From Gemmatimonadota bacterium (GTDB lineage: Bacteria; Gemmatimonadota; Gemmatimonadetes; Longimicrobiales; Gaopeijiaceae): 64,000 bases of DNA. The notes under the pieces were generated by a model that was not told the origin of the DNA, did not search any database, and saw only the letters and a list, made by a program, of their open reading frames with translations. A program made the position numbers and the translations under genes. The DNA is taken from positions 372,001 through 436,000 of the forward strand of contig JAJDXG010000056.1 in NCBI GenBank assembly GCA_022823365.1, given 5' to 3'. This document shows, piece after piece, positions 1 through 64,000 of this stretch. Within the stretch, counting starts at the first letter, position 1. Every line of letters begins with the position of its first letter.

Positions 1-1
1 C

Positions 2-1546
2 GCGCTCTGCGCCCTGGTTTCTCTGCTGACCGCCTGCGGCGGCGATGGCGGGGCACCCGTCTCCGCCGGCGAGGACACATTCGTGATCCGGGGCGCCACC
101 ATCGTCGACGGTACCGGCCGCGCCGGGTTCACCGGATCGGTGCGCGTCGTCGGCGGCACGATCGCCGAGGTGGCGGTCGGGAGCCCCGATGCAGCCTTGC
201 TCTCACCTGCCGACGGCGGACAGGTGTACGACGCCTCCGGCCTGGTGCTCGCGCCGGGCTTCGTCGACACCCACAGCCACCACGACGGCGGCCTCTTGAT
301 CGAGTTGACCGCGCTGGCCGCGGTAAGCCAGGGCATCACGACCATCGTGGTCGGGCAGGACGGAGGATCGCCGTTCCCGATCGCCGACTTCTTCGCCGCG
401 CTGGAAGCGACTCCCGCGGCGGTGAACGTGGCCTCGTACGCCGGACACGGAACGCTCCGCCGTCAGATCATGGGCGCCGACTTCCGCCGCGAAGCGACTG
501 CGCAGGAGGTCGCGGCCATGCAGGCGCTCCTGGGGACCGAACTCGCGAGCGGGGCGCTGGGGCTCTCGACCGGACTCGAGTACGACCCCGGGATCTACTC
601 GACGACAGACGAGGTGGTCGCGCTCGCCGAGACGGCGGCGGCCCGCGGTGGCCGCTACATCTCGCACATGCGCAGCGAGGACCGGGGCCTGCGCGAAGCC
701 ATCGACGAGACCATCGAGATTGCTGAGCGAGGCCGCCTTCCCGTGCAGATATCGCACTTCAAGCTGGCCGCTCGGAGCCTCTGGGGACAGGCGCCGGAGA
801 TCCTCGCGCGGCTCGATGCAGCGCGCGCCGCGGGCCTCGACATCACGGCCGACGTCTACCCCTACGAGTACTGGCAGTCCACCATGACCGTCCTGTTCCC
901 GGAGCGCGATTTTACGGACCGGGAAGCCGCGCGTTTCGCGCTGGAAGAGCTGGTCGCTCCCGAAGGGATGCTGATCGGGCGTTTCGAGCCCGAGCCCGCC
1001 CTCGAAGGCAAGACCCTGGCCGATATCGCACAGGAGCGGGGCACCGATCCCGTCACCACCTACCTCGACCTGATCGCCGAGTCGCAGGCCGCGCGTGAAG
1101 AGGGGAGGGACGGAGGCGAGAGCATCGTGGCGACCAGCATGACCGTCGACGACATCGCGGCGCTGATGGCCTGGCCCCACGCCAACGTCGCGTCCGACGG
1201 CGGGCTGCGCGGCGCCCACCCGCGCGGCTTCGGCACATATCCGCGGGTGCTCGGACAATACGTGCGCGAGGAAGGACGCCTCACGCTGGAGGAGGCCATC
1301 CACAAGATGACGGGGCTGGCGGCGGCACACATGGGGTTCTCCGGCCGGGGCACGCTGGAGGTGGGCGCTGCCGCCGACCTGGTGCTGCTGGACCCCGCGA
1401 CCGTCATCGACCGGGCGACGACCGCGGAGCCCCACCTCACGTCGCCGGGGATCGAGCGCGTTTGGGTCGGGGGAAGGGTCGTCTACGAAGGCGGGATGGT
1501 GACGGGCGCACAACCGGGCGTGGTGCTGCGCCGCGGGCAGCCCTGA
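2..1546 (+). CDS. N-acyl-D-amino-acid deacylase family lipoprotein (5' end outside window)
   Basis: This is a metal-dependent amidohydrolase of the D-aminoacylase family, which removes N-acyl groups from D-amino acids. The frame is open from base 2 and reads through a hydrophobic stretch ending in the lipobox LLTAC, so the true start lies before the window and the mature protein begins near base 35. The GTG at 83 is internal, not the start. Family motifs are the metal-binding HSHHD after GFVDT, later histidines in YISHMR and QISHFK, and the aspartate of ASDGG. The C-terminal end has the usual small amidohydrolase beta-sandwich return (AADLVLLDP). A lipid anchor suggests action in the periplasm on D-amino-acid-containing peptides or cell-wall fragments. 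Substrate specificity cannot be read from the sequence. Confidence 0.85.
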   Translation, partial: ALCALVSLLTACGGDGGAPVSAGEDTFVIRGATIVDGTGRAGFTGSVRVVGGTIAEVAVGSPDAALLSPADGGQVYDASGLVLAPGFVDTHSHHDGGLLIELTALAAVSQGITTIVVGQDGGSPFPIADFFAALEATPAAVNVASYAGHGTLRRQIMGADFRREATAQEVAAMQALLGTELASGALGLSTGLEYDPGIYSTTDEVVALAETAAARGGRYISHMRSEDRGLREAIDETIEIAERGRLPVQISHFKLAARSLWGQAPEILARLDAARAAGLDITADVYPYEYWQSTMTVLFPERDFTDREAARFALEELVAPEGMLIGRFEPEPALEGKTLADIAQERGTDPVTTYLDLIAESQAAREEGRDGGESIVATSMTVDDIAALMAWPHANVASDGGLRGAHPRGFGTYPRVLGQYVREEGRLTLEEAIHKMTGLAAAHMGFSGRGTLEVGAAADLVLLDPATVIDRATTAEPHLTSPGIERVWVGGRVVYEGGMVTGAQPGVVLRRGQP

Positions 1547-1619
1547 CCGAACATCCCGGGTCCCGATCTTCGCGTGACCCGCGGCGGGCTGCCGATCGCT
1601 TCCCGACCGGACCCTGCTC

Positions 1620-2717
1620 CTACCGCCTCACCCGCACCATTTCCCGCATCCGCCGGCGCACTTCGTCGGCGACTCCCGCCTCGTCCAGCCGGTTCCACAG
1701 CCGCGCGATGGTGTTCGCGTCCACCCAGCCGGGCACGGAGGTCTGCCAGGCCTGAGCCGCGCGGAAGGCGTCCACGGCCTCGACGGTCTCGCGGTCGTAG
1801 AGGAGCGCGTCCTCCGATTCCGCAGAAGGCGGCGGCGAGCCCGGCCGGTAGTACCCCAGCGCGTGCAGCATCACCTTGAGCTGGAGGACGTCGCGGCCCG
1901 CGAACTGCTGCAGACTGCGGAAGCCGAGCGTCTCCGAGATGGTGTCGTAGATGCGCCGCACCTCCCTGATCGGTTCCGGGTGCTCGCACACGTTGATGTC
2001 GGTGGTCACGCCGTCCTGACGGCGCGACATCCCGGGACGCGGGTCCGCGACCAGTACCGCCGCCGACTGGGTGCGGCCGTGGCGGCCGTCTCCACCCAGC
2101 ACCTGCCCGGCGTAGAGCGCCTCGATCAACCGGTCGGCGAGATGGCGCCCCGACCCCTCCGTTCTCTCGAACGCGACCGCGACCGAGTCCACCACGGCGG
2201 TGCTCACCAGCGCGTTGCCCTGCACGGCGTAGTTGAGGCCCGTGCGCTCCCAGACCCAGTCGCCCCGGTCCTCGGCGCCGTACTGGCCCGAGCCGGTCCA
2301 CTGGGCCGACCGGCCCTGCATGTCGATCACGCCCACTTGCCTGCGTTCCCGCCCCTCGTCGGCCGCCACCACGCGGTCCATGGCCTCCTGGGGGGCCACG
2401 CCTTGCTCCAGAAGGTCGAGGAGGTCGTGACCGTACTCGAGCCGGGTGCCGCCCTGGGTCGCCACCGCGCCTACCCCCGGCCGCACCCACGGGACGGCGT
2501 TGCCCACGCACGCCACGCGGGTGGTGACCGCCACCCCGGACTCGCCGGTCGCGGGGTCGATGCCGACGATCGAGAAGGTGTTGAACACAAGGTCCTCCCC
2601 CCAGCCTACCGGCTCCTGGGCCGCCAGGGGCGTGGCGACCGCGAGCAACGGCGGAAGCAGGAGCGGGGCGGCGAACGCGGCGATGGCGCTTCGGGAGGGC
2701 GAGGGCGATCGGGACAT
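1620..2717 (-). CDS. Secreted DUF1028 protein with C-terminal peptidoglycan-binding domain
   Basis: About 365 residues. A signal peptide (AIAAFAAPLL...PLAAQ) is followed by a DUF1028 domain, recognisable by TFSIVGIDPATGESGVAV, VPWVRPGVGAVATQ and ERRQVGVID. This family has an Ntn-hydrolase-like fold and no settled function. The last 80 or so residues (LKVMLHALGYYRPG to WVDANTIARLW) look like a peptidoglycan_binding_1 domain, as in other DUF1028 proteins. The start chosen is the ATG at 2717 because GGAGG stands six bases before it; an in-frame ATG four codons earlier overlaps that ribosome binding site. It is divergent from the amidohydrolase at 3000, with about 280 bases between them and no feature that I recognise there. 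Confidence 0.8.
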   Translation of the reverse strand: MSRSPSPSRSAIAAFAAPLLLPPLLAVATPLAAQEPVGWGEDLVFNTFSIVGIDPATGESGVAVTTRVACVGNAVPWVRPGVGAVATQGGTRLEYGHDLLDLLEQGVAPQEAMDRVVAADEGRERRQVGVIDMQGRSAQWTGSGQYGAEDRGDWVWERTGLNYAVQGNALVSTAVVDSVAVAFERTEGSGRHLADRLIEALYAGQVLGGDGRHGRTQSAAVLVADPRPGMSRRQDGVTTDINVCEHPEPIREVRRIYDTISETLGFRSLQQFAGRDVLQLKVMLHALGYYRPGSPPPSAESEDALLYDRETVEAVDAFRAAQAWQTSVPGWVDANTIARLWNRLDEAGVADEVRRRMREMVRVRR

Positions 2718-2999
2718 GGCTACCTCCATGCTTTGCGCCAGGGGGCTGCCGCCACCTGCCGGGACGGGAAACTGCGCCCACGCGGGCCGCGCGTAAGTCG
2801 TACACCCGCCAACATGGCACGCCATCCCCGGGAGTCGCCACCGCCCGGACAATCGCGGCTTCCCGGATTCGGGGGCATGGCCGGCACCGCCGTCTCTCGC
2901 CAAGTTCCCATACGCGCCACGGCCGACGGTCTCCGCGCCGGGGACGCAATTCGTATCTCGACCCGAATGCCCGATCACTGCCACGCCGGAGCGCCCACC

Positions 3000-4127
3000 A
3001 TGCGCCGAACCGCACCGATCGCCGTGCTGTTTCTCCTGCCCGTCGCGCTGGACGCGCAGGGCCGTCGGCCGAACTTCGCGCAGCCGACCCTCCCGCCGCC
3101 GAGCATCACCGAATACCAGCCGCGCTCCACCCTGGTCGTCCCCGAGAACCCGGTGCCGCGGGCGAAATACCCGGTTGTCGACCTGCACGGGCATCCCCCC
3201 TCGCTCGCCGACCCGGCCACCATCGAGCGGGTGGTGGCGGCCATGGACGAGTTGAACCTCCAGGTCATCGTCCAGGCGCGCGGCAGCTCCGGCAGCCGCC
3301 TCACCCGGCAGATCGAAGCGGTGCGCGCCGCCGGCCACGCTGACCGCTTCGTGTTCTTCACCACGCTCGACCTGCGCAACGTCGGTCCCGGGTCGGGCGC
3401 CCGCATCGCGGCCCAGCTCGAAGAGGACGTGCGCGCCGGCGCGGTGGGCATGGGCGAGATCGGCAAGCAGTTCGGGCTCACCACCCGAAAGGCCGACGGC
3501 ACCCGCCTCCAGCTCGACGACCCCGAACTCGACATCGTCTGGGAGACCGCGGCCCGCCTCGGGATCCCGGTCTTCATCCACACCGCCGACCCCGCGGAGT
3601 TCTTCCAGCCCCTCGACTACGAGAACGAGCGCTGGCTCGAGCTGGCCATCTTCCCCAACCGCCGCTTCTTCGACAGCGAGCGCTTCCCGTCCTTCGAGGA
3701 GCTGATGGCCGAGCGGGACCGGATGCTGGCGAAGCATCCCAACACGACCTGGGTTCTGGCGCACATGGGATGGCACACGCAGGATCTCGGTCGCCTGGGT
3801 GAACTCTTCGACCGCTTCCCCAACGTCCACGGCGAGGTCGGCGCCGTGCTCTACGACCTGGGACGCCAGCCCCGCTTCGCGCGCGAGTTCTTCGTCCGGT
3901 ATCAGGACCGTATCCTCTTCGGCAAGGATTCCTTCCAGCCCGACGAATACCCCTACTACTGGCGCGTCTTCGAGACCGAGGACGAGTACTTCGACTACTA
4001 CCGGAACTACCACGCCTTCTGGAAGCTCTACGGTATGGGGCTCCCGGACGATGTCCTGCGCAAGGTGTACTACGCGAACGCGTTGCGGATCATCCCGAAC
4101 ATGCCCGAGGAAGGCTTCCCCCGGTAA
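3000..4127 (+). CDS. Secreted amidohydrolase-2 family protein
   Basis: About 375 residues with a short signal peptide (MRRTAPIAVLFLLPVALDAQ). The TIM-barrel metal-dependent hydrolase signature is visible: DLHGH near residue 60, FIHTAD near 190, LAHMGW near 255 and the final aspartate in LFGKDS. These are the expected metal ligands and catalytic acid of amidohydrolase family 2 (decarboxylases and lactonases such as the AMD/ACMSD group). The substrate is unknown. The long acidic and aromatic stretch EDEYFDYYRNYHAFWKLYG near the end is well preserved in periplasmic members. An in-frame ATG twelve codons earlier is a possible alternative start. It converges on the sugar dehydrogenase with only eight bases between stop codons. 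Confidence 0.75.
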   Translation: MRRTAPIAVLFLLPVALDAQGRRPNFAQPTLPPPSITEYQPRSTLVVPENPVPRAKYPVVDLHGHPPSLADPATIERVVAAMDELNLQVIVQARGSSGSRLTRQIEAVRAAGHADRFVFFTTLDLRNVGPGSGARIAAQLEEDVRAGAVGMGEIGKQFGLTTRKADGTRLQLDDPELDIVWETAARLGIPVFIHTADPAEFFQPLDYENERWLELAIFPNRRFFDSERFPSFEELMAERDRMLAKHPNTTWVLAHMGWHTQDLGRLGELFDRFPNVHGEVGAVLYDLGRQPRFAREFFVRYQDRILFGKDSFQPDEYPYYWRVFETEDEYFDYYRNYHAFWKLYGMGLPDDVLRKVYYANALRIIPNMPEEGFPR

Positions 4128-4135
4128 CGCGTCAG

Positions 4136-5392
4136 TTACTCCGGAGGCATCACGTCGCTGGCCACGGGCTCCAGGCGCACCACCGCCGTGAGATCCTCCT
4201 GGTGCTCGAGCGCGAGATAGATGAGCCCGTCGGGACCCTCGCGCACGTCCCGGATGCGGCCCAGCTCGCCGTGGAGGAGGGTCTCGACCCCGAGCGCGTC
4301 CGTGCCCTCGAGCATGACGCGGCCAAGCTGCTCGCCGACCATGCCGCCCACGAAGGCGCTGCCCTTCCACCAGGGGAACGCCTCCCCGCGGTAGATCATC
4401 ATGCCGGAGATGCCGATGGAGGGCGTCCATACGAAGCGGGGCGACTCCATCCCGTCACCGGATGCGTCCGTTGTGTACGCCGTGCCGTCGTAGTTGATGC
4501 CGTGGGAGACCACCGGCCAGCCGTAGTTGCCCCCGCCCGCAATCAGGTTGAGTTCGTCGCCGCCGCGGGGCCCGTGCTCGTTCGACCAGACGTCCCCGGT
4601 GCCCGGATCCACCGCGAGGCCCTGCAGGTTGCGATGCCCGTAGCTCCAGATCTCGGGTAGCGCGTCGCCGTTTCCCACGAAGGGGTTGTCGCCGGGCACG
4701 CGGCCGTCGTCGTGCAGGCGCACGATGGTGCCCATGTGATTGGTCACGTCCAGCGCCGGGTGGTCGGCCATCATGTCGGGCTCGAACATGCGGTCGCCCA
4801 CCGTCAGGTACAGATACCCGTCCAGCCCGAAGGCCATGCGCCCGGAGAAGTGATTGTTGTTGTCGTGCCAGGCGTTCGACTCGAAGATCTCCTCGACGTC
4901 GGTGACCCGGCCATCGTCCCAGCGCCCCCTCACCACCGTCGTGGTACCCTCCGACCCGTCCTCGTTGGGCTTGCCGTAGCTGAGGTAGAGCCAGCGGTTC
5001 CCGGCGAAGTCGGGGTGGGGCAGAATGTCCATGAAGCCCCCCTGGCCCTCGTCCCGGTAGACTTCCGGCCAACCCGCCACCGGCTCCGGCTGGAGCACGC
5101 CGTCGCGCACCAGGCGCAGGCGGCCCGGGCGCTCCACGATCAGCATCTCGCCGCCGGGCAGCCACGCCATGGACCAGGGGTGGTCGAGACCATCGGCGAC
5201 GGTGACCACACGGAAGTCGTGGCGGGCGGAGGAATACACCTTGTCCGCGGTCTCGGCGGCGCCTGCGGCGTCCCGCGCTTCGCCGCCGCCCATGGCGCTC
5301 TCTCCGGAGTTCTGTCCGCAAGCGACAACGCCCGCGGCGGCGGCCACCCCTGCGCTCAACAGCATGCGGGTCCCGATGGTTCGATGCAGCAT
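4136..5392 (-). CDS. PQQ-dependent sugar dehydrogenase (GSDH/YliI family) lipoprotein
   Basis: About 418 residues forming a six-bladed propeller of the glucose/sorbosone dehydrogenase family, soluble quinoprotein enzymes that oxidise aldoses in the periplasm. Family motifs are LDHPWSMAWLPGG with MLIVERPGRLRLV, SYGHRNLQGLAVDP, NEHGPRGGDELN and GGNYGWPVVSHG. The N-terminus is a lipoprotein signal ending AAAAGVVAC, so the enzyme should be membrane anchored. The ATG at 5392 was chosen because GGAGG lies five bases upstream and the lipobox then falls at a normal distance; a longer frame to 5458 has no signal. Divergent from recQ. No PQQ biosynthesis genes are in the window, so PQQ would come from elsewhere. 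Confidence 0.82.
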   Translation of the reverse strand: MLHRTIGTRMLLSAGVAAAAGVVACGQNSGESAMGGGEARDAAGAAETADKVYSSARHDFRVVTVADGLDHPWSMAWLPGGEMLIVERPGRLRLVRDGVLQPEPVAGWPEVYRDEGQGGFMDILPHPDFAGNRWLYLSYGKPNEDGSEGTTTVVRGRWDDGRVTDVEEIFESNAWHDNNNHFSGRMAFGLDGYLYLTVGDRMFEPDMMADHPALDVTNHMGTIVRLHDDGRVPGDNPFVGNGDALPEIWSYGHRNLQGLAVDPGTGDVWSNEHGPRGGDELNLIAGGGNYGWPVVSHGINYDGTAYTTDASGDGMESPRFVWTPSIGISGMMIYRGEAFPWWKGSAFVGGMVGEQLGRVMLEGTDALGVETLLHGELGRIRDVREGPDGLIYLALEHQEDLTAVVRLEPVASDVMPPE

Positions 5393-5672
5393 GGCCCCTC
5401 CTCGGTCGATAGCCGTCGTCCGCTGGTCCGGTCGGGCAGCGAATTCGAGCGCGCGCAACGGCCTTCAGTATAGAGGCTCCCCTGGGGCCAGGCACCGCTT
5501 CCCGCTTCCCGAGCGGTGCGGTTCGCGCGGACGCCGGCCCTTCACGATCGTGGCCGGTGGCTCACGGCGGCCTTCCAGTCGCACTTCTTCGGCGTTCTGT
5601 CGCACGCGCACTTGCCAAGTCGTCCCCTCCCGCCATGGAAGCGCCCGGGCTCCACGCCGAGCTTTCGGGTCC

Positions 5673-7187
5673 ATGGCCAGCTCGGCAGCAATCTCGGCGA
5701 CGCGGTTTCCCGTTCCGGACACTGAAGAAGCGGACCGCATCGCCCTCGACGCTCTTAAGCGCCATTTCGGCTATCCCGGCTTCCGCCCGGGACAGGATGT
5801 GCTGGTGCGCGCGGTGCTCCAGGGCCACGACGCGCTCGGCATCCTCCCGACCGGCGGAGGGAAGAGCGTGTGCTACCAGGTCCCCGCCTCCGTACTCCCG
5901 CACGCCACCATCGTCGTCAGCCCGCTGGTGTCGCTGATGGCCGACCAGGCGATGCGCTGCCGCGAAGCCGACATCCCCGCCGCCTTCCTCAACTCCACCC
6001 TCTCCTCGCAGGAGCGCGACCAAGTGGAAGCGCAGCTGGTCGATGGCGCGCTGCGCGTCGTCTTCGTGGCCCCGGAGCGCTTCGAGAGCCGCTCGTTCCG
6101 CACCCTGCTGCCGCGTTTGAAGGTGAGCCTGCTCGCGGTCGACGAAGCCCACTGCATTTCCGAGTGGGGCCACGACTTCCGCCCCGCCTACCTGCGCCTC
6201 GACCGCCTGCGCGGGATGTTCGATGCGCCCATGATCGCGCTCACCGCCACCGCCACCCCGCGCACCCGGCGGGAGATCGTGACCCGGCTGCGGCTCGCCG
6301 ACCCGGTCACCGTGGTGGGCGGCTTCGACCGCCCCAACCTGGTGTGGGGGGTCGAGCGAGCCCGGTCATGGAAGGAGAAGCGGGAGCGGCTCCGCGCCCT
6401 GGTGCGCGACCGCCCCGGCGTCACGCTCGTCTATGCGAGCAGCCGCAAGGGGGTCGAGCGCGTCCGCGACGACCTGGCTGCGCTCGGCCACACCACCGAA
6501 GCCTACCACGCCGGGCTTCCGGCGGCCGAACGCGCCCGCGTGCAGGACGCCTTCATGGCGGGCGACGCCCCTCTGGTGGCTGCCACCAACGCCTTCGGCA
6601 TGGGGGTCGACAAGAGCGACGTACGCCTGGTCATTCACCACGAACTCCCGCGCACCATGGAGGCGTACTACCAGGAAGCCGGACGGGCCGGCCGCGACGG
6701 AGACACCGCGCACTGCCTGGCGCTATGGTCGACGGGCGATCGCAGCGGCCAGATGACCTTCATCGACCACAGCTACCCGCCCCCGCGCGCGGTCCGCCGC
6801 TTCTGGCGCGATCTCCGCCGCCGGGCCGCCGGGCGGACGCTGCTGAAGGTGCCCGTCGACGAACTGCGCGCCCGCGGCGGCACCCCGCTGACCCCCTCCA
6901 ACGTCGGCGCCCTGGCCCGCGCGCTGGCCGCCTGCCGGGTGGTGAACCTGCGCGAGGACCCTCCCGAACAGCCCGGCGACACCCTGCACATCGACCTGCG
7001 TCCCCACGTCCGCCGACTCCCCCTGGGCCGGCTGCGCGAGCGCCGGAACGCTGAGGTGGCCAAACTCGCCGCCGTGGAGCGCTACGCCCGTACCCGAGGG
7101 TGCCGCCGCGCCCGCATCCTCGGCTACTTCGGCGACGCCCTCGACAAGGCCAACTGCGGCACCTGCGACAACTGTCAGCGGGCGTGA
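5673..7187 (+). CDS. recQ: RecQ-type ATP-dependent DNA helicase, short form
   Basis: A 3'-5' superfamily 2 helicase of about 504 residues acting in DNA repair and replication-fork processing. Motif I is LPTGGGKS, motif II is AVDEAHCISEWGHDFRP (the RecQ form of DEAH), motif III is LTATATPRTR, and motif VI is QEAGRAGRDG. The C-terminus keeps the zinc-binding cysteines (GCRRARILGYFGD, then CGTCDNC) and stops there, so the HRDC domain of longer RecQ proteins is absent. The ATG at 5673 is the most likely start; the frame is open further upstream but codes for nothing recognisable. Nothing in its neighbours points to a special role. Confidence 0.9.
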   Translation: MASSAAISATRFPVPDTEEADRIALDALKRHFGYPGFRPGQDVLVRAVLQGHDALGILPTGGGKSVCYQVPASVLPHATIVVSPLVSLMADQAMRCREADIPAAFLNSTLSSQERDQVEAQLVDGALRVVFVAPERFESRSFRTLLPRLKVSLLAVDEAHCISEWGHDFRPAYLRLDRLRGMFDAPMIALTATATPRTRREIVTRLRLADPVTVVGGFDRPNLVWGVERARSWKEKRERLRALVRDRPGVTLVYASSRKGVERVRDDLAALGHTTEAYHAGLPAAERARVQDAFMAGDAPLVAATNAFGMGVDKSDVRLVIHHELPRTMEAYYQEAGRAGRDGDTAHCLALWSTGDRSGQMTFIDHSYPPPRAVRRFWRDLRRRAAGRTLLKVPVDELRARGGTPLTPSNVGALARALAACRVVNLREDPPEQPGDTLHIDLRPHVRRLPLGRLRERRNAEVAKLAAVERYARTRGCRRARILGYFGDALDKANCGTCDNCQRA

Positions 7188-7460
7188 CCGCTGCGGAAGG
7201 AACCGACCCGGACCACCGCGGAAGAGAGTGTAATACAACCGTAATACGGGGCGATGGCCGGGCGGATGCGCACGGGAGACGGGGCTGACCCGCACCCCGT
7301 CCGGTGGCGAACCCGAACGGCTGTCCAATACCTTGACGCCTGCAGGTCCGATCCTCTCCCCGCGCCCGCCAGGACCGAAGGCGAGGTCGCACCCACCCAC
7401 GATGGCTCCGGCTCAGGCCGCGCCGTCCCTCGCCGCAGCTGCCACAGAGGATCCCGCCGC

Positions 7461-8618
7461 ATGAACACCTTCCGGTCCCTCGCCACCTTGGCGACCCTCG
7501 TCGCGTCCTGCCTCTTCGCCGGCTGCTCGGAGCCTGACGAGCCGCCCCGCGCCCACTGGACCGACGTCACCGACAGCACCGAGGTGCGGCTGATTCGCGA
7601 ATCGGAGTCCCTTTGCGAAGACTGCATCACCCTCGAGCAGGTGCTGATCATGGGCGACACGATCGGCGACGGGTATCTGCGCGCAGCGTTCCACATGGTG
7701 CGTGACAGCGCCGGCAACTACTGGTTCGGACAGTACGAGGCCGTAAAGGTATTCGACGCGGCCGGCGAGTACATGGGAGAAGTCGGCCGCGCAGGCGAGG
7801 GACCGCTGGAGTGGGACGACGCAATGCCCGTTCATACGGACCCCGAGGGCAGGGTACACATCTTCGACAACGGGAATCTCCGCCATAGCGTAGTCGGCCC
7901 GGACTTCGCGCTGATCGAAGACGAGAGACTTCCCGGGATCATCGACGCCGTTCGTCCTCTCGCGGATGGCGAGCGGTGGGTGCTGAACATGGAGCACGCC
8001 ACTCCCAATGCCCGCGACCTGCCCCTCCACATCCTGCTGGGTGCAGAGATCACAGGGTCTTTCGGGGGCAGGATCGTCCTCGCGAATGATCGGTCGGCTT
8101 CGACGCAGTTCCACCGGATCATCACCACGGACGCCGCGGACCGGACCTTCTCTTCGCCGGTATACCGCCGTTACGAAATCGAGGTGTGGAGCGACACCGG
8201 CCGCCGCATCACAGGCTTCCTCGAGCCCGAGTTCAACGATCCGCCCCGCGATCCGGAAGCTCCCGAGTCCGCAGACAATCCTCCGTCCAGTACGATTCGC
8301 GCGCTGCGCGTCGATTCCGAGGACCGGCTTTGGGTGTTGTCATGGCAGCTCCGGGACGACTGGCTGGACATGATGGAGGAGCGACGCGGGCCCGACGGGC
8401 GCGTAACGCTCGAGATGAAGCCCGGCCTCGAAACCATTGACCGGATGGACGGCCAGATCGACGTCATCGACCTGACCGCGGCGACCGTGATCGCCCGCAG
8501 AAGGATGGAAGGCGTGGTGGTCGTCGACTTCCTGGGAGACGACGCTCTGTGGGCGGGTGAGTTTCTGGGCGCGGGCCACCTCCGCGTCGGCATCTGGGAG
8601 ATCGGCTTCACCCCCTGA
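7461..8618 (+). CDS. 6-bladed beta-propeller lipoprotein, upstream copy of a tandem pair
   Basis: About 385 residues. The signal peptide ends in a lipobox (SCLFAGC), followed by a propeller-like chain with repeats such as YMGEVGRAGEGPLEW, GRVHIFDNGN and EDRLWVLSW. These resemble the 6-bladed beta-propeller lipoproteins that are multiplied in Bacteroidetes and Gemmatimonadota; the ligand is unknown. An SD-like AGGA precedes the ATG. The next gene is a close paralogue in the same direction 43 bases downstream. Two cysteines in SLCEDC, conserved in both copies, may form a disulfide. About 270 bases lie between recQ and this gene; they contain a repeated GTAATAC pair near 7230-7245 but no clear promoter. 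Confidence 0.72.
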   Translation: MNTFRSLATLATLVASCLFAGCSEPDEPPRAHWTDVTDSTEVRLIRESESLCEDCITLEQVLIMGDTIGDGYLRAAFHMVRDSAGNYWFGQYEAVKVFDAAGEYMGEVGRAGEGPLEWDDAMPVHTDPEGRVHIFDNGNLRHSVVGPDFALIEDERLPGIIDAVRPLADGERWVLNMEHATPNARDLPLHILLGAEITGSFGGRIVLANDRSASTQFHRIITTDAADRTFSSPVYRRYEIEVWSDTGRRITGFLEPEFNDPPRDPEAPESADNPPSSTIRALRVDSEDRLWVLSWQLRDDWLDMMEERRGPDGRVTLEMKPGLETIDRMDGQIDVIDLTAATVIARRRMEGVVVVDFLGDDALWAGEFLGAGHLRVGIWEIGFTP

Positions 8619-8661
8619 CCGGGCGCCCGTCGCCCCATCCAATACGGAGCATCCCCATCGC

Positions 8662-9816
8662 ATGAGCGCTTCCCGGTCCCTCGCTGCCCTCGCTACGTTC
8701 TTGGCCCTCGGCATCGCCGCCTGCATGCAACCCGACGAGCCGCCCCGCGCCCACTGGACCGACGTCAGCGACAGCACCGAGGTCCGGCTCATCCGCGAAT
8801 CAGAGTCCCTCTGCGAGGACTGCATCACGCTCGAGCAAGTGCTGATCATGGGGGACACGATCGGCGAGGGGTACCTGCGCGAAGCGTTCCACATGGTGCG
8901 CGACAGCGCCGGCAACTACTGGTTCGGACAGTACGAGGGGGTGAAGGTCTTCGACGCGGCCGGCAACTTCGTGGGCGAAGTCGGACGAGCCGGGGAGGGT
9001 CCTCTCGAGTGGGACGGTGCGATGCCCGTGCACACGGACCGCGAAGGGCGCGTACACATCTTCGACAACGGGAACTTCCGGCATAGCATCGTAGGCCCGG
9101 ACTTCGCACTGGTCGACGACGAGAGACTTCCCGCTCATGTCCACGCCGTTCGTCCCCTCGGGGATGGCGAGCGATGGGTCCTGAACATGCCGTATCCCTC
9201 TCCGGAAGCCCGCGATCTGCCCCTCCATTTCCTGGAGGGCGGAGAGATCACCGCGTCCTTCGGAGGCCTGATCGTTCGTGCCAATGACCGGTCCGCGTCT
9301 ACGCAGTTATGGAGAATCCTCGGGACGGATTCCGCGGATCGCATCTTCTCGTCGTCCTGGTATCGCCGCTACGAGGTCGAGGTGTGGAGCGCCGCCGGCC
9401 GCCGCATCACGGGCTTCCTCGATCCCGCGTTCAACGACCCGCCCCACGATCCAGAGGCTCCGCAGTCCGCGGACAACCCTCCTCCCAGCACGATACGAGC
9501 CCTCCGGGTGGACTCCGAAGACCGACTGTGGATCCTGAGCTGGCGGCTCAGGGACGACTGGCTGGAGATGATGGAGGAACACCGCCCCCCCGACGGACGC
9601 GTCACGCTCGAAATGAAGCCGGGCCTCAACACCATGGATCGATTCGACGGTCAGATCGACGTCATCGACATGACCACGGCGACCGTGATTGCCCGCGCCA
9701 GGATGGAGGGAGTGGTCGTTGTCGACTTTCTCGGAGACGATGCTCTGTGGGCAGGTGAGTATGCGGGCGCGGGTCACCTCCGCGTCGGCATCTGGGAGAT
9801 CGGCTTCACCCCCTGA
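8662..9816 (+). CDS. 6-bladed beta-propeller lipoprotein, downstream copy of a tandem pair
   Basis: About 384 residues, colinear with the preceding gene over its whole length and roughly four fifths identical by eye, including the C-terminal GHLRVGIWEIGFTP. The lipobox is GIAAC. GGAG precedes the ATG. Differences cluster in the middle third (for example the segment around HVHAVRPLGDGERW) and in the signal peptide. The pair is clearly a recent tandem duplication, and the DNA just after both stop codons (ccctgaccgggc) is also shared. As with its partner, I can name the fold but not the ligand. Confidence 0.72.
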   Translation: MSASRSLAALATFLALGIAACMQPDEPPRAHWTDVSDSTEVRLIRESESLCEDCITLEQVLIMGDTIGEGYLREAFHMVRDSAGNYWFGQYEGVKVFDAAGNFVGEVGRAGEGPLEWDGAMPVHTDREGRVHIFDNGNFRHSIVGPDFALVDDERLPAHVHAVRPLGDGERWVLNMPYPSPEARDLPLHFLEGGEITASFGGLIVRANDRSASTQLWRILGTDSADRIFSSSWYRRYEVEVWSAAGRRITGFLDPAFNDPPHDPEAPQSADNPPPSTIRALRVDSEDRLWILSWRLRDDWLEMMEEHRPPDGRVTLEMKPGLNTMDRFDGQIDVIDMTTATVIARARMEGVVVVDFLGDDALWAGEYAGAGHLRVGIWEIGFTP

Positions 9817-10001
9817 CCGGGCCCCTGTTGCAGTCGGGTCGCAGCAACCGCGCGCTCGCGCGGCTCGCCCGCATCCTATCGACGCCCGCGGTGTACATTT
9901 CCACATGTGTTGCGTCCCCGCCAACCCGGATACCGGCCTTCGCGACCCCTCTGGGATACAATCATATAAACAATCAGTAGCAAGTGACTTACCATATTTC
10001 A

Positions 10002-10018
10002 TATGATGTAACACATCA
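10002..10018. promoter_or_regulatory. Candidate -10 element and overlapping palindromic operator before the acyl-CoA dehydrogenase
   Basis: The last 70 bases before the gene are strikingly AT-rich for this genome. TATGAT at 10002-10007 matches a -10 box in five of six positions. It overlaps a perfect inverted repeat TGATGT-AAC-ACATCA at 10004-10018. A repressor bound there would block the -10 region. TetR-family regulators often control acyl-CoA dehydrogenase genes this way, but no regulator is encoded next to it. The -35 is not clear. Confidence 0.4.
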
Positions 10019-10032
10019 ATTTGGATCGAGTG

Positions 10033-11274
10033 ATGGAACCCTATCTCGGCCCTGATCACACCCGCCTGCGCGAGCGCGTCAGAGCCTTCGCCCTGGAACA
10101 CATCGCGCCCATCGCCGCCGAGATCGACCGCACCCAAACCTTCCCGTGGGAGAACGTGCGCGCGATGGGCGAAATGGGACTCCTGGGCGTGCCCATTCCC
10201 CAGGAGTACGGGGGCATGGGGCGCGACTACCTGAGCTACATCCTCGTCGTCGAGGAGTTGGCGCGGCACGACGCCAGCCACGCCATCACGGTGTCGGCGC
10301 ACACGACGCTCGGCGCGAGCCCGATCCTGACGTTCGGGACCGAGGCGCAGAAGCGGAGTTACCTGCCCCTGCTCGCCGGAGGGCGCGTGCTGGGCGGCTT
10401 CGGGCTGACCGAGCCGGCGGCGGGATCGGACTCGGCCGGCACCCGCACGCGTGCGGTCCGCGAGGGAAACGGCTATCGCATCAACGGCTCCAAGATCTTC
10501 ATCACCCACGCCGGCGTCGGGGAGATCTTCACCATCACCGCGCTCACCAATCCGGCGCGGGGCACCCGCGGCATCACCAGCTTCATCGTCACCAAGCCGA
10601 CGTGCGACCTGGAGACGGCGCGCCGCCTGGGAGTGGGGCACTCGACGGAACTCGATTTCACCGAAGGCGTACGGGCGGGCAGCAAGGAAGACAAGATGGG
10701 GTGGCGGGCTTCGGATACCCGGGAGCTGGTGCTGGACGACGTCTTCGTGCCGGCCGGGAACCGGCTCGGGGCCGAGGGCGAGGGGTTCGTGAACTTCATG
10801 CGCACCCTCGACGCCGGGCGCATTGGAATCGCCGCGCTGGCGCTCGGCATCGCCGAGGGAGCTTTTGACGCCGCCCTGGAGTATACGTTGCAACGGAAAC
10901 GTTACGGGCACAGGATTTACGACTATCAGGCGGTTCAATTCCGCTTGTCCGACATGGCCACGGGGATCCAGGCCGCCAGGCATCTGACGTATCACGCGGC
11001 CTGGCTCAAGGATCAGGGACGCCCCTTCTCCAAGGAAGCCTCCATGGCGAAGCTGTTCGCCTCGGAGTTGTCGATGCGCGCCACCACGGAGGCGGTCGAG
11101 CTTCTGGGAGGCGCCGGGTATACGAACGACTACCCGGTGGAACGGATGTTTCGCGACGCGAAAGTGTGCGAGATCGGAGAGGGCACGAGCGAGATTCAGC
11201 GCTTGCTGATCGCTCGCCACCTGGTGCGCGAGGTCGGCGGAAGCGGAGTGGCTGCGGAGCTTAAGGCGGGGTAG
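10033..11274 (+). CDS. Acyl-CoA dehydrogenase
   Basis: A flavoprotein of about 413 residues that introduces the alpha,beta double bond into acyl-CoA and passes electrons to ETF. The three-part fold is visible: an N-terminal helical domain ([21 protein letters not shown]), the middle beta domain with [18 protein letters not shown] and KIFITHAG, and the C-terminal helical domain with [20 protein letters not shown] and QLRF-like [12 protein letters not shown]. The catalytic-glutamate region is [22 protein letters not shown] followed by EGTSEIQ, as in short/medium-chain enzymes. The ATG at 10033 is preferred; an in-frame TTG at 10021 is an alternative. It could supply the first beta-oxidation step for the operon at 13.6-21 kb, though it is not linked to it. 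Confidence 0.88.
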
Positions 11275-11325
11275 GGAGGCCCTCGGGCGGTCCCGGGCCC
11301 CGCGACTCGCGGAGAAACCAGGGAT

Positions 11326-12840
11326 TTGAGGAGACAGATCATCATCAGCGCGTCCTCGCGCGAGACGCGGGTGGCGCTACTGGAAGACAAACGACTCGTA
11401 GAATTGATGCTGGACCGCCCGGACCAGGGACGGTTGGTGGGCGACGTGTTCCTGGGACGCGTAGAGGCGGTGCTTCCCGGCATTCAGGCGGCCTTCGTCG
11501 ACATCGGCGTCGAGAAGGCGGGCTTTCTGCACGTCTCGGATGTGGTTCACCAGCACGGTGAACCGTCGGAGAACGGCCGCGACGGCCAGAACACGCCGAT
11601 CCAGAAGCTGCTGAACAAGGGCGACCGGGTCACCGTGCAGGTCACCAAGGAGCCCATCGGCACCAAGGGACCGCGCCTGACCGGCCAGGTGTCGCTGGCG
11701 GGCCGCTTCCTCGTCTACATGCCGTTCTCGTCGCGCGTCGGCGTGAGCCGCAAGATCGAGGACCGCAGGCAGCGGTCGCGGCTGCGTGCCCTTGCCCGCA
11801 GGGTTGTCCCGGCCGATTCCGGCGGGGTGATCGTGCGCACGGTGGGGGAGGAGGCGACCGAGAAGCGGTTCTCGCGCGAGTTCGAGACCCTCCGGGGGAG
11901 CTGGCTGGAGATCCAGCGGACGGCGAAGGCCGCTGCCGAGCCCGGGGTCGTGCGCCGCGAAGCGCGTCTGATCAGCGGGGTCATCCGGGATCTGTTCAGC
12001 GACAAGTTCGACTCGCTGACGGTGGATTCGCCCGTCATCTTTCGCGAGATCGAGGGTTACGTGCAGGGCGTGGCTCCCGACCTGCTGGACCGGTTGAAGC
12101 TGTATCGGGGCCAGGAGCCGCTGTTCGACGTTCACGGGATCGAAGAGGAGATTCACCGCTCGTTCCGGCGCAAGGTGGGGCTCAAGTCCGGCGGCCATCT
12201 GGTGATCGAGCCGACCGAGGCGCTGGTATCGATCGACGTGAACACCGGGCGCTTCGCCGGCCGGAAGAAGAACGATCCCGCGTCGCTCATCCTGAAGACC
12301 AACCTGGAAGCGGCGCGCGAGATCGCCCGCCAGCTCCGGCTGCGTGACGTCGGTGGAATCGTGGTCGTGGACTTCATCGACATGGACACCCAGAAGGACC
12401 GCGACAAGGTGTTGCACGAACTCCGCACCCACCTGGGGCGCGACCGTGCCCGCACCCGCGCGTTCGCCGTCTCCGAGCTCGGGCTGATCGAGATGACCCG
12501 CCAGCGGGTGCGGCCGTCGATCTTCACCTCGATCACCGAGGCGTGCACCCATTGCGGAGGGCTGGGCCGCGTCTTCGCGCCCGACACCGTGATGCGCCGG
12601 GTGGAGCGCAGCCTCAAGCGCGCTGCCGCGGCGAAGAGCGAGCGCAGTCTGACGGTGCGCATCCACCCCGAGGTGGCGCTGCACGTGCTCGACTCCGAGC
12701 CGGACTTTCGCAACCGGGTATCGAGCGCCACCGGCCTGGAGATCAGCCTGCGCGACGATCCTCTGCTGGGCGAAGACGAGTTCCGCCTGCTCTCGGGCCG
12801 GGCCCAGGTGGACGTGACCGGGAAGTACGCGACGGTTTAG
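11326..12840 (+). CDS. rng: Ribonuclease G/E family endoribonuclease
   Basis: About 504 residues, RNase G size, without the long C-terminal scaffold of RNase E. It cleaves single-stranded AU-rich RNA and matures rRNA ends. The N-terminus matches RNase G (SASSRETRVALLEDKRLVEL), followed by the S1 domain (VGDVFLGRVEAVLPGIQAAFVDIGVEKAGFLHVSDV). The two catalytic aspartates are in VSIDVNTGRFAG and GGIVVVDFIDMD, and the zinc-link cysteines in CTHCGGLGR near residue 407. The start is a TTG at 11326 with GGAG eleven bases upstream; no in-frame ATG fits the family N-terminus. It sits immediately before the L21 and L27 genes, a common arrangement. Confidence 0.92.
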   Translation: MRRQIIISASSRETRVALLEDKRLVELMLDRPDQGRLVGDVFLGRVEAVLPGIQAAFVDIGVEKAGFLHVSDVVHQHGEPSENGRDGQNTPIQKLLNKGDRVTVQVTKEPIGTKGPRLTGQVSLAGRFLVYMPFSSRVGVSRKIEDRRQRSRLRALARRVVPADSGGVIVRTVGEEATEKRFSREFETLRGSWLEIQRTAKAAAEPGVVRREARLISGVIRDLFSDKFDSLTVDSPVIFREIEGYVQGVAPDLLDRLKLYRGQEPLFDVHGIEEEIHRSFRRKVGLKSGGHLVIEPTEALVSIDVNTGRFAGRKKNDPASLILKTNLEAAREIARQLRLRDVGGIVVVDFIDMDTQKDRDKVLHELRTHLGRDRARTRAFAVSELGLIEMTRQRVRPSIFTSITEACTHCGGLGRVFAPDTVMRRVERSLKRAAAAKSERSLTVRIHPEVALHVLDSEPDFRNRVSSATGLEISLRDDPLLGEDEFRLLSGRAQVDVTGKYATV

Positions 12841-12995
12841 GCGCGTGCCCGGGCGGGGCTTGCGCCCGACGCGTCCCCCGACAGGCTCGCCGGATGCCCT
12901 TGACCTCGCCGGGCGACTCTGTAGCTTTTTCGGGCTGCGGAGCCTTGTGCCGCAGTCCCCGTGTCCGGGATCTCCATCTACATGAAGAGGCAGGC

Positions 12996-13310
12996 ATGTA
13001 CGCGGTGTTCGAGAGCGGCGGAAAGCAGTTCAGGGCCGAGCCGGGTCTCCGGCTGCGGATCCCCGCGCTTGCCGCCGAGGAGGGCTCGACGGTCACCTTC
13101 GACCGCGTGCTGATGACCGGCGGAGGGGATGGCGAACCGGAGGTCGGGACGCCCACGGTCGAGGGCGCCGAGGTGCGCGCCGAGGTGCTGGCGCACGGCA
13201 AGGACCGGAAGCTCATCATCTTCAAGCGCAAGCGCCGGAAGGGATACCGCAAGAAGCAGGGTCATCGCCAGAAGTTCACCGAAGTGCGCATCGACGAGAT
13301 CGTCACGTAG
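12996..13310 (+). CDS. rplU: 50S ribosomal protein L21
   Basis: A 104-residue large-subunit ribosomal protein that binds 23S rRNA. Typical L21 features are the N-terminal YAVFESGGKQFRAEPG, the conserved VEGAEVRAEVL, and the basic KRKRRKGYRKKQGHRQ tail before the final beta strand. The ATG at 12996 follows AGAGG. It is followed by rpmA after 24 bases, the standard rplU-rpmA pair. The 155 bases between rng and rplU hold no other gene. Confidence 0.97.
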   Translation: MYAVFESGGKQFRAEPGLRLRIPALAAEEGSTVTFDRVLMTGGGDGEPEVGTPTVEGAEVRAEVLAHGKDRKLIIFKRKRRKGYRKKQGHRQKFTEVRIDEIVT

Positions 13311-13334
13311 CAGCTGAGCCGGAAGGAACCCGAG

Positions 13335-13586
13335 ATGGCACACAAGAAAGGCGTCGGCTCAAGCCGAAACGGACGCGACTCGAAGCCGAAGTTCCTGGGC
13401 GTCAAGCGCTATGGCGGACAGCCCGTGACTGCGGGCAGCATCCTCGTGCGCCAGCGCGGCACCCGCTTCCATCCCGGGAGGAACGTCGGGAGGGGGGGCG
13501 ACGACACCCTGTTCGCCCTGGTCGACGGCGTGGTGCGGTTCGAGCGGCGCCGAAACCGCCAGTTCGTCTCTGTGAGCCCGAACTAG
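13335..13586 (+). CDS. rpmA: 50S ribosomal protein L27
   Basis: An 83-residue protein whose N-terminal tail reaches toward the peptidyl-transferase centre. The start [16 protein letters not shown] and the core [22 protein letters not shown] are diagnostic. There is no cleavable N-terminal extension of the Firmicutes type. GGAAGG precedes the ATG. Its TAG stop overlaps the TAG stop of the convergent chorismate mutase gene through a shared CTAG at 13583-13586. Confidence 0.97.
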
Positions 13587-13921
13587 CGCGCCGGACCGGG
13601 AGGTGGGTCCGGCCAGCCCGGCCTGCCTCCTCCCTGAGCCGCGCGCGCTGAGGCGATGATGCGCCAGATGATGTCGCGCGCCATCTCCGGGTCCACGCCC
13701 AGTTCGCGCGCCCGCACGGCGGCCTGACGCACCATCCGCGCTTCGCGCGCCGGGTCGAGGACCGGAAGGCCCAGTTCCTTCTTCACCCGCCCGATCTCGA
13801 TGGCGAGGTTCCGGCGTTCCCCCGTCAGCTCGATGAGCCGGTCGGTCACCTCGCTCATCACCTCCCGCAGGCGAACCAGCCGCTCCTCCGGCGCGCCCGC
13901 CGCTTCCGTGGGGTCAGTCAT
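13583..13921 (-). CDS. AroQ-type chorismate mutase domain protein
   Basis: A 112-residue all-helical protein. Chorismate mutase converts chorismate to prephenate in phenylalanine and tyrosine synthesis. The first helix ([38 protein letters not shown]) followed by [20 protein letters not shown] fits the AroQ fold, with the conserved arginine and lysine positions. A proline-rich tail ends the protein. Its ATG overlaps the TGA of the upstream symporter gene by four bases (ATGA), so it is the last gene of the eight-gene minus-strand operon. The domain is so short that a regulatory rather than housekeeping role is possible. Confidence 0.78.
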
Positions 13922-15411
13922 GGGTTGCCGATGAGCCTCGCGGGCCTGAGGAAGGCCTCGGTGTGATCACGGTCCTGCGGCCGGGTGGCGAGGCTTACCC
14001 CCACCAGCACCGGAATGTGGACCATGAGCCCCAATATGCCCTCGTGCAGGTCCAGGGGGCGCAGTTCCATCCCCAAATACCCGGTGGTGAAGAAGAAGAC
14101 GGCGGTCGCCGAGCCCGCGACCAGACCGGCCACGATGCCCGGGGTCGTGGCGCGTCGCCAGAAGAGCGCCGCGCAGATGGGAGGCGCGAACTGGCATATG
14201 ATGCCGTAGGCGGTCAGCAGCAGCACCACCAGCGAGGAGTCCTCGTCCAGCGCGAACCAGTACGCGACCACCCCCACCACCAGGACCAGCACCTGCATCA
14301 GACGGCGCTGGCCGGCATCGCTCAGGCGGCGGAAGGGGCCGATGCCGTCCTCCACCGTCACGGATGCCGCGGCGTGCAGGAGCGCGTCCCCGGTCGACAT
14401 GGACGCGGAGAGGGCACCGGCGCAGAAGAGGCCCACGACCAGCACCGGCAGCTCGGAGCGCAGGATGAGGAACGGGAGGATGAAGTCGGCGTTGGGGGGG
14501 GACTCCGGCAGCAGCACTCCGGCGAAGCCGATCAGGAAGACCGGGATCAGGAAGAGCTGGAAGGTGGGGAAGAGGACCACCGTGCGGCGCAGGGTGCGGT
14601 CGTCGCGCGCGGTGAAGGCCTTCATGAAGAGGTGGGGCCACATCATGAGCCCGATCGCGCTCACCAGGATGGCGCTCGAGTAGCCCCCCCAGCTCCAGGG
14701 ATCGCCCGCGGCGGTCAGGCCCGGAACGGAGAGCATCTCCGGACGCTCGGCCAGGATGCGCTCGAACATCTCTCCCACCCCCCCGTACAGCCGGAAGGGC
14801 AGGTAGATGCCGAGCGACCAGGCGATCGCGACCATGAAGATCCCCTGGAAGGTGTTGGTCCATCCCACCGCGGCCACCCCGCTGGTCAGCACGTACAGGG
14901 CCACGATGCCGTAGGCGATCGCCGCGCCCACCGCCAGCGGCACATGGCCGTCGGTGACCGCCTCGATGACGATGCCCGCCCCCTGCATCTGCAGGGTGAC
15001 GTAGGGTACGAAGGCCGCCACCGAAAGCGCCGCCATCAGCGCGGACAGGAAGCGCGAAGGGAAACGTCCGACCAGCAGCTGCGCCTGGGTGACGTAGCCG
15101 AAGCGCCGCCCGAGCGCGGCCGCGTGCGGCCCGATGAAGTACCAGGGAGCGATCCCGAGGGCGCCGTAGGAGAGGATGTAGAAGGCCGCGGCGCCACGGG
15201 AGTAGGCCCAGCCCGGCCCGCCCAGGAAGGCGAAGGCGGAAAAGACGGTCGCCCCGGTGACGAAATACATCACCAGCAACCCGAAGCGGCGGTCTCCGGC
15301 CACATATCCGGTCACGCTCCGGGAGGCGCGCCGGCCCGCCATCAGCCCGATGCCAAGGGTCACCGCCAGGTAGACCAGGATCAGGCCCGCGATCAGCTGC
15401 CAGCGCTCCAT
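13918..15411 (-). CDS. Sodium:solute symporter family protein
   Basis: About 497 residues with around 13 hydrophobic segments, matching the LeuT-fold SSS family that couples Na+ to uptake of small solutes. Recognisable stretches are GYVAGDRRFGLLVMYFVTGATVFSAFAFLGGPG near the N-terminus and CAGALSASMSTGDALLHAAAS in the C-terminal half, the latter corresponding to the SSS signature around TM8. It is preceded two bases upstream by a small membrane protein and overlaps chorismate mutase downstream. Being inside a beta-oxidation operon suggests it imports an organic acid, but the substrate cannot be read from the sequence. Confidence 0.85.
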   Translation of the reverse strand: MERWQLIAGLILVYLAVTLGIGLMAGRRASRSVTGYVAGDRRFGLLVMYFVTGATVFSAFAFLGGPGWAYSRGAAAFYILSYGALGIAPWYFIGPHAAALGRRFGYVTQAQLLVGRFPSRFLSALMAALSVAAFVPYVTLQMQGAGIVIEAVTDGHVPLAVGAAIAYGIVALYVLTSGVAAVGWTNTFQGIFMVAIAWSLGIYLPFRLYGGVGEMFERILAERPEMLSVPGLTAAGDPWSWGGYSSAILVSAIGLMMWPHLFMKAFTARDDRTLRRTVVLFPTFQLFLIPVFLIGFAGVLLPESPPNADFILPFLILRSELPVLVVGLFCAGALSASMSTGDALLHAAASVTVEDGIGPFRRLSDAGQRRLMQVLVLVVGVVAYWFALDEDSSLVVLLLTAYGIICQFAPPICAALFWRRATTPGIVAGLVAGSATAVFFFTTGYLGMELRPLDLHEGILGLMVHIPVLVGVSLATRPQDRDHTEAFLRPARLIGNP

Positions 15412-15413
15412 CT

Positions 15414-15689
15414 CTACCCGGCACCTCCGGCCCGCGAGTCCTGTCCCGGCCGGCCTCGGGCGTCCGCCTCGGGCCCGCCCGCGCGGTTCCGTTCCTCCGA
15501 GCGGTCCAGCACGAAGAGCACCACCGCCCCGAACCCCACCCAAAGCCCGATCGCGGCCATGTTGAATGGGAGGCCCAGCACCAGCGGCAGGGGGCGGTTG
15601 AAGGGGACGAAACCCGGCCAGGTGACGAAGATCAGGAAGAGCACGAAGTAGATCGTGACCACGGCCCGCACCAGCTTCGGGCCGTTCAT
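15414..15689 (-). CDS. Small DUF3311-like membrane protein, probable symporter partner
   Basis: A 91-residue protein with two transmembrane segments (RAVVTIYFVLFLIFVTW and FNMAAIGLWVGFGAVVLFVL) joined by a loop reading PLPLVLGLPF, which resembles the DUF3311 pattern. Such small proteins are commonly encoded directly before SSS-family transporters. The ATG overlaps the stop of the enoyl-CoA hydratase gene by four bases and the stop is two bases before the symporter start, so translation is probably coupled. The charged C-terminal tail (RSEERNRAGGPEADARGR) would be cytoplasmic. Confidence 0.7.
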   Translation of the reverse strand: MNGPKLVRAVVTIYFVLFLIFVTWPGFVPFNRPLPLVLGLPFNMAAIGLWVGFGAVVLFVLDRSEERNRAGGPEADARGRPGQDSRAGGAG

Positions 15690-16495
15690 CGTCCGCGGAA
15701 CTCCGCGCGGCGCTTCTCCACGAAGGCACGCACGCCCTCGCGGCCGTCGTGGCTCGCGAAGGCGGCGAGGAAGAGCTCCTTCTCCAGCGCCAGTCCCTCG
15801 GCCAGAGGGGTCTCGGCGGCGGCCCGGAGCGACTCCTTGACCAGCCCGAGCGCGAACGGGCTCCAGCGCGCCATGCGTCCCGCCAGCTCCCGGGCCCGCG
15901 CGAGGTGCTTGCCCTCGTCGGCAAGGACCTCCACCAGGCCGATGCGGTGGGCCTCGGCCGCGTCGACCACGTCGCCGCTCAGGGCGATGCGGGCGGCCTG
16001 TCCGGGGCCCACCAGCCGCGCCAGGCGCTGGGTGCCGCCGGCGCCCGGAATCAGCCCCAGGCGAATCTCGAACTGGCCGAAGCGGGCGCTCGGGTCGGCC
16101 ACGCGCACGTCGCAGGCGAGCGCCAACTCGACCCCGCCCCCCAGGCAGAAGCCGTGGATGGCGGCGATGAGGGGCTTCGGGAAGGCGGCAACGGCGTCGT
16201 ACACGCGCCGGCGCCGGTAGACCTCCCGCTGCTCGGCGGGCGTGCGCCCCGCGAACTCGGAGACATCGGCGCCCGCCGCGAAGGCCTTCTCGCCTGTCCC
16301 GCACAGGATGGCGACGCGCACCGCGTCGTCGTCGGCAAGCCGGTCCATCGCCTGCGCGATCTCGCGCCGCACCACCGCGTTGAGGGCGTTCAGCTTGTCG
16401 GGCCGGTTGATGCGCACGGTCGCGACCGTGCCGTCGCGCTCGACCACGATGGTCTCGTAGCCCGGTCCGCCCGCCGAGGCCGTCACCGGCCCCAC
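15686..16495 (-). CDS. Enoyl-CoA hydratase/isomerase family protein (operon copy 1)
   Basis: About 269 residues of the crotonase fold, hydrating trans-2-enoyl-CoA. Both catalytic glutamates are in place, in GFCLGGGVELALACD and in GQFEIRLGLIPGAGGTQRL. The oxyanion-hole region is KAFAAGADVSEF and the C-terminus ends FVEKRRAEFRGR as in true hydratases. The start is GTG at 16495. It lies between the 3-hydroxyacyl-CoA dehydrogenase (97 bases upstream) and the DUF3311 gene (4-base overlap). PaaF/PaaG-like roles in phenylacetate breakdown are possible given the thiolase in the operon, but a general short-chain hydratase is equally likely. Confidence 0.88.
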   Translation of the reverse strand: MGPVTASAGGPGYETIVVERDGTVATVRINRPDKLNALNAVVRREIAQAMDRLADDDAVRVAILCGTGEKAFAAGADVSEFAGRTPAEQREVYRRRRVYDAVAAFPKPLIAAIHGFCLGGGVELALACDVRVADPSARFGQFEIRLGLIPGAGGTQRLARLVGPGQAARIALSGDVVDAAEAHRIGLVEVLADEGKHLARARELAGRMARWSPFALGLVKESLRAAAETPLAEGLALEKELFLAAFASHDGREGVRAFVEKRRAEFRGR

Positions 16496-16592
16496 CTCAC
16501 CGGACTGGCCGGCATCCCCGGCTCGAACTCGCGGACCGCGACCATCCGGCCGTTCCCGATCACGGGCCGCGCCGCCGCCAGCGCTCGTCCGT

Positions 16593-17483
16593 TCAATCGC
16601 CCCCCTTGCCCCAACGGTAGAAGCCTTCTCCCGTCTTCCTCCCGAGCTTCCCCTCTTCCACCATGCGTCGCAAGATGGCGGGAGGTCGGTAGCGCTCGCC
16701 GCCCAGCTTCTCGTGCAGATACTCGGCGATCGCCAGCCGGACGTCGAGCCCCACCAGGTCGGTGAGCCGGAGCGGACCCATGGGGTGGCGGTAACCCAGC
16801 TCCATGGCCTTGTCGATGGCGGCGGGATCGGCCACGCCCTCCTCCACCATGCGCATCGCTTCCAGCCCCAGGGCCACCCCGAGCCGGGAGGAGGCGAAGC
16901 CGGGGGCGTCGCGGACGACGATGGGCTCCTTGCCCAGCCCGCGCGCGAATGCGACGCCGGCGTCCAGGGTGGCGTCGCCGGTGCGATTCCCTTGAACGAC
17001 CTCCACCAGCGCCATCAGGTGCACCGGGTTGAAAAAGTGCAGCCCCAGGAAGCGGCCCGGGTCGGCCAGCACCTCAGCGATGGCGTCGATGCTGAGGGAG
17101 GAGGTGTTTGTCGCGAGCAGCGCCGACGGGTGAGCCGCGGCTTCCACCTCGCGGAAGAGGCTCCGTTTCAGTTCCATGCGCTCGGGCGCGGCCTCCACCA
17201 CCAGGTCGGCCTCCGCGCAAGCAGTTGCCAGCGACGAGGCGAGCGCGATTCGGTCGAGGGCGGCTGTCCGGCCTTCCTCGCTCACTTTTCCGAGCGATAG
17301 GCCCTTGTCCAGGTTCGCGCGGATGCGCGCGAGGCCGCGGTCGGCCGCCCCCGCGTCGGGGTCGTGAAGGGTGACCGGGTGCCCGGCCATGGCCGCCACC
17401 TGGGCGATGCCGTGGCCCATGACCCCGGCGCCGAGGACGGTGACGCGCTCGATCGGGTTGGCCGTGGCGTGCCGGCTGTCCAC
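16593..17483 (-). CDS. 3-hydroxyacyl-CoA (3-hydroxybutyryl-CoA) dehydrogenase
   Basis: About 296 residues, single-domain HBD/PaaH size. It oxidises 3-hydroxyacyl-CoA with NAD+. The Rossmann motif is VLGAGVMGHGIAQVAA, followed by LHDPD, the catalytic-histidine region LHFFNPVHLMALVEVV, and the C-terminal domain GYRHPMGPLRLTDLVGLDV. The terminal GRKTGEGFYRW is typical. The start is a GTG at 17483, seven bases after the thiolase stop. Together with its neighbours it completes a full beta-oxidation spiral from enoyl-CoA to acetyl-CoA. Confidence 0.92.
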   Translation of the reverse strand: MDSRHATANPIERVTVLGAGVMGHGIAQVAAMAGHPVTLHDPDAGAADRGLARIRANLDKGLSLGKVSEEGRTAALDRIALASSLATACAEADLVVEAAPERMELKRSLFREVEAAAHPSALLATNTSSLSIDAIAEVLADPGRFLGLHFFNPVHLMALVEVVQGNRTGDATLDAGVAFARGLGKEPIVVRDAPGFASSRLGVALGLEAMRMVEEGVADPAAIDKAMELGYRHPMGPLRLTDLVGLDVRLAIAEYLHEKLGGERYRPPAILRRMVEEGKLGRKTGEGFYRWGKGGD

Positions 17484-17490
17484 GGGCCGG

Positions 17491-18687
<1,197 letters not shown>

Positions 18688-18734
18688 TGGTCCAGCGCCC
18701 TCATCGGTCGGCCGCCCTCATTCGACCTGGGTCC

Positions 18735-20192
18735 TCATCCGTCCAGCGCCACCCAGACGCTCTTCACCTGGGTGTACTTGTCCAGCGCCGCCTGGTAGCC
18801 GAGGTCGCGACCGAACCCGCTCTGCTTGTATCCGCCGAAGGGCGACCCCGAGTCGTACTGGTTGTAGGTGTTGATCCACACGGTGCCGGCGCGGATCTCC
18901 CGGGCGATTCGGTGCGCCCGGCCCACGTCGCGGGTCCAGATGCCGGCCGCCAGCCCGTAGATGGTCTGGTTGGCCTTCTCGATGGCGTCGGCGGTATCCG
19001 AGAACGGAATCACCGCCGCCACCGGCCCGAAGATCTCTTCCTGCGCGATGCGCATGTCGGGGGTGACGTCGGCAAAGATTGTCGCCTGCACGAAGTTGCC
19101 CTTGCCGTCGACCGTGGCGGCCTCGCCCCCCGTCACCAGCCGGGCGCCGTCGGCCTTGCCGGCCTCGATGTATCCGAGCACCACGTCCCGCTGCCTGCGG
19201 CTCACGATTGCCCCCATGCGCGTCTTCGGGCCCATGGGATCGCCCACCGCCATCCCGTCCGCGCGCGCCGCCAGCCCGTCCAGGAACTCGTCGTAGACCG
19301 ACTCCTGCACCAGGATGCGCGAGCCCGCCGCGCACACCTCGCCCTTCCCGTAGAAGATGCCGGTGTTGGCGCCACGCACCGCGCTGCCCAGGTCGGCGTC
19401 CGCGAAGACGATGTTGGGCGACTTGCCGCCCAGCTCCAGGGAGACCTTCTTCAGCGTTTCCGCCGCCTCCCGCATGATCGTCTTGCCGACCTCGGTCGAG
19501 CCCGTAAAGGCGATGGCGTCCACTCCGGGATGGCGCACCATGGCGGCGCCGGCTCGTGTGCCGCGTCCCGGGACGACGTTCAGAATGCCGGGCGGAAAGC
19601 CTGCCTCGGCGGCCAGCTCGCCCAGCAGCAGGGCGGTGAGGGGCGTTTCCATGGCCGGCTTCAGCACCACCGCGTTCCCGCACGCCAGCGCCGGTGCGAC
19701 CTTCCAGGTCGCGAGCGAGAGCGGGAAATTCCACGGCACGATACACCCCACCACGCCCACGGGCTCGCGCAGGGTGTAGTTCAGAAACGGTCCCTTCACC
19801 GGGATGGTCTCGCCCTGGATCTTGTCGGCCAGCCCGGCGAAGTAGCGGAAGTTTTCCACCACGCTGGGCACGTCGACGTAGCGCGATTCGAAGATGGGCT
19901 TGCCGTTGTCGCGGGTCTCGGTTTCCGCGATGAGCTGGGCGTCGCGCTCGATCAGGTCCGCCAGCCGCCAGAGCAGGCGCGAGCGCTTGTGGGCGTCGGT
20001 GCGGCGCCAGGCCTTCGACGCGAGCGCGACATGCGCCGACTCCACCGCCCTCGCCACGTCCTCCGCGGTAGCCTCCGCGACCTCGGCGAGCACCTCGCCG
20101 GTCGCGGGATTGGTGGTCGCGAAGGTGGCCCCGGAGGCCGAGGGCACCATCTCGTTGTCGATCCACAGACCGCGTGCGGGCACGTCGCTCAT
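18735..20192 (-). CDS. NAD(P)-dependent aldehyde dehydrogenase
   Basis: About 485 residues of the ALDH superfamily. The proton-accepting glutamate is in VSLELGGKSPNIVF, the catalytic cysteine in GKGEVCAAGSRILVQESVYD, and the cofactor site in VPWNFPLSLATWKVAPALACGN and AFTGSTEVGK. Closest in pattern to betaine-aldehyde/phenylacetaldehyde-type dehydrogenases; substrate uncertain. The ATG at 20192 was chosen because it follows the upstream hydratase stop after four bases and gives a normal N-terminus. Within the operon it could feed an acid to be activated to a CoA ester, or remove a semialdehyde. Confidence 0.9.
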   Translation of the reverse strand: MSDVPARGLWIDNEMVPSASGATFATTNPATGEVLAEVAEATAEDVARAVESAHVALASKAWRRTDAHKRSRLLWRLADLIERDAQLIAETETRDNGKPIFESRYVDVPSVVENFRYFAGLADKIQGETIPVKGPFLNYTLREPVGVVGCIVPWNFPLSLATWKVAPALACGNAVVLKPAMETPLTALLLGELAAEAGFPPGILNVVPGRGTRAGAAMVRHPGVDAIAFTGSTEVGKTIMREAAETLKKVSLELGGKSPNIVFADADLGSAVRGANTGIFYGKGEVCAAGSRILVQESVYDEFLDGLAARADGMAVGDPMGPKTRMGAIVSRRQRDVVLGYIEAGKADGARLVTGGEAATVDGKGNFVQATIFADVTPDMRIAQEEIFGPVAAVIPFSDTADAIEKANQTIYGLAAGIWTRDVGRAHRIAREIRAGTVWINTYNQYDSGSPFGGYKQSGFGRDLGYQAALDKYTQVKSVWVALDG

Positions 20193-20196
20193 CCCG

Positions 20197-20997
20197 CTAC
20201 TTGCCCTGGAAAGCGGCACGGCGCTTCTCGACGTACGCGGCGATCCCTTCCGTGGCATCCTCGCTCTGGAAGAGCTGCTGCTGAAGCTCGCGCTCGACGG
20301 CAAGGCCGGTCTCGAACGGGATTTCGGCGCCCGTCTGGACCGATCTCTTGATGAGGCCCACCGCCTTGGAGGCCTTGGCCGGCGGGGTGAACTGCCCCGC
20401 GAATGCCAGGACCTTGTCCATGAAGTCGTCGCCCGAGTCGGCCTCGATCACGCGATTGATGATTCCATGGTCGAGCGCCTCGGCGAAGCCGAAGAGCTGG
20501 CCCGTGGTCATCATCTCGATGGAGCGCGACTTGCCGACCAGGCGCGCGAGCCGCTGGGTGCCGCCGGTGCCGGGCAGCACGCCCAGGTTGATCTCGGGAA
20601 GCCCGATGCGGGAACCGCCCGCGCGCGCCACCCGCAGGTCGCAGGCCATGGCGATCTCGAGCCCGCCACCCACGGTGTGCCCGTTGAGCGCGCCGATGGT
20701 GAGCTTCGGGGTGTGCTCGAGCCGGTTGAGGGTCTCGTTCGCGTGCAGGCAGAAGAAGTACTTGAAGGTCGGCGTGACCTCGTTCAGCATCCCGATGCTC
20801 GCGCCGGCGCTGAAGAACTTCTCGCCCTTGCCGGTGAGCACGATGACGTGCGCGTCCTCGTCCATGCGCGCCCGAAGGATGCAGGCGTCCAGCTGCTGCA
20901 TCATCTGGTAGGTGTAGGTGTTCGCCGGGGGATCGTCGAGGGTCAGGATGCAGACGCCGTCGTTGACGTCGTAGTGGACCAGGGTCTGGTCGGTCAT
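20197..20997 (-). CDS. Enoyl-CoA hydratase/isomerase family protein (operon copy 2, first gene)
   Basis: About 266 residues of the crotonase fold and the first gene of the minus-strand beta-oxidation operon. Catalytic glutamates appear in VGGGLEIAMACD and LPEINLGVLPGTGGTQRL. Its N-terminus (LTLDDPPANTYTYQMMQQLD) is unlike copy 1, which suggests a different substrate. The ATG at 20997 has GGAGAAA seven bases upstream. The 136 bases to the next gene upstream contain an AT-richer patch (cacaattatagtgcgac near 21045-21060) that could hold the operon promoter, with ATTATAGT resembling a -10. Confidence 0.87.
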   Translation of the reverse strand: MTDQTLVHYDVNDGVCILTLDDPPANTYTYQMMQQLDACILRARMDEDAHVIVLTGKGEKFFSAGASIGMLNEVTPTFKYFFCLHANETLNRLEHTPKLTIGALNGHTVGGGLEIAMACDLRVARAGGSRIGLPEINLGVLPGTGGTQRLARLVGKSRSIEMMTTGQLFGFAEALDHGIINRVIEADSGDDFMDKVLAFAGQFTPPAKASKAVGLIKRSVQTGAEIPFETGLAVERELQQQLFQSEDATEGIAAYVEKRRAAFQGK

Positions 20998-21133
20998 GCG
21001 GGTTTCTCCGTGATGGTTTCTGCGTTGGATTCCGGAATCGGCGCACAATTATAGTGCGACGGGTCCGCCGCTGGGACCCGCAAAGGGGTCGGATCGGGCC
21101 CGGGCTCGGCGCCTTTCGAGCCAGGAGGACCCC

Positions 21134-24100
21134 TCAGCGCGACGGGCCGATCGCGCGCCCGGGCGTCCAGGGGGCACCCGCGGCGGCCAGCGCCTCCTCC
21201 AGCTCGGCCAGCGCCCCCTCGATGATGCCCGCGAGGTCCTGCTCGACCGCGCCCAGGTCTCCCTCTGCGATCTCGATGTTGCGCCGCTGGGTCGCGGTCG
21301 GGTTCTGGCGGGTCTGCCAGTGACCTCCCACGACGTTCCCCACCCGGTTGGCGACCGACGGCACGCTGGGCTCGTTGAGGGAGCCGCGCAGCTGGTCCCC
21401 CTGGAGCTGCAGGCGGATGCCGGCGAATGCCTGCTCGACCTCGTCGATGCGGCCGAACAGTTCGGCCCCCGCGGCGGGCGTGCGCAGCAGGGCGGCGCGC
21501 ATGTAGCCGAGCCGCTCGGACTGGCGCCCGAGTTCGGAGCTGGCCACCCCGATGCGCCGCTGCAGTTCGCTCACGCGCTGCTGAAAGGCCGCCACCGCCA
21601 CGAAGTCGGTTCCCGGAGGCGCGCTCGGCACCGGCTTCACCCGGAAGCTCTGCGCCCCGCCCACCTCTTCCACGCCGTCCGCCGTGACGAGCACCAGTTG
21701 CGCCGAGTACTCGCCGGGAGGCGCCAGCGGCCCGGCCGGAGCGGACGCCCACGGCGGCACGAACGCCGGGGTGGTCAGGTTGATGGGGTTGGGGGCGGGT
21801 CTCCGCAGGTCCCACGTGATGCGATGCAGCCCTGCACGCGCGGGACCCTCGACCCAGCGCACCGGGTCGCCGCTCGCGTCCGACACCCGCACCAGCGCCC
21901 GCGGTCCGCTCTCGGCGGCTTCGGCGCGCAGCGTCTCGTATCCGGCGAAGGGCACGTCGGTGCCCAGCTCGCGCATCGCGCGCTCCTCGTCCTCGCGCCG
22001 GTCCCCGGCCGTCGAAGGCACCTCCGGGAGGAAGTAGGCGAGCGTGGACCCGAAGGGCGGGTTGGGCGCCGCGTAGGCGTCGGTCCCGAGCGTCGGGCGC
22101 CCGGGTGCCTGGTTGGGAACGCTGGGGATGTACCACCACGCGTCCCGCACCGGCCACACCCCCGCGCCGTCCTCCGCGGCCAGCGCCCCGCCCGCGATCT
22201 CGCGCAGCGGGGAATAGTCGTCCAGCACGTAGAATCCCCGCCCGAAGGTGGCGCCCACGACATCGCTGTCCCGCCGCTGCAGCTTGAGGTCCCGGAAGGA
22301 GATGGTGGGCGCGCCGGGAAGGCGGTGCCAGTTCTCGCCCCCGTTGGGAGAGAAGTAGAGCCCCCACTCCGCCCCGAGGAAGAGCAGGTCCTCGTTCTCA
22401 TGGTCCTGCTGGATCGCCCACGCGATGGTTCCGTCGTCCAGATCCCCGGAGATGGACGACCAGCTCTCGCCGTTGTCGTCGCTTCTGAAGATGTAGGGCG
22501 CGAAGTCGCCGATCTTGTGCGCGTCCGCGACCGCAAACACCGTCCCGGCATCGTGCTGGCTGGCCTCGACATCGTTGATGAAGGAGCGCTCGGGGAGCCC
22601 CGGAAGCTCCGCGGTCCGGCTCCAGTTTCCGCCCCCGTCCGCACTGAAGTGGATCAGCCCGTCGTCGGTGCCGACGTACAGGGCATCCTCCCGGACCGGG
22701 CTCTCGCTGATGGAGGTGATGGTGGCGTACATCGACATCGCGCCGTTGTCATGGAGCGCGTCGAGCTCCCACACCCGGCCCATGAAGGGCAGCTCGTAGC
22801 GATTGGTGTTGGTGGTCAGGTCGCCGCTCACCGCCGTCCAGGAGTCGCCCCGGTCCTCGCTTCGCCAGACCCGTTGCGACGCGAAATAGAGGCGGCTCGT
22901 GGAGTGCGGGCTCACCAGAATCGGGGAATCCCAGTTCCAGCGCTCGGGCGGATCGCCGACTTCGGGCTGGGGCTGGATCTGAATGGCCTCTTCGCTCCGG
23001 CGATCGACCCGGTACAGGTTCCCCACCTGCGTCATCAGGTAGAGGATGTCCGGGTCCGAAGGATCGAACTGCACCCCGTAGCCGTCGGCTCCCATCGGAA
23101 AATACCAGTCGGAGTTGCGCACGCCTTCGACGGTGGTGGTGCGCGAGGGCCCCCACAGCGTCCCCAGGTCCTGCGCCCCGCCCAGGATCTCGGAAAAGGG
23201 CTCGCGGTTGGAGACGGCGACCTTGTAGAACTGCGAGATGGGCATGTTGGGGAAGTGGCGCCAGGTCTGGCCTTCGTCGAAAGTCTCGTAGAGTCCGGCG
23301 TCCGTCCCTGCCAGCATGTGCCGGGTGTCCTCGGGGTCGAACCACAGGGCGTGGTTGTCCGAGTGCTTCTGGCGGCCGTCTCCCAGGGTCGCGAAGGTGG
23401 CTCCGCCATCGCGCGTGATCTGGTAGAACACATCCATCTGGATCACCAGGTCCGCATCCGTCGGCGAGGCTTCGATTTCCTGGTAGTAGTGCGGGCCGGT
23501 GCCCCCGGAGATGTAGGAGTTGCGCTTCTCCCAGCTCTCGCCTTGGTCGGTGGAGCGGTAGAAGCCGCGCTCTTCGTCGTTCGCTTCGATGGTCGCGTAG
23601 ACGATGTCCGGGTCGGCCGGCGTGACCGCGAGCCCGATCTTGCCCATGTCGCCGGAGGGGAGGCCGCGCGTCACCTCGCGCCAGCTCTCGCCCCCGTCGG
23701 TTGACTTGTGGATGCCCGACGACGGGCCGCCCGCCATGTAGCCCCAGACGTGGCGCCGGCGCTGGAAAGCCGCGGCGTACACCACGTCCGGGTTGCCGGG
23801 AGCGAACTCGATGTCGGTGACGCCGGTGTGTTCGTCGAGGGCGAGGACCTGCTGCCAACTGGTGCCGCCATCGGTGGTCCGGTAGACCCCGCGCTCGCCG
23901 CCGGCCGACCAGAGCGGCCCCTCCGCGGCGATCAGCACGGTGTTCCCGTCGTCGGGGTGAATGAGGATCTTGCCGATATGCTCGCTGTCCGCGAGGCCCA
24001 CCTGCTCCCAGCTGCCGCCTCCGTCACGGCTGCGATAGACGCCCGAGCCCCACGCCACGTGGCGCCCGCTCACGTTCTCGCCGGTGCCCGCCCACACCAC

Positions 24101-24424
24101 CTCCGGGTTGGCGGGGTCGAGGGCGAGGTCGCCGATGGAGTAGGTGGGCTGATCGTCGAACACGGGCGTCCAGGTGACGCCGGCGTTGGTGGTCTTCCAT
24201 ATGCCGCCCGAGCCCACCGCCACGTACCACACGGAGCGGTCGGCGGGGTTCACTTCGATGTCGGCGATGCGGCCGCCGGCAACCGCCGGCCCGATCTCCC
24301 GTAGAGTCAGGTCTGAAAGGGCGTCGGCGACGGAGACCTGGGCGGCGGCGGGGAAGGGGAGCACGCCGGCGAGGAGCGCGAGGATGGCGAACGAGCGTCT
24401 GGCGGAGCGGGCGATGGCGGGCAT
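21134..24424 (-). CDS. Large secreted sortilin/VPS10-like beta-propeller protein
   Basis: About 1096 residues. A signal peptide (SFAILALLAGVLPFPAAAQ) is followed by many BNR/Asp-box-like repeats such as SGGIWKTTNAGVTW, GVYRSRDGGGSWEQV, GIHKSTDGGESW and RSDDNGESW, giving a sortilin-like multi-bladed propeller over roughly residues 30-750. After this come an Ig-like stretch (PAPNPINLTTPAFVPPW) and a helical C-terminal region of about 150 residues rich in Glu and Arg (RVSELQRRIGVASSELGRQ). This protein type, often annotated as glycosyl hydrolase, is abundant in Gemmatimonadota and related groups; no catalytic activity is demonstrated by motif. It ends in no recognisable sorting signal. The ATG at 24424 is the only start giving a signal peptide. 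Confidence 0.75.
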   Translation of the reverse strand: MPAIARSARRSFAILALLAGVLPFPAAAQVSVADALSDLTLREIGPAVAGGRIADIEVNPADRSVWYVAVGSGGIWKTTNAGVTWTPVFDDQPTYSIGDLALDPANPEVVWAGTGENVSGRHVAWGSGVYRSRDGGGSWEQVGLADSEHIGKILIHPDDGNTVLIAAEGPLWSAGGERGVYRTTDGGTSWQQVLALDEHTGVTDIEFAPGNPDVVYAAAFQRRRHVWGYMAGGPSSGIHKSTDGGESWREVTRGLPSGDMGKIGLAVTPADPDIVYATIEANDEERGFYRSTDQGESWEKRNSYISGGTGPHYYQEIEASPTDADLVIQMDVFYQITRDGGATFATLGDGRQKHSDNHALWFDPEDTRHMLAGTDAGLYETFDEGQTWRHFPNMPISQFYKVAVSNREPFSEILGGAQDLGTLWGPSRTTTVEGVRNSDWYFPMGADGYGVQFDPSDPDILYLMTQVGNLYRVDRRSEEAIQIQPQPEVGDPPERWNWDSPILVSPHSTSRLYFASQRVWRSEDRGDSWTAVSGDLTTNTNRYELPFMGRVWELDALHDNGAMSMYATITSISESPVREDALYVGTDDGLIHFSADGGGNWSRTAELPGLPERSFINDVEASQHDAGTVFAVADAHKIGDFAPYIFRSDDNGESWSSISGDLDDGTIAWAIQQDHENEDLLFLGAEWGLYFSPNGGENWHRLPGAPTISFRDLKLQRRDSDVVGATFGRGFYVLDDYSPLREIAGGALAAEDGAGVWPVRDAWWYIPSVPNQAPGRPTLGTDAYAAPNPPFGSTLAYFLPEVPSTAGDRREDEERAMRELGTDVPFAGYETLRAEAAESGPRALVRVSDASGDPVRWVEGPARAGLHRITWDLRRPAPNPINLTTPAFVPPWASAPAGPLAPPGEYSAQLVLVTADGVEEVGGAQSFRVKPVPSAPPGTDFVAVAAFQQRVSELQRRIGVASSELGRQSERLGYMRAALLRTPAAGAELFGRIDEVEQAFAGIRLQLQGDQLRGSLNEPSVPSVANRVGNVVGGHWQTRQNPTATQRRNIEIAEGDLGAVEQDLAGIIEGALAELEEALAAAGAPWTPGRAIGPSR

Positions 24425-24754
24425 GGCTGATATCGGGGGCAGGAAGAATCGGGATGTCGGCGTGGACGCCGGGATAAGCGGCCAGCAGGGCCGGGCGCTC
24501 CCGGCCATGACTGGAAGACTCGCAACACACGCCACCATGCCGGAGCGCGATCCGGCGGGCAAGTGGCGCTGCTCGGCGCGGGCAGGGGCCCAAGCCCTCA
24601 GAGCGGCTTGGGAGCCCTGCGCCGCGTCACTCTCGGTGCCCGTTCATGTATGGGCTGCTAGTTTGCTGGAACGGCGCGCGCGCACGGGGGGATTACACCA
24701 GAGCGCGTGGAAGCGCGGTATCGTGAGCCAGCAAGTGGAGGAGGGCCGACACTG
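24425..24754. other. Divergent intergenic region without identified genes
   Basis: About 330 bases separate the divergent sortilin-like and NfeD genes. The GC content is as high as in coding DNA. Short open frames here have no recognisable product. I see no clear -35/-10 pair or terminator. GGAGGAGG at about 24735-24743 serves the NfeD gene. Confidence 0.4.
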
Positions 24755-26143
24755 GTGAAGACGTCAATGCGTGTCATGGCCGGAGGCATCTTCGTCGCCG
24801 CCGGGGCGAGTCTGGGATTCTCCGTCGGCGGGATCCCGCAGGAGCCCGGTGGCCGCGCGCCGGTGGTGGTCGTGCCCGTCACCGGCGTGATCGAGCTCGG
24901 CCTCGCGCCGTCCATCGAGCGGGCCATCCGCGAAGCGGAGGAGGAGGGCGCCGCGGCGCTGGTGCTGGACATCGACACCCCCGGAGGGCGCGTGGACGCC
25001 GCCGAACGCATCGGCGACGCCATCGCGGACGCCGGCATTCCGGTGTACGCGTACGTCAACCGCCGGGCCCTGTCCGCCGGCGCTCTGATCTCCCTCGCCA
25101 CCGACGGGATCCTCATGCGTCCCGGATCGGTGATCGGCGCCGCGACCCCGGTGGACGGCTCGGGGGAGAGGGCCAGCGAGAAGATCGTCTCGGCGATGCG
25201 GAGCGAGATGCGCGCGCTGGCCGAGGCCGCGGAACTCGATCCGGCGGTCGCCGAGGCCATGGTCGACGAAGCCATCGCCATTCCCGGCGTGGTGGAGGAA
25301 GGGCAGCTGCTCACGCTGACGACCGAGGAGGCGGTGGCCATCGGCTACGCGCGTGCAGTCGACGACCTCGATGCGGTGCTGGAGGTCGCGGGCGCAGCCG
25401 AGGCCCCCATCCGCAGGCACGAGATCAACTGGTCCGAGCGCCTGGTACGCTTTCTCTCCCACCCGACCGTCGCCCCGTTCCTGCTCTCCCTGGGGTTCCT
25501 GGGGATCATCATCGAAATCCGCACACCCGGGCTCGGCGCCCCGGGGCTGGTCGGCGTCCTCTGCCTGTCGGCGTACTTCGGCTCGCACGTCATCGTCGGG
25601 CTCGCCGCCTGGACCGACCTCCTCCTCGTGGGAGGCGGCGTGGGGCTGCTCGCGGTGGAGGCCCTCCTGATCCCCGGGTTCGGCATCCTCGGCGTGCTCG
25701 GCATCGCCGCCATCGTGGGCGGCGTGTTCATGAGCATGCTCGGCGGTTTGCCCACGGCTGCCGACTTCTCACAGGCCAGCACCGTAGTCTCGCTCAGCCT
25801 GGTCATCATCCTGGTGACCTCCTGGGCCCTCCTGCGGCGTCTCCCGCGCAGCCGCCACATCGCGCGCTCCGGCCTCCTGCTCCAGGACGCGACCGATCGC
25901 GAGCACGGCTTCGAGTCCGCAGAGCGACGCGAGGATCTGGTGGGGTCGGAAGGCGTGGCCCTCACGGATCTGCGACCCGCCGGCACCGGACAGTTCGGCG
26001 ACGAGCGGGTGGATGTCGTCGCCGACTCGGAGTTCATCTCCGAGGGAGAAGCCATACGGGTGCTGAGCGCCGAAGGCTATCGGTGCGTGGTCAGACCCGT
26101 GAAGAAGAGTTCCTCGTCCACCGAATCCGGAGCGCAAGCCTAG
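24755..26143 (+). CDS. NfeD family membrane protein with ClpP-class serine protease domain
   Basis: About 462 residues. After a signal/anchor segment, a ClpP/SppA-like domain (residues about 30-215) shows LVLDIDTPGG and the probable catalytic serine in NRRALSAGALISLA. A polytopic membrane region (FLLSLGFLGIIIEIRTPGLGAPG through VSLSLVIILVTSW) and a C-terminal OB-fold NfeD domain (GVALTDLRPAGTGQFGDERVDVVADSEFISEGEAIRVL) follow. Long NfeD proteins pair with flotillin-like or stomatin-like proteins in membrane microdomains, and FloA is the next gene. A GTG at 24755 behind GGAGGAGG is the preferred start; an upstream GTG at 24707 and an ATG at 24767 are alternatives. Confidence 0.88.
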   Translation: MKTSMRVMAGGIFVAAGASLGFSVGGIPQEPGGRAPVVVVPVTGVIELGLAPSIERAIREAEEEGAAALVLDIDTPGGRVDAAERIGDAIADAGIPVYAYVNRRALSAGALISLATDGILMRPGSVIGAATPVDGSGERASEKIVSAMRSEMRALAEAAELDPAVAEAMVDEAIAIPGVVEEGQLLTLTTEEAVAIGYARAVDDLDAVLEVAGAAEAPIRRHEINWSERLVRFLSHPTVAPFLLSLGFLGIIIEIRTPGLGAPGLVGVLCLSAYFGSHVIVGLAAWTDLLLVGGGVGLLAVEALLIPGFGILGVLGIAAIVGGVFMSMLGGLPTAADFSQASTVVSLSLVIILVTSWALLRRLPRSRHIARSGLLLQDATDREHGFESAERREDLVGSEGVALTDLRPAGTGQFGDERVDVVADSEFISEGEAIRVLSAEGYRCVVRPVKKSSSSTESGAQA

Positions 26144-26228
26144 CCCCGTGAGGTCCGGGAGCCTGTCCCGCGACATGTCACGAAGCTCCAGACTCCAACA
26201 TTCCTTGCCCCCACACGGATGACATCCA

Positions 26229-27215
26229 ATGGAAGCCATCGCCGCTTTGTTTTTCCCCGTACTCATCGTCGTCCTCATCCTCATGGTGCTGTGGGCCGTG
26301 CCCGTGCGCCTGTGGATCGAGGCCATCTCCGCCGGTGTGCGGCTGGGCATCACCTACCTCATCGGCATGCGCCTGCGCAAAGTGCCCCCGCCCGCCGTGG
26401 TGCGGCCCCTCATCTGGGCCACGAAGGCCGGGCTGTTCATCCGCATCGCGGACCTCGAGGCGCACTACCTCGCCGGCGGGCGCGTGGACCGCGTGGTGAC
26501 GGCGCTCATCAGCGCCGACAAGGCAAACATCGAGCTCTCCTTCAACCAGGCCGCCGCGATCGACCTGGCGGGCCGTGACGTCTTCGAGGCGGTCCAGGTC
26601 TCGGTGAACCCCAAGGTCATCACCACACCCCGGGTGGCGGCGATGGCGCGCGACGGCATCCAGCTCATCGCGGTCGCGCGCGTGACCGTGCGCGCCAACA
26701 TCAACCGCCTGGTCGGGGGCGCGGGCGAAGAGACCATCGTCGCGCGCGTCGGGGAAGGCATTGTCTCCAGCATCGGTTCGTCCGATACGCACCAGGCGGT
26801 GCTCGAGAACCCGGATAGCATCTCCAAGGCGGTGCTGGCAAAGGGGCTCGACTCGGGGACCGCTTTCGAGATCCTCTCCATCGACATCGCGGACGTCGAC
26901 GTGGGCAAGAACATCGGCGCCGAGCTGCAGACCGACCAGGCCGAGGCCGACAAGCGCGTCGCCCAGGCGCGGGCGGAAGAGCGGCGCGCCATGGCGGTCG
27001 CTTCCGAGCAGGAGAACGTCGCCAAGGTGCAGGAGATGCGCGCCAACCTGGTGGAGGCCGAGGCGCAGGTGCCGTTGGCCATGGCGGACGCCTTCCGCGA
27101 CGGCAACCTTGGAGTGATGGATTACATCCGGTACCGTAACGTACAGGCGGACACCGCGATGCGGAACTCCATCGCAGGCGAGGACGAGTCCGCGTCGGGC
27201 GAGCCTCTGGCTTAG
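26229..27215 (+). CDS. floA: Flotillin-like protein FloA
   Basis: About 328 residues. A membrane hairpin at the N-terminus ([30 protein letters not shown]) precedes the SPFH region with [32 protein letters not shown] and [24 protein letters not shown] helical AEA-rich segment ([23 protein letters not shown]) drives oligomerisation. FloA scaffolds functional membrane microdomains with NfeD, and the two genes are adjacent here, as in Bacillus. The spacing is 85 bases. A disordered membrane-anchored protein follows on the same strand. Confidence 0.95.
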
Positions 27216-27264
27216 GCTTGGAGAGGCGGTGAATGGGCTGCTCGCGTAACGCGGAAGACGGGTC

Positions 27265-28056
27265 ATGAGCACCGGTCTTCTCCTCTTCCTGATCTTCATG
27301 GCGCTGTCCATCATCGACAGCGTTGCGCGGGCACGCCGCAGCCAGCAGCAGAAACAGGTGCTTCCCCCGGAAGACGAGGGCGATGAGGAGTGGCGTGCGG
27401 AGCCGTCGTCGGCTCAGGCGGAGGGCGGCGAGACACGGAAGAAGGAGCCGGCCGAAGCCCTGGGCGAGCTTGTCGGCCTGGAGAAGCTCATGGGCCCGGG
27501 CTACCTCGAAAAGCTGATGGGGCCCGGTATTGCGGGTGTAATACAGGATGAGGAGGACATCCCGGAGGAACCTTCAGAGGCGCCGCCGTCGAGGTCGGAT
27601 GAGCGGCAGCGGTACTCGCTGGACCGCGATGAGCGCAGGACGATTGCGCGCGAGGGGCGGACCTCGGACCAGGAGCGCCGGAGGTCCGAGGCCGAAAGGC
27701 GGGCCCGGGTTGACCGGGTGACTGAAGCCGCCGAGGAATGGCGGCCGCGTGTTGAACGGGGACCCCCCGAGCGCGACCGCCGACTGTCCAAACGGGACGA
27801 GAGCAGAGGTCGCCCGGCGCGGGCGCCCCGTGAGGCAGCGCCCCTGAGGGACTCGTCCTCCGGGGAACGGCGTCGCCTCGAGCCAGCCGCCGCGAGTGCG
27901 CCGGGCACCGGACGCAGTGGACGCCGGCGCTCCCCGATCTACAGGGAACTCTTCGGGACCGGCGGCCGCGATTCGCTGCGGCGGGCCTTCGTGCTCAAGG
28001 AGATTCTGGACGCTCCTTCCTCGGAGCGCCCGGCGGACCGGCGCGAGACGGGGTAG
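27265..28056 (+). CDS. Membrane-anchored, highly charged hypothetical protein
   Basis: About 263 residues that I do not recognise. An N-terminal transmembrane helix (STGLLLFLIFMALSIIDSVA) is followed by an almost entirely hydrophilic chain rich in Arg, Glu, Ser and Pro, probably disordered. A short hydrophobic, glycine-rich internal repeat reads LEKLMGPGYLEKLMGPGIAG near residues 73-92. The C-terminal 30 residues (IYRELFGTGGRDSLRRAFVLKEIL) could form a helix and resemble a docking segment. It follows floA after 49 bases on the same strand, so it may be part of the NfeD-FloA complex. No family known to me. Confidence 0.6.
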   Translation: MSTGLLLFLIFMALSIIDSVARARRSQQQKQVLPPEDEGDEEWRAEPSSAQAEGGETRKKEPAEALGELVGLEKLMGPGYLEKLMGPGIAGVIQDEEDIPEEPSEAPPSRSDERQRYSLDRDERRTIAREGRTSDQERRRSEAERRARVDRVTEAAEEWRPRVERGPPERDRRLSKRDESRGRPARAPREAAPLRDSSSGERRRLEPAAASAPGTGRSGRRRSPIYRELFGTGGRDSLRRAFVLKEILDAPSSERPADRRETG

Positions 28057-28059
28057 CGG

Positions 28060-28076
28060 TTAGCTAGTCTAGCTAA
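28060..28076. terminator. Small inverted repeat between convergent genes, possible bidirectional terminator
   Basis: A perfect seven-base inverted repeat TTAGCTA-GTC-TAGCTAA lies directly after the stop of the charged membrane protein and before the aconitase stop. The following bases (gttaaaac) are AT-rich for this genome. There is no U-tract in either direction and the stem is weak, so terminator function is only suggested by position. Confidence 0.3.
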
Positions 28077-28083
28077 GTTAAAA

Positions 28084-30840
<2,757 letters not shown>

Positions 30841-30995
30841 GAGTCTGTCCCTGGGTCCTGAAGCCGGCGCATCGTCGCGCAAGGCGACGCGATTCGTCCG
30901 CTCCAAGATAACATCCCGCAGTTCGGCGCTACATTGAAGGATCTTCCTCAGCCGGCGGACCCCATGCGCCAACTCGGCCCCCAGCGCCACGACCA

Positions 30996-31673
30996 ATGAC
31001 TGATTCCGCGTTTGCCCGCGCGGCTGCGGTTCGTCGTGGTCGTCGGCCGGCGCCCCCGGGGACCGACCACCTCGTCTACGCGGTTCCCGACCTGGCCGCC
31101 GGAGTCCGTGAACTCGAGGCGCGCCTCGGCGCCCGCCCGACGCCCGGCGGCAGCCATCCGGGACTCGGAACCCGCAACTCCCTGTTGCGCATCGGTGAAC
31201 GCGTCTACCTGGAGGTCGTCGGCCCGGACCCGGAGCAACCGGCGCCGCCGGGCGGCCTCTGGTTCACCGGCGGCCCGGCCCCGCTGCCGGCGCTGGTCAC
31301 GTGGGCGGTCCGTTCCGCCGATCTCGACGGCCTGGCCACCGGTCCCGGCGGCCACCTCCTGGGTCCGGTTCGGTCCATGTCCCGCACCAGGCCGGGCGGC
31401 GAACGCATCGCCTGGACGCTCACGATGCCCGGGAAGCCGCTTCCCCGACAGGGCATCATCCCCTTCTTCATCGACTGGGGTGACACCCCGCATCCCTGCG
31501 CCGAGCTCCCCGACCGGGGAGTACGCCTCGTCCGGCTGAGTGGGCGCCATCCCGATCCCGAATTGGTGCGCGGCGAACTGGATCGGCTCGGCGTCGAGTT
31601 CGAGGTGGCGGTGGGGCTGGCGGGGCTGGTTGCCGTGCTGGAGACGCCGAAAGGCGACCGGGTAACACTCTGA
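30996..31673 (+). CDS. Glyoxalase-like (VOC superfamily) domain protein
   Basis: About 225 residues matching the Glyoxalase_3 pattern: TDHLVYAVPDLAAGVRELEARLGARPTPGGSHPGLGTRNSLL and YLEVVGPDPEQPAPPG, later GIIPFFIDWG. VOC proteins use paired beta-alpha-beta-beta-beta modules to bind a metal and a small substrate; this type is often near metabolic enzymes and its substrate is unknown. The N-terminal 20 residues are Arg/Ala-rich and may not be translated; a start nearer PPGTDHLVYA is possible, though no in-frame ATG is there. It stands alone between aconitase and tRNA-Leu. Confidence 0.7.
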   Translation: MTDSAFARAAAVRRGRRPAPPGTDHLVYAVPDLAAGVRELEARLGARPTPGGSHPGLGTRNSLLRIGERVYLEVVGPDPEQPAPPGGLWFTGGPAPLPALVTWAVRSADLDGLATGPGGHLLGPVRSMSRTRPGGERIAWTLTMPGKPLPRQGIIPFFIDWGDTPHPCAELPDRGVRLVRLSGRHPDPELVRGELDRLGVEFEVAVGLAGLVAVLETPKGDRVTL

Positions 31674-31774
31674 CGCCCGCGCCGCCCGGCGCGCCACCCA
31701 CCGCGGGTCCACTCGTCAGCCCGATCCCATTTTGCGAGCGACGTGCTACCGGGTAGCTTATACCGCTCCATCCT

Positions 31775-31858
31775 GCCGGGATGGCGGAACAGGTAGACGC
31801 GAAGGTCTCAAAAACCTTTGCCCGTTGGGGCGTGTGGGTTCGAGTCCCACTCCCGGCA
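31775..31858 (+). tRNA. tRNA-Leu (anticodon CAA)
   Basis: The acceptor stem GCCGGGA pairs with TCCCGGC. The D arm contains GGAACAGGTAGACGC. The anticodon stem AAGGT/ACCTT encloses the seven-base loop CTCAAAA, giving anticodon CAA for UUG codons. A long class II variable arm follows, then the T arm GTGGG-TTCGAGT-CCCAC. The 3' CCA is not encoded. A TAGCTTATACC stretch lies about 12-20 bases upstream and may be the -10 region. A DUF374 gene begins 27 bases downstream and may be read from the same transcript. Confidence 0.95.
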
Positions 31859-31885
31859 CTCACGCACGGACGGAGGAAGCGCCGC

Positions 31886-32620
31886 ATGCGTGCCGACATC
31901 GCAACGCGGCTTAAGCGCGGGCGGACGGCCCTCGCCATCACGCTGCTGAGCTGGTTGGTTGAGGCCCTTGGCCGCACTTGGCGCATCGACGTCGTGGAGG
32001 GCCGCGAGCACCTGGACGCGCTCTTCGCGGGAGGCCCGCCCGCCATCCTCGCCTTCTGGCACGACCAGGTCATCGCCGGGGCGTACTACACGGGCGTCAG
32101 GATGGCCCGCAAGAGGGCCGTGGACGTGACCGCCCTCACCAGCCGGTCGGGAGACGGCGAGCTGGTGGCGCGCATCATGCATCGATGGGGAGCACGCGTC
32201 GTCCGAGGCTCCTCCAGTGCGGGTGGGCGAGAGGCAATGTGGGATCTGCGCGCGGTCGTCCGGCGTCATCGTTCGTCTCCCATCCTCGTCCCGGATGGCC
32301 CGCGCGGCCCCGCACGTCACCTGAAGCGGGGCATCCTCGTGCTCGCCCGGGCGTCCGGCGCCCCTGTCCTGGCAATGGGCTTCGCACCCCACCGTCACTG
32401 GCGACTCAAATCCTGGGACCGGATGATCATCCCGAAACCCTTCACGCGGGTTCGCCTCTGCGTACGCCGATTCGAATCCGTCGGTCATTCCGGTCGGCAC
32501 CTTCGCGATGAGCGAGCGGGGCGAGCCGTCGGCAGCGCGGCCCGCGATGGCCGGCAGCGGCTGCAGTCGCTGTTGAACGAGGTCTCCCGGCGCGCCGAAA
32601 AGGCGGCGCAAGCGACGTGA
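31886..32620 (+). CDS. DUF374 lysophospholipid/lipid A acyltransferase-like protein
   Basis: About 244 residues. The DUF374 signature is clear: PPAILAFWHDQVIAGAYY, TALTSRSGDGELVARI, GARVVRGSSSAGG and VPDGPRGPARHLKRGILVLARASGAPV. The family is related to the LPLAT acyltransferases and is linked with lipopolysaccharide or lipid A acylation in didermic bacteria. The ATG at 31886 has GGAGGAAG seven bases upstream. It is followed on the same strand, after about 210 bases, by the mla genes, so a role in outer-membrane lipid homeostasis is consistent. Confidence 0.82.
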   Translation: MRADIATRLKRGRTALAITLLSWLVEALGRTWRIDVVEGREHLDALFAGGPPAILAFWHDQVIAGAYYTGVRMARKRAVDVTALTSRSGDGELVARIMHRWGARVVRGSSSAGGREAMWDLRAVVRRHRSSPILVPDGPRGPARHLKRGILVLARASGAPVLAMGFAPHRHWRLKSWDRMIIPKPFTRVRLCVRRFESVGHSGRHLRDERAGRAVGSAARDGRQRLQSLLNEVSRRAEKAAQAT

Positions 32621-32831
32621 CCCGCGGACGGCCTGCGGGCGAACGCCCGATCCCTTGCCATCGTCCACGTAATGCTAGATGCTTCCCACGCCGAATGGCC
32701 TTTCGTGGCGCACTGGTTGGAGAGCCCTTGTACCTCAGCAGGTTACCCAGGGAGAAAACGGCAGGCATGAGGAGCAGCGGGCCACTCTCCGGACCTGGTT
32801 CGGCACCTGCGCCGCTCGCGGATTCCCGGCC

Positions 32832-33635
32832 GTGACGGGGCGCTCCGAGACCCCTTCCCGGGCCGAACGCGGACTGGCGCAGGTGGCGCGCGCCGGCCGC
32901 ACCGTGCTGCAGCACTCCGGCGAGATCGCGATCCTGCTGCGCGACATTGTCGCTGCGCTCGTCGGCCTCCGGGTCTCGCTGCGGTCGATCCTGCGCCAGA
33001 TGTATGTGATGGGGGTGCAGAGCATCCCCATCGTGGTCCTGACGGCCGTGCTCGCCGGCATCGTCACCAGCCAGCAGGGCGGCTACCAGTTCACGGGGGC
33101 CATCCCCCTTTATGTGCTGGGCAGCATCGTCACCGAGTCTGTGGTCCTGGAGATGGGACCGGTCCTGACGGCGATCGTCCTGGTCGGGCGGGTAGGTGCC
33201 CGCATTACCGCGGAACTCGGGACCATGAAGGTCTCCGAGCAGATCGACGCCTTCTACAGCGTGGGGCGGGATCCGGTGTCGATTCTGGCCGCTCCCAGGG
33301 TGGTCGCGGGCATCATCGTGGTCCCGATCCTGGTGGCGATCGCAAACCTGGTGGGAATCCTGGCCGGCATGGTCTCGGCCCAGCTCACCGTGGGGCTCGG
33401 GCCCAACAGCTTCCTGTACGGGGCTCGTCTCTACTGGCAGTCCTGGGATCTCTTCTACTCGCTCACGAAGGCGCTCGTCTTCGGCTTCACCATCCCCGTC
33501 GTCGCCATCCACATGGGCCTGCGCACGGAGGGAGGAGCCGAGGGAGTCGGCAAGACGACGACGCAGGCAGTCATGTTCATGACGCTGGCGGTTCTGATCA
33601 TGGACGCCCTCTTCCCACCCCTCCTGCTCGACTAG
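32832..33635 (+). CDS. mlaE: MlaE-type ABC lipid transport permease
   Basis: About 267 residues with five or six membrane segments. It is the permease of the Mla/Mce-type system that moves phospholipids between the inner and outer membranes. Family motifs are IVVLTAVLAGIVTSQQGGYQF, SIVTESVVLEMGPVLTAIVLVGRVGARITAELGTMKVSEQIDAFYSVG and APRVVAGIIVVPIL. A GTG at 32832 gives a normal family N-terminus; upstream in-frame sequence is not conserved. The ATPase gene starts six bases after its stop. Confidence 0.9.
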   Translation: MTGRSETPSRAERGLAQVARAGRTVLQHSGEIAILLRDIVAALVGLRVSLRSILRQMYVMGVQSIPIVVLTAVLAGIVTSQQGGYQFTGAIPLYVLGSIVTESVVLEMGPVLTAIVLVGRVGARITAELGTMKVSEQIDAFYSVGRDPVSILAAPRVVAGIIVVPILVAIANLVGILAGMVSAQLTVGLGPNSFLYGARLYWQSWDLFYSLTKALVFGFTIPVVAIHMGLRTEGGAEGVGKTTTQAVMFMTLAVLIMDALFPPLLLD

Positions 33636-33641
33636 GGCGCG

Positions 33642-34424
33642 ATGCAGACTCGCCCCGTCATCCGGTATCGCGCAGTACACAAGGCGTTCGATCTGCCCGT
33701 GCTGGAGGGCATCGACCTGGACATCTTCCCGGGAGAGATGTTCGGCCTCTTCGGCGCCTCGGGCGCCGGAAAGAGCGTCCTGCTCAAGACCACCATCGGG
33801 CTGATCGTTCCCGACCGGGGCGACGTGGAGGTGGACGGCAGGTCGGTCTTCTTCGGAGATCGCAGGGACGTGCGGAAGATCCGCGACAAGGTCGGGTACG
33901 TGTTTCAGCATGCGGCGCTCTTCGATTCGCTGAACGTCTTCGAGAACGTGGAGACGGGACTGCCTCTCAGGCGCCTTCGGGCCATGGACAGCATGCACAT
34001 CGCGCGCCTGGTGTGGGAGGCGCTGGAACGGGTTCTGCTGGACCCGCGTGAAGTGATGACCAAACTTCCCGCCGAGCTCTCCGGCGGGATGAAGAAGCGG
34101 GTGGGGATCGCGCGCGCCATCGTGGGAGGGCCGGACATCCTCCTCTGGGATGAACCGACCACCGGGCTGGACCCGGTCAACACGGCGGGAGTGCAGCGTC
34201 AGATCCGGCGCCTCTCCCGCGAACTGGACGTGACTTCGGTCATCGTGACCCACGACATCGAGGGAGGGCTGGAGATGTGCAACCGGGTGGCGATGCTGGA
34301 GGGCGGGCGGCTGCGGTTCCTCGGCAGCCCCACGGCCTTCCGGGCAAGCGGCGATCCGATCGTGAGAGCATTCGTGGACAGAACCGCTGCCGAGGCGGCG
34401 GTAGACCTGGTGGCAACGACATGA
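33642..34424 (+). CDS. mlaF: MlaF-type ABC transporter ATP-binding protein
   Basis: About 260 residues. Walker A is GASGAGKS, the Q-loop is VGYVFQHAALFDSLNVFENV, the signature is LSGGMKKRVGIARAI, Walker B is LLWDEPTTGLDPV, and the switch histidine is IVTHD. It energises lipid transport with MlaE. Its TGA overlaps the ATG of mlaD by four bases, so the three genes form a tight operon. No mlaC or mlaB homologue is visible in the window. Confidence 0.93.
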   Translation: MQTRPVIRYRAVHKAFDLPVLEGIDLDIFPGEMFGLFGASGAGKSVLLKTTIGLIVPDRGDVEVDGRSVFFGDRRDVRKIRDKVGYVFQHAALFDSLNVFENVETGLPLRRLRAMDSMHIARLVWEALERVLLDPREVMTKLPAELSGGMKKRVGIARAIVGGPDILLWDEPTTGLDPVNTAGVQRQIRRLSRELDVTSVIVTHDIEGGLEMCNRVAMLEGGRLRFLGSPTAFRASGDPIVRAFVDRTAAEAAVDLVATT

Positions 34425-35377
34425 ACGAAGCGGAAACGGACTACCGGACGAGCTCCGGGCCCTCGGACGCGGAACTCAGGCACGCCGTCCCACCGCGGGC
34501 GCTCATGAGCGAGGCGCGCGTCGGGATCTTCATCGTCGCAGGAGTGCTGGCTACGCTGATCGCCCTCTTCATGCTGACCGATCCGTCCATGTTCCGGGGG
34601 CGCTACTCGGTCATGGCCGTGGTGGAGAACGCGGGCGGACTGCGAAGATCCGATCCCGTGCAGATGCGCGGCGTCAACATCGGGCGGGTGATGAGCTTCG
34701 TCATGGTGCCCCAGGGCGTGAGCATCGAGCTCGAGATCGAAGGGGAATACGAGATCCCAGGTGACTCCCAGGTGCGGCTGGTGGGCATCGGGCTGATGGG
34801 AGGGCGTACCGTGGAGATCCTTCCCGGCGATTCCCCCGTCATGGCGGAAGCCGGCGACATCCTTCAGGGGACGGTGAGCTCCGACGTATTCGGCATCGTG
34901 TCGGAGGTCGGCGACGATGCCGAAGACGTGATCCAGCGGATGGCGGCCCTGCTGAACGAGCCCACGGTGGCGTCGTTTCAGACCAGCGCGCAGGAGCTGG
35001 AATCCCTGCTCACCGACTTTGCGGACATCGCGCGCGAGCAGCGGAGCGAGATCGCGCAACTGGTCGAGTCGATCAACGAGGCCGCGCGCGCGGTGAGCAG
35101 CACGACTTCGTCAACGGCGCCCGCGCTCGAGAGCGCCGCCATGCGGGCGGACTCCGCGCTCGCGGCGGTCAACCGGAATCTCGAAATCGTCGATCCGGCG
35201 CTTTCCGACCTGCGCGCCATCCTCGGACGCATGGAGCGCGGCGAGGGCACCCTGGGAAGGCTGTCGCACGACGAGTCGCTCTACGACAACCTGGCCGCCA
35301 GCGCGTCGAGTCTGCAGTTGCTGCTGGACGACATCCGGGAGAATCCCGGCAGGTACATCAGCCTCTCGATCTTCTGA
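34421..35377 (+). CDS. mlaD: MlaD/MCE domain substrate-binding protein
   Basis: About 318 residues. A transmembrane anchor (ARVGIFIVAGVLATLIALFML) is followed by an MCE domain (VMAVVENAGGLRRSDPVQMRGVNIGRVMSF ... LVGIGLMGGRTVEILPG). The C-terminal half is a long helical region (QTSAQELESLLTDFADIAREQRSEIAQLVESIN) rich in Ser and Ala, which in MCE proteins forms a coiled tube or bridge across the periplasm. It completes the mlaEFD set. The stop is ten bases from the stop of the convergent metallopeptidase fusion gene. Confidence 0.9.
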   Translation: MNEAETDYRTSSGPSDAELRHAVPPRALMSEARVGIFIVAGVLATLIALFMLTDPSMFRGRYSVMAVVENAGGLRRSDPVQMRGVNIGRVMSFVMVPQGVSIELEIEGEYEIPGDSQVRLVGIGLMGGRTVEILPGDSPVMAEAGDILQGTVSSDVFGIVSEVGDDAEDVIQRMAALLNEPTVASFQTSAQELESLLTDFADIAREQRSEIAQLVESINEAARAVSSTTSSTAPALESAAMRADSALAAVNRNLEIVDPALSDLRAILGRMERGEGTLGRLSHDESLYDNLAASASSLQLLLDDIRENPGRYISLSIF

Positions 35378-35387
35378 CGCGCCCCCT

Positions 35388-38300
35388 CTACCAGCCCGGC
35401 GCCAGGGTGAAGCCCCAGTGCCAGCCCTTGTCGGGCCGCTGGAACGGGTAGGCGTAGTAGCTTTCCAGGATCAGGAACCCGAGCAGGTTGGCCCGCGCCG
35501 AGACGCCGGTGCTGAAGACGGGAACCCGATCAGTCGTCCATCTGTCGAAGCGCAGATCCACGGTCCCGAAGTCGTCCCACGCCAGCCCCACGTCGGCGAA
35601 GGTGACCAGCTCGATGGGCAGGAAGGGCAGGTTGAGCAGGCCGAACTGGCTCACGCCGGTGACCGGAATGCGGAACTCGAAGTTGAACACCTGGATGCGC
35701 TGGCCGAACAGCTGCCGGTAGCGCTCGGCTTCCGGGCAGATCTCCCCCCCGCAGCCGGTGAAGTCGAAGCTCTCTCTCGCGTAGCCGCGGATGAGGCTCT
35801 CGTACCCCAGGAAGATCTGGCGCAGCCCGGACTGGGTTTCGTCGGCTGTGATGCCGTAGCGTCCGTAGTGCATCCCCCTGAAGGCGATGGTGAGCTCACG
35901 CATGGGATTGAAGTACCTGCGGTAGTCGGCAGTCAGAGTATGGAAGTCGGCGGTGCCGACCGTGTTCTCGTACTCGAAGCGGTACCTGGATCCACGCACC
36001 GGAGAAGTGAAGGCGGAATAGGAGTTGTCGCCCACCAGCGCGATCGCCACGTGTGCGAGCGTGAGCGGCGCCTGCGGGTTCTCCAGCTCGCGGACGCGGC
36101 GATCCATCAGCCGGCCGAGCGGGTCGTAGTACAGGTACTCCTCCTCCAGGTCGAAGGAGTAGCGGGTAAGCCCGAACCGGCTTTCCACCCGCTGGGTGGT
36201 GGAGAAGGGGTACGCCAGCATCCCGATCGCGGAGTCGATGTAGATCCGCTCCCGCAGGGCACGGTAGGCGGGCATGCCGTTCGGCGAACGTTCGAAGCTC
36301 GCCCATACCAGCTGATAGGGTATTCGTCCTCCCGAGACGCCCCAGTTCCAGCGCCGTTTCATGTTCTGGTACAGAAACTGTCCGCCCACATCCTTGAAGG
36401 TGCCCTGGGCCTGGACGGCGACCCCCAGAGTGCGGTCTCCCAGCATGTCGCTGAAGAACGCCGCGGCTCCGCCCTGCAGGTTGTTGCCGTAGATGTCGCC
36501 GGCTCCGATGCCGATCATGGGCTGACCCACGTAGTCGAGCTTCAGGCCGGGGTCGTACGTGGATGCCTCTTCGGAGACGTAGGTCCCCGTGGGAGGCAGC
36601 CCGGTGAGCGGATCGGCCAGGTAGTTCGCGACCCGGCTGCGCACGAGCGGATCCGCGGGCGGAATCAGACGGCCCTCGGGAACTTCCGTTCCCTCGCGCG
36701 CCAGTTCCTGGGCCGCGCCCGCTTCCTGGGAGGAGAGCGAGTAGATGTGGAACTCGAATTCATCGAAGACCGAAAACACCAGGGTGCCGGTCTGGGAGGC
36801 GACGCTCATGGCCGGCGAACCGCTCGTGATGCCGCTGACGGCGGTCGCGATGTTGGTCACCCGATAGATCTCGCCGGTGGGCAGATTCACGCGGTAGATG
36901 TCGCTGAAGCCGTCCTGGTCGGAGATGAAGTAGAGGCCGCGCCCGTCCGGCGTGAACTGCGGGTTGAGGTGCTTGACGTTGTCGAACAGGTCGAGCGTAC
37001 GGACCTCGCGGGTCTCCATGTCGAGAAGCGCGATGCGCGGGCGGCTGTAGACCAGGTCGGTGAAGTCCGTTTCGGGTCCCCGGTCGGAGACGAAGGCGAG
37101 CATGGAGCCGTCGGGTGAGAACGCCGGCTGCATGTCCCCGTGCTTGTCGTTGGTGAGGCGGGTGATCTGTTCCGTTTCGATGTCGAGCATGAACAGGTCG
37201 GAGATGCCCCCCGACTGTCCGGCGAACACGATCGAACCGCCGTCCGGAGACCACGCGGGGTTGGAGATGGCCCCGATGTTGGCGCTCTCTACCTCGATGC
37301 GCTGCTCCACGTCCGAGTTGTCCACATCCACGATGACGAGCTGGTTGTCTCCGTCGGCGATGGCCACAAAGGCGAACAGCTGCCCGTCCGGGGACCAGGA
37401 ACCCGAGGAGTCGAGAAAGCGGAGCGCGTCCATGTGCGCGTCCGAGGCGGCGCTCGAAAGTCGGCGAATGATTCTCCCGGTGCGTGCGTCGGCCATGAAC
37501 AGGTCGACCGAGAAGAGGTCCCTTTCGGAGATGAAGGCCACGTAACGGCCGTCGGGGCTGACCGAGGGCGCCACGTTCTGGCTTCCCGCCCCCGTGGAGG
37601 GAGCGAGCAGCAGGGCGCCCACTTCGCCCGGCGCCGAGCGGCCGGCCATGAGCGGGCGGTACTCGCTCTCGATCGCCTGGTGCCAGTCCGCCGACACCGA
37701 GTCCTGCGTCTTTCCCAGCACGCTCACGATGGCGTTCTCCCACCCCACCCGGAGCGAGCGGCGGTACAGCTCGGTTACGGCTTCGTCCCCATAGGTGCCG
37801 CCGACGTAGGTCCAGAAGGCCTGACCGAAGCGGTACGGAAAGAAGCGCCGTTCCCGGGTCATCTGTTCGAGCGTTGGCACGTCGTCGCGCAGAAGGGCGT
37901 CGCGAAGCCACATGCCCGTCAGCGGATCTTCGCGGCCGACCGAGAGGTATTCGGCCATCCCCTCCACCACCCACAGCGGCAACTGGGCCATGCCGCGCAG
38001 CCCGCCTCCGCTCCGGGACTGGGCGATGTTGTACTGGAAGGCGTGCACCAGCTCGTGGCCGAGCACGTGGTCGGTGTCGTAGTAGGTGCCCGCCAGCGGC
38101 ATGATGACGCGATTCTTCAGCGACTCGGTCACGCCGCCGGTGCCCTCGCTGATGAAGCCCGCGAGGGTGTTGGTCTGCTGGAAGTCGGGATGATCGGCGT
38201 ACAGGATGACCGGCTTGGGCCGCTCGAACTCGTGCTGGAAGGTGCGCGCCAGCCGCTCGTACCAGCGTTCGGACATGCGGGCGGCGTCCTCGATGGCGAC

Positions 38301-38501
38301 TGCAGCCTCGTCGTAGTAGTGGATGTCGAAGTGGGGGGTCTTCATGACCCGGAAATCGAAGGAGTCGTACTGCACCTTGTTGCGCCCGAAGTACTGGGCT
38401 TCGATCGGCTGGGGCAGCAGAAGGGCCGTCAGTGTGGCGACGGCCGGGAGGACCCCGGCGCACAGGCTCCGGCGGACGGCGGACGAAGAGGAGGATGTCA
38501 T
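35388..38501 (-). CDS. Metallopeptidase + TolB-like propeller + outer-membrane barrel fusion protein
   Basis: About 1037 residues, in three parts. After a signal peptide ending PIEAQ, residues about 40-280 form a gluzincin-like peptidase domain with HELVHAFQYN (HExxH) and, 33 residues on, EGMAEYLSVG, whose glutamate is the expected third zinc ligand. Residues about 300-600 carry PD40/TolB-like propeller repeats (VSPDGRYVAFIS, WSPDGGSIVFAGQSG, FSPDGSMLAFVSDRG, FTPDGRGLYFISDQDG). The last 370 or so residues are rich in alternating aromatic strands (YRFEYENTVG, FEFRIPVTGV) and end in FTLAPGW, as expected for a BamA/surface-antigen-like outer-membrane barrel. The enzyme would therefore be held at the outer membrane. 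Substrate unknown. Confidence 0.72.
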   Translation of the reverse strand: MTSSSSSAVRRSLCAGVLPAVATLTALLLPQPIEAQYFGRNKVQYDSFDFRVMKTPHFDIHYYDEAAVAIEDAARMSERWYERLARTFQHEFERPKPVILYADHPDFQQTNTLAGFISEGTGGVTESLKNRVIMPLAGTYYDTDHVLGHELVHAFQYNIAQSRSGGGLRGMAQLPLWVVEGMAEYLSVGREDPLTGMWLRDALLRDDVPTLEQMTRERRFFPYRFGQAFWTYVGGTYGDEAVTELYRRSLRVGWENAIVSVLGKTQDSVSADWHQAIESEYRPLMAGRSAPGEVGALLLAPSTGAGSQNVAPSVSPDGRYVAFISERDLFSVDLFMADARTGRIIRRLSSAASDAHMDALRFLDSSGSWSPDGQLFAFVAIADGDNQLVIVDVDNSDVEQRIEVESANIGAISNPAWSPDGGSIVFAGQSGGISDLFMLDIETEQITRLTNDKHGDMQPAFSPDGSMLAFVSDRGPETDFTDLVYSRPRIALLDMETREVRTLDLFDNVKHLNPQFTPDGRGLYFISDQDGFSDIYRVNLPTGEIYRVTNIATAVSGITSGSPAMSVASQTGTLVFSVFDEFEFHIYSLSSQEAGAAQELAREGTEVPEGRLIPPADPLVRSRVANYLADPLTGLPPTGTYVSEEASTYDPGLKLDYVGQPMIGIGAGDIYGNNLQGGAAAFFSDMLGDRTLGVAVQAQGTFKDVGGQFLYQNMKRRWNWGVSGGRIPYQLVWASFERSPNGMPAYRALRERIYIDSAIGMLAYPFSTTQRVESRFGLTRYSFDLEEEYLYYDPLGRLMDRRVRELENPQAPLTLAHVAIALVGDNSYSAFTSPVRGSRYRFEYENTVGTADFHTLTADYRRYFNPMRELTIAFRGMHYGRYGITADETQSGLRQIFLGYESLIRGYARESFDFTGCGGEICPEAERYRQLFGQRIQVFNFEFRIPVTGVSQFGLLNLPFLPIELVTFADVGLAWDDFGTVDLRFDRWTTDRVPVFSTGVSARANLLGFLILESYYAYPFQRPDKGWHWGFTLAPGW

Positions 38502-38684
38502 GGCCTGACCTTGGCGTATGTCGTCGCGCAGCCGGATGCTGACTGGAGGCGTGGGCGAGCGTGGCGGGCGATGGCGTCAGTACACGGTGTTCGGGGGGTA
38601 AGGTCCGCGCGCTCTCGCGGGCGTTGCCGGCGGCATCGTTGCGGTTACGGGGACGGAAGTTGAACTTACGGCCCGCGCCCGTGA

Positions 38685-39272
38685 TTGCGCTACGCATCTT
38701 CCCGCGAACCCCGAACCAGGAGCCAGGACATCAGCTCTCTCATCCGATGGTTCAGCCCGGCAGGACCGGGCCCCCGTCCGTTTCGGGCAGCCCTGGCCAT
38801 CCTCTGGCTCAGCACGGCGTGCGCGCCGGTTGATCGACCTCCCGTTGCAGGGGATCCGGTGCCCGATGTGCGGGCCGCCACCCTGGACGGCGAAGCGGTG
38901 GCGCTCTCCGACCTGCGCGGCGAGGTCCTGCTGGTCAACCTCTGGGCCACCTGGTGCGCGCCCTGCCGGTTCGAGACGCCCTTCCTGCAGTCGCTCTACG
39001 ACGAGCACCGCGAGCGGGGCTTCGAGATCGTGGGCATCTCCGTGGACGACGCGGGATTCGGGGATGTGGTGCGCGAGTTCGCCGGCGAGTACGGCGTGAC
39101 CTACACGATCCTGCACGATCCGGAGATGCGTTCGATGGACGCGTTCCGCGCGGTCGGTCTCCCGGCCACCTACCTGGTCGACCGGGAAGGAACGATCCGC
39201 TTCGTGCGCGTCGGTCCGGTGTCCGAGGAAGACAGGGCGTTCTTCGAGGCCCTGGAGGCGGCCCTGGGTTGA
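38685..39272 (+). CDS. TlpA-like thioredoxin-fold lipoprotein
   Basis: A periplasmic redoxin. The thioredoxin fold shows LVNLWATWCAPCRFETPFLQSL with the redox pair CAPC, and the cis-proline in GLPATYLVDREG. A lipoprotein signal (AALAILWLSTAC) precedes it. The start is uncertain. A TTG at 38685 opens the frame but leaves about 45 residues before the lipobox cysteine. A better-placed ATC at 38730 has AGGAG seven bases upstream, which would be an unusual start codon. It overlaps the following PLP-enzyme gene (TTGA), so they are co-transcribed. Likely reduces cytochrome or envelope disulfides. Confidence 0.78.
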   Translation: MRYASSREPRTRSQDISSLIRWFSPAGPGPRPFRAALAILWLSTACAPVDRPPVAGDPVPDVRAATLDGEAVALSDLRGEVLLVNLWATWCAPCRFETPFLQSLYDEHRERGFEIVGISVDDAGFGDVVREFAGEYGVTYTILHDPEMRSMDAFRAVGLPATYLVDREGTIRFVRVGPVSEEDRAFFEALEAALG

Positions 39273-40378
39273 GCGCAATCCCCGCCGGTCTCGCGGACGC
39301 GGAGACCCCGGTCGCCCTCGTGGACCTGGCGAGGGCGCGCGCCAACGCGGCCAGGGTAGCCGCCTACACGGAGCGCCACGGAATCGCCTGGCGCCCGCAC
39401 GTGAAGACCCACAAGAGCCTCGCGCTCGCCCGCATCCAGCTGGAGGCCGGTGCGCGGGGGCTCGCCGTGGCCACGCCGCACGAGGCCGAGGTCATGGCTC
39501 GGGTCTGCGATGATCTGCTGCTCGCCTATCCGCTTCTCGGAAAGAGGAAGCTGGATCGGCTGATGGCGCTTCCCGAGCCGGTCGCGCTGACCGTGGCCCT
39601 GGATTCGGAGGTCGCGCTGCGGGGCCTGGCAGAGGCCGCGCGGGCGGCCGCAAGGACGGTGGGTGTCCTGGTCGAGGTGGATGTGGGGCTGGGACGAACG
39701 GGGGTGCAGACGGCGCGGGAGGCCGGCCTGCTGGCGGCGCTAGCCCGCGACGCGGAGGGTCTGGAGTACCGGGGCATCATGTTCTACCCGGGGCATATCC
39801 GCACCCATGTGTCGGAGCAGGAGCAGGCGATCGCTGCCCTCGCGGAGCGGCTCGAATCCTGCTGCGCAACGCTCGGCGGGGCCGGCCTGGCGCCCGAGGT
39901 CGTCAGCGGCGGGTCGAGCCCAACCCTCTGGCACAGCCACCTTCTTCCCCGCCTGACCGAGGTGCGGGCCGGCACCGTCATCTACAACGACCTCGACATG
40001 ACCGGCATGGGCGTTGCCCGCAGCCGCGAATGCGCCTACTCGATCCTCGCCACGGTGGTGAGCACCGCGGTCCCCGGGCGGGCGGTGGTGGACGCGGGCT
40101 CCAAGGCGCTCTCAAAGGAGCTGCACGACACCGCCGGCATCGGATACGCCGCCCTGGCCGGGCGGCCGGAGGTGCGCGTGGTCGCCCTCTCGGAAGAGCA
40201 CGGCGTGCTGGACATCACGAGCACGGACTGGCGTCCGCGGGTGGGCGAGCTGGTGCGGCTGCTGCCCAACCACGTCTGCGTCTCGGTGAACCTGCAGGAC
40301 CGCGTCATCGCACACGAAGGAGACCGCTGCGAAACCTGGCCCATCGAAGGAAGGGGCCGGGTCGCGTCCCCGGATTAA
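39269..40378 (+). CDS. PLP-dependent D-serine dehydratase/D-threonine aldolase family protein
   Basis: About 369 residues of the alanine-racemase fold. The PLP lysine is in WRPHVKTHKS. GVLVEVDVGLGRTGVQT and SGGSSPTLW bind the cofactor phosphate, and the C-terminal metal site is PNHVCVSVN. The His-x-Cys pair matches the zinc site of eukaryotic-type D-serine dehydratase, whereas D-threonine aldolases that I recall have His-x-Asp; this favours a D-serine ammonia-lyase, with moderate confidence. The start is a TTG at 39269 overlapping the tlpA-like stop. RidA, which clears enamine products of such lyases, is encoded 24 bases downstream. Confidence 0.78.
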   Translation: MSAIPAGLADAETPVALVDLARARANAARVAAYTERHGIAWRPHVKTHKSLALARIQLEAGARGLAVATPHEAEVMARVCDDLLLAYPLLGKRKLDRLMALPEPVALTVALDSEVALRGLAEAARAAARTVGVLVEVDVGLGRTGVQTAREAGLLAALARDAEGLEYRGIMFYPGHIRTHVSEQEQAIAALAERLESCCATLGGAGLAPEVVSGGSSPTLWHSHLLPRLTEVRAGTVIYNDLDMTGMGVARSRECAYSILATVVSTAVPGRAVVDAGSKALSKELHDTAGIGYAALAGRPEVRVVALSEEHGVLDITSTDWRPRVGELVRLLPNHVCVSVNLQDRVIAHEGDRCETWPIEGRGRVASPD

Positions 40379-40402
40379 TTCAGCCATGGAGTCTGACATC
40401 AG

Positions 40403-40789
40403 ATGAGCGAAACAACGGTCGTGCACACGGACAGCGCCCCCAGGGCCATCGGTCCCTACTCCCAGGCGATCGTCGCGCGAGGGCTTCTCTTCCTCTCGGG
40501 TCAGATCCCGCTGGTCCCGTCGACCGGTGAACTGCTCCGGGGCGACATCCGGGAACAGACGCATCAGGTGCTGCGCAACCTGGCAGCCGTGCTGGAGGCC
40601 TCCGGCGCGTCGCTCTCCACTGTCGTCAAGACGACGGTCTTCCTCGCGGACATGGGCGAGTTCGCCGCCATGAACGAAGTCTACGCCGAGCACTTCGGCG
40701 ACCACCGTCCCGCGCGCTCGACCGTGCAGGCGGGTGCCCTCCCCAGGAACGTGAGCGTCGAAATCGACGCCATCGCGCTGGTTGCCTGA
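40403..40789 (+). CDS. ridA: RidA family reactive-intermediate deaminase
   Basis: A 128-residue trimeric enamine/imine hydrolase. The pattern [30 protein letters not shown], the active-site arginine region [25 protein letters not shown] and the length are diagnostic. RidA hydrolyses 2-aminoacrylate and similar products of PLP-dependent dehydratases, and it directly follows such an enzyme here, so a dedicated protective role is likely. An ATG at 40403 follows a weak ribosome binding site. Confidence 0.93.
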
Positions 40790-40909
40790 GGGAAACTGCT
40801 CCCCGGCGCACTGGCGGGGCCCTGTCGAATCCGACACGATTAGGGGGTGAGGCGCCCGCGCGGCTCCATCGTGCTCGCGCGCCCCGTTCTCCTGTTATGA
40901 GGTGATTTC

Positions 40910-41347
40910 ATGAGTGCATACTCCGCAGAGCGGGTGCGGATGGGATGGTTCGCCATCGTCGCCGGCGTGTCGGCCCTCACTGCCTGCTCGATCCTTGATG
41001 GGCCAACGGAAGCCCCCACGACCGCAAGCATCGTCGTCGGCGGCCCGGGCCCGGGTCCCCTGACCCTGGTCACGTCGAACCAGTTCGTCTACATCTGGGA
41101 CAACTTCGGCAACCGCCGGGAAGAGGTCGTTTCGGCCGACACTTCAACCGTCGATCCCGGGTATCAGGCGGATCTTGAGCTGGGCGGCGGGGCCCGCATT
41201 TTCGTGAGCGTCGGCCGACCTCCGGAGACGGAGGCAACGCCACAGGTGAGCCTTCAGTTGTTCGTGCGCGGCGAGGCCATCTGCGAAGTCGCATCCGTGC
41301 TGTCGGAACAGGTCCCCGAGTTGGTCTGCACCTATACCTTCAACTAG
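40910..41347 (+). CDS. Hypothetical lipoprotein
   Basis: A 145-residue protein that I cannot assign to a family. It has a signal peptide with the lipobox VSALTAC, then a Pro/Gly-rich linker (IVVGGPGPGPLTL) and a beta-rich domain of about 90 residues containing two cysteines (AICEVA and LVCTYTFN) that could form a disulfide near the C-terminus. GAGGTGA stands seven bases before the ATG, so translation is well supported. It is not in an obvious operon; the gene upstream is ridA, 120 bases away. Confidence 0.6.
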   Translation: MSAYSAERVRMGWFAIVAGVSALTACSILDGPTEAPTTASIVVGGPGPGPLTLVTSNQFVYIWDNFGNRREEVVSADTSTVDPGYQADLELGGGARIFVSVGRPPETEATPQVSLQLFVRGEAICEVASVLSEQVPELVCTYTFN

Positions 41348-41375
41348 CGGCAGCTCGGAGACGGGGCGGGCGGAC

Positions 41376-43832
41376 CTATTCCCCGAAGGGTATCCAGATG
41401 TTCTTGACCTGCGTTGCCCGGCGCAGGAATTCGTCGCCTTCCCCCTGCTCGGGCGTCCGCCATCGCCGCCGGAGGCCGGTCTCCGTCCAGGTCTGCTTCA
41501 TGTTGCCCGTGGAGAGGCGCTCGACCTCCTCCACCCCGCTATCCGCGCCGAAGTACCAGATGGCGTCCACGTCGTCGTGCGCGGCCAGCACCGGCGCCAG
41601 TTCCGCATGCTCGCCCGTGACGACGTTGACCACCCCGCCCGGCAGGTCGGAGGTGTCCAGCACCTGGCAGAGGTCGGTGGCGGAGAGCGGGCAGCGCTCG
41701 GAGGGAACGGCGACCACGGTGTTGCCGGTTGCGATGACGGGCGCGATCAGCGAGATGAAGCCCAGCAGCGGGTTTCGCTCCGGGCACACGATGGCGACCA
41801 CACCCAGACTCTCGGGCATGGCGAGGGTGACGTTCCGGTAGGGCGTGCGGTGGACGTGCCCGTCCCACTTGTCCGCGTGCGCCGCATAGCTGAAGAGGCG
41901 GCGGATCGAGAGATCGACTTCCTCGGACGCGCGGCCGGCGCTCTGCCCGGTGAGTGACCGGATGCGGGCCGCGAACTCGGATGCGCGCACGGCGAGGTTC
42001 TCGGCGATGAAGTAGAGGATCTGCGCGCGGTTGTGGGCGGTGCGGTCGGCCCATCCGCCGGCGTGCCGCGCCGCCTCGACCGCGTTGCGGATATCCTTGC
42101 GGTTGCCGCGGCCCACTTCCCCCACCACCTCGCCCGAGGCCCCGCGGACGAGCGTCGTGTAGCCGCCGTCGGGCCGCGCCTGGCGGCCCCCGATGTACAT
42201 GCGGATGGTGCGGTCCACCCGCGGCATCGCGTCGCCCGCAAGCGGTGGCTCGTCGTCTTCCGGGGGCACGTCCGGCCGCCCGTCCTCGAACGAAACCGAT
42301 TCGCCCGCGACCATTTGCGGTACGGCATCGACGTTCTCCCTCGTCGATGCCCCGTCGCGTGCCTGCCACGCGGGCTTCAGGTACTCGTGGAGACCCTCAC
42401 GTCCACCCTCGCGCCCGAAGCCGCTCTCGCGGTAGCCGCCGAACCCGGATGCCGCGTCGAAGACGTTGGTGCAGTTGATCCACACCGTGCCCGCCTTCAC
42501 CTTCGGCGCGATATCCAGCGCCAGATTGATGTTCTCGCTCCAGATGCTGGCGGCAAGCCCGTAGCGGGTGTCGTTGGCGAGCTGAACCGACTCCTCCGGG
42601 GTGCGGAAGGTCATCATCACCACCACCGGCCCGAAGATCTCGACCTGCGCGATGGCGGACGCGGGCGCGACCCGGGTGCACAGCGTCGGCGGGTAGAAAT
42701 ACCCCTCCGCCGGCGTGCTCCACGACGGCTGCCAGATGTGCGCGCCGTCCTGCCGGCCCTCGTCCACCAGCCGCCGAATCTTCTCGAGCTGCACGGGTGC
42801 GATGATGGCGCCCATGTCCACGGCCTTGTCCAGCGGATCGCCCATGCGCAGCATCTCCATGCGCGCCTTGAGCTTGCGCTCCAGCGTCTCCGCGACGCCC
42901 TCCTGAACCAGAATGCGCGAACCCGCGCAGCACACCTGCCCCTGGTTGAACCAGATGGCGTCGACGACCCCCTCGACCACGCCGTCCAGGTCCGCGTCCT
43001 CGTAGACGATGAAGGGCGACTTGCCCCCCAGTTCGAGCGAGAGACGCTTGCCGCTGCCCGCAGTCCCGCTGCGGATGAGGCGCCCCACCTCCGTGGAGCC
43101 GGTGAAGGCGATCTTGTCGACATTGGGGTGCGCCACCAGGGCGGCACCGGTGCGGCCGTCACCCGTCACCACGTTCACGACTCCGGGGGGCAGGCCGGTC
43201 TCCCGGCAGATCTCGGCGAAGAGCAGGGCGGTGAGGGGCGTGAACTCGGCGGGCTTGAGCACCACCGTGTTCCCGGTGGCCAGCGCGGGCGCGATCTTCC
43301 ACGCCAGCATCAGCAGCGGGAAGTTCCAGGGGATGATCTGGCCGGCAACGCCGACGGGGACCTGATCCGGGAACTCCGCGTCCATCAGTTGCGCCCATCC
43401 CGCGTGGTGATGGAAGTGGCGCACCACGAGGGGGATGTCGATGTCGCGCGATTCGCGCACGGGCTTGCCGTTGTCCAGCGTCTCGAGGACCGAGAAGAGG
43501 CGCGCATGCCGGTGGATGCGGCGCGCCAGCGCGTAAAGGAAGCGGGCGCGGGCGTGACCGCCGAGCTGCGCCCATGGCTCCTGCGCTGCGCGGGCGGCGC
43601 GCACGGCTTGGTCGACATCCCCGCGGCCTCCTTGTGTAATGCGCGCGAGCGCCGTCCCGTTCGCCGGGTTAACGGTGTCGAACGCTTCCGCGCCCGTGCC
43701 TTCGACCCAGTCGCCGCCGATGAAAAGGCCGAAGGAGCGTGCGCGCTCACGGAGCCAGGCTTGCGCCCGGTCGGCGCTCTCGGGCGCGGGCCCGTATTCG
43801 AGGGTTTCGAAGATCTCGGAGATTCGCGGCAT
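41376..43832 (-). CDS. ALDH16-type aldehyde dehydrogenase with a second, truncated ALDH domain
   Basis: About 818 residues. The N-terminal 480 form a complete ALDH with LSLELGGKSPFIVYED and the catalytic cysteine in NQGQVCCAGSRILVQEG. After a linker, a second ALDH-like domain (residues about 540-818: RMYIGGRQARPDGGYTTLV, VCPERNPLLGFISLIAPVIATGN, GGVVNVVTGEH) keeps the cofactor-fold segments but jumps from IWYFGADSG to the C-terminal oligomerisation strand TQVKNIWIPFGE, with no catalytic cysteine. This is the ALDH16 architecture known from animals and some bacteria. It begins 14 bases after deoC, so it may oxidise the acetaldehyde that DeoC releases. Confidence 0.85.
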   Translation of the reverse strand: MPRISEIFETLEYGPAPESADRAQAWLRERARSFGLFIGGDWVEGTGAEAFDTVNPANGTALARITQGGRGDVDQAVRAARAAQEPWAQLGGHARARFLYALARRIHRHARLFSVLETLDNGKPVRESRDIDIPLVVRHFHHHAGWAQLMDAEFPDQVPVGVAGQIIPWNFPLLMLAWKIAPALATGNTVVLKPAEFTPLTALLFAEICRETGLPPGVVNVVTGDGRTGAALVAHPNVDKIAFTGSTEVGRLIRSGTAGSGKRLSLELGGKSPFIVYEDADLDGVVEGVVDAIWFNQGQVCCAGSRILVQEGVAETLERKLKARMEMLRMGDPLDKAVDMGAIIAPVQLEKIRRLVDEGRQDGAHIWQPSWSTPAEGYFYPPTLCTRVAPASAIAQVEIFGPVVVMMTFRTPEESVQLANDTRYGLAASIWSENINLALDIAPKVKAGTVWINCTNVFDAASGFGGYRESGFGREGGREGLHEYLKPAWQARDGASTRENVDAVPQMVAGESVSFEDGRPDVPPEDDEPPLAGDAMPRVDRTIRMYIGGRQARPDGGYTTLVRGASGEVVGEVGRGNRKDIRNAVEAARHAGGWADRTAHNRAQILYFIAENLAVRASEFAARIRSLTGQSAGRASEEVDLSIRRLFSYAAHADKWDGHVHRTPYRNVTLAMPESLGVVAIVCPERNPLLGFISLIAPVIATGNTVVAVPSERCPLSATDLCQVLDTSDLPGGVVNVVTGEHAELAPVLAAHDDVDAIWYFGADSGVEEVERLSTGNMKQTWTETGLRRRWRTPEQGEGDEFLRRATQVKNIWIPFGE

Positions 43833-43846
43833 CCGGCGGGACTCGC

Positions 43847-44938
43847 TCAGGCCATGGGGTGTCGATGAGTGGCGGAATACCGGCCCGTGACGTGATGCTC
43901 GATCTGGCGTTCGATGTCGCCCAGGAGGGAACTGGCGCCGAAGCGGAAGAGGCCGGCCTGCATCCAGCTGGGTCCCAGCTCCTCGCGCATGAGCACCAGC
44001 CAGACCAGCGCGTGCTTCGCGGTGCCGATGCCTCCGGCGGGCTTGAAGCCCACGCGGTAACCGGTGCGCTCGCGCCAGGCGCGGATCTGGCGCACCATGG
44101 TGAGGCCGACGGCCAGGGTGGCGTTGACCTTCTCCTTCCCCGTGGAGGTCTTGATGAAGTCGGCTCCCGCCATCATGCACACCAGGCTCGCGCGCGCGAC
44201 GTTGCTGAGGGTCGCGAGTTCGCCGGTGGCGATGATGGTCTTCAGGTGGGCGCCCCGGGCCGCCTCCCGGAAGGCGCCGACCTCGTCGTAGAGGTCGCCC
44301 CAGCGGCCGCGCAGCACATGCTCGCGGCTGATGACGATGTCGATCTCGGAGGCGCCCGCCGCCACGGCCGTCCGGATCTCGTCGAGCCGCTCGGGGAAGG
44401 GCGTCTGGCCGGCGGGGAAGCCCGCCGCCACGGCCGCCACGGGGATGCCGGACCCGGCAAGCGCTTCCACCGCGGTGGCCACCATGCTCGGGTAGACGCA
44501 CACGGACGCGACCTGGATGGGCAGCCCGGACGCACCCGCCGCTTCGAGCAGGTCGGCCCTCACGGGATTGCGGGCCTTGCCGCACAGCCTGCGCACCCGC
44601 CCGGGGGTGTCATCTCCCGCGAGGGTGGTGAGGTCGATGCAGGTCGCCGCGCGCAGGAGCCACGCCGCCTGCCACTCGCGCTTCACGCTCCTGCGGCCGG
44701 GCAGGGAAGCGGCCCGGCGCTCCGCGGCACTCCGGTTCACGCGCAGGTGGCGCAGCAAGTCGAGTTCGAGGGGCGTTCCCGGGTTCCACGGATGGAGGTC
44801 GGAGTGCACCGTCTGGTCTGGCGGCACCGGGACGTCGCGTGCGGACGGACGCGCCTCGTGGGGGTCGGGGGTCGCGGGCGACCGGTGCACCCTGCGGGCG
44901 AAGGCGGATGATCCGGTGGGGGTGACGTCGTCAGGCAT
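43847..44938 (-). CDS. deoC: Deoxyribose-phosphate aldolase with extended N-terminus
   Basis: About 363 residues. DERA splits 2-deoxyribose-5-phosphate into glyceraldehyde-3-phosphate and acetaldehyde. The Schiff-base lysine is in ADFIKTSTGKEKVNATL, the helper lysine in RVGFKPAGGIG, and the aspartate in SEIDIVISREH. The first 100 residues are an extension seen in the eukaryote-like DERA group, partly basic and probably poorly ordered (RVNRSAAERRAASLPGRRSVKREWQ). ATG at 44938 was chosen; the ribosome binding site is weak. The ALDH16 gene follows, which suggests a deoxynucleoside-salvage pathway ending in acetate. Confidence 0.88.
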   Translation of the reverse strand: MPDDVTPTGSSAFARRVHRSPATPDPHEARPSARDVPVPPDQTVHSDLHPWNPGTPLELDLLRHLRVNRSAAERRAASLPGRRSVKREWQAAWLLRAATCIDLTTLAGDDTPGRVRRLCGKARNPVRADLLEAAGASGLPIQVASVCVYPSMVATAVEALAGSGIPVAAVAAGFPAGQTPFPERLDEIRTAVAAGASEIDIVISREHVLRGRWGDLYDEVGAFREAARGAHLKTIIATGELATLSNVARASLVCMMAGADFIKTSTGKEKVNATLAVGLTMVRQIRAWRERTGYRVGFKPAGGIGTAKHALVWLVLMREELGPSWMQAGLFRFGASSLLGDIERQIEHHVTGRYSATHRHPMA

Positions 44939-45058
44939 GCACCAAGTTATTCCCGGACGGAGGTGATCTGCTACCCGGGCAGCGAAGGAGGCGACTCGCG
45001 GGGCCCCTCGATCCAACCGCGCGGGCGGCACGCGGAGGAGTCCTTGGACATCCCGCGG

Positions 45059-45092
45059 CCCAAACCCTCATGTAACTTCAGGGGTTGGCGTC
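45059..45092. promoter_or_regulatory. Dyad element upstream of deoC, similar to one upstream of the agmatinase gene
   Basis: A 34-base stretch containing, on the minus strand, CCCTGAAGTTACATGAGGG, an imperfect dyad reminiscent of MerR-family operators. A related element with about three quarters of its bases shared lies at 48484-48515. Each is about 110-120 bases upstream of a minus-strand gene (deoC, agmatinase). Regulation is inferred only from the similarity and the shared position. Confidence 0.3.
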
Positions 45093-45165
45093 ACCCACGG
45101 ACGCGTCGGGACAACTCTGCCGTGACCGGTGTCCAGGCGGGCAACTATCAGTGATATGGCGCCGA

Positions 45166-45300
45166 GGTTAGCTTCGAGATCCTGTGCGCACGGAGAAGCA
45201 AGGGGGCGGGTGCGGTCTGGTGACCTCAGCGGTCTTCAACCGTCTGGCCCGGCTAGAACCCGGGCTGGTGAGTTCGATTCTCACACGCTCCCGCCACTCC
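45166..45300 (+). repeat. Direct repeat, left copy, containing a degenerate tRNA-Sec
   Basis: About 135 bases resembling 50011-50148. The shared part starts at GGTTAGCTTC, diverges in the spacer, then runs nearly unbroken from the tRNA 5' end through CGCCACTCC. Within the tRNA the copies differ by three substitutions and a two-base deletion. The pair brackets about 4.7 kb. It looks like a tRNA duplication of the sort left by element integration or by tandem gene duplication. Confidence 0.75.
45202..45296 (+). pseudogene. Degenerate tRNA-Sec copy
   Basis: It matches the tRNA-Sec at 50048 over its whole length, including the encoded GCCA end. The anticodon loop is shortened from CTTCAAA to CTTCA by loss of two A residues. 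The D stem has a C opposite T (TGCGGT against ACCTCA), and one variable-loop base differs. A five-base anticodon loop should not decode, so I read this as a pseudogene. The T arm and variable stem are intact. Confidence 0.75.
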
Positions 45301-45411
45301 TGTTTGTAACTGTTTGCGAATACGTTACTTGTGAGCAATATGTCAGATTCGTTTTCACTCAGTATTCCTGAGCGAGAGCGGGGGCGGTAGGGCAACCTAC
45401 GGGAGTAGAAT

Positions 45412-45750
45412 GTGACCTGTGAATCCTTGGGCTACGCGCTTGCTTGCGCTGAGCTTCTGGGTGTGATTCTCGGTGCCTTCGGCGTTCTCCGGGAAAGCTT
45501 TCGTGACTTGGCGGCTGACCGGCCGTATGGCGAGGGTCGTTACGGAGAGGGTCCCTATGGGGGACAACCGGGCGCTGTCGCGGAGCGGTTGATCAAGCTG
45601 GCCGTACCCCTAGGGCTATTGCCCTCTGACCACATCCTGACGAACACGGATCAGCGAAGGAACGCCATTATGGCGATCGTAGGCGTCGCGGTCGTGGTAC
45701 TCGCCATGCTCGTGGATGTCGCTATCGTCAAGCCCGTCTGCATTGCTTGA
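45412..45750 (+). CDS. Small two-helix membrane protein of unknown function
   Basis: A 112-residue protein, not recognised. Two hydrophobic helices (LGYALACAELLGVILGAFGVL and AIMAIVGVAVVVLAMLVDVAIV) flank a loop with a repeated, Tyr/Gly-rich motif DRPYGEGRYGEGPYGGQPG. The GTG start at 45412 follows GGGAG. The DNA before it (45300-45411) is AT-rich for this genome and could contain its promoter. It is the first open frame after the degenerate tRNA-Sec copy, so it may be element cargo. Confidence 0.55.
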   Translation: MTCESLGYALACAELLGVILGAFGVLRESFRDLAADRPYGEGRYGEGPYGGQPGAVAERLIKLAVPLGLLPSDHILTNTDQRRNAIMAIVGVAVVVLAMLVDVAIVKPVCIA

Positions 45751-46007
45751 GAGGCTCGCGAGTGGCCACGTCCCCGGGAGCGATGGTCACTTAGGCTTGT
45801 GGCCTTGCCGTCCTCGAAGGCAGCCCGGAGCCGGTGCGATCCGTCGCGCACCCGGTAGCTTGCAGCCGTGAAGTCCTCGTGTTGCTGTTTGACCTGAGCT
45901 TGCTCAGCGGCTAGACGCCGTTTCTCCGCGATCCGCTTCGCGTTGCCTAGGCGCCTGCCGGTGATCTCCAGTACCTCTTCGGTGCGGAGATCGTCGTAGG
46001 GACTAGG
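45651..46007 (-). pseudogene. Start-less ParB-like remnant
   Basis: An open frame of 119 codons bounded upstream by TAG, with no ATG in its N-terminal part. It reads LRTEEVLEITGRRLGNAKRIAEKRR, then YRVRDGSHRLRAAFEDGKA. The DGSHR segment resembles the DGxHR motif of ParB/Srx-like N-terminal domains, but the order of elements does not match a full domain. The tail overlaps the membrane-protein gene on the other strand and is likely meaningless. I think it is a decayed gene of the integrated element. Confidence 0.35.
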
Positions 46008-46020
46008 CTAGGGCGGCGAG

Positions 46021-46187
46021 TCACGCGGCTTCGCGCTCCTCCATCCATGCGCGGATCTGTTGTGCGCGCCAGCCGATGCTGTTCATGCCGAAGCGCAGGG
46101 TGGATCTCGACAACGTCTCCTCAGAGTCGTGCGGCTCAGGCCGATCGCCGTGCAAACCTCTTTGGACCTCAGAATCCGCGTTTCCAT
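46021..46187 (-). pseudogene. Frameshifted AlpA-family transcriptional regulator
   Basis: From the ATG at 46187 the frame reads METRILRSKEVCTAIGLSRTTL, the N-terminal winged-helix start of AlpA/excisionase-like regulators, and then runs into nonsense and a stop. The other frame gives LRFGMNSIGWRAQQIRAWMEEREAA, a typical AlpA C-terminus, ending at 46021. The total of 167 bases is not a multiple of three and the joined protein lacks several residues in the turn, so a small deletion has broken the gene. AlpA proteins control integration and excision of prophages and islands. Confidence 0.6.
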
Positions 46188-46270
46188 CGTGTCCATCCGT
46201 GTGCAAGGTGGCCGCTGCACACTGACGAAAGCACGGAGCCCGATGCCGCACAGGGTCCACTATAGAGCTC

Positions 46271-46816
46271 CTATACTGACCACCCAGGGAACCGCTTCTT
46301 CATCCTCCGGTAGACGCTCCGGACGGTGTCTTCCTGCATTTCGAGGGCCTCGCCAATCTCCAGCAGCGCCTTCTCGTGCGTCCATCCACCACGGCGCATC
46401 AGCTTGAGTAGTCGCATGATCCCCATATCCCGCCGTAGTCGTGGCGCAAAACGAGGGTTCGCAGGCTTCCGGGGAGCCTTCAGGCTTCCGTTGAATCGTC
46501 GAATCGCCACGGTTACGGCAAAGTCCTTCAGAGCCACGGGAATTGGCTCTCCCCATTCCTGGAGGTGCTCCAAGAGACTGTGCAGACCGTCCCAGGCCCA
46601 TCGCTTCCTGAACGCGAAGTGCCGGTAGAACAGCAGGAGCTTGTGTTTGTGCTGATAGTCCTCGCCGTCCGTGTCGCCCACTTCTTCAGCCGCCATCCCG
46701 TACAAAACCCACCACATAGGGAGATCGGAGAGCGGAGGAGTCGCTTTGACCAATGCCCGGATGCGCTTGTGGACTTGATCGCGCGGGAGATCCGGGCCCA
46801 AATCGTTCTCATCCAT
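46271..46816 (-). CDS. Hypothetical protein with possible C-terminal helix-turn-helix
   Basis: A 181-residue protein that I do not recognise. The N-terminal two thirds are helical and aromatic-rich (PMWWVLYGMAAEEVG, LLLFYRHFAFRKRWAWDGL). The last 45 residues (GWTHEKALLEIGEALEMQEDTVRSVYRRMKKRFPGW) have the spacing of a helix-turn-helix DNA-binding segment. It stands alone on the minus strand next to the broken AlpA gene and its codon use is less GC-biased than its neighbours', so it is probably part of the integrated element. No clear ribosome binding site precedes the ATG. Confidence 0.55.
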   Translation of the reverse strand: MDENDLGPDLPRDQVHKRIRALVKATPPLSDLPMWWVLYGMAAEEVGDTDGEDYQHKHKLLLFYRHFAFRKRWAWDGLHSLLEHLQEWGEPIPVALKDFAVTVAIRRFNGSLKAPRKPANPRFAPRLRRDMGIMRLLKLMRRGGWTHEKALLEIGEALEMQEDTVRSVYRRMKKRFPGWSV

Positions 46817-47052
46817 GGCGATGACCGTCTCGGCGGCGTCCTCGAACGTTGGAATGGCGCCGCCCCGCGGATCGCCTCCCTAGGCGACGATGCGGCGATT
46901 CTCCAGCGCCGTCTTCCGGGCCATTTCCGGCCTCACGATCCTCAACCGTTGAGCCCAAGTCTTCGACAACGTGCTGGTCGTCGTAGGCTTCACGAGCAGC
47001 GACAAGCTGTGTCTCCCGCGGTCGTCGCCGTACCTGCCGTGGCGCCTCTGGA
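46817..47052. other. Element-edge region without an intact gene
   Basis: About 236 bases. On the minus strand a short frame ends in KTWAQRLRIVRPEMARKTALENRRIVA and then a stop at the CTAGG near 46882. It looks like the tail of a lost gene, but I cannot assign it. Nothing else is identified. Confidence 0.3.
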
Positions 47053-48375
47053 CTACCGATCCACCCCCCCAGGCCGCCCATCACTCCTGGTCAGCGGGCT
47101 CAGGTAATCCCGATTGCCGAGCCCCAGCTTCCGCAGGGCGACGCCGGTCAGGCATTCGTCCACCACCTGCTTGGCGTTGAGGGCGGTGGTGTAGCCCGGA
47201 TCGACCAACGGGTTGAGTTCCACCAGGTCGAAGCCCACCAGGTTGTTTTCGGAGCAGAGGCCGCGGAGGATGGGGAAGACTTCGCGCGGGGTCAGGCCTC
47301 CGGGCACGGGTGTGCCGGTGCCGGACGTGTACGCCGGGTCCATCACGTCGATGTCGAAGGAGACGTGGAGGTACTCGGGTCCGTCGTTGGCTTCGTCGAG
47401 AACGCGCTGCATTACCGTGGCCCATCCGTCGCGCTCGATCTCCGCCATGGTATGGTACCGGAATTCGTTCTCGCGCATCCACTCGAAGCCCTCCGGGCCG
47501 GGCCAGCTGCCCCGCAACCCCACCTGGATGAAGTTCCTGCCGAGGATGTGGCCGTCGTCGACGAGACGGCGCACGGGCTGGGCGTGCGAGATCAGGTGGC
47601 CCATCCGCGATCCGCCGGCGTCGTAGTGCGCATCAAAGTGGATGACGCCGACGTTCTCCTTGCCGTACACGTCCGCGAGCCCGGCCACGTTGGCGAATTC
47701 GATGGAGTGGTCGCCGCCGATGATCACCGGGATCGCGCCGGTCTCGGCGATCTCGCGCACCATTCGGCGGATCGGCTCCATGCTGCGCTCGACGCTGAAC
47801 TGGTCGATGGGCGCGTTCCCGTAGTCGACTGCCGTCAGTTCGCTGCGCCAACTGATCATCGTCTCCATGCTTCCCGTGCTCCGCCGCATGGCGCGCAGCG
47901 CGTTGGGCCCCTCGCCGGCGCCTCGGAAACCGACTCCCATGTCCACAGGCGCGCCCATGAACGCCACCTCGACCTCGCCCGCGACGAGGTCCTCGATGGT
48001 GCGTGCGATCGGGAGGCCGAAGAAGCTCAGCACTGAGCCGACCTCGATCGGGCCCGGTTCGCGGGGCGGGTCGCCTGAGATGTCGCGGTCGCGCCACACT
48101 TCGAGGTTCGGGTCGTTCGGGTCGAGGCGGATGATGGCGGCTTCGGGGTCGGGGGCTTCCTGCGCGGCGCTGTCCGTCTGCTGCGCGGCGGGATCGGCGG
48201 CGTCGCCCGCGGCGGCTGCGGCGTCCGCTTCGGTGCCGGGCGACGCGTCGTCCCCGGACTCCCTAGGCGACGCCTCGCAGGCAGCGGCCAGCAGGCCGGC
48301 GAGAAGCAACAGGCTGGTAAGCGAAGCCGCCGGCCCAGCCGCGCCAGAGCGTGAAGAAGGTGAACTGTCTCCCAT
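47053..48375 (-). CDS. Agmatinase/arginase family ureohydrolase, predicted lipoprotein
   Basis: About 440 residues. The binuclear manganese site is complete: VIIGGDHSIEFAN, VIHFDAHYDAG, and SFDIDVMDPAYTSGTGTPVPGG, with the terminal FDLVELNP. The family hydrolyses agmatine or related guanidino compounds to urea. Unusually, the protein starts with a lipoprotein signal (LLLLAGLLAAAC) and an Ala/Asp/Pro-rich linker of about 45 residues, so it should sit in the periplasm attached to a membrane. Substrate cannot be fixed by motif; guanidinobutyrase or other guanidino hydrolases are alternatives. A dyad element lies about 110 bases upstream. Confidence 0.82.
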   Translation of the reverse strand: MGDSSPSSRSGAAGPAASLTSLLLLAGLLAAACEASPRESGDDASPGTEADAAAAAGDAADPAAQQTDSAAQEAPDPEAAIIRLDPNDPNLEVWRDRDISGDPPREPGPIEVGSVLSFFGLPIARTIEDLVAGEVEVAFMGAPVDMGVGFRGAGEGPNALRAMRRSTGSMETMISWRSELTAVDYGNAPIDQFSVERSMEPIRRMVREIAETGAIPVIIGGDHSIEFANVAGLADVYGKENVGVIHFDAHYDAGGSRMGHLISHAQPVRRLVDDGHILGRNFIQVGLRGSWPGPEGFEWMRENEFRYHTMAEIERDGWATVMQRVLDEANDGPEYLHVSFDIDVMDPAYTSGTGTPVPGGLTPREVFPILRGLCSENNLVGFDLVELNPLVDPGYTTALNAKQVVDECLTGVALRKLGLGNRDYLSPLTRSDGRPGGVDR

Positions 48376-48483
48376 TTTGACGCTCCGTCGATTCGGCGCT
48401 TCTAGGCCTCGAAGGCTCCCGCCTCCAGGACCCTGCGGTTCGGCCAGACTACGATGGTCGGAGTTCGCCCGCCAGTTCGCAGC

Positions 48484-48515
48484 CCCAAGCCTTACGTAAC
48501 GTCAGGGTTGGACGT
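48484..48515. promoter_or_regulatory. Dyad element upstream of the agmatinase gene
   Basis: On the minus strand this reads CCAACCCTGACGTTACGTAA followed by GGCTTGG, close to the element at 45059-45092. The core TGACGTTACGTAA is a near-palindrome. Its place about 110 bases before the agmatinase start suggests an operator or promoter. No regulator gene is adjacent. Confidence 0.3.
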
Positions 48516-48534
48516 CGAGCCCCTGCGCGGCTCG

Positions 48535-49116
48535 TCACCACTCGTAGGGCGTAATCGAGGTGCCTGCCATCTTGAAGGACACCGATCCGTACAGGTTCGT
48601 CGTCTCCTCAACGGTCAGGGTGCCGTGGAGCCAGACAGGATTCCAGAAGGAGACTGGCACGCGCTGACCGTTCTCCATCCTCACGTAGACCAATTGGTTC
48701 GGGGGCGGGGGCGGGGTGTGCACGCAGGCCCCGACGTACGGGACCAGGAGGAACTCCGAGACCTCGCCGGCCCAGTCCTCCAGGGGGACCATGTATCCGG
48801 GCACCTTGACTCCTCGCCCCACGACCGACTCGAGTTTCCTGGACACCTCGCCCGTACGGTAATCCAGGGAGGCCAGCAGCTGCCAATCCACCTCGATGGA
48901 GTTCCCCGGGACACTGGCCGCGCGCATCCTCGCTCCATCGCTCCGATCGGCCAGGACGGAGCGGGGGCCCGACGTGAGCGCAAGCCAGCCGCCCATGATG
49001 ACCAGGGCGAATCGGAGGGGTGTCCAGGGAATCGGGAATCGGGAGCGCGGCTTTGGCACGTGGCAAGGGTCCTCGGCCTTCGGTGAACCAGGATGCCTTT
49101 CGGGGAACCAAGACAT
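48535..49116 (-). CDS. DUF3299 secreted protein
   Basis: About 193 residues. The DUF3299 core is distinct: KVPGYMVPLEDWAGEVSEF, FLLVPYVGACVHTPPPPPNQ and NGQRVPVSFWNPVWLHGTL. Members are periplasmic proteins often encoded next to ABC-type metal exporters or importers and to ZrgA-like proteins. The N-terminus carries a hydrophobic segment (LRFALVIMGGWLALTSG). The ATG at 49116 overlaps a Fur/Zur-like site. A GTG at 49059 with GAGGA ten bases upstream gives a shorter, more normal signal peptide and may be the true start. Confidence 0.75.
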   Translation of the reverse strand: MSWFPERHPGSPKAEDPCHVPKPRSRFPIPWTPLRFALVIMGGWLALTSGPRSVLADRSDGARMRAASVPGNSIEVDWQLLASLDYRTGEVSRKLESVVGRGVKVPGYMVPLEDWAGEVSEFLLVPYVGACVHTPPPPPNQLVYVRMENGQRVPVSFWNPVWLHGTLTVEETTNLYGSVSFKMAGTSITPYEW

Positions 49117-49137
49117 GATAACGAGAATACAATATCA
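49116..49137. promoter_or_regulatory. Fur/Zur-like operator between DUF3299 and ZrgA genes
   Basis: TGATAACGAGAATAC followed by AATATCA forms an imperfect palindrome (TGATA...TATCA) and its left half closely resembles the Fur-family half site GATAATGAGAAT. It lies in the divergent region between the DUF3299 and ZrgA-like genes, where a zinc-responsive Zur or iron-responsive Fur would control both. The assignment to Zur is inferred from the downstream ZrgA-like gene. Confidence 0.45.
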
Positions 49138-49173
49138 TTAATGCATCTACGCCATCATTAATGCATCTACGCC
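49134..49173 (+). repeat. Perfect tandem 20-bp repeat (two units)
   Basis: ATCATTAATGCATCTACGCC occurs twice in immediate succession, at 49134-49153 and 49154-49173. The second copy supplies an in-frame ATG at 49161 for the ZrgA-like gene and the first copy an ATG at 49141 in another frame. The unit contains the palindrome ATTAAT and the near-palindrome ATGCAT. It abuts the Fur/Zur-like site. Confidence 0.85.
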
Positions 49174-49205
49174 GTACGCGCGCAACCCGCACCGGGTCCC
49201 TCACC

Positions 49206-49901
49206 ATGACCTACCCCACTCTCGATCGACCCCAGGTCCGCTCCCTTTTCGTCGGGTGGACGATCCCGTGTCTTCTGCTGTGCGTCGCATGCGGCGATTC
49301 ACCCGCCCCGGATCCTGGTCCTCCCCTGGTCGAGGGCGAACGGTTGGGGACGGTTGGGGCCCACGAACATGGCATCGCCCGACTGGGTCTGGCCGTGGAC
49401 GGCACCCGCCTCACCGTCGACCTGGAACTCCCCGCGGAATCCGTGTTCGGCTTCGAGCGCGCCCCCCGCTCGGCGGAGGAGCGGGCGACCGTAGCGGCGG
49501 CCCTCGAGAGACTCCAAACCGGTGGCGCTCGTCTCATCGCCTTTCCGGACGGGGCGATCTGTACGCTGGATTCGGCGGAGGTGGAGGCGCCGGAAGTTGT
49601 GTTAGGCGACGATGCCGGCGAGGACCAGCAGCCTGAAGAGGATGAGGCCCACGTGCACGAAGAGGATGAGGCCCACGTGCACGAAGAGGACGAGGGTACC
49701 CAACACGAAGAGGACGAGGGCACCCAACACGAAGACGTGCACCTCCTTGCCTCCCTCACCTGTTCCCGTGAGCCCCTCGGACCGGCGAGCCTGCGGTTCG
49801 CGGACCTCCTGCCCGACGTGGTGCAGGTGGACCTGACGGTGTTCACCGCGGCAGGCGAGGCGGCCGGTCGCGTCGCGCCCGATGCCTCGTTCCGGTTCTG
49901 A
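49206..49901 (+). CDS. ZrgA/DUF2796 zinc-binding lipoprotein with acidic/His repeats
   Basis: About 231 residues. The lipobox is CLLLCVAC. The DUF2796 pattern follows: GAHEHGIARLGLAVDGTRLTVDLELPAESVFGFERAP. ZrgA of this family is a zinc-regulated periplasmic zinc-binding protein in Vibrio. Near residue 145 is a run of four eight-residue units, EEDEAHVH twice and EEDEGTQH twice, an obvious metal-binding loop. Cysteines in AICTLD and SLTCSRE may form a disulfide. The ATG at 49206 was chosen to give a compact signal peptide; an in-frame ATG at 49161 in the tandem repeat is an alternative. Confidence 0.75.
   Translation: MTYPTLDRPQVRSLFVGWTIPCLLLCVACGDSPAPDPGPPLVEGERLGTVGAHEHGIARLGLAVDGTRLTVDLELPAESVFGFERAPRSAEERATVAAALERLQTGGARLIAFPDGAICTLDSAEVEAPEVVLGDDAGEDQQPEEDEAHVHEEDEAHVHEEDEGTQHEEDEGTQHEDVHLLASLTCSREPLGPASLRFADLLPDVVQVDLTVFTAAGEAAGRVAPDASFRF
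49635..49730 (+). repeat. 24-bp coding repeat in the ZrgA-like gene (four units)
   Basis: Two perfect 24-base units encoding EEDEAHVH are followed by two near-identical 24-base units encoding EEDEGTQH. The second pair shares its first half with the first. This reflects stepwise tandem duplication of a metal-binding octapeptide and would be prone to copy-number change by slippage. Confidence 0.85.
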
Positions 49902-50010
49902 GCTGACGAGCCGGGAGTACCGTTTCGGCACCGACCTGGCCAGCTTCGGCGTCCCGCCGCTGGCCGCATCTCCAAACCGCGCCCGCAGTCTGTCAGCACG
50001 ACCGGACCTG

Positions 50011-50148
50011 GGTTAGCTTCCCCGATACCCGTCCGCCGGAGCAGCGAGGGGGCGGGTGGGGTCTGGTGACCCCAGCGGTCTTCAAAACCGTCTGGCCCGG
50101 CTTGAACCCGGGCTGGTGAGTTCGATTCTCACACGCTCCCGCCACTCC
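50011..50148 (+). repeat. Direct repeat, right copy, containing the intact tRNA-Sec
   Basis: About 138 bases resembling 45166-45300, from GGTTAGCTTC through the tRNA to CGCCACTCC. Sequence beyond both ends is unrelated in the two copies. The two copies are in the same orientation, as expected of integration or recombination borders. Confidence 0.75.
50048..50144 (+). tRNA. selC: tRNA-Sec (anticodon TCA)
   Basis: The 97-base gene has the features peculiar to selenocysteine tRNA. A six-base D stem TGGGGT/ACCCCA encloses CTGGTG. The anticodon loop CTTCAAA gives TCA, reading UGA. A long variable arm has the stem GCCCGG/CCGGGC. The T arm is GTGAG-TTCGATT-CTCAC. The acceptor GGGGGCG pairs with CGCTCCC with one G-T pair, and GCCA is encoded. 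An eighth acceptor pair would be G-A, so the helix seems one pair short of the usual eight. The genome should therefore decode UGA as selenocysteine. No selenoprotein or selA/selB gene is visible in the window. Confidence 0.85.
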
Positions 50149-50209
50149 GGATCCTCGAGGTTGCCCGCCTTCGCCGAAGGCGACGAAACACACAGGCTAT
50201 TGGGCGCAA

Positions 50210-51145
50210 ATGCCGCGGACGCTCCCCCTGCTCTTGCTCGTGGTTGCCGCGCTGACGGCGACCGATGCCTCCGGCCAGACCTGGAGGGGGCTGGTCGTAG
50301 CCCCCGAGCAGCGCTGTTCGCCCTACCGCGCCGATGACTACAGCTACCCCCAATCCGTCGAAGCCTCGATCGTCCGCGAACTCGGCGGCATCTACTCTCC
50401 CTACACGGGCCAGCGCTTTGCCTCCACCGGGGAGACCGACATCGAGCACATGGTCGCGCGCAGCGAGGCCCACGACTCGGGGCTCTGCGCGGCCGGCCTC
50501 GAGACCCGCCGCGCCTTCGCCCGCGACCTGCTCAACCTGACGCTCGCAAGCCCGGGATTGAACCGTGGGTTCAAGGGCGCGAGCGATGCCGCCGAATGGA
50601 TGCCGCAGCGAAACCGGTGCTGGTTTGCCGCACGTGTGGTGGCAGTCCGGCAGCGCTGGGGCCTTACCATCGACGCGCGAGAAGCCGAGACGCTGGAAGC
50701 GGTTCTGTCCGGCTGCGCGACCACCGAACTGGACGTCAGCGGCGGCGATTGGGCCGATGCGGTGCATGGGTCCCTGGCCTCGGCCGACGCCTTGCGGCTG
50801 TGGGACGACAACGGGAGCGGGACCATCACGTGCGCGGAGGCTCGGCGCCACGGAATCGCCCCGGTGCCGCGGGACCATCCGGCCTATCCGTTCATGCGGG
50901 ATGGAGATGGCGACGGCGTCGTGTGTGAGCAGGCCGGTGAGCCCGCGGGTGCATCGCAGGCTCCCGCGCGGCAGACGGGGTTGCCTGACGCCCTTCGGCT
51001 GTGGGACGACAACGGGAACGGGATGATCACGTGCGCTGAAGCACGGCGTCACGGAATCGCCCCCGTTCGCCGCGGCCACCCGGCCTATCCGTTCATGCGG
51101 GACGCCGACGGCAATGGCGTCGTCTGCGAGCGGAACGAGGGGTAG
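50210..51145 (+). CDS. Secreted HNH nuclease with two excalibur calcium-binding domains
   Basis: About 311 residues. After a signal peptide (LPLLLLVVAALTATDASGQ), a DUF1524-like HNH domain shows DIEHMVARSEAHDSGLC, ARDLLNLTLASPGLNRGFKGASDAAEW and MPQRNRCWFAARVV, which carry the expected His and Asn of a nuclease. The C-terminal third contains two near-identical excalibur-type units (ALRLWDDNGSGTITCAEARRHGIAPV ... YPFMRDGDGDGVVCE, repeated at the end), with DxDxDG calcium loops. Secreted HNH-excalibur nucleases may degrade extracellular DNA for nutrition or act on competing cells. It lies 65 bases downstream of tRNA-Sec. Confidence 0.82.
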   Translation: MPRTLPLLLLVVAALTATDASGQTWRGLVVAPEQRCSPYRADDYSYPQSVEASIVRELGGIYSPYTGQRFASTGETDIEHMVARSEAHDSGLCAAGLETRRAFARDLLNLTLASPGLNRGFKGASDAAEWMPQRNRCWFAARVVAVRQRWGLTIDAREAETLEAVLSGCATTELDVSGGDWADAVHGSLASADALRLWDDNGSGTITCAEARRHGIAPVPRDHPAYPFMRDGDGDGVVCEQAGEPAGASQAPARQTGLPDALRLWDDNGNGMITCAEARRHGIAPVRRGHPAYPFMRDADGNGVVCERNEG

Positions 51146-51235
51146 CCGGAGCGCAGGGGCGGGACCGTTGGTTCCGTCAGCGCTTCAGTACCTTCCCTGT
51201 TGCGCCATCCAGGCGCACCGCGCACCGTACCCATC

Positions 51236-51505
51236 ATGAAATCCTTCTTCCCCCTGCGGCGCGGAGAGGGTGCGACGCTCGTCTTCCTGATCGCCTTCTC
51301 CGCGTTTGCGTTCATCCCTCAGTGGCGCACCATCGAGGCGGGCGGCATGGCCGTCTTCGGCTGGCTCATCGCCGCGCTGATGCTGGTTTCGCCGGCGCTG
51401 GCCCTCGTCACCATCCTGCGGCGTGACGGGACGGGAGGCGCGGGGGCCGCGGCGGGCGGAGCGGCACCCGATGCGGCCGCGGAAGACGATCGGGGAGACG
51501 CCTGA
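51236..51505 (+). CDS. Small two-helix membrane protein preceding a symporter
   Basis: An 89-residue protein with two hydrophobic helices (ATLVFLIAFSAFAFIPQW and MAVFGWLIAALMLVSPALALVTIL) and an Ala/Gly-rich acidic tail. It overlaps the symporter start by one base (TGATG), the same arrangement as the DUF3311-like protein before the first symporter at 15.4 kb. I infer a partner role, but its sequence is not close to that protein. Confidence 0.6.
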   Translation: MKSFFPLRRGEGATLVFLIAFSAFAFIPQWRTIEAGGMAVFGWLIAALMLVSPALALVTILRRDGTGGAGAAAGGAAPDAAAEDDRGDA

Positions 51506-52932
51506 TGCTCCTCGAACGCGTCCTGGTCGGGGTCTACCTCGCCGCGTGCATCGGCATCGGCATCGCGGTGTCGAAGAGGGTCCTGGGCTCCCGCGACGAG
51601 TACTGGGTGGCGGGACGGCGCATCGGCACGGTCGTGAACTCGATGGCGATCATGGCGGCGCTGGCAAGCGGCGGATCGATCATCGGCGTGATGGGGCTGG
51701 CTTACGCCCAGGGCATTCCGGCGACGCTCGCGCTCTTCGGAGGCGCAGTGGTGGGCTTTCCGCTGGCGTCCATTCTCGTCGCCAGGCCGCTCCGCAACTT
51801 CGGCAAGTTCACGATCACCGACTTCATGAGCTTCCGGTACCCCCACGCGCTGGTCCGGTACCTGGTCCCGGTCCTCATCGTGGCGGCCTTCACCATCTAC
51901 ATCGTCGCACAGCTGAAGGCGGCGGGCATCACCGCCGAGGCGCTGCTGGGCATCCCCTACAACACGGCCCTGGCCCTGGCCACGCTCGTGTTCATCATCT
52001 ACGTCTCGTTCGGGGGCATGGTCGCGATCACCTGGACGGATGTGATCCAGGGGTTTCTCATGCTCTTCGTGATCATGGGCACGGCACTGGTGATCGTCTG
52101 GCGCGTCGGGTCGCCCTTCGAGATCATGAGTCAGGCCACGGCCGTCGCCCCGGAACTGGGGCAGGTCGCGAACCGGCCCGTGTCGAGCTACCTCGGCTAC
52201 TTCATCATCTGGGCCACGGCCATCCCGGTGATTCCCCACATCGTCATGAGGGTCTTTACCGCCCGGGACGCCGAGAGCGCGCGGCTGTCGCTGAACCTGT
52301 CGATGCTGGTGTACAGCGTGATGATCCTCGCGGCGGTGCTCGCCATCGTGCCGGTCGGCAGGATCGACTTTCCGGGACTCCAGGACGCCGACCAGCTCTT
52401 CCTGCGCGTGATGGAGACGCAGTTCCCGCCCCTCGTCCGCGGGATCGCGGTCGCGGCCGTGCTCGCCGCCGTCATGTCCACCACCGATGCGCTGCTGCTG
52501 GCGTGCAGTTCGGCCATCTCGCACGACCTCCTCGGAGGCCTGCTCAAGGGCCGGGCCAGCAACCGGACGATGACCCTGGTGCGCATCGGCTCGACCTGGG
52601 TGATCGGGATCGCGGCGCTCCTGTGGGCATTCTCGCCGCCGGAACTGATCACGGAGTTCTACACCGCGGGGGTCGGAATCCTGAGCGCGAGCCTGTTCGT
52701 ACCCACCATCGCCGGGCTGTGGTGGAAGAAGGCCAACCTGGCGGGTGGCGTCGGGGCCGTGGTGTCGGGCGCGGGCGTCTACATCCTGGTGCAGTTCGGC
52801 GTCATCGACGTCGGCCTGGCGCCGGTGGTGGTCGCCCTCTTCGCCAGTGCCGCGGCCATGGTTCTGGGGGGATGGTTCGGGCCGCGGGAATCCACGGAGA
52901 TGGTCGAGCGCATTGAGGCTCTGCACGGGTGA
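51505..52932 (+). CDS. Sodium:solute symporter family protein
   Basis: About 475 residues with 12-13 predicted helices. SSS features are GRRIGTVVNSMAIMAALASGGSIIGVMG, KFTITDFMSFRYPH, the long helix IYVSFGGMVAITWTDVIQG, and the signature-like VAAVLAAVMSTTDALLLACSSAISHDLL. This looks closer to the pantothenate/acetate/proline branch than the copy at 13.9 kb, but the substrate is not identifiable. The C-terminal helix is followed by a short tail (RESTEMVERIEALHG). Confidence 0.87.
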   Translation: MLLERVLVGVYLAACIGIGIAVSKRVLGSRDEYWVAGRRIGTVVNSMAIMAALASGGSIIGVMGLAYAQGIPATLALFGGAVVGFPLASILVARPLRNFGKFTITDFMSFRYPHALVRYLVPVLIVAAFTIYIVAQLKAAGITAEALLGIPYNTALALATLVFIIYVSFGGMVAITWTDVIQGFLMLFVIMGTALVIVWRVGSPFEIMSQATAVAPELGQVANRPVSSYLGYFIIWATAIPVIPHIVMRVFTARDAESARLSLNLSMLVYSVMILAAVLAIVPVGRIDFPGLQDADQLFLRVMETQFPPLVRGIAVAAVLAAVMSTTDALLLACSSAISHDLLGGLLKGRASNRTMTLVRIGSTWVIGIAALLWAFSPPELITEFYTAGVGILSASLFVPTIAGLWWKKANLAGGVGAVVSGAGVYILVQFGVIDVGLAPVVVALFASAAAMVLGGWFGPRESTEMVERIEALHG

Positions 52933-52939
52933 ATCGACG

Positions 52940-53786
52940 GTGCTGGTTGCTGGCTGGCAGACACTCTGGAGGAGATTGCGGGATTGGCGGGGAACCGCTG
53001 ACCGCCGTGTAGAGTCCGCGCGGCGCGCGAGAGCTCGGAAGCCGGACCGGAAGCGGGCGTCAAACGGCCTGCTCGTCGGTTGCTGCGTTGTTCTTGCGGC
53101 GGCCGCCGTCTTCGTGACCCGGAGTGAAACGGGATCGGCGCGGGAGTCCATCATCCTCATGCACGGGCTCGGGCGCACCAGGGCATCCATGGCCCTGCTT
53201 GCCGAGCGGCTCGAGCGGGCCGGCTACGACGTCACCAACGTGGACTACGACTCGCGCGCCGGAACCCTCGCCGAGCATGCCGAAACGCTCGCTGCCGAGG
53301 TGTCGGCCTGCTGTGCCGCGGCTGCGCGCGTTCACTTCGTGGGCCACTCGCTCGGCGGGCTCGTGATCCGCCGCTACCTGGCCGACTCCCCCCCCCGAGT
53401 CCCTGGGACGGGTGGTCCTGCTTGCGCCTCCCAACCAGGGCAGCGAGGTGGCGGACTGGTTCCGGGAGCAGGAACTCGGGCACCTCCTGGGACCGGCGGG
53501 CATGGGCCTCGGGACCGGCGAAACCGGCGTCCCCGCAAGCCTCCCTCCTCCGGAGTACGAGGTCGGCATTATCGCGGGCAACCGCAGCCTCAACCCCATC
53601 GGTTCGGCGCTCATTCCCGGCCCCGACGACGGCCTGGTGGGCGTCGAGAACACCAGAATCGAGGATGTGCCACTGATCGTGGTCCCCCGGTCCCACACCT
53701 TCCTGATGAACGATCGCTTCACTACCGAAGCGGTGATCGGATTTCTCAGGACGGGGGCGTTCCCGCCGGTCCCGGCCCCGGAGTAG
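52940..53786 (+). pseudogene. Alpha/beta hydrolase frameshifted at a nine-C run
   Basis: A membrane-anchored lipase/esterase-like protein. From the first frame: VGCCVVLAAAAVFVTRSE (anchor), then ILMHGLGRTRASMALLAERL, VTNVDYDSRAG and the nucleophile elbow FVGHSLGGLVIRRYLADSPP. After the run of nine C at 53388-53396 the homologous reading continues one frame over, as ESLGRVVLLAPPNQGSEVADWF to RSHTFLMND, which includes the expected His. Deleting one C restores a continuous protein. The start is unclear (GTG at 52940 proposed). It may be a true frameshift, a phase-variable tract, or a sequencing error. Confidence 0.65.
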
Positions 53787-53947
53787 GGCGGCAACCTGCA
53801 ACCGCGAGAGGGCTCGACCACCTCCGATTGATCCTCCCGGGACCCGGCGGTTCCCGCCCCCGCCCGCGCGGTCTCTCGCGCCTGGAGGGAAACCCGGCCA
53901 CAATTAGTGGTTGGCGGGCACCGAAGCGATCGGTAAGGGAGGCTCCG

Positions 53948-55852
53948 ATGAAACGAGCGCTGCTGGCAATCCTCGTTCCTCTGGCCGGCCCGGCCTGCGC
54001 CGAAACCAGCGGCACGCCGGCGACCAGCCGTACCCCGGGCGACTTCACCCTCGAGGAGTTCGTGTCGACGAACTCGCTGGTGGACGGAGCCGTGCCGGAC
54101 TGGTCCCCCGACGGTTTGTCGATCCTCTTCCTCGGGCGCGACACCCTGTGGACCATCGGCGTCGACGGCGGGGACCCCGAGGCGATCCCGGTGCGGGGAG
54201 TCACCAGCCCGGAGTACTCCCCGGACGGCGCGTGGATCGGCTACGTGTCGAGCGCATCCGGCGACGGGCAGGAACTCTGGCTCTGGTCCCTCTCCGAACA
54301 GCGCGCGCTCCAGTTGACGGATCTCGGCGCCCGCACGCTTTCCTGGAGCTGGTCGCCGGACGGGCGGCACATCTCCTTCTCCAACTCGCTGCGCGGCAAC
54401 TACGACATCTACACGGTGTCGGTGCCCGGGGGACAGGTGAAGCGCCTCACCACCGACACCCGCTACGACGTGCAGCCCACCTGGACCCCGGACGGCTCCG
54501 GGATCGTGTTCGTGCGCATGGACCAGTGGTGGATCCATCACGACGTCATCGCCATCGACGCCGCCACCGGCTCCGGCGAGCGCCTCATCGTGAGCGACCG
54601 CGACTGGATGGACTATCGCACCGGCCAGGAGTTCGGGCCCGGCCAGGTCTCGCCTAGGGGCGACCAGGTGCTCTTCCGCTCCTACCGCAGCGGCTGGATC
54701 AACTGGTGGCTCGCGCCCATGGAGGGCGGCGAGCCGCGGCCGCTCGCGCCCGAGGCAGCCGATCAGAACTCCCAGAAGCCCTTCCGGGGCTACGCCCGCT
54801 GGTCTCCCGACGGCGCCAGGGTCGCGTACACGTCCAACCTGAGGGGCCGGCAGATTCTGCGGGTCGCCTCGGTGGACGACGGGACCGTCCAGACCGTCTT
54901 CGCGCCGGAGATGGGTCTGGTCGCGAACCCGGCGTGGTCTCCGGACGGAAGCCGCATCGCCTTCACCTTCGACACCCCGGCACAGGTCCCGGACCTGTAT
55001 GCGGTGGATGCGGACGGCGGCGAGCCGACCCGCCTGACGCATTCGCTGCCGGATCCGTCGCTCGCCGACGCCTTCTTCATGCCCGAGCGGGTCAGCTACG
55101 AGAACGACGGGCTGACCATCCACTCCTACCTGTTCCGGCCGGCCGAGCCCCCGCCGCCCGGCGGGTATCCGGCCATCGTCTGGGTCCACGGAGGACCATC
55201 CTCGCAGTTCGAGGATGGATGGAGGCGACACGCCGACGCCCACTACTTCATCAAACACGGATACGCGGTTCTGGCCCCGAACATCCGAGGGAGCTCGGGC
55301 TTCGGCTGGGAGCACGAGGAGGCGAACAACGGGTGCTGGGCGCGGTGCGATCTGGATGATGTCGTGGCCGGCGCCAGGTACCTCGGCACATTGCCCGACA
55401 TCGACGGCGACCGCGTCGCGGTCACGGGCGTGAGCTACGGAGCCTACTTGAGCTTCGCCGCGAGCACGTTCGCTCCGGACGCCTTCCGGGCCGCCGTGCC
55501 CCTCCGCGAGGGATACGCCAACCGCATTCAACTGGTCGAGCGGGAGTCGGCTCTGGCCAACATCAACATGTACCAGTACGAGCTCGGGCTGCTGGCGGAG
55601 AACCGCGAGACCTTCCGGCAGGCGTCCCCCACGCTGTTCGCGCAGGACGTCGGGATGCCCATGCTGATCATCGCCGGCGAGGGCGACGTGCAGATGCGCG
55701 CGTTCGCCACGGAAGCCGCCCGCTACTACAAGCCGGTCACCTACGAGCGGTACGATGACGTTGCGGGCCGGGCCGCGCGGCTCGAGTGGATGCCGAGGAT
55801 GCTGGCCTTTCTGGATCGTCACCTGAAGGGCGACGTGGATCTCCGGCCGTAA
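53948..55852 (+). CDS. S9-family prolyl oligopeptidase-like protein, catalytic His apparently missing
   Basis: About 634 residues. A lipoprotein-like or cleavable signal (LLAILVPLAGPACAE) is followed by PD40 propeller repeats (WSPDGLSILFLG, YSPDGAWIGYVSS, WTPDGSGIVFVRM, WSPDGARVAYTSN) and an alpha/beta hydrolase domain. The nucleophile elbow GVSYGAYL and oxyanion segment WVHGGPSSQF are present, and an Asp is at GEGDVQMRAF. Where active S9 enzymes have YxGEGHGF, this protein has YERYDDVAGRAARLEW, with no His. GGGAGG lies before the ATG at 53948, so it is expressed. It might be an inactive binding protein or use another His. Confidence 0.8.
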   Translation: MKRALLAILVPLAGPACAETSGTPATSRTPGDFTLEEFVSTNSLVDGAVPDWSPDGLSILFLGRDTLWTIGVDGGDPEAIPVRGVTSPEYSPDGAWIGYVSSASGDGQELWLWSLSEQRALQLTDLGARTLSWSWSPDGRHISFSNSLRGNYDIYTVSVPGGQVKRLTTDTRYDVQPTWTPDGSGIVFVRMDQWWIHHDVIAIDAATGSGERLIVSDRDWMDYRTGQEFGPGQVSPRGDQVLFRSYRSGWINWWLAPMEGGEPRPLAPEAADQNSQKPFRGYARWSPDGARVAYTSNLRGRQILRVASVDDGTVQTVFAPEMGLVANPAWSPDGSRIAFTFDTPAQVPDLYAVDADGGEPTRLTHSLPDPSLADAFFMPERVSYENDGLTIHSYLFRPAEPPPPGGYPAIVWVHGGPSSQFEDGWRRHADAHYFIKHGYAVLAPNIRGSSGFGWEHEEANNGCWARCDLDDVVAGARYLGTLPDIDGDRVAVTGVSYGAYLSFAASTFAPDAFRAAVPLREGYANRIQLVERESALANINMYQYELGLLAENRETFRQASPTLFAQDVGMPMLIIAGEGDVQMRAFATEAARYYKPVTYERYDDVAGRAARLEWMPRMLAFLDRHLKGDVDLRP

Positions 55853-55874
55853 GTGGAGTAGCGGGACCGGCCGT

Positions 55875-56420
55875 CTAATCCGACGCGCGTGCCTGCCACT
55901 CGTCGCGCAGGACGGAGTAGACCACCATGTCCTGGCGAGCTCCCGGGTCGGCGTCGCTTGGACGTTCGCTTCTCAGCAGCCCATCCCGCCTCATCCCCAG
56001 CTTTTCCATCACTCTTGAGGACGGGGTATTCGCGAGGTCCGCCATCGCGGTGATCTTTGCGAGATCGAACTCGTTGAACGCCCAGTCCATGACGGCTCTC
56101 GCGGCTTCGGCGGTGAGCCCCTTGCCCCAGTGCGCGCGGGCGATGCTGTATCCGATTTCGCCGGTCCCCCTGGACGTGTCGATCCTGATGTTGATTCCGC
56201 CGACGCACCTGCCGCCCAGGCAGATCGCGAAGACGGGATTGGTATCCCACGGAGCGAGCACGGAACGCGCCACGAACTCGACGGCGTGCCTGTACTCGTA
56301 GGGGCTGGGAACAGGCAGAAAGCGACCCCACTCGGAGTCGCGCGCGTAGGCGTAGACGTCGTCGGCGTCCGTGAGCTGGAACGGGCGCAGGAGCAGCCGA
56401 TCGGTTCTGAGCGTAGTCAT
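55875..56420 (-). CDS. GNAT family N-acetyltransferase (RimJ/RimL-like)
   Basis: A 181-residue acetyltransferase with the ribosomal-protein N-acetyltransferase pattern: TDRLLLRPFQLTDADDVYAY at the start, VGGINIRIDTSRGTGEIGYSI, the acetyl-CoA loop ARAHWGKGLTAEAARAVMDWAF, and NTPSSRVMEKLGMRRDG. The substrate is unknown; members acetylate ribosomal proteins, antibiotics or amino acids. It has a separate frame from the M16 genes downstream, with 42 bases between, so it may head that minus-strand group or stand alone. Confidence 0.82.
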   Translation of the reverse strand: MTTLRTDRLLLRPFQLTDADDVYAYARDSEWGRFLPVPSPYEYRHAVEFVARSVLAPWDTNPVFAICLGGRCVGGINIRIDTSRGTGEIGYSIARAHWGKGLTAEAARAVMDWAFNEFDLAKITAMADLANTPSSRVMEKLGMRRDGLLRSERPSDADPGARQDMVVYSVLRDEWQARASD

Positions 56421-56462
56421 GACTCGTCCTGCTCGGGGCGTTTCGCTTCCTCGACGAGCAGA

Positions 56463-57965
56463 TCAAGGGCGGCCGAGTTCCGCCTCCAACTCGTCCAGGG
56501 CCACCGGCCAGCGCGGGTGGCGCGCGGCTCTGATGCGCTCCAGGGGCCCCGCCACCACGGTCACGAAGGTCGAGGGGTCGAGGTACTCCCGCGCGATCGC
56601 CTTCACGTCGTCCGGCGTGACGGCTTGCACCATGGCGGACCACCCCATGAGGTGGTCCGTGCTGCCGTGGCGCGCGCGCTCCAGGGCTAGCGTTTCGCTC
56701 GCGCTGGTCGCGAGCTCCAGCGACCGTCTCCAGACGGCGTTCACCAGCCAGCCCCGGGCGCGCGCGACCTCGGCCTCGGACACCGGCGCGTCCGGATCGT
56801 GCATGCGCTCCAGTTCGTCCAGGCTGTAGCGGACCAGGGGCGCCACGGCCTCCGGGCGCCCACCGGTGCGAACCAACAGGAGGCCGGTGCCGGACGCCGT
56901 CACGGGAATCTCGAAGTCGTCCCGGTTCGCGAGGCCGCGCATCTCGCGCGCGGCGATGTTGAGGCGCTCGGCGAGGACGAAGCGGAGCACGGACAGGGCG
57001 GCCCGGTGCGGTTCGGGTACGGCGCCCACCGCGCGCCCGATGGCGATCCAGCCCTCGAGGCTCGGCACGTCCACGGCGTGGAAGCGGGTCGCGGACCCGC
57101 CTGTACCGGTCGCTGTCGAGGTCGGCTCGATTACCGAGGGTTCCGGCAACGGCTCATCGCGCGACGCCCAGCCGCGCGTCGCCGCCTCCAGCACCTCTTC
57201 CACCTGAGCGCGGGAAACAGGGCCTCCGACCCCGAAGATCACCCGGTCGGCCGCCAGACTTCGGGAGGCCAGCGCCAGCACCGCGTCCGGCGAGACCATC
57301 GTGCCCGGGTCGGGGGGCGCCAGGGGATAACCGTGGATGCGTCGTTCCAGTTCGACCTTGGGGCGAAAGCCGTCGCCGCCGATCCCGGCCATCGGCATGT
57401 CGTAGCCCGAGCTCGCCCGGTACTCGCGAATCGTCGTGGCGTCGAGATCAGGATTCCGCACCAGCTCCACCAGCAACTCGAGCGCCTCCCGCCAGTCCTC
57501 CGGAAGAACGCTCAGGGAGAGATGGGCGGCGTCGAGGGTCTCGACCGGGCCGAGGGACGCTCCCAGCTCCGCGAGGCGGAGGGTGAGCGGGTCGCTCGCG
57601 CCCGCGGGACCTCGCGTCGCGAGGAGCTGGACCAGAAGGGCGGACGCGCCGGCCTCGCCTTCGCGCTCGTGGAGCCGTCCCAGCGGCAGGGCCGCCGTTA
57701 GGCGCACCAGCGGGGCGGCGGGCGTGCCGGTCACGATGTAGGCTAGCGCGCCGCTCGATGTCTCGTAGAGAGCCTCCTCCGGATCGGGCGGCGTGAACGC
57801 GGCGGGGCCAGGTGCGATCTCGTCCGGGTTCGGCCAATCGTGGTCCAGGATCGGCCGCGAGCGGCCCGGGAGGGAATCGCCGGAGTCGCCCCCGCAACCC
57901 GTCAGGATGCCCATGACCAGCACAGTCACGACCCCGCCGCGCGCCCGGCTCCGCCGGCCGCTCAT
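56463..57965 (-). CDS. M16-like lipoprotein, zinc site lost
   Basis: About 500 residues. The signal ends in a lipobox (VMGILTGC). It has the two-domain M16 layout, but where the active partner has HFLEH this protein has GEAGASALLVQLLATRG, so no zinc ligands are present. The C-terminal domain (GVGGPVSRAQVEEVLEAAT, GWLVNAVWRRSLELATSASETLALERA) is well preserved. Such inactive members pair with an active M16 subunit, as in the mitochondrial processing peptidase. Its ATG overlaps the stop of the active-subunit gene by four bases. Confidence 0.78.
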   Translation of the reverse strand: MSGRRSRARGGVVTVLVMGILTGCGGDSGDSLPGRSRPILDHDWPNPDEIAPGPAAFTPPDPEEALYETSSGALAYIVTGTPAAPLVRLTAALPLGRLHEREGEAGASALLVQLLATRGPAGASDPLTLRLAELGASLGPVETLDAAHLSLSVLPEDWREALELLVELVRNPDLDATTIREYRASSGYDMPMAGIGGDGFRPKVELERRIHGYPLAPPDPGTMVSPDAVLALASRSLAADRVIFGVGGPVSRAQVEEVLEAATRGWASRDEPLPEPSVIEPTSTATGTGGSATRFHAVDVPSLEGWIAIGRAVGAVPEPHRAALSVLRFVLAERLNIAAREMRGLANRDDFEIPVTASGTGLLLVRTGGRPEAVAPLVRYSLDELERMHDPDAPVSEAEVARARGWLVNAVWRRSLELATSASETLALERARHGSTDHLMGWSAMVQAVTPDDVKAIAREYLDPSTFVTVVAGPLERIRAARHPRWPVALDELEAELGRP

Positions 57966-59632
57966 CGCCCGTCCCCCGGCAGATCGGCCCACAGGAAGTC
58001 GAGCCAGCTGGGCCCGCTGCCCGCCGCGGGCCGGGCGCGCGCCGTGGCGATCACCCGATTCGAGGGAACGAAATAGGTCGACGCGACACGCTGCACGTCC
58101 GCTGCCGTCGCCCTGTCCCGTGCCTCGATGAGTTCCGGAAGCACGCTCCAATGGTTCATCGTGTGGTGGTGCCCGATCAGGAACGCGAGCTCCTGGGGAT
58201 TGTCCAGGAACTCGGCCCACTCCACGCGCAGTCGCTTGCGCGCGCGCTCCAGCGCACCCTCGTCGATCCGTCCCTCGCGGACGTCGGCTATGGCGTCGAG
58301 CAGCGCTCGCTCAACGGCCGGGAGGTCGCCATCGGCCCGCGCCTGTGCGACGAGATTGAACGCGCCGGGCGACCCGAAGCGGTAGGTGTGGATCACCCGG
58401 AAGTCGGCGGACACCGCGGCGGTCGTGGCGCTCTCCGCCAACCGCTGGCCGGCCATCCCGTGAGGCCCGTTCAGAAGCGCGGCAATGAGGTCGAGCACGG
58501 GCCGGTCGGGATGTCCCATCCCTGGAATGCGGTAGCGCACGTGCACCTGCGGCGAGAGCGGTTCGGTCCAGTCGATCCGGATCGACCCGCCGGGCACCAG
58601 CTCGGCCTCGATGTCGAGATCCGCGGGCGGCGCGGGCCCCCGCGGCAGCGCTCCGAAGTAGCGTTCCGCGAGAGGCACGATCTCGTCGAGCGTCGCGTCC
58701 CCGACCAGCACCAGCGCCGCGTTGTTGGGCACGAAGTAGTCGTCGTAGATGCGCCACATCGCGGCCCGCGTGAAGTTGTCGAAGTCGCGGAGGTGTCCGC
58801 CGTCCGGAACGTAGACCGGATGGCCCTGGGAAGTGACGCCGTCGATCGCCTCGTTGAAGCGCGTCTGCGGCCGGCTCTTGCCGCCGAGGATCTGCTCCAG
58901 GACGGTGAAGCGCTGCGCCTCCCAGCCCCTGAAGACAGCGTTCACCATGCGCTCCGCCTCGAGCCGGAAGAAGAGTTCCAGGTGCTCCCGGGGGAGCGCC
59001 ATGTTCATCTCCATGTAATCCTGCTCGGTGCTGGCCGGGACCGGATCCATGTGCCGCACGTACCCGCCGCGCTCCATGTACCACTTGTACGAGGTCCAGA
59101 AGTCGCGGTACTCGTTGTCGCGGTCCTCGAGTTCGTAAAGCCGCTCTCTGAGAGCCTGCATCTCGGCGTTGACCGGCCACCCCAGCTCATCGTAGAAGAC
59201 GTCCCGCTCTCGAAGCTGATTGCGCGCCCGGTTGCGCGCCGCGATCAGCTCCTGTTCGGTGTCGTGGATCTCCTGCAGGATGGGCAGTTCGGCGGCGAGA
59301 TCATGGGTGCCCACGGTCGTGGTCCCCTGGTGGATGACGTGCTCCAGGAAGTGCGTGATGCCGTGGAGCCCCACCGCCTCCTGCATGGACCCGACCCGAA
59401 CCCACAGGTTGGCGGCCACGCGGGGCGTTCGATGGTCCTCGACGAGAAGAACTGTGAAGCCGTTGTCGAGGACGTGCTCCTGCACCCGGAGCGGTGGGGA
59501 AGAGGATTGCGGGGCGAGCACCGGCGCGGTCCGGGCCGGCAGCTCGGCAGCCGGCGCTGCCGAGGTACCTGCGCCGGCGAGTGTCGCCGCGACTGCGGCA
59601 CCGACGAAAACGACGACGAGCAGAGTTCTCAT
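57962..59632 (-). CDS. M16 family zinc metallopeptidase, active subunit
   Basis: About 556 residues. A signal peptide is followed by the inverzincin motif HGITHFLEHVIHQGTTTVGTHD. Between this motif and the next conserved block there is an insertion of about 100 residues with a charged helical part (HDTEQELIAARNRARNQLRERD, ELEDRDNEYRDFWTSYKWYMERGG), not present in standard PqqL/YmxG enzymes. The later blocks (AERMVNAVFRGWEAQRFTVLEQILG, SQGHPVYVPDGGHLRDFDNFTRAAMWRIYDDYFVPNNAALVLVGD) fit. It probably degrades peptides in the periplasm together with the next gene. TonB lies upstream on the same strand. Confidence 0.85.
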   Translation of the reverse strand: MRTLLVVVFVGAAVAATLAGAGTSAAPAAELPARTAPVLAPQSSSPPLRVQEHVLDNGFTVLLVEDHRTPRVAANLWVRVGSMQEAVGLHGITHFLEHVIHQGTTTVGTHDLAAELPILQEIHDTEQELIAARNRARNQLRERDVFYDELGWPVNAEMQALRERLYELEDRDNEYRDFWTSYKWYMERGGYVRHMDPVPASTEQDYMEMNMALPREHLELFFRLEAERMVNAVFRGWEAQRFTVLEQILGGKSRPQTRFNEAIDGVTSQGHPVYVPDGGHLRDFDNFTRAAMWRIYDDYFVPNNAALVLVGDATLDEIVPLAERYFGALPRGPAPPADLDIEAELVPGGSIRIDWTEPLSPQVHVRYRIPGMGHPDRPVLDLIAALLNGPHGMAGQRLAESATTAAVSADFRVIHTYRFGSPGAFNLVAQARADGDLPAVERALLDAIADVREGRIDEGALERARKRLRVEWAEFLDNPQELAFLIGHHHTMNHWSVLPELIEARDRATAADVQRVASTYFVPSNRVIATARARPAAGSGPSWLDFLWADLPGDGR

Positions 59633-59792
59633 GGAGGTGGCCCTCGTGCGTTGGTGACGAGGCGTCTCTCCAACTGGTTCAACGCGTACGCGGAGTACGT
59701 GTGAATCAAGACCTCGATTCGCGCGGGCCCCCTAAGAATGCGGTGGGATCGCGGGTGGCGCGAGCACCGCCACAGCGCCCGGCAGGCCTCTC

Positions 59793-60476
59793 CTACCGCA
59801 CCTCGAAGGTGATCGGAAGCTGGATCCACACCGGGACCATCTTGTCCAGGTTGAGCGCGGGGGTGAACCTGGCCACGCCGGCAACCCGCAGAGCGGCCTC
59901 GTCGAGCGACGCGTGTCCGGACGTCGCCGCCACCAGCGTCCTGCGCACGATCCCTTCCTCGTCGATGAAGAAGTGCACGAGCACCCTCCCGCCGATTCCC
60001 GCGTCGCGCAGGATCGCGGGATACTCCCACTCGAGCGCACGCTGCACCTCACGTTCGTTGGTGAGGCGCGGAGGTACGGTCATCGGCGTAAACCCGGGCT
60101 CGTCGATGAGGCTGGCGCGCGCTTCGTCTCGGGGCGGGTCGGGGAGCGTCTCGACCGGATTGTCCCGGAACGTGGTCGGCGAGATAGTGATGTCCTCGCT
60201 GATGTCGGCCATGGTGATTACGGGGAGGGCGGGCCGGCTGATCGGCTCGGGCTCGGGCGGAGGCGGGATCTTATCAGGGATATCCACCACTTTGATCACC
60301 GGGATGTCGGGCGAGACATTCACTGCGGTCATGTCGGGCCAGAGCATGAACATCGCGAAGTGAAGCGCGGTCGCGGTGAGGACGGAGCCCCAGAGCCATG
60401 TCGCGAACGACTTCTTGAAGCGGTCGTTGGCGGCTGCCCGGGATGCGGTCTGGTGGTGAAGGTCGCGCTCGTTCAT
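59793..60476 (-). CDS. TonB family energy-transducing protein
   Basis: About 227 residues. A single membrane helix near the N-terminus (WLWGSVLTATALHFAMFML) is followed by a Pro-rich periplasmic linker (PDKIPPPPEPEPISRPALP) and the TonB C-terminal domain (YPAILRDAGIGGRVLVHFFIDEEGIVRRTLVAATSG ... FTPALNLDKMVPVWIQLPITFEVR). It transfers proton-motive energy to outer-membrane receptors. Neither ExbB/ExbD nor a receptor is in the window. A weak ribosome binding site precedes the ATG. Confidence 0.88.
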   Translation of the reverse strand: MNERDLHHQTASRAAANDRFKKSFATWLWGSVLTATALHFAMFMLWPDMTAVNVSPDIPVIKVVDIPDKIPPPPEPEPISRPALPVITMADISEDITISPTTFRDNPVETLPDPPRDEARASLIDEPGFTPMTVPPRLTNEREVQRALEWEYPAILRDAGIGGRVLVHFFIDEEGIVRRTLVAATSGHASLDEAALRVAGVARFTPALNLDKMVPVWIQLPITFEVR

Positions 60477-60869
60477 GGTCCCTCCTTCGTGCGGCGTTCC
60501 GACTCGATCGCGGGGGCGGCGCAGTCACAATTCGCTGCGTCAGGCTGCCTGTTACCGCAATTCCCGTGCCCCTGACTGGTGTGTCACGCCGTACGATCCG
60601 CGGCTGTCACCTCCCTCGACGGCACTTCCGGGTATGGTCATGCAGCGGGAGCGGGCCGGGGCATTGTAGCGAGCGTGCGCGCGTGACCCTCCGCTCAGGT
60701 GCGCCCCGGGCGAGGATGTTGTTTCAGAACGTCTCCGTGGCTGGCGGGTATCAGCCGCGTTCGCCGATGGGTGCAGGCGCGTTCGCCATTTGGCGGGCAG
60801 GCCTTCTCGCGAAGACAGTGTTGCGCCACATAAATTGTTTCATTTGATAATCTTACAAAGTTTCATCCG
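60477..60869. other. Divergent intergenic region with AT-rich promoter-like end
   Basis: About 393 bases between tonB and the DUF5683 gene. Most is GC-rich without a recognisable gene. The last 50 bases are AT-rich: TGATAAT at 60845-60851 resembles a -10 and TTGCGC at 60821-60826 a -35, spaced 19 bases, slightly long. The start codon of the next gene is close behind. Confidence 0.35.
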
Positions 60870-61514
60870 ATGATCTTTCCACGCCACGCCCGCGCGCCCT
60901 GGATCGTTGCCGCCACTGCGGTTGCCATCGTCGCTCTGGCCATCCCGGGACCGGCCCTCGCCCAGGAAGCGCAGGCCAACGTCGAGCCCCAGGCGGCCGA
61001 TTCCGTGGAGGCGTCGCCATCGACCGGCCGGCCATCGCCCGGTGGCGCCTTCCTGCGCAGCGTCCTCGTCCCCGGCTGGGGACAGGCGGCATCGGGCTCG
61101 TACGGCCGTGCCGCCTTCTACTTCCTCGCGCAGGCGGGGAACGTGTGGATGGCCTACAAGACCGACTCGCTGCGCAGCGCTGCGAGACGGCGCCAGCAGA
61201 TGCTCGAGGCCGCGAAGACCGCGGAGCTCCTGCTTGGCGGCGTTGAGGCGGAGGCCATCGAGGCGCAACTCGCGGCCGACGAGGGCATCGAGGATATTCG
61301 CCTGCTGGCGACCGCACGCGACGAGCAGATGGAGGACTGGGTCGCGCTCCTGGTATTCTTCACGTTCTTCGGGGGCGCCGACGCCTTCGTCTCCGCCCAC
61401 CTGGCCGATTTCCCGGCGCCGCTGACTGTGGAACCGGTCGCGGGTCCTTCCGGCACGGCGTTCGAGGTCGGCATGTCGCTGCCCTGGACCCCGGAGTTCC
61501 TGCAGGGCCGCTAG
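60870..61514 (+). CDS. DUF5683 domain membrane protein
   Basis: A 214-residue protein. The signal/anchor segment (IVALAIPGPALAQ) is followed by the DUF5683 pattern SVLVPGWGQAASGSYGRAAFYFLAQAGNVWMAYKTDSLRSA, and later by a second hydrophobic stretch (VALLVFFTFFGGADAFVSAHLADF). The family is of unknown function, envelope-located and common in Bacteroidetes and related groups. Its TAG shares a CTAG with the TAG of the convergent LpxH-like gene. Confidence 0.7.
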   Translation: MIFPRHARAPWIVAATAVAIVALAIPGPALAQEAQANVEPQAADSVEASPSTGRPSPGGAFLRSVLVPGWGQAASGSYGRAAFYFLAQAGNVWMAYKTDSLRSAARRRQQMLEAAKTAELLLGGVEAEAIEAQLAADEGIEDIRLLATARDEQMEDWVALLVFFTFFGGADAFVSAHLADFPAPLTVEPVAGPSGTAFEVGMSLPWTPEFLQGR

Positions 61515-62290
61515 GAGGCAGGCGCCTCTGCCTCCCAGTGCTCGATCCGCGGAGGCCCCGAGGCTTCGACGACCGCATAGGAACGGTCGCGCATCCATGT
61601 GCCCGCGTTGAGGTAATAGCGGCCCGCAACCTCCACCACCGCAGAGACATGAGTGTGCCCGAAGACCACGATGTCGAGGGTCTCGTCGCGCTCGAGCTCC
61701 CGCATCGCAAGCAGCTCCAGCGCCCTGGCGCGCTGTTGGCTTCCTTCCCCCGGACGGCCCTCGTGGCTGTCGGTTCTCGAGAGAAAGGCCGCGAGCCGAA
61801 CGCCGAGGTCCGGATGGATCCAGCGGAAGGCGCGGCGGAAGATGCGCGACCTGAGGATGCCGCTGGCGACCCGATAGCCGTAGTCGCCGCGGCCCAGCCC
61901 GTCGCCGTGGGCGATGTAGGCGCTGCGACCGGCGAGGGACGTGCGGATGGGGGCGCGATGGAACGACACCCCGATCTCTTCCGCCAGGCACGAGCCGCCC
62001 CACCAGTCGTGGTTGCCGCCCAGGAAGGTTACGGGCACGCCCGCGTCCACCACCTCCGCGACCGCCCCGAGGACGCGCACGTGCCCGCGGGGAATCGCGC
62101 GCCGGTACTCGAACCAGAAGTCGAAGATGTCTCCGTTCAGGACCACGTGCGACGCGCGTCCGCGCACATGCCGCAACCAGTCCACGAGATCGGCGGCGCG
62201 CGCGCCGGGCTCCGCTCCAAGGTGGGCGTCGCTCACCACGTAGGCGGGCCCGGCAGCCCTCGGACTCGGTCTCGGATTCCGGTCTGACAT
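61511..62290 (-). CDS. lpxH: UDP-2,3-diacylglucosamine diphosphatase-like metallophosphoesterase
   Basis: About 259 residues. The calcineurin-like metal motifs are complete: VSDAHLGAE, LNGDIFDFWFEYR, FLGGNHDWWGG, IAHGDGL and VVFGHTHVS. GDIFDFW and GNHDWW with the arrangement of hydrophobic residues match LpxH, which makes lipid X in lipid A biosynthesis. No other lpx gene is adjacent. LpxG/LpxI are alternatives in other lineages. The gene is on the minus strand, convergent to the DUF5683 gene. Confidence 0.75.
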   Translation of the reverse strand: MSDRNPRPSPRAAGPAYVVSDAHLGAEPGARAADLVDWLRHVRGRASHVVLNGDIFDFWFEYRRAIPRGHVRVLGAVAEVVDAGVPVTFLGGNHDWWGGSCLAEEIGVSFHRAPIRTSLAGRSAYIAHGDGLGRGDYGYRVASGILRSRIFRRAFRWIHPDLGVRLAAFLSRTDSHEGRPGEGSQQRARALELLAMRELERDETLDIVVFGHTHVSAVVEVAGRYYLNAGTWMRDRSYAVVEASGPPRIEHWEAEAPAS

Positions 62291-62355
62291 CGATTATCGT
62301 TGTAGGCAGTGGTCCCCACTTGGCAAGCGCATCGGCCTTGAAACCGCGATTCCGA

Positions 62356-63066
62356 ATGAGCTGTTCCCGCTTCCGGCGCGTGTTCGTCCTCGCCGGCGCC
62401 GCGCTGACCGCGAGCTGCTGGCTGCCCCGCGCGCCGGAGCCCCCGCCCGCCGGCCCGCCGGCCCTGGACTACCATCGCCATGCCCTGCTGGTAGAAGCAC
62501 GCACGCAGCTCACGACCCCGGTCCGGCTCATCTTCGACTGGAACGTGCGCGAACCGGGGCTGCGCTCGGGCGGTCGCGGGGTCGCCCGGCTGGAACCCCC
62601 CTACCGGGCGCGGCTGGATCTCTTCACGGGGCGGGGCGAGACCGTGCTGCGCGCGGCGCTGGTGGGCGACGACCTCCGGATTCCCGACGGCGGGTCGGAC
62701 GAACTGGTCCCACCGCCGGCACTCTTCTGGTCCTCCCTCGGCATCTTTCGCCCCGGAGGCGACTACCGCCTGGCGCAGGGATGGGAGGCGGACGACGGCA
62801 CGCTTCGCCTCACGTATGACTCGAGCAGCCGGCCGGATCTCCTGTACGAACTCGACGACAATGGCGACGTGGCGGCCCTCGCTCTCCTGCGCAACGGGGA
62901 GACGGTGGACGAACTCTCCCTGTCACTGCCCCTGCGCGACGGCTTTCCGACCGAAGCGACCTACCGAAATCTCATCGACTTCCGCGAGTTGACCTTCACG
63001 CTCGAGACGGTCGAGACCGTGGAGCCGTATCCGTCCGACATCTGGTTCCCCCGCAACCAGGAGTGA
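62356..63066 (+). CDS. Envelope lipoprotein, DUF4292-like
   Basis: About 236 residues. The lipobox is AALTASC (with Trp next). The chain is beta-rich with RLIFDWNVREPGLRSGGRGVARLEPPYRARLDLF and an overall LolB/LolA-like character, so it may bind lipid or lipopolysaccharide precursors. The ATG at 62356 was preferred because it gives a normal signal peptide; TTG codons upstream at 62320 and 62338 are alternatives. The LptE-like gene overlaps its stop by four bases, so the two are co-translated. Confidence 0.6.
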   Translation: MSCSRFRRVFVLAGAALTASCWLPRAPEPPPAGPPALDYHRHALLVEARTQLTTPVRLIFDWNVREPGLRSGGRGVARLEPPYRARLDLFTGRGETVLRAALVGDDLRIPDGGSDELVPPPALFWSSLGIFRPGGDYRLAQGWEADDGTLRLTYDSSSRPDLLYELDDNGDVAALALLRNGETVDELSLSLPLRDGFPTEATYRNLIDFRELTFTLETVETVEPYPSDIWFPRNQE

Positions 63067-63641
63067 GGGTGAATCCCCGTATGCCGATCCGATTGAAGCG
63101 TCCCGCGCAGGCGATTCCCGCTCTCGTTCCGACTCTCCCGCGCTTGGTGTTGGGCGCCGCGCTTCTGTCCATGGTGCTGTTGTCGGGCTGCAACTACAGC
63201 TTCCGCGGGGGCAGCTTTCCGGATCACATCCGGAGCCTGGCGATCCTTCCCTTCGAGAACGAGACCGGCCTCTTCGAGATCACCCAGGAGATCCACCAGT
63301 TTCTGCTGCGCGAGGTTCCCAGGGGCCTGGGCGTCAACCAGGGTGCGGAAGAAAACGCGGATGCCATCCTGCGCGGCACCATCAGCCGTTACGACCTCCG
63401 GACCCCCAACTTTCGTGCCGGAGAGAGGGGCGCCGGCCCCGAGGTCCTGCAGCGCCAGGTGAGCATCAGCCTTCAGGTCGAGCTGATCGACGTGGTCAAC
63501 AACGAGATCCTGTGGGAGAACGGAGGACTGAGCGCGCAGGGGCAGTTCCTGGAAGCGTCCGAGACCGAGGAAGTGGCCCGCGAAGAGGCGATCGAGCGCC
63601 TGGCCCAGCTGATCATTGACGGGGCACAGTCCACTTGGTAG
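63063..63641 (+). CDS. lptE: LptE-like outer-membrane LPS-assembly lipoprotein
   Basis: About 192 residues. The lipobox is VLLSGC followed by NYSFRGGSFPDHIRSLAILPFENETGLFEITQEI, the familiar start of LptE/RlpB-like proteins, which plug the LptD barrel. A GTG at 63063 overlaps the previous stop; a downstream GTG at 63069 and an ATG at 63081 are alternatives. Sequence similarity in this family is low, so the name rests on fold features and the lipid A-related context. An MnhE-like gene follows. Confidence 0.72.
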   Translation: MRVNPRMPIRLKRPAQAIPALVPTLPRLVLGAALLSMVLLSGCNYSFRGGSFPDHIRSLAILPFENETGLFEITQEIHQFLLREVPRGLGVNQGAEENADAILRGTISRYDLRTPNFRAGERGAGPEVLQRQVSISLQVELIDVVNNEILWENGGLSAQGQFLEASETEEVAREEAIERLAQLIIDGAQSTW

Positions 63642-63690
63642 CTTGCCCGTCGCCGAACCCCCGACCTCTCCCAGCCGCCCGCATTTGCCC

Positions 63691-64000
63691 TTGACCCAAC
63701 GTCCCGTCGCGCGCGTCGCCGGCCTGTGCCTGTTGTGGTACGCCATGTGGCTGCTCATGTCGGGACACTACACGAACTTGCTTCTCACGCTGGGCGCGGT
63801 GTCGGTCGTGGGCGTGGCGCTGCTGGTGACGAGGATGCTGCTGCCCGACAGGGAAGGGGCGCCGTTCCACATCGTCCCGGGGCTCCTTTTCTATCTGCCC
63901 TGGCTCGTCGTCGAGGTATTCAAGTCGAACCTCGCCGTGGCCCGCGTGATCCTCTCGCCCCGACTTCCCATCCGGCCCCGGGTGGTGGATTTCCAGGGAC
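63691..64000 (+). CDS. MnhE/MrpE-like Na+/H+ antiporter subunit (3' end outside window)
   Basis: The open frame continues past the window edge. It reads LLWYAMWLLMSGHYTNLLL, VSVVGVALLVTRML, PGLLFYLPWLVVEVFKSNLAVARVILSPRLPIRPRVVDF, matching subunit E of Mrp-type antiporters, which export Na+ with the large MnhA/MnhD proteins. At least three membrane segments are visible. A TTG at 63691 is the proposed start; TTG at 63685 or 63643 is possible. The rest of an mnh/mrp operon is expected beyond the window. Confidence 0.75.
   Translation, partial: MTQRPVARVAGLCLLWYAMWLLMSGHYTNLLLTLGAVSVVGVALLVTRMLLPDREGAPFHIVPGLLFYLPWLVVEVFKSNLAVARVILSPRLPIRPRVVDFQG

Follow-up and report, generated by a model that had tools for sequence, protein, structure and literature searches.

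The window, by which we mean the whole 64,000-nucleotide stretch of DNA analysed, contains two tRNA-Sec genes in the same orientation that bracket a 4.8-kb segment between a DeoC/LacD-family aldolase gene and an Excalibur-domain gene. The left 1.75 kb of this bracket, and only this part, is occupied by the wreck of an integrative element, which follows the first tRNA-Sec copy directly on its 3' side. The features of the locus are as follows:

43847–45031, minus strand: DeoC/LacD-family aldolase gene, left neighbour of the first tRNA-Sec copy (Pfam DeoC, E 9e-19)
45166–45201, plus strand: 5' flank of the first tRNA-Sec copy, common to the flank of the intact copy and to relatives (blastn, alignments)
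45202–45296, plus strand: first tRNA-Sec copy, degenerate (Rfam, ARAGORN, alignment, predicted fold)
45300–47048, no strand assigned: wreck of an integrative element (low G+C; no DNA match at the locus in relatives)
45412–45750, plus strand: open frame of 112 residues, a small membrane protein by eye, possible cargo
45798–45852, minus strand: scrap of the HTH-protein gene that comes next after AlpA in the intact element (blastn to L113)
46021–46187, minus strand: broken gene for an AlpA-type regulator or excisionase, its halves in two frames (profile and homology matches)
46271–46816, minus strand: open frame of 181 residues that starts inside the integrase stump, the rest being a conserved element gene (overlap and relatives)
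46793–47047, minus strand: stump of a P4-type tyrosine integrase (about residues 28–126 of 395), with an in-frame stop and a 14-residue gap
47053–48375, minus strand: arginase/agmatinase-family gene, possible cargo (Pfam Arginase, E 4e-74)
48535–49116, minus strand: DUF3299 gene, possible cargo (Pfam, E 1.6e-32)
49161–49901, plus strand: ZrgA zinc-uptake family gene, possible cargo (Pfam, E 2e-34)
50048–50144, plus strand: intact tRNA-Sec gene (selC), the far end of the bracket (Rfam, ARAGORN, predicted fold)
50210–51145, plus strand: Excalibur/GmrSD_C-domain gene, the right-hand neighbour (present in G003, G005 and G006 too)

A sequence-only reading of this DNA had recognized at 46021–46187 an AlpA protein split between two frames, one with its front half and one with its back half; the coordinates and strand proved exact. 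The first frame (46187–46104, minus strand) encodes METRILRSKEVCTAIGLSRTTLRRRCRD, the front half, and the second (46098–46024, minus strand, with a stop at 46021) encodes LRFGMNSIGWRAQQIRAWMEEREAA, the back half. We joined the two halves by eye with an X and searched 116 genomes of the family with this read-through; the set was drawn from a larger group and included the window's own genome. The intact version that the earlier reading had suggested seeking in related genomes was found on contig C474 of the same-genus genome G002 (locus L113; 56% identity, residues 2–55). Aligned to this intact AlpA by tblastn, the front half is 75% identical over 28 residues (42.0 bits) and the back half 52% identical over 25 residues (35.4 bits), with a combined E of 1.5e-13; the top score among 116 control stretches (55 of other window DNA and 61 of reversed window DNA) was 26.2 bits. 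At the DNA level, positions 46123–46160 match L113 with 87% identity (E 1e-5).

The profile check that had been proposed for the two frames gave a match above cut-off for the read-through, which scores 23.0 bits against Pfam Phage_AlpA (PF05930; cut-off 21, E 7e-5). It also matches PHROG 66 (excisionase) at E 1.5e-6, and its HTH_17 score of 20.1 is below the cut-off of 27. The front half alone scores 15.3 bits against Phage_AlpA (E 0.018), below the cut-off, and the back half alone gave no match in the Pfam search, so that membership of PF05930 belongs to the eye-joined read-through only. With the untrimmed 45-residue front frame, the top Pfam match is RWP-RK (E 0.0014, below cut-off) and AlpA ranks fourth (E 0.05). 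The NCBIfam search returned no match above cut-off for the AlpA gene, and a Pfam search for AlpA across the window's whole genome returned none at E ≤ 0.01. From the alignment coordinates, 13 nt of the intact relative are missing between the halves, so that the break is not a one-base slip. Judged by its sequence, the gene, split over two frames with these nucleotides missing instead of forming a single open frame, is a pseudogene of the Phage_AlpA family.

The integrase stump lies 0.6 kb upstream of the broken AlpA gene on the same strand. It aligns to an intact integrase of 395 residues encoded elsewhere in the window's own genome (contig C39 of G000) with 51% identity over 99 columns (E 4e-22, 82.8 bits). 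The intact protein has Arm-DNA-bind_3, Phage_int_M and Phage_integrase domains, and because the last of these spans residues 220–376, the catalytic part is gone from the stump. Against Arm-DNA-bind_3 the stump scores 15 bits, below the cut-off of 27; of the arm, core and catalytic domains that define a P4-type integrase it retains an N-terminal part only. The intact integrase gene (G000:C39:265–1449; L116, L117) lies close to the end of its contig, and the same cell may therefore harbour a live counterpart of the wrecked integrase.

The order integrase, intervening gene, AlpA, with an integrase of this kind on the same strand and within about 1.5 kb upstream, was found at 8 of 19 AlpA loci, which were examined from 64 matches listed (two of them the window itself). 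At one of the eight (L109) the integrase consists of weaker, broken pieces, and another (L094) is on the L113 contig that also supplied the comparison proteins. The remaining 11 loci are without such an integrase within the stretch examined. The window shows the same linkage of a PF05930 gene to an integrase of the same element, the stump standing upstream on the same strand. AlpA-like matches at E ≤ 0.01 occur in 30 of the 116 family genomes, the window's own counted, and AlpA by itself is therefore not the direct evidence of mobile DNA that it had been taken for. The mobile origin stands nevertheless, settled by the integrase stump together with the module order at the eight loci; the corresponding modules in relatives identify the wreck as an integrative element that is now immobile.

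The gene between integrase and AlpA, the frame of 181 residues, matches none of the families searched, and a search of viral contigs found no relative of it. The only relatives found are in G010:C9 and G003:C24, which with the window's own genome makes 3 of 121 family genomes. The gene in the same position at L113 is a different one (BLASTP E 43). The 181-residue product is predicted, with low confidence (mean pLDDT 67, 3 sequences), to be all-helical. G010:C9 (L050) is a 7.2-kb contig that carries relaxase and MobC/NikA genes along with the homologue of this frame, and may be a mobilisable element from this genus.

On the other side of AlpA, the scrap at 45798–45852 aligns to L113:1266–1321 with 78.6% identity over 56 nt (blastn, E 3.6e-5), and a tblastn search of this region with the L113 protein that follows AlpA gave no match at E ≤ 0.02. 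A ParB-like label assigned by eye to the gene after AlpA was abandoned, the intact gene having only weak HTH hits in Pfam. The 112-residue frame matches no Pfam family at E ≤ 1 and has only weak matches in PHROGs and NCBIfam. The wreck as a whole has a G+C content of 0.612, compared with a mean of 0.688 (sd 0.022) for 1750-bp sliding stretches of the window (n = 249); just one of the 249, which starts at 45250 and overlies the wreck, is as low. Apart from the tRNA copy, the wreck DNA is unmatched at this locus in the same-genus loci compared.

On the evidence of these sequences, then, an integrative element with a P4-type integrase and AlpA once stood between the first tRNA-Sec copy and the arginase gene. 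The element is evidently unable to move by itself, since its integrase is reduced and carries a stop and a gap, its AlpA gene is out of frame and shortened, and its next gene is at best a scrap. The earlier statement that mobile DNA at this place is now immobilised is borne out by the damage to AlpA and by the stop, gap and lost catalytic domain of the integrase.

Both tRNA-Sec copies score above the Rfam gathering score of 47 (45202–45292, 60.4 bits; 50048–50140, 74.8 bits). ARAGORN reports the copy at 45202–45296 as tRNA-Leu(caa) and the copy at 50048–50144 as tRNA-Sec. Aligned to the intact copy, the first copy is two bases short in the anticodon region and changed in the D arm. It is predicted to fold with an anticodon loop of 5 nt and an altered acceptor; the predicted fold of the second copy is canonical. 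The first copy looks damaged. The genome encodes SelB (310 bits, curated cut-off 242).

The region 45166–45300 matches same-genus tRNA-Sec loci with 89–90% identity (blastn). Between DeoC and the first copy, positions 45005–45165 align, through a degenerate copy of a palindrome (see below), to the joined flanks of an insertion in the same-genus genome G001, with a local score of 46 (best of 1000 mononucleotide shuffles, 27.5). Over the whole stretch compared with G001, 242 of 288 aligned columns agree and 85 columns are gaps; the tRNA-Sec copy with its flank comes next in both, and the window has about 49 extra bases between the palindrome and the flank. By this alignment, the ancestral place beside DeoC is most likely the one that the first tRNA-Sec copy occupies.

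The G001 insertion differs from the wreck and occupies the same DeoC–tRNA-Sec interval (L045:3–221, on G001:C3; L070, on G001:C28, near DeoC). It splits the palindrome at its core. Immediately upstream of the intact tRNA-Sec gene of G001 is the end of an integrase C-terminus, which matches PHROG 1 (E 2.4e-7) and with 17.4 bits stays under the Pfam cut-off.

Among 295 genomes of the class searched, 219 had any tRNA-Sec match and just two, the window's own and G142, had two matches listed at E ≤ 1e-10, a count that takes in no weaker second matches. The two strong matches of G142 are on two short contigs (L165, L166). A search of 59 genomes at E ≤ 1e-7 gave a similar pair of strong matches on two short contigs in G021 (L163, L164), and in several of the 59 there were weaker second matches, of up to 53.5 bits, on other contigs. 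Each of the pairs in G142 and G021 could be either a bracketed island or the product of a mixed bin.

Ten further genomes of the genus were searched, and the DeoC gene was found in nine. DeoC directly adjoins a single tRNA-Sec gene in G005 and G006 of this genus and in G014 and G018 of other genera, which is the empty site in the sense of the Islander definition; G001 has the same empty site once its own insertion is set aside. Of 17 stretches from other genera, only 7 have DeoC within 4 kb of tRNA-Sec, and none shows an arginase, DUF3299 or ZrgA gene near tRNA-Sec (E ≤ 1e-6).

Four same-genus genomes have part or all of the right-hand gene block between DeoC and tRNA-Sec without the wreck: arginase alone in G003, arginase and ZrgA in G004 and G010, and arginase, DUF3299 and ZrgA in G009. 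Homology of the window to these four starts at 47053. In G003 the DeoC block touches the arginase block; in G004, G009 and G010 the two lie 107–111 nt apart, and the gap contains a second copy of the tRNA-Sec 5' flank that lacks the tRNA. In G002 and G008, DUF3299 and ZrgA stand beside DeoC without arginase, and the contigs end within ZrgA. As these genes occur in relatives that lack the wreck, the earlier proposal that mobile DNA occupied the tRNA-Sec-bracketed segment holds for 45300–47048 and is an overstatement for the bracket as a whole.

The arginase orthologues at the DeoC–tRNA-Sec site are about 95% identical to that of the window. A wider search found 176 arginase loci, of which 80 were kept and 28 examined; three of the 28 are at the DeoC–tRNA-Sec site, and 25 have neither DeoC nor tRNA-Sec in the stretch examined. 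The closest relative by identity, G006 (95.3%), is without the arginase block, and tree support at the node of the window genome is weak (44). The G+C content of the arginase, DUF3299 and ZrgA genes is ordinary (0.65–0.69). On G004:C36 (L044:18430–19599), an integrase 48% identical to that of G000:C39 lies just after an ALDH gene on the other side of DeoC; it is a further insertion near the same locus.

A palindrome, AACCCTNACGTNACGTNAGGGTT, lies at 48487–48511 between the arginase and DUF3299 genes, and a degenerate copy recognized by eye lies beside DeoC at about 45062–45088. We considered it as an attachment site or hallmark of the island. Counted on both strands with up to 3 mismatches, the pattern AACCCT-N-ACGT...-AGGGTT has 1 to 11 matches in each of 11 genomes of the genus, and its reversed control has none in the same 11. 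The palindrome was therefore dropped as an island hallmark; by its form and recurrence it looks like an operator, presumably of the MerR type. The repeats listed for 44000–51500 do not include a tRNA-end copy next to the integrase stump where it faces arginase. ARAGORN found no tRNA in nine longer stretches that carry such integrase or AlpA genes, so we can only infer that the tRNA-Sec gene was the insertion site of this element.

The reading that we favour, and hold to be probable, is that the locus is a decayed P4-type integrase/AlpA island at the native tRNA-Sec site, the intact far tRNA-Sec gene and the cargo most likely being parts of the same island. In a living element of this kind, the integrase would recombine the circular form with the tRNA-Sec gene, and AlpA, by analogy with CP4-type AlpA proteins, would serve as a regulator or as the excisionase for the reverse step. 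The arginase, DUF3299 and ZrgA genes would be its cargo, and the intact tRNA-Sec gene with the second 5' flank most likely came as its far end. The island would thus have brought its own complete tRNA-Sec gene, and the native copy would have decayed. The two copies could later recombine and so delete the island; relatives may have lost either the old tRNA-Sec copy or the cargo.

Several results count against this reading. A textbook island at a tRNA site has just a fragment of the tRNA at one of its ends, and an integrase alone does not explain the second full tRNA-Sec gene with a flank of its own. The module is not uniform, its middle gene differing between the window and L113 and most of the AlpA loci showing no such integrase within the stretch examined. 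The proposed cargo genes have ordinary G+C, G006 lacks the arginase block, and the window genome is placed at a poorly supported node of the tree. DeoC lies near tRNA-Sec in a minority of the other-genus stretches, no tRNA-end repeat is listed at the arginase end, and the extra bases relative to G001 fall just before the flank.

An alternative is a tandem duplication of tRNA-Sec and its flank by ordinary recombination, after which arginase, DUF3299 and ZrgA and, separately, the element landed between the copies; the bracket would then not be the footprint of one island. We regard this course of events as unlikely, though it is the most serious of the alternatives. In the window the duplicated block extends 36 nt upstream of the tRNA, and in the remnant in G004, G009 and G010 it reaches further; such upstream sequence is not needed by site-specific recombination at a tRNA. 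The arginase block without the wreck in G003, G004, G009 and G010 points the same way, and the patchy distribution of the cargo would agree with a duplication followed by separate insertions. Against it, several independent events would be required at one place, and two strong tRNA-Sec matches are rare in the class (the two genomes among 219 noted above, weaker second matches uncounted).

The two remaining alternatives concern AlpA itself, and we give each very little credence. Decay of a stand-alone chromosomal HTH gene unconnected to mobile DNA would accord with the frequency of AlpA-like matches in the family and with the AlpA loci at which no matching integrase was seen in the stretch examined; the integrase stump, which lies upstream on this strand in the order seen at 8 of the 19 loci, contradicts it, the low G+C and the absence from the same locus in relatives also count against it, and of all the alternatives it is the least credible. 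An assembly error that shifted the frame of an intact AlpA gene is scarcely more so. The genome is a draft of 63 contigs, which favours an error of this sort; the gene, however, lacks 13 nt at the join, the integrase is broken independently by a stop, a gap and the loss of its catalytic domain, and several differences separate the adjacent tRNA copy from the intact one.

To return to the decayed island, it may have gone further and taken over the function of the native gene, a possibility that we rate at slightly under even. The island would have carried a complete, expressed tRNA-Sec gene with its flank, which replaced the native copy; the window would be an intermediate stage, and G003, G004, G009 and G010 the end stage, with the native copy gone and its flank left in three of them. 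If this is true, a tRNA with a single-copy duty was replaced by the copy of a mobile element, and the locus shows how an island makes itself hard to lose: with the host tRNA-Sec dead, loss of the island's copy would bring selenoprotein synthesis to an end. A decayed AlpA gene or a decayed island at a tRNA site is ordinary, and the possible takeover of a tRNA gene is the unusual part. Apart from this, the locus illustrates, in a lineage beyond the well-studied bacteria, how a mobile element died where it stood, next to a tRNA-Sec gene.

The integrases of CP4-57 and CP4So are of the P4 type. According to the available text of the reports on these elements, each combines an integrase with an AlpA-family regulator (PMC2704930; PMC5148205), and excision of CP4So requires AlpA (PMC5148205). 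The window likewise has integrase and AlpA together; in contrast to those elements, both are broken here, the gene between them is without a family match, and the host belongs to an uncultured lineage. AlpA beside an integrase and islands at selC were thus already known, the latter from AGI-3 of E. coli, a genomic island integrated at selC, as the same available text describes (PMC2704930). As in AGI-3, the tRNA-Sec gene is the apparent insertion site, whereas here two full-length tRNA-Sec genes bracket the segment and the copy at the ancestral place is damaged.

Islands in the Islander collection, as defined in the available part of its description, consist of one tRNA gene and one displaced fragment, and hits that lie within a full-length tRNA gene are filtered out (PMC4383910). 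In the window the two copies have the same orientation and the integrase stump lies between them, but the second piece is a full-length gene, which this filter would remove. Tycheposons are described in the portion of their report available to us as segments of cargo that are bordered by a tRNA gene and have a tyrosine recombinase (PMC10872708). The window resembles them, by description only, in the tRNA at the border; its recombinase is a broken P4-type integrase. The available text of the Secmarker survey reports bacteria with two tRNA-Sec genes, the copies standing in sel operons or having compensating changes, and not at island ends as here (PMC5330540). The literature covered, thin for subscription journals, yielded nothing describing an island bracketed by two full tRNA-Sec genes.

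Two repeats were seen in the right part of the locus. Within the Excalibur-domain gene, 50786–51131 consists of two 145-nt copies, 83% identical, that cover its Excalibur repeat. A perfect 20-nt tandem repeat at 49134–49173, single in G002, lies in the divergent promoter of DUF3299 and ZrgA. Beside it is an AT-rich TGATA...TATCA motif, which we presume could be an operator of the Zur/Fur type.

Follow-up and report, generated by a model that had tools for sequence, protein, structure and literature searches.

The route to selenocysteine through SelA, SelD and SelB is an established pathway, the textbook bacterial tRNA-Sec, encoded by selC, has an 8/5 fold, and insertion by an integrase normally duplicates no more of a tRNA than its 3′ end. 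Departures from the textbook picture have been described: some bacterial tRNA-Sec have a 7-bp acceptor (12-bp AT stem) and a 7/5 fold with seven residues between the T stem and G73, and extra tRNA-Sec predictions occur, many with structure-breaking changes, as does a pseudogene copy in human, tRNA-Sec2 (PMC5330540). In E. coli, selC-tRNA is listed as an island hotspot, and the integrases of these islands are P4-related (PMC11537424). Here, we analyse a window of 64,000 nucleotides from a Gemmatimonadota genome (G000:C8:372001-436000; G000 comprises 63 contigs and is 98% complete) that contains two tRNA-Sec homologues separated by 4.8 kb. We are confident that the gene at 50048 is the functional selC of a genome that decodes selenocysteine, and that the original tRNA-Sec has turned into a pseudogene beside the remains of an integrase element. 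The features are collected in Table 1.

Table 1. Features of the tRNA-Sec locus in window numbering, followed by genes elsewhere in the same genome, given by contig.
Feature	Position	Strand	Evidence or remarks
Normal tRNA-Leu(CAA)	31775-31859		
Aldehyde dehydrogenase gene, conserved left neighbour marking the ancestral tRNA-Sec position	41376..44585	-	PF00171, 658 bits
Putative tRNA-Sec pseudogene, ancestral position	45202..45296	+	RF01852, ARAGORN, alignment, fold
19-bp core CACACGCTCCCGCCACTCC, then element sequence (attL-like)	45282..45300	+	
Decayed integrative-element remnant	45301..47052	not assigned	G+C, absence in relatives
Frameshifted AlpA-like regulator relic	46024..46187	-	PF05930
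Arm-DNA-binding tyrosine integrase, N-terminus relic	46814..47050	-	internal deletion, one stop
Arginase/agmatinase-family gene, variable segment between the tRNA-Sec copies	47053..48375	-	PF00491, 249.9 bits
DUF3299 gene, variable segment	48535..49116	-	PF11736; absent at same place in G003
ZrgA-family zinc-uptake gene, variable segment	49161..49901	+	PF10986
Predicted promoter region of intact copy, CTGTCAG ... GGTTAGCTT	49982..50047	+	conserved in sister species (alignments)
tRNA-Sec (selC), intact, predicted working copy	50048..50144	+	ARAGORN, RF01852, fold, sister-species identity
Same 19-bp core CACACGCTCCCGCCACTCC at tRNA 3′ end, probable integration core (attB-like context)	50130..50148	+	exact copies
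Excalibur / GmrSD_C-domain gene, right neighbour, variable	50210..51145	+	absent here in G001, G004, G009, G010
selA	C4:61847-63193		516.8 bits
selB	C62:72185-73261		310.1 bits (NCBIfam cut-off 242)
selD	C57:112818-113726		295.1 bits
Formate dehydrogenase alpha (FdhA)	C18; L071:4072-6876		934 codons, single TGA at codon 393
AhpC/TSA-family peroxiredoxin	C53		..GHWUPWCAGQL.. (UxxC), one in-frame TGA
AhpC/TSA-family peroxiredoxin	C62		..TRGUTVQM.., TGA at peroxidatic position
SelW/Rdx-family (SelW-like) protein	C62		MRVSIEYCTAUNYEP (CxxU, CTAU), one in-frame TGA

An earlier note on this DNA, made from the letters alone, had called a tRNA-Sec at 50048-50144, and this call stands. ARAGORN places a tRNA-SeC with anticodon tca at exactly these positions on the plus strand, and the Rfam covariance model RF01852 covers 50048-50140 at 74.8 bits (E 1.6e-13; gathering cut-off 47 bits), a match that lies far beyond chance and that assigns the gene to tRNA-Sec and to no other tRNA type. 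The minimum-energy fold is clean, with a 7-bp acceptor, a long D arm, a 7-bp variable arm, a 5-bp T arm and a 7-nt anticodon loop, and its energy is 3.2 standard deviations lower than that of shuffled sequences (z = -3.2). As in the bacterial tRNA-Sec described by RF01852, the anticodon is UCA, the D and variable arms are long, the D loop contains UGGU, the discriminator is G73 and the gene encodes the CCA. Six sister species carry exactly this tRNA sequence and a seventh (G006) a slightly different one, and the contiguous match of the window to G006 begins at 49982, upstream of the tRNA; this conservation points to a promoter in the intervening stretch. The gene at 50048 is thus very probably an ordinary working selenocysteine tRNA gene, as far as prediction can tell.

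The acceptor helix was noted before as having seven rather than eight clean base pairs, which is indeed the case: the first seven pairs are standard and the eighth is G-A, where RF01852 has a standard pair, and the gene is consequently one standard acceptor pair short of the bacterial 8/5 fold. The accompanying description of this helix as atypical holds against the textbook fold, and for pair 8 only; it does not hold within the order, where G-A is the norm. Pair 8 is G-A in 22 of the 26 distinct tRNA-Sec sequences of the order, C-G in two and another mismatch in the remaining two (the rows for L020, L030, L034 and L038, whose 3′ ends ARAGORN had trimmed, were re-read manually). Seven standard acceptor pairs are shared with the described 7/5 tRNA-Sec, in which seven residues separate the T stem from G73 (PMC5330540). 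Here, by contrast, eight residues are kept, so that the frame is that of an 8/5 fold with a mismatch and not of a 7/5 fold with a bulge. Because most SelB-bearing relatives have the same pair, we treat G-A as variation of the lineage, and see in the sequences no sign of decay or of lost identity.

A working tRNA-Sec calls for its partners, and selA, selB and selD, which the earlier note had proposed to look for in the rest of the genome, are all present. SelB, whose absence was to count against a tRNA-Sec, exceeds its cut-off, and the same frame also holds SelB beta-barrel and winged-helix domains. With selA, selB, selD and tRNA-Sec together, G000 has the gene set of the Sec-decoding trait, as do bacterial selC systems. 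All ten sister species of the genus also have a SelB above the cut-off, as do most of the genomes sampled from families f1 and f2, and none of those sampled from family f3 does; the distribution of tRNA-Sec across families mirrors that of SelB. Three tRNA-Sec-like matches at 52-54 bits, in G025, G055 and G048, the last being the lone match in f3, are tRNA-Ser(tga) and therefore do not represent further tRNA-Sec duplications. The other, sub-threshold RF01852 matches in G000 (at most 44.6 bits) were judged by score to be ordinary tRNAs; one of them, at 403775-403857 of the contig, is the tRNA-Leu of the window at 31775. From this gene content, we infer that the tRNA-Sec encoded at 50048 would be charged and converted by SelA to Sec-tRNA with selenophosphate derived from SelD, and that SelB would deliver the Sec-tRNA at UGA codons with a 3′ SECIS hairpin, FdhA, the SelW-like protein and the two peroxiredoxins being among the likely targets.

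That the genome encodes selenoproteins, as had been expected from the tRNA, finds support in at least four genes with an in-frame TGA at the position of a catalytic Cys. In FdhA, which matches TIGR01591 at 735.5 bits, the TGA lies in the context NCSRAUHAPTVAGLA, and the same single TGA is found in nearly all members of the genus. A SECIS-like hairpin presents a GGUCU loop 18 nt after the UGA, and the offset is likewise 18 nt in fdhF of E. coli K-12, which served as a control. At the default Rfam cut-offs none of the four Sec loci has a SECIS; in a weaker search SECIS_3 aligns at the UGA of FdhA with 45.2 bits (E 1e-7), below the Rfam cut-off of 63. Free-energy folding of this region is not significant (z -0.35), so what supports a SECIS hairpin beside the in-frame UGA of FdhA is the GGUCU motif, its distance from the UGA and the match to the covariance model. 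The two peroxiredoxins and the SelW-like protein are predicted to be selenoproteins from the position of the TGA rather than from an established SECIS. Taken together, these genes suggest selenocysteine use, with several predicted selenoproteins, in a little-studied, sponge-associated group of Gemmatimonadota. Eight genomes of family f2 (G019, G021, G023, G025, G027, G047, G051 and G055) have a tRNA-Sec and an FdhA without in-frame TGA; their selenoproteins must therefore be others. At the FdhA locus of L071, a NuoEF-like gene (ORF 2364-4103) precedes the alpha subunit gene and itself has a canonical tRNA gene shortly upstream, in antisense orientation (2045-2118, minus strand).

The second tRNA-Sec homologue had been overlooked in the first reading of the sequence. 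RF01852 matches it at 45202-45292 with 60.4 bits, and ARAGORN labels 45202-45296 as tRNA-Leu(caa). Compared with the intact gene, it carries a 2-nt deletion, which leaves 5 nt instead of 7 in the anticodon loop, and three substitutions. Two of these fall on a single D-stem pair and break it (G-C to C-U), and in the predicted fold a proper acceptor stem is no longer formed. A simple assembly error is an unlikely source of the deletion, because the copy bears the three substitutions as well. Could this copy instead function as a tRNA-Leu(CAA)-like tRNA or a suppressor tRNA built on a tRNA-Sec body, as allo-tRNAs are? The ARAGORN label would agree with such a role, and the alignment shows no damage to the acceptor, variable and T arms or to the encoded CCA, and the G discriminator is retained. 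However, an allo-tRNA or suppressor tRNA should combine an intact fold, a 7-nt anticodon loop and conservation, and the copy lacks all of these: its loop is too short, its two D-stem changes disrupt the same pair instead of restoring it, its acceptor stem does not form properly in the fold, and the variant is present in G000 only among the genomes compared, whereas six sister species share the intact sequence unchanged. In addition, the promoter at this place is diverged or deleted in sister species, and a normal tRNA-Leu(CAA) already exists in the window. We hold a functional variant to be very improbable and read the 45202 copy as a pseudogene, which automatic annotation gets wrong either way, as tRNA-Leu(CAA) by ARAGORN or as tRNA-Sec by Rfam.

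Which of the two sites is the old one? Genera g3, g5 and g20, which belong to the same family, have their sole tRNA-Sec beside the same aldehyde dehydrogenase gene (L019, L022, L034), and in G005 and G006, of the same genus, one tRNA-Sec lies between this left flank and the right flank of the window, without the intervening 4.8 kb. Since the sole tRNA-Sec of all these genomes adjoins the left flank, the damaged copy appears to occupy the ancestral place and the working gene a derived one. In G004, G009 and G010, the working tRNA-Sec is found beyond agmatinase and ZrgA, and all that persists of tRNA-Sec at the left flank is a promoter relic, which aligns to the G005 and G006 promoters with scores of 41-42 (maximum of 19 in 1000 shuffles). 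In principle, agmatinase and ZrgA could have stood to the left of tRNA-Sec ancestrally, the 45202 copy having arrived later on a mobile segment with a whole tRNA-Sec and promoter. Such an arrival would suit the segment 45005-47052, which is specific to G000, includes the copy and runs right up to agmatinase, and it would suit G003, where the left flank is joined to agmatinase directly, without this segment. It is at odds with the direct contact of the sole tRNA-Sec with the left flank in the other genera and in G005 and G006, and with the promoter relics, which mark the left flank as an old position in G004, G009 and G010 too. We consider a late arrival unlikely and take the left flank as the ancestral site. 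Two further records concern the tRNA-Sec of this genus. In the sister species G008, a quite different tRNA-Sec (G008:C112:9967-10058, GGAGGTGTCTGAGC...; L044, L076) lies on a contig that shows no similarity to the window; it may have replaced the original gene, have been gained horizontally or belong to a contaminating contig. The tRNA-Sec of this genus also occurs, with its flanks, on two public MAG contigs (L062, L067) whose titles name Gammaproteobacteria, apparently a misassignment.

The remains of a mobile element adjoin the damaged copy. The remnant has a G+C content of about 58-64%, against about 68-70% around it, and G003, G004, G009 and G010 lack the segment 45005-47052 at this place. 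The integrase relic is 76% identical to residues 15-107 of an integrase in G002, with one TAG (blastp 62%, E 6e-23), and the AlpA-like relic reaches 23.4 bits against PF05930 (cut-off 21) when two frames are read together with an X between them, single frames being weak. Both tRNA-Sec copies of the window end in the identical 19 bases. In G002, a sister species, the integrase starts about 145 bp from the same 19-bp core, beyond which the right flank of the window follows, and the N-terminus of this integrase contains the Arm-DNA-binding domain (PF13356, 52.8 bits). An Arm-DNA-binding integrase adjoining an att core in the tRNA 3′ end is thus seen in G002, and the window has only relics of this arrangement; the attL side comes from G000 and the attR side from G002, that is, from two species and not one, and the G002 contig starts inside the integrase. 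These junctions are the half-sites expected of an integrase that acts at the 3′ end of tRNA-Sec, which suggests that an element with an Arm-DNA-binding integrase used tRNA-Sec as its site of integration into the chromosome. No tRNA genes adjoin the 30 related integrases that we examined, so a general family of tRNA-Sec-specific integrases cannot be demonstrated. Arm-DNA-binding integrases are strongly expanded in genera g1 and g36, on many contigs and with up to about 20 copies per genome, and are absent at the search threshold from nearly all other genera of the family. A palindrome-like motif, CCTTACGTAACGTCAGGGTTGG, recurs with variants around the hotspot, at 48489-48511 and 45065-45087, and variants also lie upstream of tRNA-Sec in G001, G003 and G004.

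The genes between the two tRNA-Sec copies form a variable segment, in which the presence of the arginase/agmatinase gene differs among sister species. To the right of the intact copy, the Excalibur/GmrSD_C gene contains two 145-nt direct repeats (50786-50930 and 50987-51131; 83% identical), a duplicated Excalibur stretch.

How did a complete second copy come about? We infer that an element inserted into tRNA-Sec in an ancestor and that islands then gathered at the site; since a copy with its own promoter served at the far end of the island, the one at the old place would have ceased to function. An integrase acting only on the 3′ end would not duplicate a promoter, so simple insertion does not explain the complete second copy, which would stem either from a tandem duplication or from an element that carried a whole tRNA-Sec. 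If the whole tRNA-Sec was first duplicated in tandem and islands accumulated between the copies afterwards, the right copy's own promoter is accounted for, as is the homology between the two sites, which reaches about 66 bp upstream of the tRNA. No genome searched contains an uninterrupted tandem pair, which speaks against this order of events, and we regard it as a serious candidate that falls somewhat short of probable. More tentatively, and with greater doubt, an element with a complete tRNA-Sec and promoter may have inserted into tRNA-Sec and taken over its function, the sister species representing the stages of this process (no duplication, a complete but broken original, a promoter relic only, complete loss), with the nearly fixed G-A pair 8 of the order being accepted by SelA and SelB. 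The displacement of a single-copy tRNA gene by a hotspot island would in this locus have left a stepwise natural record, to which the clade-wide G-A pair 8 adds value beside the displaced gene and its stages of decay.

In conclusion, the reading of 50048 as the functional selC, with the original gene decayed at its left, joins two types of known system. As in the selC islands of E. coli with their P4-like integrases, the 3′ end of tRNA-Sec provides the integration core, and an Arm-DNA-binding integrase, an AlpA-like regulator and mosaic, variable cargo are found (PMC11537424). Unlike in those islands, the original tRNA gene here appears dead, and the work is predicted to fall to a complete, promoter-bearing copy at the far side; moreover, the phylum is another and the element in the window has decayed. 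The second copy resembles the described tRNA-Sec pseudogenes in its structure-breaking changes, and differs from them in that it stands at the original position, adjoining integrase relics (PMC5330540). While tRNA-Sec, tRNA-Sec pseudogenes and selC islands are each known already, what this locus adds is only the displacement and the stages of decay preserved across sister species.
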